Origin: Absidia repens
Taxonomy: Eukaryota > Mucoromycota > Mucoromycetes > Mucorales > Cunninghamellaceae
DNA length: 64,000 nucleotides
Direction: 5' to 3'
Assembly (NCBI GenBank): GCA_002105175.1
Contig: MCGE01000031.1
Coordinates: 186,001 to 250,000, forward strand
Shown: positions 1 through 64,000 of the stretch, one piece after another
Numbering within the stretch: position 1 is the stretch's first letter
Layout: the number at the start of each line of letters is the position of its first letter
Made by a program: the position numbers and the translations under genes
The notes under the pieces: generated by a model
Told to the model about the DNA's origin: nothing
Database searches by the model: none
Seen by the model: the letters and a program-made list of their open reading frames with translations, nothing else

Positions 1-12
1 CTTACTCTTTAG

Positions 13-1920
13 GAATCCCAATGGTTGCTCCGCAAAGGTAAGAACCAAATACTCTTCTTAATTTCTTATATATGTAATTGATTTATTGACCATTTTCTTT
101 TGGAACATTATAGGGTTCCTGGTATGACAAACATATATAAAACAATCATACTCAATGCGCCACACAATATATGTCGCTGACTTGCTTTCTTTCTCTTAGG
201 TATGTGTCCATGGAATACACTGATTTCTCCTTGGTTCAACAATGGTACGCCAATGGACATGAAGTTGCAGAGTAAGTTATCGTCATTTGTATAAAACATA
301 TCAATAAATAGTGTCATGATGAAACTAATTTTCTCTCTTCTTTTCTCATCTAGTCATACCTTCTCCCACGTTGGTTCCCCTTCTTCTCAGTAAGTAGACA
401 CAAATACGCAGTAAAAATTATTGAACGCTGACCATACTTTGTTATTGTCAAAAATAGGGAAATTGCTGCTGCAAAGTCTATGCTTCACGAATATGCTGGT
501 ATTCCCTATGGCAAACTGTCAGGTTTCCGGGCTCCTTTCTGTAAGTCATCACGCACTGGACCGTATTCATTGCTACATTTTCGTCTACTAATATATTTAT
601 TTTGTCTATTATTATAGTGAATTATACCGCTGATACTCTCACTAACATTCAAAAGCAAGGATTCAAATATGATACCTCTTCTACAGCTACTGTGGATGAC
701 TGCTACTGGTATGAAAAGGGATACATCAAACGAACGTCCAGGTATTCATATTTACCCATTCTTTTTTTTTCACGATAGGCCTTATACATTGGATAATGGT
801 ATGGCTAACGATTGTTGGACTGGTATTTGTGATGCTGGCAAAGTCAAGTTGCCCGGTGTTTGGGAAGTACCTATGTACGCTGTCATGGATAATGCCAACA
901 CTCCACAATTGATGGATGTCTACCTCGCTGGCTCTGTAGCTGATGTCACCAGCTGGTCCAACGCTAACTTTGAACGTCATTACAATGGTAATCGTCAACC
1001 TTTCGGTATCTATGTCCATCCTAGTAAGTACTTTTACCTTGCCCATCTCCCCCCCCCTTCCCGTTCTGTGGTATTTGTGGTGACTGAAGAATATTTTTTT
1101 TAGCCCATCTTACGAACTTCCCCGGTACTCCCGATGCATCTGCTCTCAAGAACAGTGTTGTCAGTCTCATCAAATCTCTTGCTGGAAAGCCTGATGTGTG
1201 GTTTGTCACAAATCAACAATTGTTGCAATGGGTAATAATATAAACACATATATATTGGCTTGCTTATTATTAACATTTATCTATTTTTTTTTTAAAAAAA
1301 AATATAGATGCAAAACCCTGTGCCAGCAAGCCAACTTGCCAGTCAATCTTACATGCAATGCAACGTCCCCAATACTGGTAAGGAAATTTGTAATGGTCTT
1401 GAAAATATCACTATTTCTGCCGATGGCGTTGCTTCTGGTGCTCTTCTTCAAAGCTGCAACTTGAATAATACCAACTGGCATACATGCTTCAACTGTCCTA
1501 ATGCTGCTCCTTCTCTGGAAAACCCTGTCCCTGCTGCTGCTTTACAGTCTTCTGATCCTAATTATCGTAAACCCGTCCCTGATAACTGTGACAGTATCTG
1601 GTGGGATCCTGGTGAGTTTTCTTTTATTTATTTGTGGAAAAGTGTGAATGACAGATCGTTGACTGACAGTTTGAACTCTTTCTTTTCTCCCTTTTTTTTT
1701 TAAAAAAAAAATAGTCGCTGGTCAATGCTTATGTACCGAGTCTAGCTGCGCATACAAAGACACTGCTGTGCCTACTACCAATAACGGCACTAATGGAACC
1801 AATGGAAATGGATCTTCTTCTCCAGATGGCAAGCCAAGCAGCGGTGCTAATACCATGACTCCCATCTATGGCATTATTCTCTCTTCAGTGGCTGCTGGAT
1901 TGGCTGGTCTTTTGCTTTAA
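13..1920 (+). CDS. GPI-anchored chitin/polysaccharide deacetylase, 5' partial
   Basis: Predicted cell-surface polysaccharide deacetylase (NodB/CE4 fold) that removes acetyl groups from chitin-like polymer in the wall. The start lies upstream of the window. Exons read as 13-37, 114-121, 200-271, 354-389, 458-540, 618-741, 779-1023, 1104-1231, 1308-1611 and 1715-1920. Visible CE4 signatures are the His motif ADHTFSHV, the arginine motif GFRAPF and the C-terminal histidine in IYVHPTHL. The first Asp-Asp motif would be outside the window. A Cys-rich segment follows, then a Ser/Thr/Asn/Gly linker and a hydrophobic C-terminus ending AAGLAGLLL, typical of a GPI signal. The second exon would be only 8 nt, but it keeps the frame. 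Family call is firm; true substrate (chitin or chitosan oligomers) is inferred. Confidence 0.85.
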
Positions 1921-2526
1921 TTAGCTCTCCTGCCCCATCAATTGTCCCCTCCCCTTCTCCATTTTGACCTCTCGCATATAGTTTTAGTGTTGTTATTTTA
2001 TTCGTAGAAAGTACTTTTTCCTAGTTTTTAATTTTTATCCCCCCTCCATTGTTTTGATCAATAAATAAAAATGGCTATTTTTTTAGAAAAAAAAAAAAAA
2101 AAGAGAATGATGGCTGCCTTTGATTGATGATTTCCATAAAAATTCTTACAATTAAAACACTCCTTTTGCCATACATATCATTAGCAATCATCAATACAAC
2201 CCTCAATTCTTACAACAATCAATACAACAATCAATACAACAATCAAGACAAGAGAAATATCATAAAATTATCGATCAAAGGACTTTAGTCATGAGTTTAT
2301 TTGAGTACAATAATAGTAATAATAATAAAAAATTAACAAGTGAAGTGTATATGATAGAAGGGTTGTGTATAAAATTGAGATAATGTGGAATAGGTGGAAT
2401 AGGTGGGGAAATATAAGGTCTGAGGCAGTGTATGTGAAGGGAACGGAGGGGATACTAGCTATATATACATATGTATCTATCTGTAAGAGCAAACAAAAAG
2501 AAATATTTCATGTGGATGATCCATGT
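1921..2526. other. 3' flank between deacetylase and UFD1
   Basis: Convergent intergenic stretch. It holds AATAAA signals near 2060 followed by an A-rich run at 2086-2102, and a short degenerate tandem of a 12-nt unit (ACAATCAATACA) at about 2190-2245. No convincing coding sequence. Confidence 0.6.
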
Positions 2527-4159
2527 TTATCGAGCAGAGGGTTTGTCGCTGGTTTTCTTTCCCCGTAACGATTGTCCGGTGCCAGAAAAAGCGTTGGAAG
2601 AGGAATCAGTTGCATCGGTCTTGTCTTTGGGAGGTATGACAGGATAGCCAAAGTAAAGTTGTCCAAAGGGAAGATTCAAAGGTCCATTATCATTGGCATC
2701 AAAAGCGGATGGTTTTGTGGAATCCAAGTCACTGCTTGCTCTGTAAGGTCTACAAAAGTCAAAACAGAATACGTTTAATCGGCAATCGTAAATTCTTTCC
2801 TCTCCTTAACACACCCCACCCAAATCATCATCTTTTTATATTTATCTATATTGAGCACTTACCCTTTTCCTTTACTCCGTAGAGATTGCCCAGTACCATA
2901 AAAAGCAGCGTAACCAGGTTTGGCGGTGGATGTTGTTTGATCATCTATCATCATTTGACTCTACATAAAAAACGAAAAGAATATAAAAGTCAATATTCTA
3001 ACGATAATCTCTCTTTAGACTTACCATTGAGGAAGGAGTTGACACGGGTCTTGATGGCTCGACATATCCTACAGGAGGAGCAAAATCGACTTCTAAATCT
3101 GTTTCCACAATCGATATACCAGCATGTTCTTCAAAATGTGGCTTGACAGTGAGTACGGTGATTTCGTATATCTTGTCGTTGTAATTAATCTGAATCGTGT
3201 CTCCCAGCGTCAATGTCGAGAAGTTACGAAGTGCATTTTCCAGTCTACAAAATAAGTATATATTAGTTGATTCTTAATTTGCATTATCTAGATTTGCCCC
3301 TCCCTCCGCCGTCCTCCTGATGTCTCATGTGCTTATATCTTACACTGCCTTTGGGTCACTGATATCCAAAAAGTCGGTTGATTGTGGCTGAATTTTTACA
3401 AAGGAGCCCAGCGGCAAGGTTGTATTCTTCACTTCCAAAAGCTGTCCAGGCTCCAGTCCAAGCGATTGCATCATCTAACAAGAAATAAGTCAGTATACAT
3501 AGAAATTATATAACTGGGTATCCCCACCTCCTCAATTCGAGTCCCTTCATAAAAACAATTTTTTTATCTCTTACCCATTGTGGAAGATAAGCTCTACCTT
3601 CTTCAGCAATGAACTCCAATACACCAGCATGTGTATGTCTGTTTTGAGACGCATTGATCAGTCGAAACAGCATGGGATAGGATACGTTAAGTTGAGCTAG
3701 TACAATAGAAAGTATATCAGTGTGAATTCAGCTTCCCGAGTCTCTGTTTTACGTATAGCATACTTACACAGCTTTTCTAATGCAGATTGAGGCAAGATAA
3801 CTATGGTGTTGGATAAAAAAAAAATCAATCAAAAGGTGGATTTAGTATCCAAGTTTAGCAAAGCTGCAACCTTCTATTGGCTTACTTTTTCCACCGTAGT
3901 TAACATTTTCTCTTTCATTTCCACTTTGCATCATAGCAATAGGGTAGCACCTATAGCATTCAGTAAATTGTCTATTCGGGTTGACCAAAGGAGCAAAAGG
4001 ATGACCAGCACCGCCGCCACGATTGAAGAAATGGGCAGGAGAGAATGGATCTTCGTCTTCAAAGTTGTTGAACTATCATAGAAGAGAGGCAACAAGAGTC
4101 CATTAGTATCGTACTGTATAGCATGAGTTCCATCCCCCAATCCCCCTGATATTTACCAT
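2527..4159 (-). CDS. ufd1: Ubiquitin fusion degradation protein UFD1
   Basis: Substrate-recruiting cofactor of the Cdc48/p97-Ufd1-Npl4 segregase, which extracts ubiquitylated proteins for ERAD and proteasomal degradation. Exons on the minus strand: 4157-4159, 3886-4072, 3768-3800, 3575-3696, 3344-3474, 3025-3244, 2863-2960 and 2527-2740, giving about 335 residues (the human protein is 307). The N-terminus has the family block GAGHPFAPLVNPNRQF. The double-psi barrel follows with QPQSTDFLDISDPKAVLEN and TLTLGDTIQINYNDKIYEI. Two C-terminal F-x-G-T/S-G-x-x-L-R motifs (FYGTGQSLRSK and FSGTGQSLRGK) resemble p97-binding SHP boxes. Odd point: the first coding exon appears to be the ATG alone, followed directly by GTAAAT. 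Divergent from the GRAM gene with about 205 bp between starts. Confidence 0.93.
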
Positions 4160-4364
4160 GACGTATGTGTGTATGTAAAAAAAAAAAAAATGAAAGAGAG
4201 AGACAAAAAAAGAAAAATCCAAGGGGCGAAACTTTATTGCTTTGCAGAGAGATGAGATAGCATAAACAAACTCCGCACAGCTGCTCTTTTTCCCCTTTTT
4301 CTGCCCTTTTTCTTTCTACTTCGTTTTCTATTTCATTATTATATTCTACCCAAACCTTTTAAGA

Positions 4365-5735
4365 ATGCCAATAAATGTGCCTGACACACCAATACCAGTT
4401 CATACCTTACAACAACATAATCGACCCTTCATTTCAAACGATTCGGCCGTCTCCGTTTCAACCACAGGGACAGTGACGGCAATTGTTACTACAGACGACC
4501 AAGATGAACACGAAGGCGAGATTGCTTTGAGGAAAACAATTTCCAGCTCTAGCTATTCCACCTTGAGTTCACCAGCTAGCTTATCATTACCTGAAAATTG
4601 TACATTCGCTTCAGCAAAAGACAACAACTACTTCCACTCCCTCTTCAAAAGCGTCCCCGAACACGACCGTTTATTGGAAAGTAAGTTTTTGAAAATCAGA
4701 CAAATTGAAAACATACACATGTATTATACCTTATGATCTCTCATTCATACATTATATTTACATATATATATATATAGTATACAAATGCGCCCTGCACCGA
4801 GATATTCTATTGCAAGGACATCTTTACCTATCCGAAAACTATGCTTGTTTCCACGCAAATATATTTGGCTGGATCACCAATGTAATTATGAAACAAAATA
4901 ATGGCAATTATTTATTGTAACAAGGTTTACTAATGACACATTTTGTTTTATTACTACCCATCCAACGAAATAGCTAGTAATTGAGTACAGTGGAATTGTT
5001 TTGATTGAACGAAAAATGACAGCAATGATTATACCCAATGGCATTCAAATTCACACTCAAAATGCAAAGGTGCGGAGGGAAATATCATTTTTTAGAAGGC
5101 AACACTCGTGCATTAAAGCTTATTATTTTATCATTTTTTTTAACTGATAGCATACCTTTGCTTCTTTTATCTTCCGTGAAGCAGCCTATCAACAACTGAT
5201 TTCATTATGGACAATCCATCAATCACAGCAGCAACAGCAATCACAATCTTCTTCAACCCTAGTGGACGAATCGACAACGGATTCAGACGGCTCGGATAGC
5301 GATGACAAAAGTATAGCAATCGACCTGAGTGACGAAGATGCAATAACATCTTTGAATGTTTCAGGGCAAAAACCTGATCTCGACAATATCCACCACAATC
5401 GACCCTTATCATCCAGTGACTATTCAATATGGAAAATCATGCTTATGGTACTTTTACTACTCAACAGTCTGTGGATGATACATAAATGGGCACAGCTTGA
5501 TCGTCGAATACAACACCATCATCATAAATACCGTCACCAGCATGCACTACCTTTTGACTCATCCGGATTGTCCTCATCTTCTTGTGTTGAAAAATCGCAT
5601 CACCATCATCATCATCATGCTATATACACCAAACTCAACCAACTTCGCCGGCAAATGGAAACCCTGAACCAACAAATTATCGACCAACAATTGCATATAT
5701 ATGAGTTATCCCCCCTCGATGACGAAGTTAGATAG
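4365..5735 (+). CDS. GRAM-domain protein with one C-terminal membrane helix
   Basis: About 366 residues from exons 4365-4680, 4778-4881, 4974-5069 and 5151-5735. A disordered Ser/Thr-rich N-terminus leads into a GRAM domain at roughly residues 85-175 (FHSLFKSVPEHDRLLE, then CALHRDILLQGHLYLSEN, FGWITNLVIEYS and IPNGIQIHTQNAKHTF). An acidic linker and a hydrophobic helix (IWKIMLMVLLLLNSLWMI, about residues 265-283) follow, then a His-rich tail and a short coiled coil. GRAM domains bind phosphoinositides or phosphatidylserine, and the arrangement recalls the GRAMD/Lam group at membrane contact sites, but no StART-like domain is visible, so sterol transfer is not claimed. The domain call is strong; the cellular role is inferred. 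Confidence 0.82.
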
Positions 5736-5991
5736 TGCCATGCATCTTAGCTTAGTTTTGTTTATCCCCTCTCTTTATTTTTTTTATGCTGAACAAAATA
5801 AATCATACGCATTTATCGAACTTCTATGACTATGCTTTATATTTTTTGTCTCCGTATGTATTAATGTCAAAAAAAGGTTCCAGTTATCTGTTTTGATCCA
5901 TTATGATGAAGTACATTTATTGTATCACAAAAATGAAGGTTACACCAAATTAAACAGCCTTACACTCAAGATATATGTCTACAAGACTTGC

Positions 5992-6064
<73 letters not shown>

Positions 6065-6071
6065 TATTATT
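5992..6071. repeat. (TTA)n trinucleotide microsatellite
   Basis: About 24 nearly perfect TTA/ATT units in an 80-nt block, with a single interruption near the 3' end. It produces spurious poly-Leu and poly-Ile open frames on the two strands. Confidence 0.95.
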
Positions 6072-6984
6072 CTGATCAAAATATGGATGACGAAAATGGG
6101 CGTTATATGTATAAAGTAGATATTGTTTTTGGAAGAGCTGATTGTTGAAATTTGTGTTACCATGTCACAACTGTGCTTGAAAGTGCTTGCATGAATGAAA
6201 CTAAACTGGGCCTCCACCATTTCGTATTTTGGTGGGCTGCCCTTTGAGGTTCAAGTGGGTTTCGTTTGCGCTTTTATGTTTCAGTCATTATACCATATAT
6301 ACAATGAAAATAATGGACTTGATATATATACAATATTGTATATTGCAATATATCTAATCTAGCGCAAACCATAATATTTTATAGAGAGGGCTTTGCTGCA
6401 AGCACGGTCTTGACTGAATGATATGAAATGATACAGTGAGAACACAGTCACATTTCTTATTTATTGATAAGCTGCTTGGTCTATAGGGGGGAAATTGGTC
6501 ATAGCAAGCAAGCGACAAAAAGCAGAGGAAGGAGAAACGCTTATAATAGCGATAATACGCACTATATGGCCTAAGTTTATTAATATGATCGGGGCTACAT
6601 TTCATATTAAGCGATCTAGGGCTAGGAGAAAGAAAGTTATAGTATATGGCATAAAAAGCAGATGCTTGATATCATATTAGTAAAATAAATATAATAGTGA
6701 CTTTACGTACTATCTAATAGTATGGGTCAGTGGATAGTCAGTAAAAAAGGATTTATTTCATTAAAACAATACAACGAACGTTAAACTAAAGGTATGGGAT
6801 TCGCTGTAACAAGGGATCTAATAGAAATAGCGTGACGGAGACAAATAGGTAGCCTAAATAATGGTCAATACTAGTTTGAAGAGACAATTCTAAAAGGGGG
6901 TCTATTATACTGCGCAGTACAGGGTAAGAACAAGTCAAGTCATATCTCTTCTTGAAGCATAACAATAAACCTAAAAGACGATAG

Positions 6985-7127
6985 CGAAAGACCTATTGCA
7001 CAAAACATGAGAGAGAACAGCGGGACATTTTCATTGAAGAAAGTAAAAAGAAACATATTTTATTCAAATAAGATTGAAACTATAGACAAACTAGCACTGA
7101 ATTTAGCTAATGGAGGCTCTCAAAAGC

Positions 7128-7167
<40 letters not shown>

Positions 7168-7405
7168 TGCCCTCAGATCCTAGATCCAAAATGAAAGGGT
7201 TTCCCCATGCATCTTGTAATCCCTTATCTGATAACCCTTCTAATCTAAACGTAACACTATTCTAAGTCCAATATAACCTCATCGAAGTTAAATGGTGAAG
7301 AGAAGAGAAGAAGAAGAAAAAAGAAAAAAAGAAGGAAAGAAAGAAAGGGCGAGTGAGGGAAAAATAAAAAGTAAATAAAAGCTAAACGTGTGCTGGATTT
7401 GAAAA
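6985..7405 (-). repeat. Dispersed element, copy A
   Basis: Minus-strand copy of the window-wide family. Landmarks in + coordinates: a tail resembling CATGAGAGAGAAC near 7005, TATTTTATTCAAATAAG near 7055 (reverse of an AATAAA tail), the core ATGAAAGGGTTTCCCCATGC near 7191-7210 and a weak ACGTGTGCTGGATTTGAAA box near 7386-7404. An A-tract is inserted between tail and core. Confidence 0.7.
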
Positions 7406-8111
7406 AAGATCCCCCAAAAAAAATCCGCTGTCTTACTAGATATACCATAGATACATATTTTAAAATAACAATATTATCCACAATAACGATGCCGTTTCGT
7501 TTTCCTTTTGATATCGTTATTGTGGGTTCCTGCTCTGCTGTACTGTACTTTACTGTACTGTACAGTACTGTATCACCCGCTCTCGCCTCCTCTTGGATAA
7601 AAAAAAAACCCCCCCTGCCTTCACTTGTATAATTTAGAGTGTCACAAAAAATAAATTGTGTTTGGAGAACAAGAGCTTCATCTTAACACTTTATACAGTA
7701 GCGATGAAATCGCTCAAATGATTTCCATACTCCTTCTAATTGATACAATTACTGCTATTAAAGGCATCTATGAGATAATGATGATAATACGGCGCGGGGA
7801 GCTAATACAGGAACATCATTTCATTACACCATGTATATAAATTTCCTGTGGTAATTCAAATAGGATAAAGGAGACAAAGAGAAAGTATGCTTTATTTTTG
7901 ATATATAAACAAGAGTGAGGTGTAAGACCTGGATAGAATAAAAACTATAGAAGACAGAAGAAGATATAAACGGAAAAAAGATAATGTAATGAAAAGAATG
8001 GATCCATAACATGAGATATGACTAAAAGGGGTACAGGGAACAATAATGATAAAAAAAAAAAACTAAAAAAAAGGAGACTTTCAGAGTAAACTAATGAATG
8101 GATGCTAATAA

Positions 8112-9578
8112 CTAACCATTGATTGATAAAGCTGTTGAAGGGGACGAAGTATCTTGAGATCCATAAAAGCAGTATTTCTTGACCAAATCAGAATAGGAAG
8201 AAGATGTCAACGATTGCGTTCCGCTTGCATAGAAAGCGTCGGTGCCAGGAGAAGACGGTGTTGATTGTGTTTCTCGTTGCGGTGTCACTTGATGGCCTGA
8301 TGATGATGATGATGGCTTCGCCATGTGCTTGGCTTTGATAATAGACTGACCGAAATCATAGCGAGAATTCGATGAAGAGGCAATGGACGAGGTGGATAGA
8401 TGTAGATCGGTATCAAGATAGTGTGTCCCACGTGTATCGTCAAAAGAGTCGCTGCCAGGATCCGGCACCGTTAACGATGAGGATGTTGTCAGTGCTTTGT
8501 TGTATGTCGATTTCGTCCCAGATGTTTCTACCACTTGCAATTGATAATTGTGTCCGTCATTGTTGTCCCAAAATGTTTCCTTCGTACCATGTTTATAAAG
8601 ATGAGAATGATGGTTGTTGTCGGTGGAGGAGGAGGAGATAGATTTACTACTGTAGTCGCCCATACCATTGTTGATGATTGCCACGGTATATCGTACAGCC
8701 AAATCCACTGTTGCACGAAGGTTACCACGATCCGCCATCCCTTGTTCAATATGAATATCGTATGCAAAGGTGTCCAAAGTCCCGTGGCTGTGTTGATACT
8801 CGGCCATGACGTTGTTGACGGTTTGCCAACCATCCAAGGTATACCGAATTTCCACCTGTTTTTCGTACCCGAGGTTCCGCACCAAGACTTGGCCACGTAA
8901 GGTTGACCCACCATCCCGAATCTTGAGTGAGCGTTTAAGTTGTACATTTTGTTGGTGTTGAAAAAGAGTGTGTTGAATGGGAGGCCACTGGGAATACACC
9001 ACTTTGAATGGAGCACATTTGATTTCATCCGACCGAGGCACTTCGCTGGGAGACTGAGTTCCTTGAAACACACACACCTTTTCCAGATGGAAGGGATTAA
9101 ACTTGACAGATTTGCCACCACCACGTTTTTGATTAATGGGTTTTTGGTGAGGTGAAGTTGGCGCTGAGGATACTTGACGAATTGAGGATTTCAGATTGTT
9201 GGCTTGACTTTTTGTTCCTTTCATCCTTATTTCTGTATCGTTGGTGCTAAAGTCATCGTTGTTCGCAGTAGAAGTGCTCATATGCTTTTGTTGTTGGCGA
9301 CACGGTGCTTCCACGGAAGAATCTTCCTGTAGATGCTGGCAGAGAGCAGGATCCAAATTCACCTCCAATGACCTTCTTTTGTCCAGTGCCTTGTTTGCTT
9401 GAGAGTGTGTTCTCATTGATTCGATCTGTTCGCCAGTTTGGGGGATATCTTGAGGATGGTTTGCTGATAAGAAGACGTTATTTCCAGTATTGTTAGCATA
9501 AATAGTCTGCTCCGCTTGACGCGCCCAATCAGAGTGATCATTTGTTGATTGACGTGAAAAGTTGATGAAGGACATCAA
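8112..9578 (-). CDS. CBM21 glycogen-targeting regulatory subunit of protein phosphatase 1
   Basis: Single-exon gene of 488 residues. A PP1-docking RVxF-type motif KSVKF sits at residues 156-160, just before a CBM21 domain at roughly 175-325 (VQLKRSLKIRDG, VLVRNLGYEKQVEIRYTLDGW, DTFAYDIHI and FWDNNDGHNYQ). This is the arrangement of yeast Gac1/Pig and animal PPP1R3 subunits, which bring type-1 phosphatase to glycogen and glycogen synthase. The flanks are Ser/Thr-rich and probably disordered. A second in-frame ATG directly follows the first (MM), so the start may be 9578 or 9575. The nearest upstream gene, epsin, has the same orientation. Confidence 0.88.
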   Translation of the reverse strand: MMSFINFSRQSTNDHSDWARQAEQTIYANNTGNNVFLSANHPQDIPQTGEQIESMRTHSQANKALDKRRSLEVNLDPALCQHLQEDSSVEAPCRQQQKHMSTSTANNDDFSTNDTEIRMKGTKSQANNLKSSIRQVSSAPTSPHQKPINQKRGGGKSVKFNPFHLEKVCVFQGTQSPSEVPRSDEIKCAPFKVVYSQWPPIQHTLFQHQQNVQLKRSLKIRDGGSTLRGQVLVRNLGYEKQVEIRYTLDGWQTVNNVMAEYQHSHGTLDTFAYDIHIEQGMADRGNLRATVDLAVRYTVAIINNGMGDYSSKSISSSSTDNNHHSHLYKHGTKETFWDNNDGHNYQLQVVETSGTKSTYNKALTTSSSLTVPDPGSDSFDDTRGTHYLDTDLHLSTSSIASSSNSRYDFGQSIIKAKHMAKPSSSSSGHQVTPQRETQSTPSSPGTDAFYASGTQSLTSSSYSDLVKKYCFYGSQDTSSPSTALSING

Positions 9579-9844
9579 TAGGAAGACTTATGTATATTGA
9601 CTAACAAAGACGAAATAAATAATAAAGCTTTCTAAAGAAAAAGAAGAAAGAAAAAGAAAAAAGATAATTGATAGATACAAAAAAAAATCCTACAAAACCC
9701 CGATGGAAGGATGAATAGAATTGCCCCGCTATCAATGCCGATACACCTAACCCGTCATTTTTTATTATAAATATCAATAAAAAAAATATCACTATAACAA
9801 AAACTAAATGGTTCTAAACTAAATGGTCCTAATAAATAGTAATG

Positions 9845-12390
9845 CTATAGTGGTAGATGATTGAATGACGGTGGCTGTGTTGATGATGTAGGAGTATAAC
9901 TAGCTTGATTGGTTCCTGTTTTACTAAATGGATTGCGACTGTTCGATTGTTGTTGGGGTGCTTGATCGACGGTACTTGGACCAGGTGATGGTAATCCGAA
10001 GGCCTATTGATTAATCGCGATAAGAGATATGTGAGTTCACTGCGAGAATGGATCATTCAACTTACCATATCAAATCCTTGACTAGTACCTACTGCCATGG
10101 CATTTGTCGATTGTTCATTTTCCTGGGGTTTAATTGTGTTCGCATAGCCAGTACCACTATATATAAAGTTAAATCGCCAATTCAAAAACAAATTTGAAAC
10201 ATTACAATTTACTTATTACTTTCTTTTATGTACTTACAAAGGAATTCGAAGTGTCCCAGTATTTCCAAAAGTATCCATACCATCACTATAAGAGTAAAAA
10301 ACACCACCGGTCATCTTAAATAATTCATGCACTTTCCCATCATAGTCATAAGCTTACTCTTTTGATCCAAGTAAAGAATTCAACTTTTCAAAGCGCGGAT
10401 CATCACTGGTTTTGGCAGCCTAACCCCCCCCCCAACGAGTGAGACAAGGTATTGGTGTTCCGATGGTCTTGTGTAATATATGATGATTTTTAAGAAACTT
10501 ACGAATGCTCGAGACTGTCCAGCAGTGGAGGTGGTGGTGGTAAAGGTAGGAGACGACGGTGTAGACACTGCAGAAGATTTGGCAACAACAGGAGATAATG
10601 ATGATAACGATGTAGATTTAAAGGCATCAAACGGTGATGATGATGTTGCAGAGTTCTGTCCAAAGGCGGTAAAGGCATTACTATTATTCGGTGGTTCCTG
10701 CGCTTGTCCAAATGACGGTGTAAATGTTTGGCTGCGTTGACTAAACGGGTTTCTAGATCCTGTAGTCATAGGCATTTGAAATGGTACTGAATTATTGTTG
10801 AGTGGCTGATGTTGCTGTGTGTTATCAAAATGGATGTTGGATTGGCCAAAAGGTGCCTGTGGCTGTTGAATGTTGCTGAATGGTCCGGGAATCCCTGTCA
10901 CTTGGGTTTGTTGAAATGGTGGTGGTTGGGACCCAGGTGATTGGAAGGCTTGATCCTGCTGCTGGTGTTGTTGTGATTGAAGGTAAGGGTTATTAACATG
11001 CTGGTGGTTTTCACTATATTGCATCGTGGTGTTGAAAATGAGGTTACCGTTGTTGTTGTTGTTGTTGTTGTTCGTATCCAGTAATCCACCAATTTCTGGA
11101 GCCCAAGCAATTTGTTGCGGTTGCTGCGATTGTTGTAGTTGCTGTGCTTGAGAATAAGGATTAAAAAGTTCATTGAAGTCAGTATAACTGGTGGTCTGAT
11201 TCTTTTCCCGCTGTTCCCTTTCTTTGGCCTCTTGTTCGCTGAGCTGCAATGCTATGGCAAGATCATCTTCTTCCCTGCAAATAAAACACATACGTACGTC
11301 AATAAGAATATGCAATACATTTCACTCTTCCTTTTCAAATGGGAAAAAAAGCTTACCCTTGTCGTCGTTTTCGCTCTTCTTCATCAGCGAGGCGTTTACT
11401 TTCTTCGGTAGCTTTTTTCAGTTCCCAGTCGTCATCGTCATCAGCACGATTTGTTCCGCTGCCACCTTCATGTATCCCAGTCATTTCACCCATGTAGTCA
11501 CCCACACCGGCCATTCGATCACGCATTTTCTGTCGTTGTTTTCGTTCGTCTCGTAATCGATTGTCGTCCTGCAACAGATTGGCAATGTCCTTGGCTTTCT
11601 GACGAACTAAAATAGATACTATATAAGAGCTCATTCCAAACCCTATATATAACAATGGTGATTATTGTATTTGTCTTACCATTGGCACCAACATCCTTCC
11701 CATTTTCTTCAACATGCTGGAATTCCCTGAGAGTTTTCACCACATAAGCATTTTCTTTGGCGTACAAAACCACGTTTTCTGATCCCACATGTAGACAATA
11801 ATCCAATAGCAGCAGTGCCTATATCATTGTTATTGTTTTTCCCAGAAAAATAAAGTTTAGATTCCAAACATACATGTTTTCCCCGTTCCTAGTTTATATA
11901 ACATACCTTGAAAACATGCCTCCAGTTTTTACCCTTATCGTTTAAGCGCTTGTCAATCATATCCATTACTTCAATGAAGTCGTGCCTATAAGAAGGAAGT
12001 GAATCATCACTACTATGCACTTGTCCTTGTCCTAACTGTTCTCCTAGTTCACAGTATACCTTCGCCAACTTTGTTTTTATTGTCCCTAGCTCCCATTTAG
12101 CCCACATATACGCACACCCTGTGTTGCTCTTCATATCCCTCCCCTCCCCAAAAGTAGACTTACTGGTTGTAGGTCAACTGGGCGATTTCATTCATCAAAG
12201 TACCACTTGGGCCCCAAGTATCGTTTGAGGTAGCTTCTCGTACCTTGATCTGGACATCGCTAAAGCCTTTTGTGAAATTTTTCCTATCAAGTAATTGGGT
12301 TCAAATGAATTGAGATCAATGTCTGCTGCATATATATGAAGTCGTCAAGAAAAGTACTTACAAACTACGAACGACACCTTTTCCAGCCAT
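9845..12390 (-). CDS. ent1: Epsin (ENTH-domain endocytic adaptor)
   Basis: About 582 residues in ten exons: 12362-12390, 12164-12283, 11907-11985, 11680-11818, 11357-11606, 10503-11274, 10358-10419, 10238-10285, 10066-10156 and 9845-10003. The N-terminal ENTH domain reads KVREATSNDTWGPSGTLM, YNQHDFIEVMDMIDKRL, WRHVFKALLLLDYCLHVGS and ENAYVVKTLREFQH; it binds PtdIns(4,5)P2 and bends membrane. A ubiquitin-interacting motif follows (EEDDLAIALQLSEQEAK). The Gln/Asn-rich C-terminal half carries several NPF motifs for EH-domain partners (for example SRNPFSQR and SRNPFSKT). It acts in clathrin-mediated endocytosis. Divergent from CHIP across a 760-bp gap. Confidence 0.92.
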
Positions 12391-13149
12391 GCAAAGCGAA
12401 ATATATATATATGTATTTATCTATATGTAAAAAATAAAAACAGAGGCAAAAACCGAAAGAAAGAGAGGTGTAAAGGAAGTTGAATATGGAATTCCGGTGG
12501 AAGAGAAAGAAAGGGATAAATACTGTAATGGAAGGAAAAAGTGCCCTCCTTTTTTTTTCTGTACAGAAGCATTAAATCTCCGAAAATGGGCAAAGAGAAA
12601 AAAAATCAGTGTTAGATAATATCGTACTTCTGGTAATGTGAGAATCGATGTTCACTTCAGTCTCCTGTTTGAAAGCCAATGCACCTCAATCAAATACACT
12701 GATCCGCTTCTCTCACCGTTCATCCTTGCACTTGATATAGCTCAAGTTCCTGTTTATAAAGAAAAAAATATCAAGGCGAATTTGAAACATAAAACTGAGC
12801 GACAGGTCCAGCACAGAGCTTTCAACAAGACTTTGGGACGTAATACGTAGTCATAGTTTATTAATAATATAGAAGGACTATGCAAACGCTCGACTCCGCT
12901 CTAGACATTTTGTTTTTACATTTGTGAGTTTTGGGCGCAATTTTGGCCAACTTTGATTTTTCTCATGTCATGGTTAGGCAGTTTTACGGGGAAGTGCTAT
13001 GTTGAGATTTTTCAGGGCGAGCAAAAAGCTTAAATTTTTCGATTGTCAGCGGAGTTTTTCCAAGAACCTATCTATTTCTTCTTTCGCCTTCTTTTTTGCT
13101 TCTATTTTTTTTTTTTTTCTCTCTTTTTTGTTTCTAATTTATAATCAGT
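12391..13149. promoter_or_regulatory. Divergent intergenic region between epsin and CHIP
   Basis: Both genes start outward from this 760-bp segment, so it should hold both promoters. It is AT-rich with polypyrimidine stretches just before the CHIP start (13080-13140). No specific factor site could be named. Confidence 0.5.
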
Positions 13150-14659
13150 ATGGTGAATGTTGAAGCTGAAAACCACAAATCTTTAGGTACACTCCCTTTT
13201 TTATATTAAAGCTTACTCTACTAACTTTTTGGCTTTGACCTCGACAGGGAACAAATTGTTTGCAGAACATCGCTATGAAGATGCCATCAAAGAATACTCG
13301 ACAGCTATAGTAAGTACGACTTGTGAATATTGACTGTTGCAAGTTGAACCTAACTTATATATGTATTGGTGTATCTTAGATAAAGGACTCGACTGAACGT
13401 ATTTACTACACCAACCGCGCCCTTTGTTACTCAAAGGTAAAAACAAAAGACAATAAGGCTATGTAGTTTGATAAATAACCAGGCACTTTTTCGTATTTCT
13501 TACTGCTAGCTCGAAAAGTACGACCAAGCTATCAACGATACGAGGAAGGCCATTGACCTCGATAATACTACAGGTAATATAAAATGCTCAAAAATACCTA
13601 GTTGTTTGATACTCAAGTTTGTTACTGGTTTGTCTTTTCTTCTGTAGTCAAGGCATATTATTTGGTAAAACGTGGATTGCCGTTTTTGGATTTGTCAGCC
13701 TACTCGGACTCACTATTGGTTGTTTTTTTTTTCATAACAGTTAGGACAAGCATTAATAGAAAAGAAGCAATATACTGAAGGTAAGAAAACGATTCACGCT
13801 AGACAGCCTCACTATATACTTGTTGTATTTACTGACTATTATTTTTTTATCCACAGCCTTGGCCAAATTGAAGATAGGTAAGACATATACAAATATATCT
13901 TTTAAATGATGACTAAATGCAAAAACATCTGTTTTCTTTTTTCTTTGTATAGCATATGAACTGGCAATGCAACAAAAGGTTAGATACATCAATGATATCT
14001 TACAAGCGCTGTTAACGGCAAGAAAGAAGAAATGGGATGGTGAGGAAGTTAAACGCCTCGAACGTGAATGGGAACTTCTACGTTATGTCAAAGGTTTGGT
14101 GGAAAACGAACGAGCAACCCAATTAGAACAAATCAAGGATACAGAAGATATCGAAAAAACGGAAGAAATCAATTACAATTCAGTAAGGTGAAAAAATCAA
14201 GGGTGGAAACAAAGGCGACTACTGCTGCTTTAATTTTTATATTTGTATTCATTTGATTAGGACGAACGATTGGCAGCTATTCAAGAAGTATTCAAGCAAT
14301 CACAAAGTCATCCTCGACCTCCATTACCCCAAGCATACCTTGACCCTATCAGTTTCAACGTGATTCATGATCCCTGTATTACCCCAGGTAACATTGATTT
14401 ACACCCGTCACCATAACCTTTGAAGAATTCGTCTTCTAATTTTTATTATTTTTTAGATGGTATTACATATGAACGACACTCCCTTCTAGAACATTTTGCA
14501 AAGAATGGCCATTTTGATCCTATCACTAGAAGCCCATGTACCGAAAAGGATCTCATACCAAACCTATCACTACGTGAATCCATAGAAGACTTTTTGAAGG
14601 ATAATGGATGGGCTGCTGGTAAGATGCCAAAAAAAATTGATGATAATCTTAATTGTTGA
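13150..14659 (+). CDS. CHIP/STUB1-type co-chaperone and U-box E3 ubiquitin ligase
   Basis: About 285 residues (animal CHIP is about 303) in ten exons: 13150-13186, 13248-13309, 13380-13436, 13510-13573, 13648-13664, 13741-13780, 13857-13877, 13953-14182, 14261-14387 and 14457-14659. Three TPR repeats at the N-terminus (GNKLFAEHRYEDAIKEYSTA, YYTNRALCYSKLEKYDQAIN and KAYYLLGQALIEKKQYTEAL) bind the EEVD tails of Hsp70/Hsp90. A charged helical hairpin follows, then a U-box (AYLDPISFNVIHDPCITPDG, ITYERHSLLEHF and FDPITRSPC) that recruits E2 enzymes. The protein tags misfolded chaperone clients for degradation. Budding yeast lacks CHIP, which supports an early-diverging fungus. Confidence 0.93.
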
Positions 14660-14982
14660 GATTTATATTTATTTCGTTTGTTGTTTTTTATATAATATGT
14701 AGACTATTGAACATGATGTGCATCCACTTAGCCATATAGACCATGATGGATTGATTTATTGTAATTGTAGTTGTAATTGTAATTTGTATATTCTTAGTTT
14801 AGGTTTTATTATTTTGTTAGCGTACAATTTATTCAAATAAAGTTACCATATTTTGAAAACTTCATGAAGGGTGGATAGTATGATGTCAACGTGGGGGAGA
14901 CAGGACTATTGGTATGGTGCAGTTGTACAAGAAGAAAGAAAACTTGATGGAACAATTCAACTTAGTTTGGTTTACGGTATGT

Positions 14983-15215
14983 CCTTCACTGTAGAATAGT
15001 TTGTAACTCACAGTTGCAGAGTGTACCGTCTTTGCTTGGACTAGCTTATCGTAATTTATGGTTATTCTACAGCAATATTCTCTCATCCCCACACCCATCC
15101 TAGCGCATCACATTTAGACATGGGTCATAGTTTTATCATTAAACCAGTTTAGACTAGTTTGTCATACTTTATATTAATATATGAATAAAATATGTCTTGG
15201 TTCTCTACTTTTACA
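14983..15215 (+). repeat. CACTGTAGAATAG-family element, copy 1
   Basis: Head CACTGTAGAATAGTTTGT near 14986, a GGACTAGCTTATCGTAATTT block near 15040 and a tail TGAATAAAATATGTCTTGG near 15182. The same three blocks, in the same order and similar spacing, recur near 16428-16740 and 55910-56200. Confidence 0.65.
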
Positions 15216-15879
15216 TAGGCTCTAACGCTTAATGCATCTTGTCGACACCAATAAATACATATGGGTGGGAATAGTTTCTTGAATGCCGTTAAAAAATGGC
15301 CGTGATGGACGCATAAGAAAATAAGCCCTAATTCCTCGACTCTTTGCCAAAAACTGATCAGCTTTAAATGCTCTTTTCATAAAAAAAAAAACAAAAAAAA
15401 ACGATCAAGCAACTTTTCTTAAGGCTCTAAGGAAGAAAACTGCCATGCTGCCGCTGATAAATATCAGTGGTTAATGGAAGAACCTAAACGACGTCGGGAC
15501 CAAATTAAGGGTCCTAGCGTGAATCATATACATGCACTGCGATTTACTAAAAATCAAAATGCACAATATTACTATCACCCATCAACAAGCACTCAAACAG
15601 AAAAACGCTCCTGATTGGCACAGGTACCTTATTCATGCACTATAAAAAATACTACACAAGCACTGGAGGATCTGAAGAATGATCAACGCTATGATAATCT
15701 AAAGGATAATTTTAATTAAAAGTGGATTTCATGCACTGTACTAGACATACAAAACATGAGAAAGGCAAAAAGTATATCTTTTATTGAAATATAACAACAA
15801 TCAACATTAATCAAAGAGGAGACGATGGTAAAAAGGAATTTCTTGTACAAAGCAAATGAGAGACGAATGAGAGACTAAT

Positions 15880-16220
15880 GTGACATTGTTCCTTAAAGCA
15901 TGTAAAAATATATATATTTTATTCAAAATTAGATACAAATTATGTCCAACTAAGACTAAACTAAGCTAATGAAGGTTTCAAGAATTAATATAATGGTAGC
16001 CCTAATTCTTGAATCCAAAATGAAAGGGTTTCCCCGTGCATGTTGTAATCCCTGAGCTGAATCCCCTTCTAAACTAGTCCTGACACTAATCTAAGATCAT
16101 CATAACCTTAAAGAAGTTAAAATGATGTGGAAAAAAGAAAAGAAAAAGAAAAGAAAGAGAGCGAAGAAAATAAAAATGATAAAGAAAAATCACGCGGCGG
16201 GATTTGAAATGCTTTTTGGT
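15880..16220 (-). repeat. Dispersed element, copy B
   Basis: Minus-strand copy of the GGGGAAACCC-core family. It shows TATTTTATTCAAAATTAG near 15914, AACTAAGCTAATGAAGG near 15958, the core ATGAAAGGGTTTCCCCGTGC near 16020 with TTGTAATCCCTGAGCTGAAT after it, and the box CACGCGGCGGGATTTGAAAT near 16191. A second tail-like block lies at about 15745-15790. Confidence 0.7.
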
Positions 16221-16427
16221 TATTGTGAGTGGGATTTTTGGTGGACATCAAAAGGACCTACCCCTTTTTTTTGTTTTTCAACAATCAATACCACACAACA
16301 TCATCAACGTGGTGGTTTTTTTGTCATAGAATTAATTATCACCATTCAACATCGGCAGCATGTATTTTTTTTTCTCTGAAAGACTTCGCCAGGCAAGTTG
16401 CAGCGATTGCGCCTAGTTTAGCCTATC

Positions 16428-16740
16428 CTTGCACTGTAGAATAGGTTGTCACTAATCGCAGGATAGCTTCCCCTCTCTATTGTTTTATTTGATGTTATGT
16501 TAGCCTATAAAAAAGACACTTCCTCGCTCAAATCCCCACACTGTTCACACTCGCTACACTTACTCTCAACATGTTTAAGCGCTTCGCCTTTAGACAAGTG
16601 TCAAAGTGCAATCATGAAACTATATTGTTTACTTTAGTTGTCATAGTTTATATCCACTTCTGAATAAAATAAGTCTTAAATCTTTGCTTTACATTGCCTG
16701 TCGTATTCTCATGCGTTAGTTTGTCACATTGAAAGAGTAT
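16428..16740 (+). repeat. CACTGTAGAATAG-family element, copy 2
   Basis: Head CACTGTAGAATAGGTTGTC near 16433, a GATGTTATGTTAGCCTATAA block near 16491 and a tail CTGAATAAAATAAGTCTTAA near 16661 followed by TTTACATTGCCTGTCGTA, which is shared with the copy at 55910-56200. Confidence 0.65.
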
Positions 16741-17231
16741 ACACACACCGCATAGCATTTTTGCATATAAAATGAGAAAAAGGGTTATATACGAGACAAC
16801 TTCAACCCGCTATCATGCTCAGCGCTCCGTTTACTCTGATGGGTTTATAAATGTAGAAATGAGAGGAATTAATTGAATGGGTGTAGAAAATGACCGCGGC
16901 GGACGCCATATTACCAAGCAATGTAATATCAACAACCCATCATCAGCATATTATTTTGATCACAGTATACGGTGTAACATCAATCTATATTTTTTATTTT
17001 CAAACAACAAAATACAATAAAAACGTAAGGGTGAATATGCAGAAGATATTATAACTAAAATATACAAAAGAAGAAAAGGAATGCCTTTTTTTCAAACTAA
17101 TACTATCAATATCAAAAAAAAAAACTAAACTAAACAAAACAAAACTAAATAATAATAATAATAATAAACTACAGTATACAAGATAATATATAAAATCTAC
17201 AAAAGAGGGGTGCCCATTTTTTATTTCTATT

Positions 17232-19304
<2,073 letters not shown>

Positions 19305-19903
19305 CTATACAGGAAAGACACCGTGAATGAGCGCATGACGTATATTGATAAGGAAGTTTGAGCTTACGTTGTTGCTGCTTTTTTATAAAAACGCTGGAGT
19401 GAGCGAAGTGGAAATAAAAATGATGAAGGGTGGAAAAAAGGAAGAAGAAAAAAAAAAAAGAGTGCTATATAAAAAAAATCGGTGTTTAAACATCCCCCAG
19501 CTTGGCAAATGAGATCCATAAGGTGAAAGTAGCCTAAAAGTCCAAAAATCAAACTAATGAAGTACTGTACATATATATTGTACGCCATTGTCTCCTTGAA
19601 ATGATAAGGCAATGCTGATCATATATCAATTACTAAAGACATTGGTATTCCACATACACATATACAACAACAACAACAAAAAAAAGTTTATTATAATGGT
19701 TTTCTGAAAAAGGGGAAAATATACATTTCTATAACTACGATGCGGGGGTGGATGGAAGAGACGAGTAAAGCATGAGAATAAAAGGAATGATTGTAACAAG
19801 AGGGGATATGTAGAAAACAAAACAAAAAAAAAAAGCTAAAACTAAAACTAAAAAAATATAATAATTCTAAACTGAAAAGTATGATCTACCATAGGGAAGG
19901 TTT
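19305..19903. other. Gap between MRPL16 3' end and coronin 5' end
   Basis: Contains the presumed coronin 5' UTR, UTR intron and promoter, and the 3' flank of MRPL16. Purine-rich runs occur at 19430-19460 and 19670-19690. No gene seen. Confidence 0.5.
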
Positions 19904-20590
19904 TCAGACAGAAGGAGGAGACGAGGTAGTAACATCGGAAGCGGTAGTAGCCGAGGATGGTTTGGAGACAGAAGCAGCAGGAGAAATATAACCAGCACCT
20001 ACTACGGGTTTAGCACCACGTTCAACGACTTCAGTTTTGACAGGAATCTTGTTGCTGACCAAACGGAAAGCTTCCTTCGCGATTTCCTTACGCATACCAC
20101 TGATTTCAAAGATGATACGGTTGATTGGCACACGACAAGCCCAATAGTCAAAGGTACCTTTTCCTTTACCCATACGCACTTCGTTGCCCTTGCTGGAGAC
20201 TGGAATATCCGGAAACACGCGCATCCACATACGTGAGCCTTTGACTGTTTTGATCTTGCGTCGTAAGGTGTTGTGTACTGCCGTCAATTGTCGAGCCGTC
20301 AAACGAGCGCCTTCCTTTACCCGTAAGCCATAGTCGCCGAATTCAACAGTCGTTCCCTTGACCGAGCCACCAGTAGGTAATGGGATCTTGCCTTTTTGTG
20401 CTTTGCGGTATTTGGTACGACGGGGGGAGAAGTTGGATGCTTGTCGAATGGACATCATCAAAGCGCCTGGTCGTTGTTGTTGCACTAAGGAATGGGTGGC
20501 AGTTGTGGTTGGCATCATCATTTTGTTGGCAAAACTAGATCCGATATTCATTGTCGCATTCCATACTCGGTTTTTGTACAAGTTGAACAT
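19904..20590 (-). CDS. mrpl16: Mitochondrial large ribosomal subunit protein L16 (uL16m)
   Basis: Single-exon gene; the start at 20590 gives about 228 residues. The open frame continues further upstream, but that part reads as a low-complexity Phe-rich stretch and is not credible. The N-terminal 45 or so residues are Arg/Ser/Thr-rich without acidic residues, as in a mitochondrial targeting sequence. The L16 fold follows: PRRTKYRKAQKGKIP, FGDYGLRVKEGARLTARQL, MWMRVFPDIPVSSKGNEVRM, GKGKGTFDYWACRVP and IFEISGMRKEIAKEAFRLV. A low-complexity Ser/Thr/Ala extension ends the protein. It belongs to the peptidyl-transferase region of the mitoribosome. Confidence 0.94.
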   Translation of the reverse strand: MFNLYKNRVWNATMNIGSSFANKMMMPTTTATHSLVQQQRPGALMMSIRQASNFSPRRTKYRKAQKGKIPLPTGGSVKGTTVEFGDYGLRVKEGARLTARQLTAVHNTLRRKIKTVKGSRMWMRVFPDIPVSSKGNEVRMGKGKGTFDYWACRVPINRIIFEISGMRKEIAKEAFRLVSNKIPVKTEVVERGAKPVVGAGYISPAASVSKPSSATTASDVTTSSPPSV

Positions 20591-22867
20591 GGTGTTGATG
20601 GAGAACTGGAGTATATGTGAAAAGAAAGAAAACAAAAAAAAAAAATAAAAAACAAACACAAACCCTTCCATCCCAGACAATTTTATTGCCCGCCGATTTT
20701 TTGATTTTTCTACCCATTGTGGCTTGAAGGGAAATTTTAATACCCGCGGGAGTCCCTTCACCTTTGCTCGAGGGGTAAAATAGGCGGATGATTCTATACA
20801 CTTCGATTAAGACCATGTTTTCTGCCTTCTCCTTTTTTTTTTTTTTTTCATCATCATTCTCCCGTCCCCCTTTTTTTTTTTTTATTCATGCAGGAACATT
20901 CCATCCTTTCAAAAACTCAAAAAAAAAAAAAAATCCAAGATTTTATTTTGAAAAAGGCAAACGACAGCATTCTAATTCCTTCTAAAAGCAGTAAATTAGA
21001 ATGGTTTTGTCATTGTTCCTTGACCTGTTTGCTATCATAACCATTAAATTGTTTTCAGGTACAATACAGCAATGTACCTGGCAGTACAGTTAAAGGATCT
21101 TGGTTGCATATACATGAGACACAGGATATAGGTGGGTGTGATTTAAAACACCGACTTTTCTTGTGTCCTACTTTCCCTATGTCTATGTAAAGTGATGGTA
21201 CTGCATTTGTCGAAGAAAATGAGCCGAGAGAAAGGGACGTAAATATGGAAAGGAGAGTTCACTTGAAAAAGAATACAATCAATGGTTTATTTCCCAGTCA
21301 TAGCCTTCCGGCGATATATTACTTTGCGATGCGATCGATGCCACACCTAATTTAATTTATCATAATGCGAGGTAAACGTGGCGTAAGATCGTATAATATC
21401 TTAATAATGAACTTCTCTTTTTTTTTCACTTTGACGCAAATTCAAAATGGAAAGTATAATAAAAAAAAAAGGGGGAGGAGAACTAAAAACACCAACTATA
21501 GGTGAGTTTAGACAAACGATATGCCCAAATGATGAGACAAATCTTAACGGATAAAAAAAAAGGGATATCCAATCATTATCATTGAATGCGGAGAACATAA
21601 AATATAAAGCAATCGATAATATGCTATTGTCCCATTGTCATCATACAGAGGATGAATGGATATTCGTTCAGCTAAAACGGGGGTAACGCCGAAGACAAAG
21701 GATAATGATGTATGGTAATCTTAGTATGTGTACAGTAGAGTATGTGTTTTTTTCATTGTCAATAAAGTCAAAAATAATTCTTATCGGTACGAATTAAAAT
21801 CTATAAGACATAGTGTTTTTATCTTTCCCAAATTTAATTTCGCAATCGTATCATCATTTACGTAGCCAATTGACTGATATCCTAACCCCTTTTACCATTT
21901 CTATGGGTCGTCATCATATGGCGACTTGACCGATAATTATGTATAAAAAATGATGATAATTCACAAAGGGGGTGGAGAGGAGAAAAGTTTCATTCAAGGG
22001 AAAATGAACCGAAGCGTTGGTTTTCATATCGTACGATAATGCATGAAGCAACCGTGCTACCTGATTTTTACTTTTAAATTCCGCTTAGTTAAGTAGCACG
22101 AGGATCATGTAAACACATAGTATGAATGATATTTTCTTCACTTACTATATGTGTTTATCTTACTCTTGGATACAAGTCATTACAATATATAAATTAAGGA
22201 TAAAGTGGCACGCTTTTGATTTGGAGGCAACGACCGTGTGTAAGACCACTATCTCTATGTTGTGCTGGATAGTAACGCTTGATAATTATGTCGATCGTAC
22301 CATATTAAGTACAATCGTCAGTCATGGGATAATAGAGGCTTTTGTATAAGTTGAAATTGTAAAACACAATATGTCTTGCTTTTTTGAAGCAAAATATTAT
22401 GTTCTTTCTTTGGTATATCAACTAAATATTACACATTAATTTCCCAGTTCCTTTGAATCGAAGAGTATGACTCTTATATACATCCTAATACTTCCTCCAA
22501 AATGAGTTATATCTTTCTTAGAATATTCGAAGCTTTAGCTTAATTGAAGACAAATAAAAAGGAGGCGAGACAAACCAAGACTTTATTTTTTGTTTACGAT
22601 AGAAGACTAAACAAACAATTCATGTAAATATATAACATAGGTTTTTATTCATTGCAAATTCAATATCATCATATCATAAAAAAAAAAAAAAAAAAAAAGT
22701 GAAGGAGGGGTAGGGAAGACAATAGTATGATTAAAAGTAAGTGATCAAGGGTGATAAAAAAACAGCTAGGATGAGATTAACATAAATGAGAAGGAATTAA
22801 AAATGAGAGTGATTGGGTAGGGCTAATAAATAAATGTATGTAAAGTAAACTAGATGGAGTGTCATGA
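20591..22867. other. Gap between MRPL16 and the bHLH gene
   Basis: About 2.3 kb with poly-T and poly-A runs near 20830-20930 and 21460-21475. It should hold the MRPL16 promoter and the 3' end of the bHLH gene (A-tract near 22679-22697). No coding region, RNA gene or dispersed-element core was recognised. Confidence 0.5.
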
Positions 22868-23746
22868 CTAAAAAGGTAATCTAGAGGGATGTACTAACGT
22901 AGGTGTTGCTGATGCATTGAATTTCGTCCAAAAAGTAGAATCCATATGTATTGGTGACGATGATGTTGACAATGGATTGTAAAACTGTGAATCAGGAGAC
23001 ATTTTTGAGGTTGACATACTAATTGACACTGGGCAATTTGCTTTGGGCACCGAGTCCCCGTCTTTTTCTTGTTCCATAAAGCCTGTGTATCTTGTAGAAT
23101 TGGTGTCAGTGGAATATGAAGATGAATTCAACGAAGGAGTGGCCATGATTGAGGTCAAAGGATCTTGCTGAAGTGCTGTCTGCTGTTGTGTATCATATTG
23201 ACTAGAAGGAGGGGAAAGGGCGGATACATCTGTCAACTGAGTTTGATGATCTTTTTGTTGCTGCTGTTGTTGCTGTTGCTGTAAGTTCCATTGCATTAGT
23301 AGATGCTTGTTTTCTCGTTGTAGCTGATATATCTGATACTGATATCGATCCTCTTTGGCGATGCTTTGTTGTACCCAGTCCAACGCTTTTTCCACAATCT
23401 GCCCCTTTGATGGTCGCCGATAATTTTGGAGATTAGGGAGTGATTCAGCCAATTGTTGGAATTTCCCATTGAGATTTTCCCGCCTTGCTCTTTCGATCGC
23501 GTTGTGTTCCGCTCTGCGTTCAGCTTTACTGAGTGAGGACCTGTAAGGAAAGGCACAATTAATAATCAATAAAAATTGAGTTCTTTTCTGGAAATACCTT
23601 TTGATAAACATGGTAGAAGGAGGGGAGGTATGCGATTGCTGGTCAAAAAATATTGAGTTCTGATCAGTGAAGCTATTGCTATCCAGTGATAAAGAATCGC
23701 ACAGTATAGAATGATAATAAATCGAATTACTTGATGTATTTTGCAT
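22868..23746 (-). CDS. bHLH transcription factor
   Basis: About 273 residues from exons 23598-23746 and 22868-23540; the intron joins MFIKR to SSLSKAERR. The basic region RRAEHNAIERARRENLNGKF has the His-Glu-Arg pattern expected for E-box (CACGTG class) binding. It is followed by helix 1, the loop NYRRPSKGQ and helix 2 (IVEKALDWVQQSI), then a leucine-zipper-like coil (YQIYQLQRENKHLLMQW) and a Gln-rich tract. The C-terminal half is Ser/Thr/Pro-rich and probably a transactivation region. No target can be assigned from sequence alone. The large flanking gaps (about 2.3 kb each) suit a regulated gene. Confidence 0.85.
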   Translation of the reverse strand: MQNTSSNSIYYHSILCDSLSLDSNSFTDQNSIFFDQQSHTSPPSTMFIKRYFQKRTQFLLIINCAFPYRSSLSKAERRAEHNAIERARRENLNGKFQQLAESLPNLQNYRRPSKGQIVEKALDWVQQSIAKEDRYQYQIYQLQRENKHLLMQWNLQQQQQQQQQKDHQTQLTDVSALSPPSSQYDTQQQTALQQDPLTSIMATPSLNSSSYSTDTNSTRYTGFMEQEKDGDSVPKANCPVSISMSTSKMSPDSQFYNPLSTSSSPIHMDSTFWTKFNASATPTLVHPSRLPF

Positions 23747-26036
23747 AATGTGTTTAAATATAAAATATATATAATTTGGTGATAAGGAAAGAGTGGATAA
23801 GAAGAATATAAAATTGAGAAGTGAATAGTGAAAAGAAAGTGAAAGAGATTCGAAAAATATAAATAAAACTGAATTACTTTTTATATATATTGAAACCCCG
23901 ATTTTTTTTTTTGAAGGGCCTGCTTTCCTAGCCCCTAAAACTGTCTATCCACTCAATTCTTTTCTTCAAAGGAGACCCCATGATCATTTTTATTGACTTT
24001 TTTTTCAAGTTATGGTTTACTCGTAAGTCGAATTTCTTTTTTTGTATTGACAAATTTGTGTTTAGAGGGAGGGGCGCATCAATAGCAGGACGAGGGGTGA
24101 GTATGTATATGTATCGCCTCATTTTGGTTTTTTTACTAAGGTAACTATTAAAAAAAAACTTGGTCTAATATACCCAGTAAGTGGTTAAATTATATGGCAT
24201 TTTCACCCTTGCCATTTGTCATGAACTGAAACAATTCTACCCAAAAAAAAGGTCATGATGTATTCAATTACTATCATTATTTGCATGAAAAAAAAGGAAA
24301 TGATTTCTCCGCTCTCTCCAGCCACAAGGAGTGTTTTTTATTTTTTGCTTTTGCCATTAGCCTCTTCCATAAATTGATATGAAAAACGATAACCTCAATC
24401 CAAAACTATTCATATTTGCCGGGTTAAGGTGCTCTTCGGACAGCTGATTGTTTTTGTATCATTCCATATATGGGTTATTTTGAAAAACTAGTAGAAAAAG
24501 GGAAAAGGGGTGAACTATTTTATTAGGTACAATAATGATTCACCCCTTTCTATCACAATAATACGATCAAATGTCCGAGTTCTTTCTAATCGAACCTTTC
24601 TAGCATCATATATTTTTAGAAGCCAACGAAAAAAAAGAGAATATCGACGCTAAAAAATATTAAACTATGTCACATTGTTCTGCATTGCAATTTTATGTCG
24701 TTTTCTTGAGGTAATGCCCCACTCTCATCAAATCGGACACTTAATTCATGAACAAGGCTTTTTTTATCTCGACCAGCATTGCCCCTTTTAAAGACTTCCT
24801 GAAACCCGGAAGTCAGTGACTCCGTCATCTTTAGCTAGGGTATAATGCCATCTGCTATTGAAACTTGTTATATAAAAACTATACTATACTAATAAAATTA
24901 AGAGGGTTGAAAAAAGAAGGAGAGAGGAAAAAAAATAGGAATTGTTACGTTATTCTCCATCATTAACAATTTAGGCTTTATATTTCAAAAAACGAAGCAG
25001 TGAACAAATCATCTTGATCCCCCCACTATTTAAAAAATCAGATTATTTCTTGTCGTAAATGTCCTGGGAAAAAAATTGCGGTTGTCGGTGTTTGAATATA
25101 TGGCTATGCTGGTTGAGAAAAAACTGGTTGAGAAAAAAAAAATAGACAGAGCTTGTGTATTTGATCGGGTAAGATAAAATGTTAGCGAATTGATGGGGTA
25201 GATCGATGAAATCTGACAATGAACCTTTGTATAATTCCAAAAAAAAAAAAAAATTGAGTTCAACCATTGATGAAAATGTAAATAATAGATAAGCTTCATG
25301 ATATGACAGTCCATGAAAAGTAATTGGTTCATGGATATCGGAACTTGCCATCGCTGTATGATATCGATCCCCCCGGTCGTATTTACGTAAAATCAACATT
25401 GATTGGGCTTTCAGTCTTAATTTTTATATATTTGTGTGTGTATTCCGAAAGATGACCATACTTCCAAAGGTTCTATCAATTTTCGTGAAGACATGCGCAA
25501 TATACCCCTTTGAAAAATTAAAAGCACCGTGCTGTTCCTATCATTACCATAAACGTCACTATCATATCTTTATTTTTTTTGGAGAATTCATCCATTAGCG
25601 GAAGTTAAAAGTCTACTCTCCACACATACTATATATACTTCGAAGTTAAATGACAAGCAGATTCAGTCGATTTGAATAAGAACTAGACTATAGCGATCGT
25701 TAAATATCACCCACGCTTCTTTTTTTCCATCTCCTCTGTTTTGTTTTGATTTATTCGTGATGGGACTGCTATCGTTTGAAACATCTTTTGAAATAGGAAG
25801 ACAGGTGACTTAAATTTAAGAGATGAGATGCCGAGATAGAGCGGGTATCCACGGACCAGTCTTGGTGATAGAGTTTTTTCAGAAATACGAAGATCGCGGG
25901 GGTTAAATAATCCAGGGGAATCAAGGAAAAAAAGTTTTATAAATTTGGCGTCTTGATCTTTTCTTTTTTCTACCTTTTTTTTTTTTTTTTTTTTTTTTTC
26001 TTGCTGCTAAAAAAACAACCATATAGTATATACGAA
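23747..26036. promoter_or_regulatory. Divergent regulatory gap between bHLH and Ni/Co transporter genes
   Basis: Both neighbours start outward, so this 2.3-kb segment should include both promoters. A poly-T run sits directly upstream of the transporter start (about 25978-25999). No gene or repeat core recognised. Confidence 0.45.
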
Positions 26037-27502
26037 ATGTCTGCAACAGCTGAACAAACTCGTATCCAGCAATGGGCTTTGAATTATATGTCTGAACATT
26101 CTTTTACATACAAACTCTTCTTTGGTCCCGATCCCCACAAGGTACGTCCCAAGGTTCTCCTCATGTTTGCCTTTTTGTGTGTAGTAAATATTGTTATTTG
26201 GGTGGTATCAGTCATTGTATACAAACCATATCCTTCTATGATCGGTACAGGTGCTCTTGCTTATACTCTTGGTCTTCGTCATGCTGTTGATGCTGGTAAG
26301 TCCTGAACTCCACCAAAAAAAAAAAAAAAAAAGGAAACCTCTTCTCCTTATGATATATCAACTCATTCATTATTTTCTACTTAGATCATATTACCGCAAT
26401 CGACAATACAACAAGAAAACTTCTCAATGATAACAAATATCCTGTGAGCGTTGGGCTTTTCTTCTCGTTAGGACACTCGACCATTGTATTTGTGGTATCA
26501 ATCATTGTTGCAGCAACGGCCAATGCTGTGGCAAATGGCGTAGAAAACTTCTCCGAAATTGGTGGAATTATTGGGACATCAATCTCGATTGCTTTTCTAG
26601 TGCTGATTGCTACTTTGAACATTACTGTACTTGTGGGTGTTCTTCGTACACTGCGTCGCGTGAAGCGGGAAGGCGTCTATACCGAATTGGACATTGAAGA
26701 TTATTTGAACAACAGTGGGATATTAGGTCGCTTCTTCCGCCCGGTGTTCCGCTTTGTTGATGCGTCTTGGAAAATGTATCCTTTAGGACTCTTGTTTGGC
26801 TTGGGCTTCGACACTTCCACAGAAATTACCTTGCTTGGAATTACAGCTATTCAAGGCGCAAAAGGCATGAACATGTGGTTAATCATTTTGTTGCCTCTTC
26901 TATTTGCTGCAGGTAAATGAAAATAGTGACAGCAATTACCCAGTTTATGATATGCTCTAATTTTTTGATCTTCGTATTTGCTCATAGGAATGTCGTTGAT
27001 CGATTCATTGGATGGTATGCTGATGCTTTTCACCTATACTTGGGCTTATATCAACCCAGTGCGCAAACTTTATTACAATTTGACGATCACTTCCATCAGT
27101 GTAACAGTAGCTGTTTTGGTGGCACTGATTGAATTCTTTTCGTTGATTGGGGAACAGCTTGAATTGGAAAATGGTTGGTGGAGTTTCTGGTATACTCTCA
27201 GTGATAGCTTTGAATGGATTGGTATTGTTATTATTGGCGCCTTTATTGTGACCTGGGTTGTTAGTGCTATCTTGTATCGTTGGCTAGGTTACAAGGCTTT
27301 GGAACGAGAATTCGATATCAAAGGATCCAAGACAATGGTGGATGATAATAAAGCTGGTGACAACAACAAAGGCATGGATAGTCTTGAACAAGGCAAGGTG
27401 GAAATCGACTGCATGAACGATGAATTAGTAGCAGAAAAAATTGCAGTGGCAGATGAAAAACCAAGCACTCTTCCATTGGCCAAAGGGACCCCTATAGAAT
27501 AG
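26037..27502 (+). CDS. nic1: NiCoT-family nickel/cobalt transporter
   Basis: About 433 residues from exons 26037-26295, 26385-26912 and 26988-27502. Diagnostic NiCoT motifs are LGLRHAVDADHITAIDN in the second helix, FFSLGHSTIVF and LGFDTSTEI; the His and Asp residues of the first motif coordinate the incoming metal ion. About eight hydrophobic segments are present, consistent with the family. It is a secondary transporter of Ni2+ or Co2+ at the plasma membrane or vacuole, supplying urease or similar enzymes. The hydrophilic C-terminal tail is acidic. Metal preference cannot be read from the sequence. Confidence 0.95.
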
Positions 27503-29666
27503 TTTTTATGATACCTTCTCACCTTATTTTATTTATTTGTTATATTACCCTCCGCCCTTTATTCCTCTTGCACAGTAGATCGCATTCAACCTTCTAGTCA
27601 AGTAGTCCTCCTCACTACAGTGCACCCTGTATTTTTATTTTATCTATGTATTCTTCATTTTTAATAAACATTGCGTTTCGCCTTTTATGCAATATGATAG
27701 TACTCTCTAGTATTCTCTCTCCGCATTTTCTTTTTCTGAGTCCAATGCAATGTTTATATTGCTTAGGTATTTGATCATCCATAGCTCCATGATATTAGTT
27801 ATAGTTTCCCCTTCCCTTCATCTATTGATATATTTTAGTATAACATCAATTAAAATGGGGTATTATTAGCCATAGTCTCTGCCTACTTTTTTTTCAGTCG
27901 TGTACCTCAATGGAATAAACAAAAAGTGATTGCTCCAATATATACTACCGTATAATTGTGTGTGTGATATCCTTGTATATTTTTTTATTATTCTTTATTA
28001 TCTACAACAAACTAAACGTACGAGAGACAGGCTAACGGTAAAAAGGACAAGACATGATTTAATCCAAATGCAAACATAAAAAAAAAAAATACTAGTAATA
28101 ATCAAAGTCGGTGTCGATCTTAGCACAGAGTTTTTTAAATTGAAGGGTAATCTAAATGGTGGTATCGTTGTATCTAGGATTTTGGGCTATCCTCAGATGA
28201 GCAAATGTTTCAAATCCCGCCCACGTGTATATTTATTTTCGCCCCTCACCTTTTTTTTTTTTTTTTTTCCTTTTTTCTTCGTCATTCAACGCCTATGAGG
28301 TTATGATGAACTTAGATTAGTGTCGGGACTAGTTTAGAAGGGTTTTTAGTTCAGGGATTACAAGATGCATGGGGAAACCCTTTCATTTTGAATCTAGGAT
28401 CTGAGGGCACAATTAGTTGACAATCTAAAAGTCCCCAATAGCTTAGTTTAGTGTTATTTTGTCCATAGTTTGTTTCTAAAACTGAATAAAATGTGTCTTT
28501 TTTACATTCTTCAATGAAAAATAACCCATTAGTCTCTCTCATGCCTTGTGCAGTAGATCCCTTTCTACTGCGATCATCCCCTTGTGATTGAAGTTGAAGG
28601 TTGTTTTGCTTAAATAAAAGCCATTCTTCTAGTCTTGTTCATGTCTTGTGCAGTACGCCATATAGATATTTTATTATATGTGTCCCTTTAAGTGATGTTG
28701 ATCCTTCTTCAGATTTCGCATTAGTATCCTTCAGATTATCTCCAATAGCTCCTTTCTAATATTGAATGCGGCGCCTTCATTTTAGTATATTGCTTCAATA
28801 AAGAGTGTCCTTTTTTTTTTTTTTTTTTTTTTTGTCCATCCTCTGACCCATAGATAATAAGCACAGTCATACTCTTTGCTGTTTTGTGTGTGTCCTATCA
28901 CACATCTGTTTCTAACGTATTTATTAAAGGAGCTTCCTTACCTAGAGTCTCAGTGACTGGTTGGTAGTCCTGTGTCTCTTAAAACGATAAGTAGTCCTAT
29001 ATCCGCTTCACCGTTCATATTTAAACCAAGATCGTTCCATCAGTGTAGACGCCGCAATAAAGTATTTTAGCCCTATTCTCTGTGGCTACTTCCTTCCATC
29101 TAGTGACCCAGCGACTGACAAGGTTGGCAGTTCTAGGGCACTTCATATGGAATGTGACTATTTCCGCTCTAAAATTCATATTATTAACCGAGACCTTGCC
29201 GGTAGCATAGTTTCCCCTATAAAGTACTATGGCTTCCAGAAGACAGGACATATTGTGTACATCCAATGCATTATCTTTATTGTGTATGGCATAATGATAA
29301 AAACTCAAATGAAAGCTAGTTGTCCACACCCATCAAATGCTACATGGACTAGATGATCACTCTCATCTCATTTCAGCAAACCCTCCTAAAACCCAGTAGA
29401 CCCTTGAATTTCGCAAAATTTGAGAGTGGAAGTATCCCAAGCATTAACACAATTAATATATACCACGACGTCAAAGTCACCCATAACCCCATGTTGTCCC
29501 TCATATCATAATTAATCCAGTCGCAGCATGGAAGAAGAAGAAAATTTTTCAGACATTTTTTATTCAAGACATAAAACGCAAATAGTAATTTAAACAAAAC
29601 CACTAAACAAAACTGAGACATGGACTAAACTACTGGTACTATACTACTATACTACTCTAATAAAAG
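27503..29666. other. Gap between two convergent genes, with repeat copy C
   Basis: Contains the transporter 3' flank (AATAAA near 27662), dispersed-element copy C (about 28215-28570) and extra tail-like modules to about 28830 ending in a T-tract. The stretch at 28950-29345 contains a CTGGTTGGTAGTCCTG block also seen near 42820. No gene supported. Confidence 0.5.
28215..28570 (+). repeat. Dispersed element, copy C
   Basis: Plus-strand copy. Order: box TTTCAAATCCCGCCCACGTG near 28209, T-rich spacer, CAACGCCTATGAGGTTATGA near 28288, GGACTAGTTTAGAAGGG near 28326, then the core GATGCATGGGGAAACCCTTT near 28363 and CATTTTGAATCTAGGATCTG, a CATAGTTTGTTTCTA block and the tail CTGAATAAAATGTGTC near 28481. 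Confidence 0.75.
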
Positions 29667-32445
29667 CTAATCGAGTTTTAATTTGTCGGAAGCTTCATAT
29701 AGGTGTTTGATGGCACGCTCTACAGCATGGTCCAAGAGTACGTCATCTTTTTCATCAACGGCTTCAACAATGGCGGGGAAACTTGAACTAAGTGGTAATA
29801 TAAATAGAAACCAAAATGAGGTGAATGTTCAAGCCATGGTCCAGAAGTGTTCTTCTGTTGCACTGACCCCTTGCTCCTTTTCCTTATTTTTTCTTTCTTT
29901 CTTACCTGTCATAACCTTTCCAAAGAGATGGGGCATATACCACATGCTTAAACCAAGGACGACTGGCAATACCTTCCGGATCGATGAATCCACGTTCAAA
30001 GTAAGTCAGGCGTTTGTTGGCTTTGTTGACACGGGAAATCAGGACACTGGGCAAATCATTGTCCGCCACATCCTTGTATTCATCCAATCGGTTTTGAAGA
30101 CGACCCAAACGGCGTTCAAAGCGACGTGTGCGTTTGTTGAGTTTCTTGACCGCCTTCCGGAGATCACCCAGTTTCTTCCCGGCATACGCTTCTACGCTGT
30201 CAACGTAAGATTTTAGTTCCAAGGCATAGTCATGAGGATGTAATGGTAACACACGATCATCAGCGAGGCGGAGTAAAAGGACACCAATAATACGGGTCAT
30301 GGTGGCATGATAGTCAAATGTGGGATCGCCAAAGGTCTTCATCCAGTGGAAACTGTCATAGTTGCTGTGGGACACACCATAGTCACCAGTGAAATGCACA
30401 TTCATACTTGCAATACCAACATGATCCAGAAACCCGACGAAATCAGAGCCAGAGCCCAGTGTGCCTACTTTTGGAGGTTGTTTGCCACCGTCGGTGTTGG
30501 AAGCAGTAGCTGTCAAATTGGCCCATGCGTCGTAAACAGAACCACCAGTACGGGGATCCTGCACATGTTGAGTTGCTTGATAAATAACTTGGTTCAATGA
30601 TGGTGTTGCTTGGGCACTAAAGTGAGGACCAGCTACAGCGACGTCCATGTTGATGTATACCGTTCCTTCCTTGTCCAGCCAATCACGATTATCTTCCACC
30701 CATTCCGTTGATCCCACCAAACCGTATTCCTCTGCATCCCAAGAGGCAAAGATAATTGTACGACGTGGGCGCCAACCAGTTTTCAATAGCTCACCAAAGA
30801 CACGGGCCGTTTCAAGCTATACAGAAGATACTTCTCTTAATAATAATCCAATTTTTTTTTATTTGTTTTGTCCACTTACCAAAATAGCCGATCCAGAGGA
30901 AGGATCAGCAGCACCATATACCCATGCATCTCGATGGTTGCCAATAATCACCGCTCGGTCAGGCTCTTCAGTACCATTGATTCGACCAATGACGTTCCAG
31001 ATGGGCGTAATCTTATTATCTACATGGTTTATCAACACCACATCACCTTCAGTAGGCCCAGAATAATAGTCCACTTGATCTAATCCACCGCGCCATGAAT
31101 CGTCCGCCTTGATCCCATGTCCCTGTGTCGCCCGGAGTAAAGGCAAAGCATCTTTCCACGACAAAGGTAAGGAGGGAATAGTCGTCAATCCAGGACTTTC
31201 TTCAGGGGTAATACGAGGTGCGTCTTTTGTCGCAGCATATCCAGGGGTAAGGGGGTCGCCAGTCATAACAGATAGATATTGGACGGATCCTCTCTGCACA
31301 GAGCTTTCAGTACGCCTAATTCGATACAACAATAACAATGATTAGTGCCATTTTTATACAGAATTGTTTATTTAATTTTTTTTAAAACATACCATGGGCC
31401 ACCGGGGTAAGGATTTGGGTCGTGTAAGTGAGGCCAATGATCCTTATCGATAGGTCCATCATCGCTGGGATCGGAAAAGATAAGTGCACCAATACATCCA
31501 AACTTTTCAGCAGCACGCAATTTTAGACCACGGAAAGAACCACCATAACGGACAAGTGCAATTGTACCTTTGAGATCAATACCATTATCAACCAAATACT
31601 GGAAGTCCTCCAAAGTACCAAAGTTAGCATAAACCACAGGACCCGTGGCTGTACCATTCTTTGAATATCCTTTAAAGAAATAAAATGGTGAATACATACG
31701 TTAGCTAACATTAATTCAAAACGTTTATGTGTAAAACACTCTACTTCTATCCCCTTTTTGACAACTAGCTCTTACCATGAAAAGTAGGCACCACGTCAGG
31801 ATCATGGCTTGTTTCATCCTCTTCAATGGGATCTTCACGTAGACTTGCTTCAAATTGGAGATGCTTTGGTCCAGAAACCAATGCCACACGATGAGCCACT
31901 GGGTAATTCAACAAGGGATAGTAGGTATCGATTTTGCTTTCAATGCCGAATTCAGCGAACTTGTCCATAGTCCAATGAGCTTGACGTTCATCCGTGGGTG
32001 TACCTGCCAAGTGAGCTTCAGAGGTATACTTTTTCAAATAATCATGTGCGTTTTGGGCGGAAGGTAGGCTAATGACCAGTTTTTCTTTGTCCGTTGGTGG
32101 AGGTTCCTTTGGAGGTGGCACTACAGATGTCAATACAAAAAAGAAAAGATAAATATGACATGATACGCTTTTTCTAGTAGTAACCAATAACATATGTGTT
32201 TTGTTAACGTTACCTATTTCATTAGGCTTGGCAATAACGTAGACAACTAAAGCAACTATGATAAGGGTAACGCCAATTAAAGTAATCTTGATTTTGCAGC
32301 GGCGTCGTTTTCTTGTAGCATTAGCATCACCCACTAATGGAGTTTCTTCACCATCACTTTTTCCATCGAACCACTGTTGAAGACGTTGCTGCCAGTTTTC
32401 ATACAAGTTATCCGAAGGCAAAGCAAGGACACCCTGTTCTGACAT
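29667..32445 (-). CDS. M28B metallopeptidase, glutamate carboxypeptidase II / Tre1-like, type II membrane protein
   Basis: About 773 residues (human GCPII 750, yeast Tre1 about 780) from exons 32214-32445, 31776-32120, 31393-31669, 30880-31315, 29906-30816 and 29667-29787. A short cytosolic N-terminus with basic RKRRRCK precedes one membrane anchor at about residues 52-71. A PA domain is next (GTIALVRYGGSFRGLK and AAEKFGCIGALIFSDP), then the M28 catalytic domain and a helical transferrin-receptor-like dimerisation domain. All expected zinc ligands are visible: GNHRDAW with a downstream Asp in GAADPSSGSA, the Glu pair in WDAEEYG, the Asp in INMDVAV and the His in YGVSHSNYDSF, so catalysis is plausible, unlike in the transferrin receptor. 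Probably an extracellular or vacuolar peptidase; substrate unknown. Confidence 0.92.
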
Positions 32446-32700
32446 TTTTGAATGATAGGAAAGGAGAAGAAAAAAGTAAAGAGAAACGAAATATGCCAAA
32501 AAAAAAAACGGGGTTTAAAATAAAAAAGCGTTTTGCCTGCATTACAGGAAACTAGCGTGGGATTTATTTTGAACCAAGATTGGCGTTTATTAATACGTAA
32601 CGAGCGGGGGGATAATATATATAATAATTAATGCTAAAGTAGACTATATTACAGGTGATTGTTGATGATGGTAAATATATAATGATATATGATACATAGC

Positions 32701-34026
32701 TCAGGTCATTTCTAATTCTTCATATTTATGATGTTTATGATGTTTGGTATATCGGCCGGTGCAAGATGTTTCGCGCCAGCTCTTGAATGTTTGTCCCAGT
32801 TTTGCCAATGTATCCTTTGTCACCATCGCTTTGTTTTCGTATACTTTATCGGTTCGTAACATTTGATTTTGATCGATCACTGTCTTCAAACATGCCTAAT
32901 ACAAAAGAAGCACATTCAATAACGCCACAGTATTTTTTTTTTTAAAAAAAAAAAAAAGATCGCCCAGCCCTGAAAAATACGGGGTAAGGGGAGGATATTA
33001 AATAGTATTTCTTACCACAACAGCTATAATTGATCCGAGTGTACTGCTTGCGACCACCATAAACATAACCACCTGTTGATAAATGACTGCTTCCCTTATA
33101 GGCGCGCCGGCTAGAAGTAACCCCACCATTGTGCCTGGAATATTGATCAAACCCATGACTCCTAGCTGGGTAATGACAGGAAGTAAGGCTAAACGAATGG
33201 ATTCTACTGCTAAAGGGCGTGCTGCTTCGAACCGTGATGCTCCATACGACAAGCGAGTTTCCAATACAGGCGCATGTTTACTAATTGTACAAAGAGATTA
33301 TGACTATGAGTATTAAGGGAAAAAATAAAACTCTAAAACTTTGTTAAATCTTACCTAACATGATCTAAACACCGCTCGGAAGCCATTGCGATACTGCTCA
33401 TGGAATTACCCAACAACATACCAATGATAGGAATGAATTTCGCAGGTGTCCAAAAAGGAGTGATTTTCAAAGAAAATACAGTACCAAGAATACCAATAGT
33501 ACATGTACATAAAAGCAATGTTATAAACATGACTAGAAACTACATGATCATAAAAAAAAAAAAAAAGGAACAGAGATTATCAGATACAAATTAATTATTT
33601 TAACAAAAACATTTTTCCCGATCGACTCCGCTTACCAATCCTTTGAATGTTTTTTTTGTCCGGTTGAATACTACTTCATAGGCTCCTAGTAGGATTAGGA
33701 CCACTAGATATGTCCCGTACACGTATTAAAGTATAAATATTTATCAATATAAGCGTGATTGGTTGTTGATTTTTTGGCACTTACAAGTCATAAGCATTAC
33801 AATCCACACATTATTTGCATGGAATACATCGTCCAGCACGTACCCCTGATATTTATGTCAATTGTCAGTCTAAACTTTCCCATTTTGTAAACATTTTCTT
33901 CTTACCATCATAGACAGTTGGACCACACATCGTACACTAGCAATGATCAATGATAGTTCAAGCTGCAATCCGAAGCTAAAACTTACAAATGCTATCAATG
34001 TACAACCATCGTTGTCAATATTAGGT

Positions 34027-34058
<32 letters not shown>

Positions 34059-34182
34059 AAAAAAACGTGAGAGGATGGATCGTGACCTACATATTCAAAA
34101 AATCGTATATACCTGCCACCATAACAAAGCTAGATGATTCTAATACATGCCACCAACTGAGAGGTGCCTGACCTTCGTCCAT
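32701..34182 (-). CDS. UPF0014 / FetB-like membrane permease
   Basis: About 309 residues from exons 34113-34182, 33906-33991, 33785-33845, 33636-33703, 33355-33539, 33016-33280 and 32701-32895. Family hallmarks are GMLLGNSMSSIAMASERCLD, ETRLSYGASRFEAARPLAVE and GLINIPGTMVGLLLAGAP. About seven hydrophobic helices are seen. Bacterial FetB pairs with the ATPase FetA in iron homeostasis, and plant STAR2/ALS3 is linked to aluminium tolerance; the fungal role is unknown. No ATPase partner is nearby. The C-terminal tail is hydrophilic and has a His-Lys-rich segment (KHHKHHK) that might bind metal. Family call strong, function inferred. Confidence 0.9.
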
Positions 34183-35343
34183 GGTTAGTTTTGTGTAAGA
34201 AGAAGAAAAAAAAAAAAAAGAAAGAAAGAAAGAGAGATAACGAAACAAAAGCAAAAACGAAAATAAAAAGTTGGAAATAGAAAAAGCAGAAGTAGGAAGA
34301 AAAAAAAAAGATTTTTAAACATATCTGATATCTTTTTAATGTCCACTACCTAGATTCATTTTTAGCGTGTACTCACTCTTTTAGTGACACTATGGAAAAA
34401 AAAAAAAGTAATCTCCACCCATCTTCCTCGTCATCATCATCAGTTTATCTATATGATCGTAAGTCAATTTTTTGATCTCCCATCTGCCATTAACCCATAA
34501 ATGTAAAAACACAGATCATTTTTTTTCTTGATTGTGGTAATCAATCATTTTACAAACAGATCTACCCCCATTTCATCTTTGTTTTCCATTGCAACGGTTA
34601 TTATCAGATTGAAAATTTTAAATACCCGACACGAGTCCCTGCTTCCGATTCTCTTGTGTTGCACAGCACCACAAACATCTGAAACCTTACTGGTCATCAC
34701 ATGTTCTAAAGAAATGATCATTAAAAAAAAAAAAAAAAAAAAAAAACTTTTTTATTCACAAAAGTAGATATTTCAATGTAGACATACTAACTATGTAAAT
34801 ATAATAAAAAATAATCTAATCTAGTTTTCTATTGTCACCACTACTACTAATACCGCATCATCATTTTGAGCAGCAATACCAGGACCCACCAGTCTTCATT
34901 TCCTCAAGGTACAACAGTGTAGACCATCTCCGATATTGTCTAGGAGCATCTTACTATTCTATAGGGTAAAGTTGAATACTGGTTTCTATTTCGTTCATAT
35001 TGAGGTAAGATCACGGAGCGTATTTGGTAATTCGTTGTGCAATATCCTATCCGATCGCACCCGCCAAAATCCCTCCCCCGCCCTTCACCAATATCGCATC
35101 CTTTTGATTATTTTATTGTTGTAAAGTGTCTGGAGTAAGCAGTCATGATAGAAGCAATATATATCAAGATGCAGTTGTCATAGAATATATCGTCGTCGTC
35201 GTTCTCGCCGGTTTTCAGGAATGAGTGTCGTACAAGTGGCTTTCTTCCCTTCCACTTACTGGTCAACCATGATCACAAAAAACCCCCCCCCCATGTTCCG
35301 TTCCCAAACTACTTGTTGTGCCTGATATCGTCGTTTTTGGTTT
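34183..35343. other. Gap upstream of the UPF0014 gene
   Basis: Purine-rich runs at 34200-34310, an A-tract at 34722-34746 and a short C run near 35284. The gap should include the UPF0014 promoter. No gene or element core recognised. Confidence 0.4.
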
Positions 35344-35344
35344 G

Positions 35345-35710
35345 CTAAAGCATTCGCATAGCCCTTGCTGTTCGTTGGCATTGATCGATTTTATTTGCTG
35401 TGAGTCTATCAGTGGTGGACTTGATCGGTGGCATCTGCCCACTGTGAAGCTTCAGCGCAACCCATGTCGACCATAAAGACAAAAAGATGTGTGTGAGAAC
35501 AAAGGATACTCTTTGCAAAAAAATAAATATTTCATTACCTGGGACATAAAAGCAACAAAGTTTTGTTTGGGACCTTCTTCCCAAGTCACTTGTCGCTGTT
35601 CAACCAAGTTGGACGCTAAGTGACATCGCCAGGTCAGGCTCACCGCTTTGTGTCAGGCTGAGAGTGAGACGATCGTACAATAGTTTTTGAAGTGGATTGG
35701 AAGAAGGCAT
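35345..35710 (-). other. Possible small intron-containing gene, unrecognised
   Basis: An ATG at 35710 opens a frame reading MPSSNPLQKLLYDRLTLSLT, which stops after about 35 codons if unspliced. A second frame nearby (NLVEQRQVTWEEGPKQNFV) ends at a good donor (GTAATG near 35538), and a downstream segment begins after CTTCACAG near 35442. Joining the first two parts in frame needs a 28-nt intron (GTGAGC to CTTAG), shorter than the others in the window. The joined product would be a small helical protein. It could instead be a pseudogene. Not recognised; function unknown. Confidence 0.3.
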
Positions 35711-36077
35711 AGCTATCTAGATAAGATCCCCTATTCACAGTCCCATAAAAATAGAAGTTGGTATATACAAGCCCATGGTCTCGGTATATTGTCATTTAAG
35801 TAGTTGCCATTGCAAAAGTAAGAAAGAACTAGAGAAATGTAAATGCTGTGATTTTTAAATATCGCTGGATTGTCATTGGTTGGTCCATTTCTCCAGCGGA
35901 GAAAAAATATCTCTTTTTTTTTTTTTTTTTTTGTCTTGTTTCCTTTCCTTTCTCTTGTGATTTTTTGTACATATACTTTTAGCATAATATACTTTTTTTC
36001 TATTATATATTTATTTTTTACCTCGACCTTTTTTATCTTCTTTTCTTTTGCTGCTTGTTGTGCTGGTTATCCCTTCG

Positions 36078-38438
36078 ATGACGAGTCCACTAATAATTCC
36101 ACAAGATCCTTCCTCCTTACAAGACTCACGTTTTGCCGACGATGGGACAAATCGACTTGAAGCAAACTCTTATGGAAGCAACTGTACAGAACTCAGTGTC
36201 TCTAGCCGTGATGTTGTTGTAGCAGACCGATGGATTGTCTCAGGAAAAATAGGTGAAGGCGCTTTTGGTGAAGTGTTTAAAGGTAATACTGGGAAAATGA
36301 CATCAGTAAAAAAAAATTGAATCTGCAGTTCGGCTCACTATCTTGTATATTATTGTTAGTCCGTGATATCAACTCAAACCATTGTTATGCAATCAAAAGA
36401 GAAAACTTGAAAACAAAGCACTCTCAACTGAAATATGAAAGTAAAATGTATGGTGTTTTATCTGGTGGGGGTAAGGCCCATAAAAGAAAAGAAAAAATCC
36501 AGGTACAAATATCATTGATAACCATTCGCTCACTACGGCTTCTTTTTTTTACTTGATTGCTTCTAGTTGGTATTCCTCGTTGTTTATGGCATGGTCAATT
36601 TGATGGATTTGAATGTATTGTGATGGATTTACTCGGACCCAACGTTAGTCAAGTTCGTCAAAATGTCTCTTCGATGGAACTGGATATCGCTGTCGACTTG
36701 GCTTGCCAAATGGTAAAAAAAAAAAACTAAGGAAGGTTTCTGACTACATACATAACTCACTATATTTCATTATTATTTTAACTAGGTATCAATTGTTGAA
36801 GACATACACAATCGCGGGGTGATCGTCCGTGATATCAAACCTGATAATTTCTTATTTTCTTCCAAACACCATCTGCCGGAAACCCAAATCATTGAAACCA
36901 TCGACGAATTTGGAATGCCCTTGACATCCTATAAGAAGCGAACATGCAAGCAAGTTTTTAACGAACAATGGGGTGAATGCTATCCACAACTCTACGCCGT
37001 TGATTTTGGGCTGGCATGCTATTGGCGGGATCCAGAGACTGGCAGGACTCATCCAGACACCAAGAAACACATACGAAGCAAGACTGGTACGGCACGGTAT
37101 GCGTCGATCAATGTACACAGGGGACGCTCACATAGCAGACGGGATGACTTGGAAAGCATTGGATACATCATACTGGATCTTCTTCTGGGTACATTACCAT
37201 GGACTGGCATCCACGCTAAAAATTCGAAGGCTGGTTGGGACCGGATGCGACAATTGAAAATGGATACCTTTATGAGTGATCTCTGTGCAGGTTTACCCAG
37301 TGGTGTGCTGAAATTTGTTGAATATCCTCGAAAATTACAGTTTGGTGATCAGCCTGATTATGAAAAAATGCGTCAATATCTCCGTGGCTCTCTCCCAGGT
37401 GGCGTCTATTCTGACTTAGTCAAGTCTCCTTTTGGCGGACAAACAAAGTCTACGGATAACTACGATACCATCCAACAAGAACTCAAGCAACTTCAAGAAA
37501 AACAGCTTCAACAACAGCAACAGATATTGGATCAATGCAATCGAAATATGCAATCTGGAGACAACAACCATGACAACGAAGATCGGTCTGATGTATTTAA
37601 TATGGACGACGTGACTCAGCAATTAGCCAAGACAACAGTAAAGGATGAAGGATCTCAGCAACGAAAAGCATCGACCACATCACAATCATCTATCCAAAAG
37701 CTATTGAAGGAAAATTTGACGAAAGTGGTTGGGTGGAATACTTACAAGCATGATCAGGCACCGTGGAACCCAAAGACGGACTGGGCAAATGATGATGAAC
37801 AAGCGGGAGGCAACTCAGCAAAATCTTGGGGTGATGATCAGCAAGAACTTGGCACTTGGGGTGTTGCTCCTACGTCGCAACTGGATCAGACAGATTCGTG
37901 GGGCATGGACAATGACGTTAAGGAGGTGAATTGGTATGAACGAACATCTTGGAAGACAGCACCTACAGCACAGCGTGACGAGCATGACTTAAAAACCAAA
38001 TTACCGGAGGCAACAAAATGGGGCGAACAATCACCATGGGATACGACACAACATGACCAGAAGGGTTCGAGAAAAAGCAACCCGGCGACGACAAGCTGGG
38101 GTGAACAGCCATCGTGGAAGACAACAGCTCCTGCGGTAAAACATGACAAGCAACATTCAAAACACACTCCCGTGGAGACAATGCGGAAAAAGTGGGACGA
38201 CCAGCACCCACCTTGGGGAACGACGACAGCAACAACAACAACAACAAAACAAAATCATATGGATTCGTGGAACGTCAATAAAACCATAGTGGAACAGCAA
38301 TGGAGAGAATCAACACCTTTGACGGCAGAATCAAAAAATAGTAATGACAACGCGATGAAACCCACGTGGCGGACCATACGACAACCAGGTGTTTTGGATC
38401 AAAAGAAACAAGCATGGACAACAACATCAACACACCCC

Positions 38439-38491
<53 letters not shown>

Positions 38492-38762
38492 CGAAATTTC
38501 CACATATAAAAAAACACAGCAACAACAACCATTAGATAAACCGACGAGGAAACGATACCATAGCCAGCCACAACGACGATTCCAATCTCTACAGAAAAAT
38601 CCGTCGAAATACGTGGATGATGCTTCACAGCGCTACAGGACGAATGACGACAGTGTTGGCGGTGGATTGTACCAACAACAGCGCCCTTTCAACGACACAA
38701 CAAACTCTCAAGTGGATGGCTGGCAAAGGAAACCGGGATCGAACTCATGGCAACAAAAATGA
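36078..38762 (+). CDS. Casein-kinase-1-family protein kinase with a long WG/GW-rich C-terminal tail
   Basis: About 812 residues from exons 36078-36282, 36360-36470, 36567-36712 and 36786-38762. The kinase domain spans roughly residues 55-350: glycine loop GKIGEGAFGEVFK, lysine strand CYAIKRENL, catalytic loop VRDIKPDNFLF, then DFGLA and the CK1-specific KTGTARYASINVHRGRSHSR with RRDDLESIGYIILDLLLGTL. Two oddities: the usual HRD histidine is Val, and an insertion of about 45 residues separates the catalytic loop from DFG. The tail from about residue 375 is disordered, has a Gln-rich coil, six WG and two GW dipeptides among acidic or Ser/Thr residues, and a poly-Asn run. Kinase family firm; substrate and tail role unknown. 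Confidence 0.9.
38436..38494 (+). repeat. (AAC)n repeat coding for poly-Asn
   Basis: A run of about 18 AAC codons inside the kinase tail gives an uninterrupted poly-Asn tract. The opposite strand reads as a spurious poly-Cys frame. Confidence 0.95.
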
Positions 38763-40099
38763 TAACTCTTTATCAATTTAGAATTTTGAAACGACAACAT
38801 TACATACCTTGTATAGTACAATGGACTTTCGTAGTGTTTAGTTAGAATACCCCTTCTTTTAGTTTTTGACTTTATTATTATTATTATATTCGTATCTTTT
38901 TGAGCGATTGGGACACGTGAATTTTTATTTTATTCGATACAATAGTCCGATTTTGAAATCACCCCTTTAGTTTACATTGTAGATAGTATTTTATATATAT
39001 ATTATATATCACTGATTGATTCCTTTTTTTGTTTGGTGGGTGAATAAAGACAATTGAATCAAACGTTATTTGACTTCAGACTTATTGTTATACCGAATTT
39101 GTTCGATGCTTCTATTATCGCTATTTTAGATATCCATTTTATTTCGTGATTTTAATATGTGAATATGTTTTATTGAACTGGGGATCTTACTGTGGTTAGA
39201 TAAATATCGAGGTGAACCGTGTTTGATTAAACATGGAATATTTTGAGTTGTTTTGACCGTTATGTTTACACATACACAAAACTTGCGCGCAGATGACAAG
39301 GGGAAGCAATATCTGGGAGCGGTTTTAAAAGAAGTTTGGGTGCACCATGTTGACATTGTCTGACAACAGTGGCTGTCGATTTTTACCATACCTATTTTGT
39401 ATATTTAGAAATATCCTCAAAATTGGTAACTGCGCGGAGAAAACAATCAGGTACGCTTTGAATATGAAAAAATTTGAAGGGGTGGGACTTGACCTAGTGA
39501 CAATTTAACTAAATTTTTGGAAAGAATAATCCATCCTATTTAACTAACTCGATATTTTGTTTTCACTTTGTTGCTACTTGCTATACTGCTCCATTAGGGT
39601 TTTGCTACAAGCAACAAAAAGAAAATGATCGGACCCTGAAATTTCTTCATGCAAAGGAAGCCATGAACCGGTAGCTGGTCACATTCTATTCAATTGATAA
39701 AAATAAACGAATGTATATAAAGGTACCCATAGACTTCGATATATATTTATTTGCTAGGAAACTCATAGCCGTTATTCACGAAGGCAATGAATGGGGGGAA
39801 TGACCTGTGCGAAGGAACTCCTGCTGAATATTAAGTTGAAGGTATCACAACTAATTTAAAAAGAAATGAAAATCACAGATAAACTTTATTCACGTTTAAT
39901 CACACATCAATCTCAGCATAGTCTTTTATTTTCTCACTCTTTGGTATTGGGAATGATGAGGTTAAAACCGCATTGTTTTCAAAAAAAAAAAAAAAAAAAA
40001 AAAAAAGTCGATTAAATTTTTTTATTCCGCGCCCTGCACATTATTTCCTTTCTCTTTCGCTTTTCTTCTTTTTAATATACTACTTGTCATCTTACATGT
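38763..40099. other. Gap between kinase and receptor-like gene
   Basis: AT-rich, with an ATATATA stretch near 38990-39010, an A-tract at about 39980-40005 and AATAAA signals near 39044 and 39704. No convincing coding sequence, RNA gene or repeat core. Confidence 0.45.
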
Positions 40100-41887
40100 A
40101 TGAATAATTCTAGATTTTTGGTTGGAAGCACATTTTGGAGAATATGTAATCCGGACAATAGCATATGCCATTGTGATTATAGGTTATCGATTCAAGATTG
40201 CGTCGAATCTGACCCATTTTACTATATCACTTTAGTCGGTCTTATATGGTCTTCCTTTGTATCAATAATAGGTACGTTTTCCTATTTCTTCTTCAATAAT
40301 ACCCAAATTTATTCTCATTTTTATTTTTACTGTAGGTATCTTTCTTCTTGCTTGGCGAATATTTATTCAAAAACAGCGCCTCTTTGAAATACGACACAGG
40401 TTGCCAAGACCAAAGCCTATTGAATCAATGTGCCTTTTCGGGATCCTTTTTAATATAGGTAAAAAAAAAAAAAAAAAAAAAAAAAGAGGAAGACACCTCC
40501 CCCAAGTACTCAATTTACTCAAAAAAAATAAATTCGTTTTTAGTTCGAGTAGTTCATGCAGCAGTCATCATTGCTGATGTTGGTCGATCACCTATTCTGC
40601 GCTTATGTAAGAACTCGGACTATTAAAGTTCAATTACATCGTTGCTTTACTGATACAAATATTTTTTAGTCTTGTTTGACCAATGTTGGGTATTTGCTTT
40701 CTCTGCCTTTACATGCTATGTTTTTGGTGTCGCTCAAACATTACTCAACGTGTGTATTCCAAACCAAAAAATAAATAATCAATGTTGAATCCAAGTATTA
40801 ATCTTTATTAATACTATTATTTATATATTTATAGAGCAATCGTGTCTTGTATGATGCTTGGTTGTCCTCTCCAATTACTGTAGATGCCATTTGTATGATT
40901 GCCACCATATTGCCCTTTGTTTTTATGAATCTTGGCGCCATTGGATCAGGTTACTACGCCTCAACAAATGATATCAACTCGGCTTATGTATTTTTACGTG
41001 TGGGTTACTACTGTGCTATGGTATATACATTTATTTTGGGTGTATTGGTCATTTACGCTGGTCGTCGGCTGACTGGATTAATATCAGATCCTGTCCTTAT
41101 TCATTCCAATATCCGGATCACTAATACCAAATTGCAAGCCAGCTCTTTCAAGGTAACCAAAAAAAAAAAAAAAAAAAAAAAAATCATATGATGAAAAGTG
41201 CGCTTTAACGGTAACAAACCTTTTTTTTTCTATTCATAGGTAAAGGTGACTGTAATTTGTGGCTCATTTTGTCTTTGGTCTATGGGTATCATCGCTTGTG
41301 TGTATGCTAGCATTCGTATTACAATCACAACGAACTACATATTGGCCATGCTATTCTCATCATTCATCAGCTTTGTTGGTCCTGGAGTCACATCAATCAT
41401 TATGGTGGCTCTATTCTTAAGGTACATTTCATTATCGTTATTATCACTATTATTATCATGTGGACTCATTCCTTATTTTATCCGTAGTCCCAAAGCAATA
41501 TCAAGTCTTGCAATACTAAATCTTGCCGATGGGGATGAACCCGAACAATATCCACGATTCGAATTCCACTTGAATGGTAACAGTCAGCAGCGGCGTCAAC
41601 ACCGACCAAATGGAACAGCTTTTTATAACGATGAAGATACAGTCATAAACAATAATTTATCAGTGAATCACGGTGAAAAACGAACGATTGCAATATCACA
41701 CACAGAGTCCTATTCCCCAAGCTCATCATCTATAAAATTGGTTTCTCTGAAGTCAATGTTTTTCAAATCCTCTGACGTGGGTCAGCACAGCGCTAGTCCA
41801 TCCGTAGCGTCATCCTCCAATTGTGGCAACTTCGCATCTTGGCAGCACCTCAACGCACGGACCCTTATCAGCATGGAAGACATATAA
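40100..41887 (+). CDS. Seven-helix membrane protein, putative G-protein-coupled receptor
   Basis: About 468 residues if the last coding block is unspliced. Exons: 40100-40271, 40336-40458, 40544-40606, 40670-40749, 40835-41155 and 41240-41887. Hydrophobic helices include YYITLVGLIWSSFVSIIGIF, SMCLFGILFNIVRVVHAAVI, CWVFAFSAFTCYVFGVAQ, ICMIATILPFVFMNLGAIGS, YYCAMVYTFILGVLVIYAG, VICGSFCLWSMGIIACVY and YILAMLFSSFISFVGPGVTS. A short Cys-bearing N-terminus and a long polar Ser-rich C-terminal tail fit receptor topology. It matches no family I can name; GPCR is inferred from topology. A possible 66-nt in-frame intron lies at about 41422-41487. Confidence 0.7.
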
Positions 41888-42234
41888 TGACTGGTGACAT
41901 CCCCCGTCCCTTTCTCCCCTTCCCCAATCCACATAGTCATATACAATACATTTATATCCATCTCACGTACATTATAGTTTTTTCCAATCGTATATTATAG
42001 TAATTTATTCCATCCATTTGCGTGGAGAGATACATCAGACATTCCCCCGCCCCTTATACATACACTTCGAAAAACCACAATAAAATTATTCCTTCTCTTT
42101 GAGCTCTTTTTTTAAGGAAGCCTGAACACAAATATTTAGTGCCGGTATGTTTCCTATCTTTACGTCTATCACTGCTTTTTTATTTTTGGCTATTTTTAGT
42201 CCACCAAAAAAGAAAAGAAGGCTATAAAATCGTT

Positions 42235-42625
42235 TTTGAAGTTCCGCCCACGTGAAAATATTTTATTTTCTCTCTCCCCGCTTTTTTTATTTTTTCGCCT
42301 CTCTTTCTTTTAAATTATTTTTTTTTCCTTCATTTTTTCTTCACCATTCAACTTCTATGGGGTTATTTTTGACCTAGATCTGTATTAGGACTAGTTTAGA
42401 AGGGTCTTCAGCTCAGGGATTACAAGATGCATGGGGAACCCTTTCATTTTGGATCTAGGATCTGAAGGCATCATTAGTTGGCATTTTGAAGTCTTCATTA
42501 GCTTAGCTTAGTATTACATTGTCTATAGTTTGTTTCTATATCTGAATAAAATATGCCTCTTTTTTTCACATGCTTCAATGAAAAATGGCCCACTAGTCTC
42601 ATTCATGTCTTGTCCAATAGATCCT
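42235..42625 (+). repeat. Dispersed element, copy D
   Basis: Plus-strand copy: box TTCCGCCCACGTGAAAATAT near 42242, T-rich spacer, CATTCAACTTCTATGGGGTT near 42345, GGACTAGTTTAGAAGGG, the sequence CAGCTCAGGGATTACAAGAT near 42411, core GCATGGGGAACCCTTTCATT, tail CTGAATAAAATATGCC near 42541, then CATGTCTTGTCCAATAGATC near 42604. Confidence 0.75.
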
Positions 42626-43116
42626 TTGTTACAATGAACCTTTCGTCTTTAGTTTAGTACCTATCAATATACTTCAATAAAAAGTGCCTTATATTAGTTA
42701 ACCATTATATGGCCCATATGATAATGAAAAATGTCGTTATTGTTGATCTTTTTATAGTGCCTTATCGAGCACCTGATTTATCAGCCACTTTTTCCACTTT
42801 TTCTCATAAAGCGTAAATGACTGGTTGGCAGTCCTGAATCATTTAAAATGAAATTTAGGGACGTTTTTGCTCTACCAATCAATACCTTATAGTTTTCGCT
42901 TGACCAGAAATACTGTATAAATCAGTTCATTCATAATAATGACTATAAAAAAATAACTCCTATAAGAACCCAAACGAAAATCACTGAAGCTCTGAGAAAA
43001 TGCCACCAACGTAAGAGATGGCATAGGTATCGATGATTTCTCATCCGCACCTGCGCCACACACACACACACATACACAAAGAAAAAAGAAAAAAAAGAGC
43101 CCCCGTTCAAGGTGTC

Positions 43117-43362
43117 TCTTACCAAAGTGTAAAATATGGTGAGTGTCTAGTCACATTCTACCAAGACCCACACTTTAACCTCAACGAAAACTCCTCTGGC
43201 TTTTCGAAGGAAAAGATTATGGGGCAGTCAAAGAACGGAGAGCAGTGTGGTCTAGTAAATATCAGCCCTAATCATTTGGCGATCCGCAGTGTTGTAATAA
43301 GCAAATTTCAGGTCAAGGAAGGCGAGGTTTATGGTGTAGGTATGATTTGGAACCGCCATTAG
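43117..43362 (+). pseudogene. Possible beta-gamma-crystallin-like fragment
   Basis: An open frame reads YGECLVTFYQDPHFNLNE, then GEQCGLVNISPNHLAIRSVV, and stops at 43362. The pattern (V-T-F-Y-x-D-x-x-F followed by a hydrophobic I-R-S-V-V strand) resembles a Greek-key beta-gamma-crystallin motif. Upstream of 43117 the frame becomes low complexity with CA repeats, and no start or signal peptide is evident. It could be a relic, an exon of an unseen gene, or chance. Confidence 0.25.
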
Positions 43363-43654
43363 CATTAGAGTAGCTCCATGTTCGTTTGCCATAACTTTTG
43401 AATAAAATATGTCTCTTTCTACATGCTCCAATAAAAATAAAAACAGTGTAAAAAGGAGCAAAATGAGAAAAAAAGAACCACTAATATCCATTACACAAAA
43501 GTAGAGCACTGAAAACTACAATCAGGCGACATTGCCTAATACTCTTTTTATTGACACACACACGCACACAACCCCTTTTTTTTTTTTTTTTTTTTTTTTT
43601 TTGGTCGCACGTATGTGCCCCGCTCGGAAAGACAGCTACTAATGTAATAGTAAA

Positions 43655-44165
43655 AATACAAAATATATTTATTCATATAAAGATATAAACTATGGCAGCT
43701 AATACGAAACTAGTCTAATGACGATAGTCTAAGATGAAGGCTTATCGAAAGGAGGTTCCAAATCCAAGATACAAAATGAAAGGGTTTCCCCATGATGGTC
43801 GTATTGCATTTTTCAAATGCCCCTGAATCAAGTTCTAATACTAATCCAAGATCACCATCCCTTCATTAAAGCTTCTTGAGGAAGAAAAAAGAAAAAGGAC
43901 AAGGGGAAAATGAGACAAAAATAAATAACGCGTGAGCGGAATGTGAATATGCGCACGAACCAAGTCTTTTTTTTCTTGCATAGACCGTCCAATGACTCTA
44001 ATGGGGACTTGGCCAATGGGCTGTTCACCCTATCGAAATAACAGACACTCTACGCCCATCCCATCAGATCCCACACTTTAATAAAAAAAACCACCTTAAT
44101 ACCCAGTAGATCGATAAATCTCCAATATCTCAGCGGAACGCCAGAGTGTTTATTCAAGGGAAAAA
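43655..44165 (-). repeat. Dispersed element, copy F (longer subfamily)
   Basis: Minus strand. In + coordinates: TATTTATTCATATAAAGATA near 43666, core AATGAAAGGGTTTCCCCATG near 43776, box ACGCGTGAGCGGAATGTGAA near 43928, then an extra module CCCACACTTTAATAAAAAAA near 44070 and GCGGAACGCCAGAGTGTTTA near 44133. Copy G near 57.7-58.2 kb has the same extra module. Confidence 0.7.
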
Positions 44166-44346
44166 AAAAAAAAAGATAAAACTATAATATTGATGATACA
44201 TATTGACAAATAAAATAGATAAATGCTAAAACTACACTAAAAGTCATACAAGTTGACTACAAATAAATAATATTTTAGAAGTATACTAAGTGATTCGAAT
44301 TGACTATAAAAATAAGCTAACTATTCAAACACCACCATGGATCTTC

Positions 44347-45294
44347 TTAATAACTAAATCTTGCAACAGAACCAACCATTTGATAGCCAACAGAGGTGTA
44401 TAGATTCTTGGCTGGGTCTCTTCTACCATCCACCAAGAGAGTGATATAGCTGTAACCTTCTTTTTCTAACAGGTATTCCGTCATTTGAGCCACCATGGCA
44501 GCCGCGTACCCACGTCCTCTGGCTTCTTTGGGGGTATAGACGTATGCCAACGAGATACCATGTCGCAATGCCCGTCGTTTCCAAATCATAGCTGTAGGCG
44601 TCCCATCATCTAAACACCAGAAGTATGCATAGCCATTTTGGACCTCCGCCGCACATCTGTTCCATGCATCGCCATCGCTGAGTCCACAATCCCGTGCAAA
44701 GGCTTCACTCCAGTTCACCAAGAGAGGGTAATCCATCCATCCTGCCAGTCGCAATGTCGCCCGTTGCGCTAATTGTCGCGTTTGAGTCGTCCATCGAATG
44801 TCTTTCTTGTTCGTGATTTTGTAGCTCCATACGTTGTGCGGTGGCGATGTACTCGAATCGTTGTCGTTCGCTCCCATGTCGATCAATGCCAAATCATAGG
44901 GTGAGAGTGTTTTTCGAATACGGTAAAAAACATCCACCACTGGACTATAACCGTGTAAAGTAGAGACCTGAGTTAACGGCACACCTGCTTGTAATAGCTC
45001 CTTTATAGCGTCTACCAAGTTGGCATTCCCAAGGTCAATGTGTTGCTGTTGCTTCCCATACCATCCAACGTAGCTGTTTCTATCCGCACAGACAAGGACG
45101 TAAACAAGTCGATCATTTTCATAAAGAGCACAGTAAGATTGTGGTGCCTGAGAAGAAGAATTGGTCTTCACATCACAGATCCAAAGGGGGAAGGTATTGA
45201 TGACTTCGTCATTTTCCAAATCGGATTGTGTATCGTCCAGGAATTCTTTAGCATTTTGGTATTTGATGACTTTGTATATTGCGTTTGTAGCCAT
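44347..45294 (-). CDS. GNAT-family N-acetyltransferase
   Basis: Single-exon gene of 315 residues. The C-terminal half is a GNAT fold: ISLAYVYTPKEARGRGYAAA contains the acetyl-CoA pyrophosphate loop (R-G-R-G-Y-A), followed by MVAQMTEYLLEKEGYSYITL, then KNLYTSVGYQMVGSVARFSY, the usual final beta-alpha-beta. The N-terminal half (about 150 residues) has no motif I recognise. Substrate unknown; small-molecule or amino-acid acetylation is as likely as protein acetylation. Divergent from the plus-strand MIR-domain gene region. Confidence 0.85.
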   Translation of the reverse strand: MATNAIYKVIKYQNAKEFLDDTQSDLENDEVINTFPLWICDVKTNSSSQAPQSYCALYENDRLVYVLVCADRNSYVGWYGKQQQHIDLGNANLVDAIKELLQAGVPLTQVSTLHGYSPVVDVFYRIRKTLSPYDLALIDMGANDNDSSTSPPHNVWSYKITNKKDIRWTTQTRQLAQRATLRLAGWMDYPLLVNWSEAFARDCGLSDGDAWNRCAAEVQNGYAYFWCLDDGTPTAMIWKRRALRHGISLAYVYTPKEARGRGYAAAMVAQMTEYLLEKEGYSYITLLVDGRRDPAKNLYTSVGYQMVGSVARFSY

Positions 45295-45547
45295 CGAAGG
45301 AATAGTTGAGAAAAAAAAAAAAAAAAAGGGAAAAATACCCTCAGCACATTATTTATACCCCGATCGCTTCCCCAGGAATTTTGTCAACGGGAGTCATTTT
45401 TTGTCATTTTTAATCAGCAACCATCAACGACCATATGAGAGTGTGGAGGAAGAGGTCGATGGCAAAGAAAAAGAAAAAGTTGTCAATTTCAATCAAGGGT
45501 TAAGAAAAGGTTTATATATATATATATATATATTATAATGGTAGCAA

Positions 45548-45893
45548 ATGTTATTCCTATCTGATCATGTTTTTTCTTGTCGATACCAAGAGTGGAAAAA
45601 AGGAAAACATGGGCATGATCCCCGTATCTTGGCAATGTTACAAAATTTGAAACTATATCTTTGCACTACTGTCATTAACGAAGAATATCCGAAAAAATTA
45701 CATCATCCAATTTCTTGGTGTGTATCATACATAAATTCACGGACATTTTTTTTTTCTTTTTGCATTGACGCCCAGCGGCTGATCGGACATTTGATGCCTG
45801 TCATTCGGTGAGACTTCCGTACCTTCTTTTCAAATGTTGCTCGGAAGGCTCCACCGAGAAAATACTAAAAATAAACGTTATTTTACTAACAAA
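45548..45893 (+). other. Unassigned open segment, possible exon(s)
   Basis: The reading MLFLSDHVFSCRYQEWKKGK then RILAMLQNLKLYLCTTVI and EEYPKKLHHPISW looks protein-like and ends near a GTGTGTAT donor. A later segment (FDACHSVRLPYLLFKCCSEG) could follow, with a stop and an AATAAA at about 45878. I could not join either part in frame to the MIR gene downstream. Family not recognised. Confidence 0.25.
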
Positions 45894-46036
45894 GATATAA
45901 AAGAAGACAATTACATTGTGTTTTTTTTTCTTTTATTGTCATTTATTTAATACATATACTATAATCATGAGTAGGTTGACCACAGAGATGCATCAAGTTA
46001 CATAAGCATTGACCTGTTTTCATCATATATTCATAG

Positions 46037-46835
46037 GCGACTGTGAAGAAGAAGAACAACAATGCTACCAAGGTGGTTTCCCTCAAGAAGATGGAATTAT
46101 TCGATATGGGTAATAAAAAAAAAACCAAAAAAGAAAAACTAATGTCCTTATACCGTTAATATATCCATTCACCTCCCTCTGTCATCATTTTTAGTGATTA
46201 TGTTCAATTCAGACATGTTCAAACAGGTCGATTTATCAATACAAATGAAGGACAATACGACGGTGGTAGTTTCCAACAACATGTTTATGCCTCTGAAGCA
46301 GCTGAAACCACCTGGGTTGTCGTCCCACCCTGTGGCTCTGATGAAAAATTAGGCTATGAAGTTGGATGGGACGATGAAGTCCTTTTCAAACCTTTTGATT
46401 TCCCCAACCATCGCTTACATTCCAGCCCTGGTGTGGAAAGTCCTAGCAGTGCTCAACAAGAAGTGTCTTGTTTTGCTGAATCGGATGAAAATGATAACTG
46501 GAAGGTTGTTCGTGCTTCGGACGATTGCTGTGATGATGTAAGTGCTTAATTTTATGGCATCGGATAAACGGGGCTGGTCCTGTCTAATTCCATTTATTTT
46601 ATTTTATTTAGTTCTGGCGAGTGAGCGAACAATTTTATCTTGTTCATGTCAACAGCGGTAGCAGTTTGTAAGTTTCAACAAATACTGTATTCTCTCCTAA
46701 CGAGCTATTACTGAAGATTGACCGCGTTTTCTTTTCCTTTTTAAAAATAGACATACTCACGAAATTGAATACTGTGGAGAAAACGAAGTAACATCCTTTG
46801 GTGAATGGGATGAAAATAGCATATTTGTCGTTTAA
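46037..46835 (+). CDS. MIR-domain protein, 5' end unresolved
   Basis: Exons 46037-46109, 46195-46537, 46612-46667 and 46751-46835 join in frame to about 185 residues; the ATG-bearing exon was not found. MIR repeats are evident: IIRYGDYVQFRHVQTGRFIN, then EVGWDDEVLFKPFDFPNHRL with QQEVSCF, then FYLVHVNSGSSLHTHEIEYC. MIR modules form a beta-trefoil in protein O-mannosyltransferases, SDF2-like proteins and IP3 receptors. No transmembrane helices of a PMT are present in this segment, so it is more likely a small stand-alone MIR protein or the tail of a larger one. Glycan or ligand binding is inferred. Confidence 0.7.
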
Positions 46836-47770
46836 GTCTACATTATTAGCGCCTTACTATGCTTCTGTGAATAAAATTCAACCCCCGCTTTTTTCTGTTT
46901 CTTTTTATTTGTCTTCCTGCGGCCAAGGATACTTCGATTGGTGGTTGTATACAGTTTGGTTAACTTTAAATTGAGACAGTGATAAAATAAATTAAGACGG
47001 TGGTGTAATAAATCTGGGATGAGGAAAAAATAAATTGGGATGGGAAGAGTATCGTCCAAAAAAATTGCACTTTTGCCTCAATTGAAACTTAAAATATATG
47101 TGATATGCATATTAAATTTTACCAACCCGAATACGGTTATGTCCAAAAAAAGGAACACCACATATTTTAACTCTCATGTATCATTAGGGACTCTTGAAGG
47201 TTTGATGGTGCTTGTCTGGAACAGCTTTACCATTATTCTAACAAGAAATCTACGAATCGGCAGTTCGACGAATACAAGTGTACCTCATTGAAGGGTTCTT
47301 GTTAGTTATATATTATTAGACTTCATAGTTTTTTTTTTTTTGTTTTTTTTTAATCATACTTCGGCCCCCATCATGATTTTCACTTCCCCCTACCTCTCTT
47401 CTTTTAATAAAATATCAGATCATTGACATACTCGAATACTTCATTTTTCCGAACTTGGGATGCGATTCTAATGAAGCGTAAAAAAAAGGATGTCTGTGGA
47501 TTGTGTATAAACTAGTCATCGATCTGCATTTCAAATTTACGCCTAGCTACAGTTTATTCACTTCTAATTGAGATGAAGTACAAATAAATTGAGACGGTAA
47601 CAAAATAAAGTTGGGATCGGGAAAATAAGAATTTGGGATAATGGGAATGGGGAAGAAACGACATTGACATGCGTCAAATAAAAAGTGAGATAGAAGATGA
47701 TAAGGGAGCCAAGGGGAAAAAAATGAGTAGTGAGTCTACATGAATTACCGGGGAAGGGGTTTTTTGTATC
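46836..47770. other. Gap downstream of the MIR gene
   Basis: AT-rich. Two stretches resemble each other: near 46980 and 47565 both contain AAATTGAGAC/AATTGAGACGG-type sequence followed by a TGGGATgGGgAA block, suggesting a local duplication. No gene. Confidence 0.4.
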
Positions 47771-47977
47771 TTACACTGTAAACATCGACAAATTTTTGTT
47801 ACGTGGAGGAGGAGGAGGGTCTGACATGGTGTCCAGGTTTTCGGCTTGGAGGAGTTGACGTCCCGTGAAATACAGTATGACAGTGATCGCACGCTGATAT
47901 TGTTATGCATACGGGAACGACCATCCACCGCCCTGAAGACAACCATTGGATGATGAGCTGCTGGTGCCGTTTTCCAT
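47771..47977 (-). other. Possible small ORF with an in-frame TAA
   Basis: ATG at 47977 reads MENGTSSSSSNGCLQGGGW then SFPYA, a TAA at 47903-47905, and the same frame continues QYQRAITVILYFTGRQLLQA and then MSDPPPPPRNKNLSMFTV before TAA at 47771-47773. The sequence around the internal TAA also looks like an intron 3' end (GCATAAC then ATATCAG), but no well-placed donor was found. Divergent from RPL19. Not recognised. Confidence 0.25.
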
Positions 47978-48279
47978 TTTCTATTTGAGGAAATTGAAAA
48001 AAAAAAAAACGTGTATGAAAAAAGAAGAAAAAGGTAAAGAAAAGAAGCAAAAGAGAAACACAGACCTGCAGCTCAGGGCAAATGCATTGTCGATATTGTC
48101 AAACACCGACTCCTGGTGTCAGAGTTGGAATTCTGATACTGTAATACAGGTTTTGGCAGGTGGCTTTTTTTTGCGGCGTCACAAAAACCCAGAAATTTTT
48201 TTGCTGCTATTAGGTTGATCAAATTTGTCTCCTCCCCTCTCTTGCTTCTTCCTCTTTTTTTTCATCAGACATAATCACC

Positions 48280-49110
48280 ATGTAAGTCGAAAACAACGTT
48301 TACTCGATACACACAACATCATTATACACCATAACATATTCCGAATACATATCAAAAAATGTCATGGAATGTCATGGAATTCAGTATTCGTTTGTGTTTG
48401 AAATATATTTGATGTGGAACTTGGACCATCTAACCTTCATCTACTAAACACTATTTCTCTCCTTTTTCTCTGCTATTCGTAGGGTCAATTTGCGCATCCA
48501 AAAACGTTTGGCCGCTTCCGTCCTCAAGTGCGGTCAACGCAAGATCTGGCTCGATCCTAATGAAGTCAATGAAATCTCCAATGCTAACTCCCGTAAATAA
48601 TCGGCTACACAGTTACCCTTCCGCAGTATTCATTATTACTCACTACATTTATTATATCTATCATTAGGTGCTAACGTCCGTAAGTTGGTGAAGGATGGTT
48701 TGGTTATTCGCAAGCCTGAAATCGGTGTCTCCCGTTTCCGTGTCCGTGAACGTCATGAAGCCAAGCGTCTCGGTCGCCACATGGGTTTTGGTAAGCGTAA
48801 GGGTACTGCTAACGCTCGTATGTCTCGTCAAGTCCTCTGGATGCGTCGTATGCGTGTCCTCCGCCGCCTCCTCCGTAAGTACAGAGAAGCTGGCAAGATC
48901 GACAAGCACCTCTACCACAACTTGTACCTCAAAGCTAAGGGTAACGGCTTCAAGAACAAGCGTGTCCTCATGGAATACATTCACAAGGCCAAGGCTGAAC
49001 AAATCCGTGCTAAGAACCTCTCTGAACAAGCTGCTGCTCTCCGTGCTAAGAACAAGGCTATGCGTGAACGTAGAAAGCAACGTGCTGAAGACAAGGCCGC
49101 TGATCAATAG
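48280..49110 (+). CDS. rpl19: 60S ribosomal protein L19 (eL19)
   Basis: About 184 residues from exons 48280-48281, 48483-48592 and 48668-49110. The sequence is highly conserved: [73 protein letters not shown] and [20 protein letters not shown]. It is a structural protein of the large cytosolic ribosomal subunit. The start codon appears to be split by the first intron: AT ends exon 1 (AT followed by GTAAGT) and G begins exon 2 (TCGTAG then GGTCAAT). Pyrimidine-rich tracts upstream (about 48236-48263) fit a highly expressed ribosomal-protein promoter. Codon choice is clearly more biased (CGT, AAG, CTC) than in neighbours. Confidence 0.97.
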
Positions 49111-49463
49111 ATTTAGTATTTCTTATTTTAGTACTAGCAGTTATTTAACTTGTCTTGTTTAGTTATTCAAATAAAAAGGAAATTACCAATCCACCCATAG
49201 TATTATTGTTATTGTTATTGTTGTTATTGTCCCCTTGGTCTCACTTTGAACACACACCCCTTTTTATTTTATATCCCCGCCTTTTATTAATTTTGACTTT
49301 TTTTTCTAAAAAAAAATCTACTCAACCCTTCTTCCTTCTTTCGTCTTTACATTCTTACTGAAAAAAAAAAAATACCATATCACTTCCTACCCTTCTCTTT
49401 ACCCTTTTGTTATATCTGTTACGAGGAGAAAAAAGTTCGTGAACAATACAACCTTTACAAAGG

Positions 49464-52400
49464 ATGCACCGATCTTCTCTTACTGACATTAAACAGAAAC
49501 AACAACCATTACCAGCGCTATCCCTACCCCCACCTCCACCTCCTCATTTATGCACCAACAATGAAACGCCCTCAACACCTATACCTTCTCGACTAGAGCG
49601 ACTTCAACGAAAAGCGTCTGAAAAATTGTTCAATCCTTTACGACTCTCATCAAAGCGTAGCTCTCAACAGTACCTTCGACATAAACCAAGTACTGTGACC
49701 ATATCACCCTACTCGAACGACAAGAAGAACGATGTCTTATGTAAGTATCTTCAAACACAATGGACTATATATAGTATAATATATATATATATATATAAAA
49801 AAAAAAAAAAAAAAAAAAACTCACCATGTTTTTACTAACATAACTATATTTTCTTTCAAGCACCAACACCTTCGTCATCCTCTCACTTGCCGTCTAAAAG
49901 GATCAGTCGGACAGATGACATCAAGCGATCGAGAAGTTTTGCTTATGGTCATCAATCGCCAACAACTCCCACTGCAGCGATTACTACTTCGATGATACCA
50001 CCTACTCCAACATTGACCCCATCCGATATTTATCCAGCATTACTATCTCGTGTGGCCTATGAATTTCAACAAAATATGACATTGATGGATCATTTCAAGA
50101 ATGGCATTGAATATAAGAATTGCTTTACTGGTCAAGATGCAGTGGTAAGATATGGAATAGAAGCAAAATGGAGATTTACCTTTGTATACTATCTTACTGA
50201 TCACTGATTGTCATTATTATTAGGATCATCTTACTCGGATTATGTGTACCAATGATCGGTTTTTAGCTCTTGTGGTAGGACGTGCTTTAGGATCGCAGCG
50301 TTTTTTCCATGATGTTGGTTACGAGCATCGGCTTCTGGATTCGGTTGAAGAATTATATCATTTTGAAGAATCCAACTTTATCAGCAAATCGAACAACAAC
50401 AGCCATTCCTTATCCTTCAACAACTACCCTGACGATCTTCTACTTCATTATTGTGATACTCCAACAACTCCTTCTCATGATACAACTACAGCAAGTAACA
50501 GCAGTGTCAATGACCTTTATACTCCGCATCCTGGTGACGATATACTCCCTTCAAAACAGCCAATTGTACCTTTCCCAAACGGTGTCATTGTAGACTTGAC
50601 CTACTGCTATTCATCTACTTGCCATGGCGACTCTCCTTGTTATAGCTATTCATGTCCAAAACGGCAGTCTGTCAACGTAAGTAATATTATTGCGAGCGTT
50701 TACGATTATTCTTTGCTCTTCTCGAAAAATACAATGATATATTGACATACTTCTATCTATTTCTTTTTTTAGCGGCATGTAAAGACAGATCACTACCATC
50801 AACTACTACATCCTCAGGAACATCCTCTTTGGGCAGATTTGGTTCCAGAATTGGAATACAACACCATCTCCAAACAAGAAAGAAAACGACAAGAAGGAAT
50901 ATATGAACTGATTTACACTGAAACAAACTATATCAAAGATTTAGAATACTTGGAAGAGGTAAACATTCACAGAATTAAAAATTGCCGTTTGAATGTCTAA
51001 CTTAATTCGACTTCCTTTTTCCTTGATAGATGTGGGTGCAGCCTTTAACAAAAATGGATATCTTACCTGAATCAAGGCGGGAAACTTTTGTGAATACAGT
51101 TTTTTCCAACTTGTCCTCGATTTATGCTATTAATGTACGATTGGCTTCGGCGTTACTGGCTCGACAAAAGGAACGGCTTGTGGTTCATGCAATTGGTGAC
51201 ATTATGCTGGATTTTGTTGTGGACTTTGAACCTTATATTGTGTACGGTGCAAGACAACATGGAGCCAAATTTGCCTTGGAACGGGAACGATTCATGAATC
51301 CGGCCTTTGCTTGGTTTATCGATGCAACAGAGCGCCATCCTGTCTCCCACAAGCTAGAACTGAATGGATACTTGACCAAACCAACAACAAGAATGGGCAA
51401 GTACCTCTTACTCCTTGACGAAATCCTGAAACGAACTCCTCCTGGCCATCCTGATTATGACGATATTCCAAAAGCCATCACCATCATCAAGCAATTCCTT
51501 ACCCGAGTGAATGCCCAAGCTGGAAATGCCAAAAATCGGTTTGATCTGGAACGGATGCATAACAACATGGTGTTCAAACATAAGGCCGACACTATGGTAA
51601 GACATTGATCTGATAAAACAAAAAAGAAATCTTCTATTTATTAACCTGCCTTATTATTTTTCATATTTTCACGATAGGACTTGGGGCTACTGAAAGACTC
51701 TCGGGTGATCATAAAGCAAGGCATGCTACGTAAAACCCCTAGCGAAGACTCGACTGAATATCAAGTTATTTTACTGGACCATTACCTTGTCGTGGCAAAG
51801 GTGAAGATGGGGCATGGTGGTGAACCAAAGTATGTGGTGCAGAAACGGCCGATGTCTTTGGATCTCCTGAAAGTATTTGTGCCAGCCACCGAAAATAACG
51901 ACAGTATGGACTTTACCAACCGCGACAGCACATACACACCAGCAAATGCTCTGAAAGACAACGATAGCGGAAATCTTGGTCGCACCAACGATGATTATAC
52001 CTCAAATGGCGGCGCCGACCTTCGTCCAAAAAAACGACCTAGCTCGATTCTACCCTATGTAAATATCAACAACACAAACTCACCTATGATATTACGACCG
52101 TTCAATGACTCTTCTCAACAAAATAACAACAATGTGGACAAGTCTATATCTTCAAATACGGCGACAACCACTATTCTGAACGATCGGGAACGGAAAATCG
52201 GCTATCCTATTGTATTTGACTATCTGGGCAGACGAAACAAAAGCGAAGCTCTGATATTGTATGCTACCTCAAGTGCCATCCGAAAACCATGGGTTAACAA
52301 GATCATCAGGCAGCAAAAGGAACGTCAACGAAGGAATAAACCCATCTTCGAAATCGTTCCTGCTGTGGAACCAGGCCATTTTGAATTATATACTCGGATC

Positions 52401-54094
52401 AATCATATGGTGACTTTCAGTAAGCTTAGCAATCTTCCTTTTTTGAAAATAAAAATAGCCATATTGATTAACAGTTGTTTTTTTTTTTTTTTTTTTTTTT
52501 TTTTTGTATGTGTAGATAATGGACAGCAATATATTCTTGCAGCAGATGATGGTGTTTATGTGGGTCATACAACTGGAAAGAAAAAACCCAACAAAGTGCT
52601 CTCCATACAAAAAGTGACTCAAGTGCAAGTGGTGGAACCAGCTGAAATACTCCTTGTCTTATCAGATCGAACGTTATGGGAATATGGTCTTGATGCGGTC
52701 AATGGAAAACCAGAATCTCAACCATTGGGGAAACGTGTACAATCGCATGTGCCATTTTTCCATGTTGGGCGGTCTTTGCAAAGCACCTTGGTATGTGTTC
52801 CTCGAGTTTCGACCCTGAAATCAACAATCACCACATTTGAACCAATAACGAACGGCATCATCAACACTACGGGTAGCGACAAGAATAGTGGTGGTGGCGG
52901 TGGTCATATGCGTCAGAAAGGTGACTCGAAGTTGGTGGACGTTGATGGTGTAGGCGGCAGCAACAATGTGATCAACGGTAGTAACTGTGAAAACACCGTG
53001 AATAGAAACAGCAGCAGTAGCAGTAGCAGTAGCAACACCTGCAACTACAATTACAACATCAATAATGGTAGCAACAGCGATAAACAAATTATGCCCAGCA
53101 ATCGAAATTATACTGGAAACGAAGGTGTCACCTCTCGAATCTCTGCAGAATATAGCCGAAAGAAATCCATGGGACTACTGGATCGAATGTCTTTATTACG
53201 TGTTGGGCCCCAAAATCGGCATGAAATCTCAGATCTACGTTTGAAACGCCTCAAGATGTCCTATGTACCGTGTGAAGTTTGGAGTGTTGAACTATCTCCT
53301 AGCAAAATGCTGATTACATCACCTCGCGGTATGATTATGTTGGATATGAAAACCGATAAACCTCAACGTAAGTTGTAAATGCACAGAAAAAAAAAAAAAG
53401 AAAGAGAAGGTTGGATGGTACTAAGAAATGTGTGTTGTCTTGGATTTATATAGAATTACTTGATCCTGATGATAAACGTCTCAAGTTTATCACAGATCGT
53501 GAACGGGAAGAATCATCTCATATCCGACAGCCTTTGAAACATATTGCAATCTTCAGAACTCCTCGCGGTGATCACTTTGTCTGTTATGATGGTAACTTGC
53601 AAAAAAAAAAAAAAAAAAAAAAAAAAGTTCAAGGCGCTTCGACTTTTACTTATTATTTCGTTTTTAGAATATGGATTTTATATTGACGGCAAGGGAAACC
53701 GGCTATACCCCAATTTTTTGGTGGAATGGGAAGGAAGTCCAGAAGCATTTGCATACCAATATCCTTATATTATCGCTTTTGAACAATCATTCATTGAAGT
53801 TCGACACATTATCACTGTAAGTGGGAAAGGTGAATGGGGAATTTTACGTTAAATGTAAATATTTAATATGATTCTCGTGCGTTTTTCTATTTTATTTATG
53901 GGGGGTGGTGTACCAATTCTTAGGGTGAACTAGAGCAAATTATTTGTGGATCTAATATCCGATGCATAAACAATGGGCATAAGACTGAAAAGCCTTTGAT
54001 ATATGGTGTTATGTCAGACGAGCAATGCAAGCAAGTATCCATATTTGAATTCAAGCGGACAGCCATTGATCAACCTGCACCTCTCTCCTCATGA
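49464..54094 (+). CDS. rom2: Rho guanine-nucleotide exchange factor (Rom1/Rom2-like; DEP-DH-PH-CNH)
   Basis: About 1272 residues from exons 49464-49740, 49861-50144, 50224-50676, 50773-50958, 51030-51596, 51678-52419, 52516-53367, 53454-53591, 53668-53816 and 53924-54094. Domain order: disordered Pro/Ser N-terminus; DEP-like domain at about 145-230 (YKNCFTGQDAVDHLTRIM and GRALGSQRFFHDVGYEHRLL); DH domain at about 375-570 (IYELIYTETNYIKDLEYLEE, HKLELNGYLTKPTTRMGKYL and LLLDEILKRTPPGHPDYDDI); PH domain (IIKQGMLRKTPSEDS and YQVILLDHYLVVAKVK); CNH propeller from about residue 815 to the end. The CNH part carries a low-complexity Ser/Asn/Gly insert. Such proteins activate Rho1 for wall synthesis and actin polarity. 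Confidence 0.93.
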
Positions 54095-54764
54095 ACCTTT
54101 CTGTGTCAACTTCTACTTGGTGCTCAATATATCTTCTCTTTTGTCGTATAATTCATGATTTATTTAGAATATAGATATATAGCCCCTTTTATTATTATTT
54201 TGCATCTTTTATTTACATCGTCCTTATTTATATTATACTGCTTATCTCTTACTTATTATATATTTACTTTATTAGGAACTGCGTTCCTTTTTGTACATTT
54301 ATCACTGACTACATAATAAAACAACCCTGTTTTACCGTTAACCGAACAACAAACTTTTACTGTGTCTTCATGGATATGAAATAATGACACTATTATATTA
54401 GGGAATTGATTTGATCGACAAGGGTGAACAAGAAGAAAAATAGGGTGAACATTGAAAGAATTCTCTGTTTTGGGGTTTTGTTTTTGTTCTTTATGTGTGG
54501 TAGCATGTTAATTTTTTATTTTCATAGCGGTATTATAAAGAAGAATAGTAAATGGAGCGATTTCTGGGTCCGAGAAGAGGAGCGGATGAGGCTAGCTTCC
54601 TGGAACGCAAAAGTCAAAAGATGTACGGGATAACATCTTAGGAACTTCTTCAGACCACCTTAAAACACTGTATGATGCGTTACAAATTATTGAAGACATT
54701 CATTGAAGATATATAGGTATTTTTATTGTAGCATAACAAAATGTAGGCTAAACAAAGTGGGTAA

Positions 54765-54880
54765 GTAATTCTACAGTGAATGGCAAATTATTCTACAGTA
54801 CAGTATAGGGGATGGGTAAACTATACTACAGTGGAGGGGTGAGTCATGCTACGGTGTGGCAAACAATTCCATAGCGAAGG
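54765..54880 (-). repeat. CTACAGTG cluster, minus-strand head of CACTGTAGAATAG family
   Basis: CTACAGTG or a close variant occurs at 54771, 54793, 54826, 54849 and (degenerate) 54869, spaced 20-33 nt. The segment GTAAGTAATTCTACAGTGAA then TGGCAAATTATTCTACAGT matches, in reverse complement, the segment at about 55908-55955. Confidence 0.65.
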
Positions 54881-55394
54881 ATGAGTGCAAAGTCAACGTG
54901 ATAGTTTTCATATAATGGAAACTACCATGTTGTCTATGGGTTTTCTGTAAAAGAAAATGTGAATCACCTTGCTGACATTATCAAGTGGAGTCGTTTCTTG
55001 GAGGGAAAGTAGAGCCATCAAATTAAATTTTGAGTTTCAATTTCTCGAGGGCATGGAATTATCGAAGACTAGGAATGACTTGCACGTCCAAGAGGAGATC
55101 ACAATGGGATGGCAATGAATATCCATCTGATTTGTTTCCGCGCAATACAGTATAGTTTGCGATCATCGTGGTTTTTAAATGCACTCGATCGGTTGCATTA
55201 TCGAGTTTCGAGAAGAGAGAAAAAAATGAAAACTAGAACTAACTCCAGATACTTATTGGTAAGATGAATGACACAACTTGCCAGGAAAATACGAAGATTC
55301 TCGATTTTGAATGAAATGAGTTAGAGGAATTCCTGTTGATAAAGAAAATAATATGGCATTCTCTTCCCAATGAAGTCTAATAAAAAAAGGAATC

Positions 55395-55765
55395 TATAAC
55401 ACAAGACACGAGAGGAACTAATTGGATATTATTTCATTAAAGGAGGCAAAAATAGACATAATTTATTCAAATGTATTACAAACTAACACTAAGCTAATAC
55501 CTAACTAAGCTAATAACGCTCAAAAGGCCAACTGACGGGGCGCCCAGATCCTAGGTCCAAAATGAAAGGGTTTCCCCATACATCTTGTAATCTCTGAGCT
55601 GAAACACCTTCTAAACTAATCCTAATACTATTCTGAGTACAGCATAGCCCCATAGAGGTTGAATGATGAAGAAAAAATTAAGGTAAAAAAGAATAAAGTC
55701 AAAAAGAAAAAGAGCCGAAAAAAAGGCGAGATAAATATTTCACGTGGGCGGAATTTAAAAACAAT
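55395..55765 (-). repeat. Dispersed element, copy E
   Basis: Minus-strand copy: AAGACACGAGAGGAACT near 55402, TAATTTATTCAAATGTATTA near 55460, CAGATCCTAGGTCCAAAATG near 55545, core GAAAGGGTTTCCCCATACAT near 55564, then TTGTAATCTCTGAGCTGAAA, and the box TTTCACGTGGGCGGAATTTA near 55738. Confidence 0.75.
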
Positions 55766-55904
55766 GGGATACCCTCTTTTTTGCTTACAACGTTAACATG
55801 TGTTTCCCTCTTCACGACAATAACCACTACATTCGACATCTGCAGTATAGTGTTCTCTTCTATTGATAAATTTTTAATCAAGGTGAAGCAATTTGACTTG
55901 GTTT

Positions 55905-56200
55905 AATTTGTCCACTCACTGTGGAGTAATTTGCCAACCACCGTAGAATAGCTTACTTATCTTCTCTAATTGGACTAGTTTATCTTACATTATGTTTTAT
56001 TATACATCAAGATACCCCTCACATATACCTCTAATCGCTGTATATTTAGTTTTATATGATATACTACTATCATTAGATTAGTTTAGTTTAGTTGACATCG
56101 TTTATCTGATATTAAAGCTGAATACAATACGCCTTGTCTTTTTGTTTTACATTGTCTCTCATACACTTAGTTTGTCTTTTCCAATGGGTATACCCACATT
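55905..56200 (+). repeat. CACTGTAGAATAG-family element, copy 3
   Basis: Head CACTGTGGAGTAATTTGCCA and CCGTAGAATAGCTTACTTAT, then GGACTAGTTTATCTTACATT near 55963 and a tail AGCTGAATACAATACGCCTT near 56115 with TTTACATTGTCTCTCATACA. The tail has AATACA in place of AATAAA. Confidence 0.65.
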
Positions 56201-57654
56201 GTACGTACAGCACTTGGGCAAGTGGAAAAAAGCTGATGTGTTTCCAAAAAGATTGAATAGCAGATCACTGTATTGAGCCGTTGTGTTCAGTGTTCCGGCT
56301 ACTATTCTGGATCTTTAAATAGTTTTTCCAACTGACTTTGGAAAATGGTCACAGTGGATGTATGAAAAAAAGGACGATGATGGACATATAAAAATAAGAT
56401 GCAATGAGCGCATAAAAATATAATGATTGAAGCGCAGAGGAATTTATCATATTTAGTTGATCCTCATATCATAGCATTCGTTTTTCTTTTTTCATTGGGA
56501 AACGTGTTGTTGTTATTGAAATAACAGCAATTCCTGGATCCCTCTGTCAAACCCGACCAACTTCAAATGCCTAAGATGCTTTTTTTATAATTGAAGAAAA
56601 CATACCAACCAGATGCCTGTACCGCATTTTACTTTTTGTGGTCATATTTCGTGGCTAAACGATTTATTATGTCCCAAATAAAATAAATATCCGCAGCGTT
56701 TTCATGAGGCTCGTTTCTTGCGTATTTACAAAGTTCTCTTTCATTTTCAAGGATTAAATAAGTGCTCTTCTACCCACCGCCCTCTCACTACAAATAGGTA
56801 AAAAGTTCAGGTGCTCCTTAATAACAAAACACTACAAAAAACACAGTCTTAATGCGGGTTAATTACCAAAAATAGCCATAACACTACAATGGTTGAACTT
56901 CCGCCTAAAAAGGTTCGGTACTCGCTTATGAAAACGTAACCTAGTTACTGGCTAATAACCAAAATGACCGTTGTAATGAATGATCTCAACCTTGGAGAGT
57001 TGTTTGGATGGAACGAAATTATCACCTGGGCAATGAATGAAGAAGCATGATTGGAAAATTTGGCTGGGTATGTATGCGTGTGCCTCATATAAAAATTTTG
57101 GTATAAATACCTTCAAAAAAAAAAAAAATTCAAAAAAAAAAACTAATTATTATCCTTATTAATATATTAAAAAGAGCATGGTGTAAATGCTTATCTAAGA
57201 TAACCATGTATGATTTTGAAATTTACTACCTTTCCTCCATTCACATCACCGTATCTAATCCCTTCCCTATTTTTTTTTAGCACAACGTTTGGGACCCAAG
57301 GCGCCCACTTTTTTCCCAATCGCTGCCCACTCATAGTGCCAAATCACAGAGTCTTTCATCCTATCCCATCAAAACCCACACTTCAGAAACCCCCTCCTAC
57401 CCAGTAGCTATATAATTAATACTATTCTCAATTTTGCTCTTCAATATACCCCACCACAACAAAATACACTGTAATTGCTGTTTTTTCACACAAACACATC
57501 CCTGTTTTCTTTTCTCCGCACAAACTTAGAGAGTTGGTGGAATAAGTCTCCATAATACCCAATCCGTTCCTTTTTCATATATATATGTAGACACACTTTT
57601 TTTTTCTATGCATATGTAATACACATTCGATGAAGCTCATAATGTAAACGCAAA

Positions 57655-58235
57655 TTATAAGAAAAAGAACATATTTATTCAGAAGTAGATACAAACGTTG
57701 ACAAACTATTACTAAATTAAAGACGATTCCATGATACTATTCTACTGACGTTCCCAAATCCTTCATCCAAAATGAAAAGGTTTCCCCATGATGTTTGCTT
57801 TGCGTTTTTGAAAACGCCCCTAATTCAAGTTCTAGCACTAATCCTAAATCACCAGTACCCCAATGAGCCTTGCCATCATATCATTCAGACTATCATGATG
57901 AATAAAAAGAAAGAAAAAGAGAGGAAAAAAAAAATGGGGCCAAAAAAAGTAGAAAGCAAAATGCGGAGCCTGAATCGTACAGCCTACCAAAGTGCGAAAT
58001 GCCGGAGGCTCTAATCCCTTCACTATTTTTTTTTTTTTCAGCACACATAAAATCCCATTGACGACGCGCTGAGCACGACGGTTGGGCTTCACGGGACTGC
58101 CCATCAGAGTGCGAAAGCGGAGTCTTCAATCCTATCCCATCAAAACCCACACTTTAATAAAAAACTGTGACACCCAATAAATCGAAAGTTTTCCAAAAGC
58201 TCCAGCAGAGCGCCAGAGCGTTTATTTTAGTATAA
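57655..58235 (-). repeat. Dispersed element, copy G (longer subfamily)
   Basis: Minus-strand copy closest to copy F: CATATTTATTCAGAAGTAGA near 57669, core AATGAAAAGGTTTCCCCATG near 57771, TTCAAGTTCTAGCACTAATC near 57824, CCCACACTTTAATAAAAAAC near 58147 and GCAGAGCGCCAGAGCGTTTA near 58205. A partial extra copy of the last module (ATCCCATCAAAACCCACACT) lies near 57363. Confidence 0.7.
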
Positions 58236-58873
58236 ATAGCCAGATTTTTTAGTAGAAAGTAGTTTTTCTTTTAGTTTTCTTACTTTGCTCATTTACCAAT
58301 AAAACGTTTAGTACAAGGTTTTTTTTTTAACCATCAAATTATCTTTTGTTTCTATTTTGCTATAGAAACCTCTTTTTATTTTTATTTTTATTGAACCAAC
58401 TAAGGTCAATACTTCTACAAAAGTTCTGGTGCTCACCACTGATTACCAATAACATATCTGGTACTTTCTACTTATATCAAATAATATGTTTGGTGCTCTC
58501 TATTTTCAAGACTACAAGTCAAGTAAACAAAAAGTATATTTCAAATTCCGATTCAGGGGAAAAATATTTTTTGATCCTTGCTGCAAATCTACTGCAAATC
58601 CGTTCAAGCAAGAACACTCATACACTATACAGTTGGTGTAAAATATAGCAAATAGCATTAACAAAAGGTTAATACAACACCGTTTCGGCTTATATAAATC
58701 AAACAAACCATAACATATTTGGTAAACACTTTACTTATACAACTCAAAAGTACCCGTAACACCGTAACACTTTAACAAAACCAAAAATTCGTCAAAGTAA
58801 AACCTCTTTACCGCAAAATAGAGCTGTACCGAAGTAAAAATAAAAAAATAGATAACTTTTAGAAGCAAAAGGT

Positions 58874-58956
58874 TGACAAGAGTGGGATTTGAACCCACGC
58901 CTCCGAAGAGATCACGGCCTTAACGTGACGCCTTAGACCAACTCGGCCATCTTGCC
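58874..58956 (-). tRNA. tRNA-Leu (anticodon AAG)
   Basis: An 83-nt class II tRNA read on the minus strand. The acceptor stem GGCAAGA pairs with TCTTGTC (one G-T wobble), with A as discriminator base. The D arm is GCCG/AGGC with AGTTGGTCTA in the loop. The anticodon stem TCACG/CGTGA encloses loop TTAAGGC, giving anticodon AAG (reads CTT and, with inosine, CTC). A short variable arm (TCTCTTCGGAG) and a T arm GTGGG/CCCAC with TTTGAAT complete it. No intron. A T-run for Pol III termination lies just downstream on the minus strand only weakly (TTTTGCTTC near 58863-58871). Confidence 0.95.
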
Positions 58957-59627
58957 TTGATGAAAAAAAGTTTTTTTAGTTTATTACATGGAAAGAAGCG
59001 CGGAGTTTCAACACGCCATTTTTGCGCTCTAGATGTATAGTTGCCATTGCTCATTCCTTCAAAGCTACCATTCGACCCATGTTTATATTAATAGATAGGT
59101 TTCCATGTCCCGGTATGAACCATTAGTCTTGATTTGAGTGTGTTTCGGAAACTTGTCGCCAAAATCTTATACTCGCGGGTCAAAAATTTTATTAGAGAAG
59201 CGGTGTTTGAAGATCCATTGCACAATGATGAACTACAGCGTATGAAGATCACTAATTTATTTTCAACATTTTTTGGAATGTATTTTCAGCACTTAAAATG
59301 GCCAGCGTTGCAGTGTATGTCTCGATTTGTTTGTTTTGTTTAGATATCAGCGGCTTGAAATGATTTCTGTCCGATGAGTTTAAGAAACGAATAGTCGTTG
59401 ATATAGTGAAAAATTTTCACCAGGAAAAAAAAAATGGGTCACGTTGAGACCCCGCCGTTTTTTTTTTTTGTATGCGTACAAAATTTTGTTGGTGTGCCAC
59501 ACTTTTTTTTTTTTTTTTTTCATTTCTTTCCTCTCGCATTCTTTCATACATATACATATATTCGATTATTTTTCTCTATCATCTTTCTCTTCCATCCTAA
59601 CAAGAACTCTTTTTACATTGACTGTGT
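58957..59627. promoter_or_regulatory. Gap between tRNA-Leu and CDC20
   Basis: Holds the upstream region of both the tRNA and CDC20, with T-tracts at 59459-59470 and 59504-59520 just before the CDC20 start. No other gene seen. Confidence 0.45.
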
Positions 59628-61576
59628 ATGGAGTCAACTCCCAATTCTCCCAAGGCGGAAGACAAACGGCCGGTGTCAAAGGCCAAATCGTTATTAAATA
59701 AAATGAGTCGACCTTTATCAGACACCCTCAATATACGCTCAAAAATGGAACAGCAACAACAATCTTCTCCACGATCTCAATCACCGTCCGCGAAAGAAAC
59801 CACAAAAACGCCCACGAAAAACGCTAAAAAGATTGAACAACAAAGCATGCTTGATTATCTTCTGAAGAAAAAACCTGGCCAAACTCCCTCAGCTATTAGT
59901 AACGTGTCTTCCTCCACATCCTTGGCAACAAAATCAACTCTCAGTACACCAACGCGCTCTTCCAGCAACATAGTCAAGAATCCCTCTTCTTCTTCAACAA
60001 CAACGCCAACAACAGCTCGACACACCGATAAACGGAAATCCTCTTCTGCTGATCCACGGTCATTGCTCAAACGGTCTCACTCTGCACGCTCCAGCCTCGA
60101 TGCCGTTGGCCATGAATGGCTCAATTCGCCTCGTCCTGTCAAAACACTGAAACGAAAAAGTAGCGTAAGTGACACCATACAAAGAAAGGGGGTAGGGGGA
60201 AATTCTATTTAATTGTTTAGCTGTTTCTAACTATTTCACTTTTTGTTTGTTATTTTATACAATATCGCTAGTATGACCGATTTATTCCTCATCGACAAAG
60301 TATGAATCTATCTTCTTCTCAGTTCAACCTCACCAATACGAAGGAGTCAGCCTATTTGGATCACGACAGACTCGACTACAATGAAAGCGTGGCTCAGGCG
60401 CTTGGATTATCACGCAATGATCGCATCCTTTCTTTTGTCCCTACACCCCCGGATTACACGAAATCGGAAGACGCACGTAGAAATCCATTGTCATTGTATA
60501 CATCTGGTGGTAGAATTGGTCGATCTTCTTCATCTTTAACCGGAGGTCGCTTGGTTCATGGTCAAAGTCTAGAACCCAAGCGGCATATTGTCACAGCACC
60601 TGAAAAAATCTTGGATGCCCCTTACATGAAGGATGATTACTACCTCAATTTGTTGGATTGGTCCTGTCAGAACGTGGTGGCTATTGGTTTGGATCAGTCG
60701 GTCTATCTTTGGAATGCAGACAATGGCACAATTCAACCTCTCAACTATTCAGGCGATGAATCGATCACTTCTCTCTCCTGGTCAGCGGATGGGAACTACC
60801 TTGCTTTAGGTATTGAATCGGGTGATACTCAAATCTGGGACGTAGAAGCCAACAGCAAACTTCGATCCATGACAGGGCGTCAATGTCGTGTGGGTGTCCT
60901 CTCATGGGAAAAACATATCGTATCATCTGGGGCGAAGGATGGATCTATTTGGAACCACGATGTCCGTATGGCCAAACACAAGACTGCTGAACTATTGAAA
61001 CATGAAGATGAAGTATGTGGATTGAAATGGTCACCCGATGGAACTCACCTGGCAAGTGGTGGCAACGACAACCTGGTCTGTGTATGGGATGCTCGATCAA
61101 CTAGTGCACCTAAATTTTGCAAGGATATTCACCGAGGTGCGATCAAGGCGTTAGCTTGGTGTCCATGGAATCATCATGTCTTGGCTACAGGTGGTGGACG
61201 TGAAGATAAGAAAATACACTTTTGGAATACGAAAACAATGGCACGTATCAACAGTGTGCAGACGGATGCGCAAGTCACCTCACTCCATTGGTCACGGCAT
61301 TACAAGGAAATTGTCTCTACCCACGGTTACCCCAACAATCAACTCTCTGTGTGGAGTTATCCCAAGCTACAAAAAATCGTCGATATTCCTGGTCATGATT
61401 CCCGTATTCTACACTCTTCTTTGAGCCCAGACGGTCAAGTTCTGGCTACCACTGCTGCTGATGAAAACCTGAAATTCTGGCGTATATTTGAAAATGATGG
61501 AAGTAAAAGCTTGATCTTACCCAAGGCTGAAAGTGATCGGACGGCTCAAATTCGTAGGACTACTAGTTTACGTTGA
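59628..61576 (+). CDS. cdc20: APC/C activator CDC20 (Fizzy)
   Basis: About 613 residues from exons 59628-60164 and 60272-61576. The C-box lies at the exon junction (YDRFIPHRQSMNLSSSQFNL). The conserved entry to the propeller is KILDAPYMKDDYYLNLLDWS, followed by seven WD40 blades (VAIGLDQSVYLWNADNG, HLASGGNDNLVCVWDARST and VLATTAADENLKFWRIFEND). CDC20 recruits substrates to the anaphase-promoting complex and is the target of the spindle checkpoint. The N-terminal 180 residues are Ser/Thr-rich with many potential phosphorylation sites. The protein ends SLR; APC/C activators normally end in Ile-Arg, so the terminal Arg is kept but Ile is replaced by Leu. Assigned to CDC20 rather than Cdh1 by the DRFIP context. 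Confidence 0.93.
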
Positions 61577-62590
61577 TACACTCCTATTTTTTTTCCCCCA
61601 TTTATATCTCCCCCTCCCCTCCCCAATTCTCTTTATACACAAATATTTAGTTTAGTACTTTTATTATTGGTGTCTTTTTATTATTTATCCACTATGTTTT
61701 ATTAAACGACTACCTGATGCTAATAAAAAAATATATATTTTACCAAAAAAAAAAAAAAAAAAAAAAAAAAAATGAAGGTGATTTTCTGATGATTGGTGAT
61801 TACGATGGATGGAAAACAGTGTGGGGAAACAACGAGCTGTGATTATGATGGATGGAAATAGTGCGGGGAAACAGCGAGCTGTAATTATGATAGATGAAAA
61901 ACAGGGTGCGCTGATAGTTTTAAGGCGTTCAGTTTGACCGTATGCAATCTAAGATACAAATGGCTAGAATTCTTAGATTGGTGGTTTATCTTTTCGCACC
62001 GAAATGAAATAGGTCATCACTAGCTGATAACAGATGCAAGTATAGTGCATAAGATAATTTGTGAGGGTATTGATAAAAACTGGGACCGCTAAAGATGATT
62101 CATGACTGCATATAGTAGAGAACCAAAACAAGTCGTCATCCTGATGATTATCGATGTCAATAATGAAATGCGTGTTGTGTTCTTAGTTGCTAACACTTCT
62201 ATCCCTCCCTTTTTTTTTTTTTTTTGCTGTCAATAACATGTGCATTAAGACTAAATTGGAAAATAAAATAAGGCAAACAAACAAGTCAATGATTGAACCC
62301 CATCCTATTTCTATCACCATCAACCTGGGAGCGCCACTATTTTTACATACTTTTACAGTTTATAAATCCATTCTATACTTTTGATAACTGACAACATGAT
62401 ATAAAATCCCCAGCCCAGTCAATCATTGATAAAACCAAAATTGCACGGTAGTAAAGTAAAATGTTTTTATTTGTATCATGAATTGTTTGTGACAAAAAAA
62501 AAAAAAATACACATAATGAATAGAGCAAAACACGAATGGAGGTGAGACGGATGGCTATGTGTAACTATGTGAGATGTATTTAACTAAACG
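61577..62590. other. Convergent gap between CDC20 and the zinc-finger gene
   Basis: Contains a CDC20 poly(A) region (AATAAA-like TAATAAAAAAAT near 61720), an A-tract at about 61744-61771 and a short imperfect duplication (GATTACGATGGATGGAAAAC near 61797 and GATTATGATGGATGGAAATA near 61842). No gene. Confidence 0.5.
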
Positions 62591-63531
62591 CTATTTGATG
62601 GAACGGGCTGCTTGTACGTAACTAAAAAGAGATATCGGATAGTAAGGTAAAGAATAAGGGGAAAAGGCATGTGGCGAATCCAGCAAGTCAGAGGTATTTT
62701 CATGCACGGAACTTGGATTGCAGTTGGACTGTGTAGACGATGTTGATATGTCGGATGAAGAAAAAACCTGCATATTGGGACTACATATATAAAAAAGATG
62801 TGAGTAGGATGGGGATTTTTTTTTTGTTGTTGTTTTGCTCATATGCATTGGGTAGATAGATATCCTTCCCGCCCACCTCCCTACTGAGCTGCTCGCAAGT
62901 GCCACCATGCCATATTTGATTTTCTTTTTCTTTACCTTCTTTCCGCTTGACAGGCTATTCTATGTTTTGACAGAGTCGTTTTTCTTGTAAAAGACCTCTC
63001 ACACCTATTACAAGTATAAGGACGGGTACCTGAATGAATTCTTCGGTGTCGTGCCAAAGAGGATGACTGCCCGGCATAAAAAAAGCAGAAACACACACAC
63101 ACAAAAGAAAAAAGCCAAATCAGTGTTTCATATACAGCAAATATAAATATTGTCTTGTATCCAACTTACATCGCTAAAGGCCTTCTTACATAAAGGCTGT
63201 TCGCAAATATGAGGACGCTCACCAGAATGAGTTCTGTAGTGCACAGTCAAAGCCGAGCGTTGGATAAATTGTTTGGTGCAGCCAGGCCAATCACAGGGGA
63301 ATGGTCGTTCATTTGTGTGGATGCGTCGGTGTCTTGCGAGATCAGATCGTCGAGAGAAGGCTTTGTTGCAAGAGCTCCAATCACAGATAAATGATCGTTT
63401 TTTGTGCTGGGTTCATGGTGGTGCTGAATGAGGTATCTCGAAAACGATTTTGGTGGTTGTTGAGGTGACCGTGAGTATGGTGAATAAGGAGGGTGTGCGG
63501 ATTCTTCATTTAAAAGTAGAGGTATATTCAT
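62591..63531 (-). CDS. C2H2 zinc-finger transcription factor, frame-disrupted
   Basis: Exons read as 63170-63531, 62936-63066 and 62591-62780. There are four zinc fingers in tandem: [60 protein letters not shown] and [18 protein letters not shown]; the last ends in Cys (H-x3-C). A Ser/Pro-rich tail follows. The N-terminal part [20 protein letters not shown] and the finger region are in different frames: the change falls at a run of six A near 63398-63406, and an intron cannot easily explain it because no phase-matched donor exists. A one-base homopolymer error or true frameshift is likely. A DNA-binding regulator is inferred; targets unknown. Confidence 0.75.
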
Positions 63532-64000
63532 TGATTTGTGAAAAATATTTGACAAAGAAAGAGAGAAAGAGAGAGAAAAAAAAGGGGGGGGAACAGACCG
63601 AGAAAATTTAAAAGAGCGCCGCATATTGGTAGATCGATCACAAAAAAAAAGGCTGATGAGGGGCAAGATGAAAACAAAATAAACATTGCACGTGAAGTAT
63701 TGAACAAAACTCTTGAAACACAATACGAATGTTAGCAATTGCAAGATGATGAGACACCAACAACAAGGTGCATTCTTTGTTCAAGCACATTCGTAACACA
63801 AAGGCCGTTCACTTTCCAATAGTGACCATTTTACCATTCATTATATCGAGTCCATTTACAAATATTCATGAAGTAAAAAAAAATATAGAATGGTTTTTAT
63901 TTTGAGTCAAAATGATGAATATGTATAAAAAACAAAAACAATGATAATGATAATAATAATAATAATAAAGAAGAATATCAATTAATATTTTAAAACTAAT
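63532..64000. other. Upstream flank of the zinc-finger gene
   Basis: Purine-rich runs near 63553-63590 and a short (AAT)n stretch at about 63948-63968. No gene start recognised before the window edge. Confidence 0.4.

What the first reader, a model, noticed from the sequence alone, without database searches (positions are those of the whole stretch)
37729..38750. CK1-like kinase fused to a WG/GW-repeat tail resembling an Argonaute hook
After the kinase domain, a disordered acidic Ser/Thr/Gln-rich tail contains six WG dipeptides (KSWGDDQ, GTWGVAP, DSWGMDN, TKWGEQS, TSWGEQP, PPWGTTT) plus GW in VVGWNTY and DGWQRK, and many lone Trp. Dispersed WG/GW in disordered sequence is the signature of Argonaute-binding proteins (GW182, plant Pol V NRPE1, SPT5L, Tas3). 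Mucoralean fungi have elaborate RNAi. A kinase carrying such a hook would be a new link between CK1 signalling and small-RNA silencing.
Basis: partly seen in the sequence, partly recalled or inferred. Interest (0 to 1): 0.8.

Follow-up and report, generated by a model that had tools for sequence, protein, structure and literature searches.

The report
Fungal CK1-like kinase with tryptophan-array tail
A mucoralean fungus carries a casein-kinase-1-like enzyme whose floppy tail holds a tryptophan pattern kept by its relatives, probably a docking strip for another protein, possibly the RNA-silencing protein Argonaute, which remains untested here.

Summary
A four-exon gene (36078-38762, +) encodes an 812-aa CK1-like kinase with a 453-aa tail holding 20 Trp, 6 WG and 2 GW; 6 WG exceeds shuffling (P 0.0003). 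The genome is inferred to be Absidia repens. The tail is neutral, not acidic.

Orthologs sharpen the reading. A fixed core, [VI]GW[NYD][TS]..PWxPxx[DE]W, is in 37 of 38 clade-A kinases and 0 of 12 paralogs; the next Trp precedes Gly in 34 of 37, the one after in 31 of 37. Among the rows examined the subfamily is Mucoromycota only; 66 of 66 have Gly where 5 of 5 plant CK1s have the anion-site Lys.

Best reading: a conserved Trp docking strip. Argonaute is the leading but unproven partner: the one detected Argonaute locus keeps three residues named in human Trp-pocket mutants, and has a CK1-style Ser/Thr ladder where human CK1-alpha phosphorylates AGO2. Against: the most constrained part is not WG-type, fungal pockets are reported variable, the anion site is altered, and CCR4-NOT's NOT9 also binds Trp. 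New variant of a known kind.

The parts
36078..36282 (+). exon 1 (start codon to glycine-rich loop)
   Evidence: frame and GT/AG sites; inferred, no transcript
36360..36470 (+). exon 2 (donor chosen to keep the CK1-like LSGGVGIP; two other in-frame donors)
36567..36712 (+). exon 3
36786..38762 (+). exon 4 with catalytic loop, C-lobe and whole tail; stop at 38760-38762
36222..37388 (+). CK1-like kinase domain (residues 49-355, introns included)
   Evidence: Pfam PF00069 E 1.1e-19; solved CK1 chains to E 1.5e-61; coordinates
37233..37235 (+). Gly304 codon, where canonical CK1 has the anion-site Lys (K224 of CK1-delta, numbering recalled)
   Evidence: G in 66 of 66 family rows, K in 5 of 5 plant CK1 rows; coordinates
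37401..38759 (+). tail (residues 360-812), 20 Trp, 6 WG, 2 GW; predicted disordered
   Evidence: disorder from the predicted model of an ortholog (P0022)
37728..37784 (+). fixed Trp core VGWNTYKHDQAPWNPKTDW (W471, W481, W487)
   Evidence: pattern in 37 of 38 clade-A and 0 of 12 group-B rows; coordinates
37824..37862 (+). conserved WG pair SWGDDQQELGTWG (W502, W512)
   Evidence: W4-G in 34/37, W5-G in 31/37, spacing 9 in 25/37 (10 here)
37899..38417 (+). lineage-specific further Trp array with closely spaced pairs (537/543, 566/572, 592/598, 624/631)
   Evidence: positions
38439..38492 (+). run of 18 Asn (residues 706-723) coded by an AAC repeat
38715..38759 (+). C-terminal DGWQRKPGSNSWQQK; the same or a similar end is seen in P0001, P0002, P0004, P0007 and P0008
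   Evidence: tails printed

Best explanation
This is an active-looking Ser/Thr kinase of a CK1-like subfamily seen here only in Mucoromycota. Its tail is predicted to be disordered and carries a conserved array of tryptophans that insert into Trp pockets of a partner and so hold the kinase on its substrate. Shown: the reading frame, the array, its conservation, intact catalytic residues. Predicted: disorder. Inferred: that the array docks in trans. Further inferred, and the leading candidate: the partner is the host Argonaute, whose PIWI domain would take the two conserved WG tryptophans and whose Ser/Thr-rich insertion would be the substrate. I put docking in general at about 0.7 and Argonaute as partner at about 0.35.
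For: Core in 37/38 and W4-G/W5-G in 34/37 and 31/37 orthologs. In a 41-row alignment chosen by me, 6 of 9 tail Trp but 10 of 128 other tail residues are at least 90% kept (P 7e-5). Against Chlamydoabsidia and Halteromyces, Trp are kept more than the rest of the tail: 14/20 and 13/20, with tail identities of 158/453 and 142/453 (P 0.0013 and 0.0020). In the model of ortholog P0022, blocks from residue 381 on have pLDDT 37-51. Of 16 Mortierellomycota tails printed, 13 also have an [SC]WG[ED]..WG pair; in 7 of those rows WG total 19 against 6.7 expected. The host has one Piwi locus that keeps P590, K660 and R688 of human AGO2, residues named in Trp-pocket mutant constructs (PMC11336974 and PMC9187665, passages; K660 only in a construct list). 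Its insertion reads TDATSESMDS, an i+3 Ser/Thr ladder at the position where CK1-alpha acts on human AGO2 (PMC9154749, passages); 46 of 53 Argonautes have 3 or more ladder steps against about 2% of other 30-aa windows of the same proteins.
Against: No binding data. The fixed core has spacings 10 and 6 and little Gly, unlike loose WG hooks. [quoted passage not shown] PMC12477606 (section 35) finds fungal pockets remarkably variable; here R688 is Arg in only 73 of 120, and F587, V591, I651 and F659 are replaced in most of 120. The three kept residues are not striking: mean identity to human AGO2 is 56% and a third of positions are at least 95% identical. The anion-site Lys is Gly in 66/66, which argues against phospho-primed ladder phosphorylation. 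Against its closest relative (A. cylindrospora) Trp are not kept significantly more than the rest (18/20, P 0.18). Group B, which lacks the core, still has a slight WG excess (6 against 2.1, P 0.015), and Glomeromycotina tails have none (3 against 2.95). Human AGO2 is phosphorylated by CK1-alpha without a tether, so a ladder does not call for one.
Confidence: 0.5

Rival explanations
1. The fixed core GWN..PWxPxxDW is the working part: a motif that folds on binding an unidentified partner. WG pairs downstream are auxiliary and the RNAi likeness is convergence.
For: The core is the most constrained part (37/38). Paralog group B keeps [VI]GW[ND][TS] in 7 of 12 without the full core. Further pairs in the window's tail reuse a spacing of 6 or 7, like W481-W487 of the core (positions). 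A profile of the module matches no solved structure at E up to 10 (one of its 20 rows was mistyped).
Against: W4-G and W5-G are conserved nearly as well, and an [SC]WG[ED]..WG pair recurs in 13 of 16 Mortierellomycota tails, where the core motif was not seen.
Confidence: 0.3
2. The Trp array docks the kinase on CCR4-NOT through the two Trp pockets of NOT9/CAF40, so the kinase acts on mRNA decay rather than on Argonaute.
For: CNOT9 has two Trp pockets that bind TNRC6 Trp residues (PMC7917804, passages). The host genome has two NOT9-like loci. Of the 20 tail Trp, 14 are not followed by Gly.
Against: No direct evidence; NOT9 is near-universal in eukaryotes (recalled), so its presence discriminates nothing. 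It does not explain why Gly follows W4 and W5 so often.
Confidence: 0.2
3. The tail folds back on the kinase as an autoinhibitory segment, as CK1-delta/epsilon tails do (recalled).
For: CK1 tails commonly regulate their own kinase (recalled).
Against: In the predicted model of one ortholog the Trp segments have pLDDT of about 51 or less and only low-confidence helices. Only one ortholog was modelled, without a partner.
Confidence: 0.12
4. The WG pattern is an accident of a low-complexity, repeat-prone tail.
For: The tail has a run of 18 Asn and the outer array differs between relatives.
Against: WG excess survives shuffling and the core and WG pair are kept across the clade.
Confidence: 0.04

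Closest known systems
Canonical CK1 (CK1-alpha/delta, plant CKL, yeast Hrr25)
   Same: Kinase domain, catalytic Lys/Asp/Asp, SIN in place of APE, R178 equivalent
   Different: Anion-site Lys replaced by Gly in 66/66, His of HRD replaced by Tyr, Phe or Val, about 35 extra residues before DFG in the window's protein (between the two aligned blocks), Trp-array tail
GW182/TNRC6 Argonaute-binding domain; plant NRPE1 and SPT5L; Tas3 (last three recalled)
   Same: Disordered, repeated WG/GW Trp
   Different: Joined to a kinase; fixed-spacing core; no Pfam Ago_hook match
Human CK1-alpha acting on AGO2
   Same: A CK1-type kinase and an Argonaute insertion with clustered Ser/Thr (PMC9154749, passages)
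   Different: [quoted passage not shown] here a built-in tether is proposed
CCR4-NOT interaction motifs of TNRC6A (CIM1, CIM2)
   Same: Trp-bearing segments that reach CCR4-NOT through CNOT9 (PMC7917804, passages)
   Different: Not part of a kinase; sequences not compared here

Membership tests
CK1 kinase family | catalytic Lys (VAIK), Asp (HRD), Asp (DFG) | tested here: met
   clade A: Lys 35 of 38 (3 gaps), catalytic-loop Asp 35 of 38 (3 gaps), DFG Asp 38 of 38
CK1 kinase family | closest solved relatives are CK1 | tested here: met
   best chains are rice CK1-like, CK1-alpha and CK1-delta, E about 1e-61 to 1e-60
CK1 kinase family | SIN motif in place of APE | tested here: met
   ASINVH in the translation; meaning of the motif recalled
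CK1 kinase family | basic anion-binding site (R178 and K224 of CK1-delta, recalled) | tested here: not met
   R178 equivalent kept 66/66, K224 equivalent is Gly 66/66; so filed as CK1-like, not as a canonical CK1
WG/GW Argonaute-hook proteins | WG/GW enrichment in a disordered region | tested here: met
   (WG P 0.0003; GW alone P 0.25); disorder predicted for one ortholog
WG/GW Argonaute-hook proteins | Trp pairs separated by about ten or more residues (TNRC6, PMC9262622) | tested here: inconclusive
   in the window protein W471-W481 is 10, W487-W502 15, W502-W512 10, W512-W526 14; in orthologs W4-W5 is 9 in 25 of 37
WG/GW Argonaute-hook proteins | match to Pfam Ago_hook (TNRC6 type) | tested here: not met
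   not among the 4 families listed at E up to 1 in the whole-protein scan; genome scan uninformative because no control rang
WG/GW Argonaute-hook proteins | Trp-dependent binding to Argonaute | not testable with these tools
   needs an experiment or a complex prediction
GW182/TNRC6 | PAM2 and RRM parts besides the hook | tested here: not met
   Pfam finds only the kinase above cut-off; parts of TNRC6 as named in PMC7917804 (passages)

The most novel reading that the evidence does not exclude
Mucoromycota evolved a dedicated Argonaute kinase: a CK1-like enzyme with its own Argonaute hook, which sits on the Trp pockets of the PIWI domain and phosphorylates the nearby Ser/Thr ladder of the same Argonaute, doing in one protein what animals do with free CK1-alpha.
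Probability: 0.28. Interest if true: 0.82.

Novelty: new variant of a known kind. Interest (0 to 1): 0.52.

Why it matters
If the tail binds Argonaute, it would show that control of Argonaute by CK1-type kinases reaches into early-diverging fungi and there became a built-in tether, giving a simple genetic handle in Mucor. Even if the partner is another protein, a Trp motif kept across clade A on a kinase subfamily with a changed anion site marks a docking interaction that can be tested directly. My searches of the open-licence library (listings; passages of two hits) showed no report of it; subscription papers were not searched.

Tried and rejected
Rejected: the idea that the pattern is only low complexity. 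Rejected: the first tree as a measure of distance. Its 11 'canonical' rows included duplicated kinases, noticed when 6 of 11 failed to align at the checked columns. I dropped 8 (P0060, P0063, P0065, P0066, P0094, P0101, P0109, P0111): P0060, P0063, P0094 and P0101 carry marker motifs twice, P0066 and P0109 one marker twice, P0065 and P0111 no doubled marker and were dropped on suspicion. The tree was redone with 5 plant CK1 rows, 3 kept and 2 added, and the residue check was redone there. The 'canonical' line (0 WG in 11 tails) still uses the 11 rows and is weak. Group B is not one clade in the redone tree (3 changes); its 12 rows were grouped by hand.

Led nowhere: module profile against solved structures (0 hits); Ago_hook in the genome (no control rang); phage collection (no match); literature on a fungal CK1-Argonaute link; other searches for pocket residues and Trp binding gave the papers cited (with no hit, 32, 58). 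Of the window's long ORFs, 10 were scanned with Pfam and none is an RNAi gene.

Selections: one search scored 7,994 candidates and listed the best 120 of 3,892 matches, so 'only in Mucoromycota' holds for the rows looked at, not for all CK1. Of those 120, one search used 76 plus the query, chosen mostly by a usable organism name, and one search used 70 plus the query. Clade A (38 rows with the query) was read. The 41 rows of alignment A1 were picked by me as array-bearing orthologs, so its conservation figures lean high; P0035, the one clade-A row without the full core, was not in A1 but is counted. Two Umbelopsis rows are in neither clade A nor group B; 1 of 2 has the core. One search reports 53 of the 120 Argonautes listed (P0127-P0179); over all 120, 65 have a ladder of 3 or more. 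The Argonaute rows are related, so counts are not independent.

Full report
What is there. The window is G000:C25:186001-250000 of a 47.4 Mb genome. Contig C1 of that genome has 3,895,514 bases, the same as the longest contig listed for P0005, an Absidia repens protein, so the genome is inferred to be Absidia repens. A gene on the + strand at 36078-38762 splices in four exons into an 812-aa protein (splice sites inferred). Residues 49-355 are a CK1-like kinase (Pfam PF00069, E 1.1e-19; solved CK1 relatives to E 1.5e-61). Residues 360-812 are a tail rich in Gln, Thr, Asn, Lys, Asp and Ser with 20 Trp, 6 WG and 2 GW; its charge is near neutral.

Is it more than chance? Within the tail, 6 WG compare with 0.97 in 20,000 shuffles (P 0.0003); GW alone is not significant (P 0.25). 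The Trp content against an assumed background of 1.3% gives P 3e-6 (the background is recalled). Of 75 stop-to-stop ORFs of 100 aa or more in the window no other has more than one WG.

Conservation. A protein search gave relatives across the Mucorales (best 120 of 3,892 listed); the first, from Absidia cylindrospora, is 82% identical over the whole length. Cutting tails at the kinase end showed a repeating pattern. In clade A, 37 of 38 rows have [VI]GW[NYD][TS][HYW][KRN][HR]xxx[PQ]WxPxx[DE]W; in paralog group B 0 of 12 do, though 7 of 12 keep [VI]GW[ND][TS]; of two Umbelopsis rows one has the core. The next Trp is followed by Gly in 34 of 37 and the one after in 31 of 37; they are 9 apart in 25 of 37 and 10 apart in the window's protein. 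Median Trp content is 4.4% in A and 1.45% in B (Mann-Whitney P 1.2e-6); WG totals are 97 against 28 by shuffling in A, and 6 against 2.1 in B (P 0.015). Rows are related, so these are not independent counts. Of 16 Mortierellomycota tails printed, 13 carry an [SC]WG[ED]..WG pair; 7 such rows have 19 WG against 6.7 expected, while 7 Glomeromycotina rows do not exceed chance (3 against 2.95). Against Chlamydoabsidia and Halteromyces, Trp are kept more than other tail residues (P 0.0013 and 0.0020); against A. cylindrospora the difference is not significant (P 0.18); the five Trp of the core and the WG pair are kept in all three.

The kinase subfamily. In a tree with 5 plant CK1 rows as outgroup, the 66 Mucoromycota rows (query included) stand apart with 100/100 support, and clade A is one side of a branch with 91/80; group B is not one clade (3 changes). 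The residue aligned to the anion-site Lys of CK1 is Gly in 66 of 66 and Lys in 5 of 5 plant rows; the Arg partner is kept in all 71. The alignments with rice CK1 and human CK1-alpha also put Gly against Lys there. The catalytic Lys and Asp residues are kept wherever aligned. The outgroup is small and limited to plants, and Dikarya CK1 were not examined in the tree. A. repens has three members: this one, a second clade-A copy on C1 (P0005) and a copy on C2 that resembles group B but was not placed on the tree (L013). A query made from the module finds only the first two in the genome at E up to 10. A database search with the Mucor module region returned 18 of 23 candidates; 12 of the 18 were already known. 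Of the 6 new ones, 5 have a kinase domain or a kinase name and 1 (P0121) has no annotation.

Structure. A model of the Choanephora ortholog P0022 with 41 aligned rows gives a confident kinase and a tail with block pLDDT of 37-51 from residue 381 on; the Trp segments form no confident element. This fits a motif that binds in trans, and speaks weakly against a fold-back on the kinase.

Is Argonaute the partner? The genome has one detected Piwi locus, one Dicer_dimer match, RdRP matches on five contigs and two NOT9-like loci; such counts are lower bounds. Aligned to human AGO2, the host Argonaute keeps P590, K660 and R688, residues named in constructs with altered Trp pockets (PMC11336974 and PMC9187665, passages; K660 appears only in a construct list). 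Over the 120 Argonautes listed, P590 is kept in 114, K660 in 116 and R688 in 73; F587, V591, I651 and F659 are mostly replaced. Mean identity to human AGO2 across the domain is 56% and a third of positions are at least 95% identical, so this is weak support. PMC12477606 (section 35 read) holds that fungal Trp pockets are remarkably variable. A second line is the substrate: PMC9154749 (passages) describes CK1-alpha phosphorylating a Ser/Thr cluster in the eukaryotic insertion of human AGO2, without additional proteins. At that place the host has WEDTDATSESMDSD, with Ser/Thr at i, i+3, i+6 and i+9. Of 53 Argonautes (P0127-P0179), 46 have a ladder of at least 3, as has human AGO2, against about 2% of other 30-aa windows in the same proteins; over all 120 it is 65. 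This could be inherited from the animal-fungal ancestor and served by canonical CK1, of which A. repens also has relatives (L014, L016, L017). The Gly at the anion site makes phospho-primed ladder phosphorylation by this subfamily less likely.

Verdict. The general reading, a Trp docking strip on a kinase, is well supported by conservation. The specific reading, an Argonaute hook, survives its own refutation test but is not demonstrated; NOT9 or an unknown partner fits nearly as well. Literature searches in the open-licence library (listings) showed no title on a fungal CK1-Argonaute link or on this subfamily. Passages of two hits that mention Absidia repens or casein kinase 1 (PMC11878562; PMC11450251) do not make that link; subscription papers were not searched. 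Pfaff et al. was seen only as a reference-list entry, Chen et al..

Noticed in passing
G000:C3:219351-220282 (L009, L010, L019): The Argonaute insertion has a Ser/Thr ladder (TDATSESMDS in A. repens, a ladder of 3 or more in 46 of 53 relatives), at the place where human AGO2 is phosphorylated by CK1-alpha.
   Followed up: partly
G000:C2:1068020-1068970 (L013): A further copy of the kinase, resembling group B, whose tail lacks the Trp array and the GWN motif.
   Followed up: partly
G000:C25:119759-121189 (L026): An RdRP match on the same contig, about 100 kb from the kinase gene, one of RdRP matches on five contigs.
   Followed up: no
G000:C1:192939-194085 and C12:1654885-1656079: Two NOT9/CAF40-like (Rcd1) loci in a genome with one detected Argonaute locus.
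   Followed up: no
window 60272-61573 (+): CDC20/Fizzy-type WD40 protein; other window genes include a PH-CNH protein (51678-53375, +), a CBM21 protein (8115-9587, -), ribosomal L16 (19907-20806, -) and an HLH protein (22871-23944, -).
   Followed up: no
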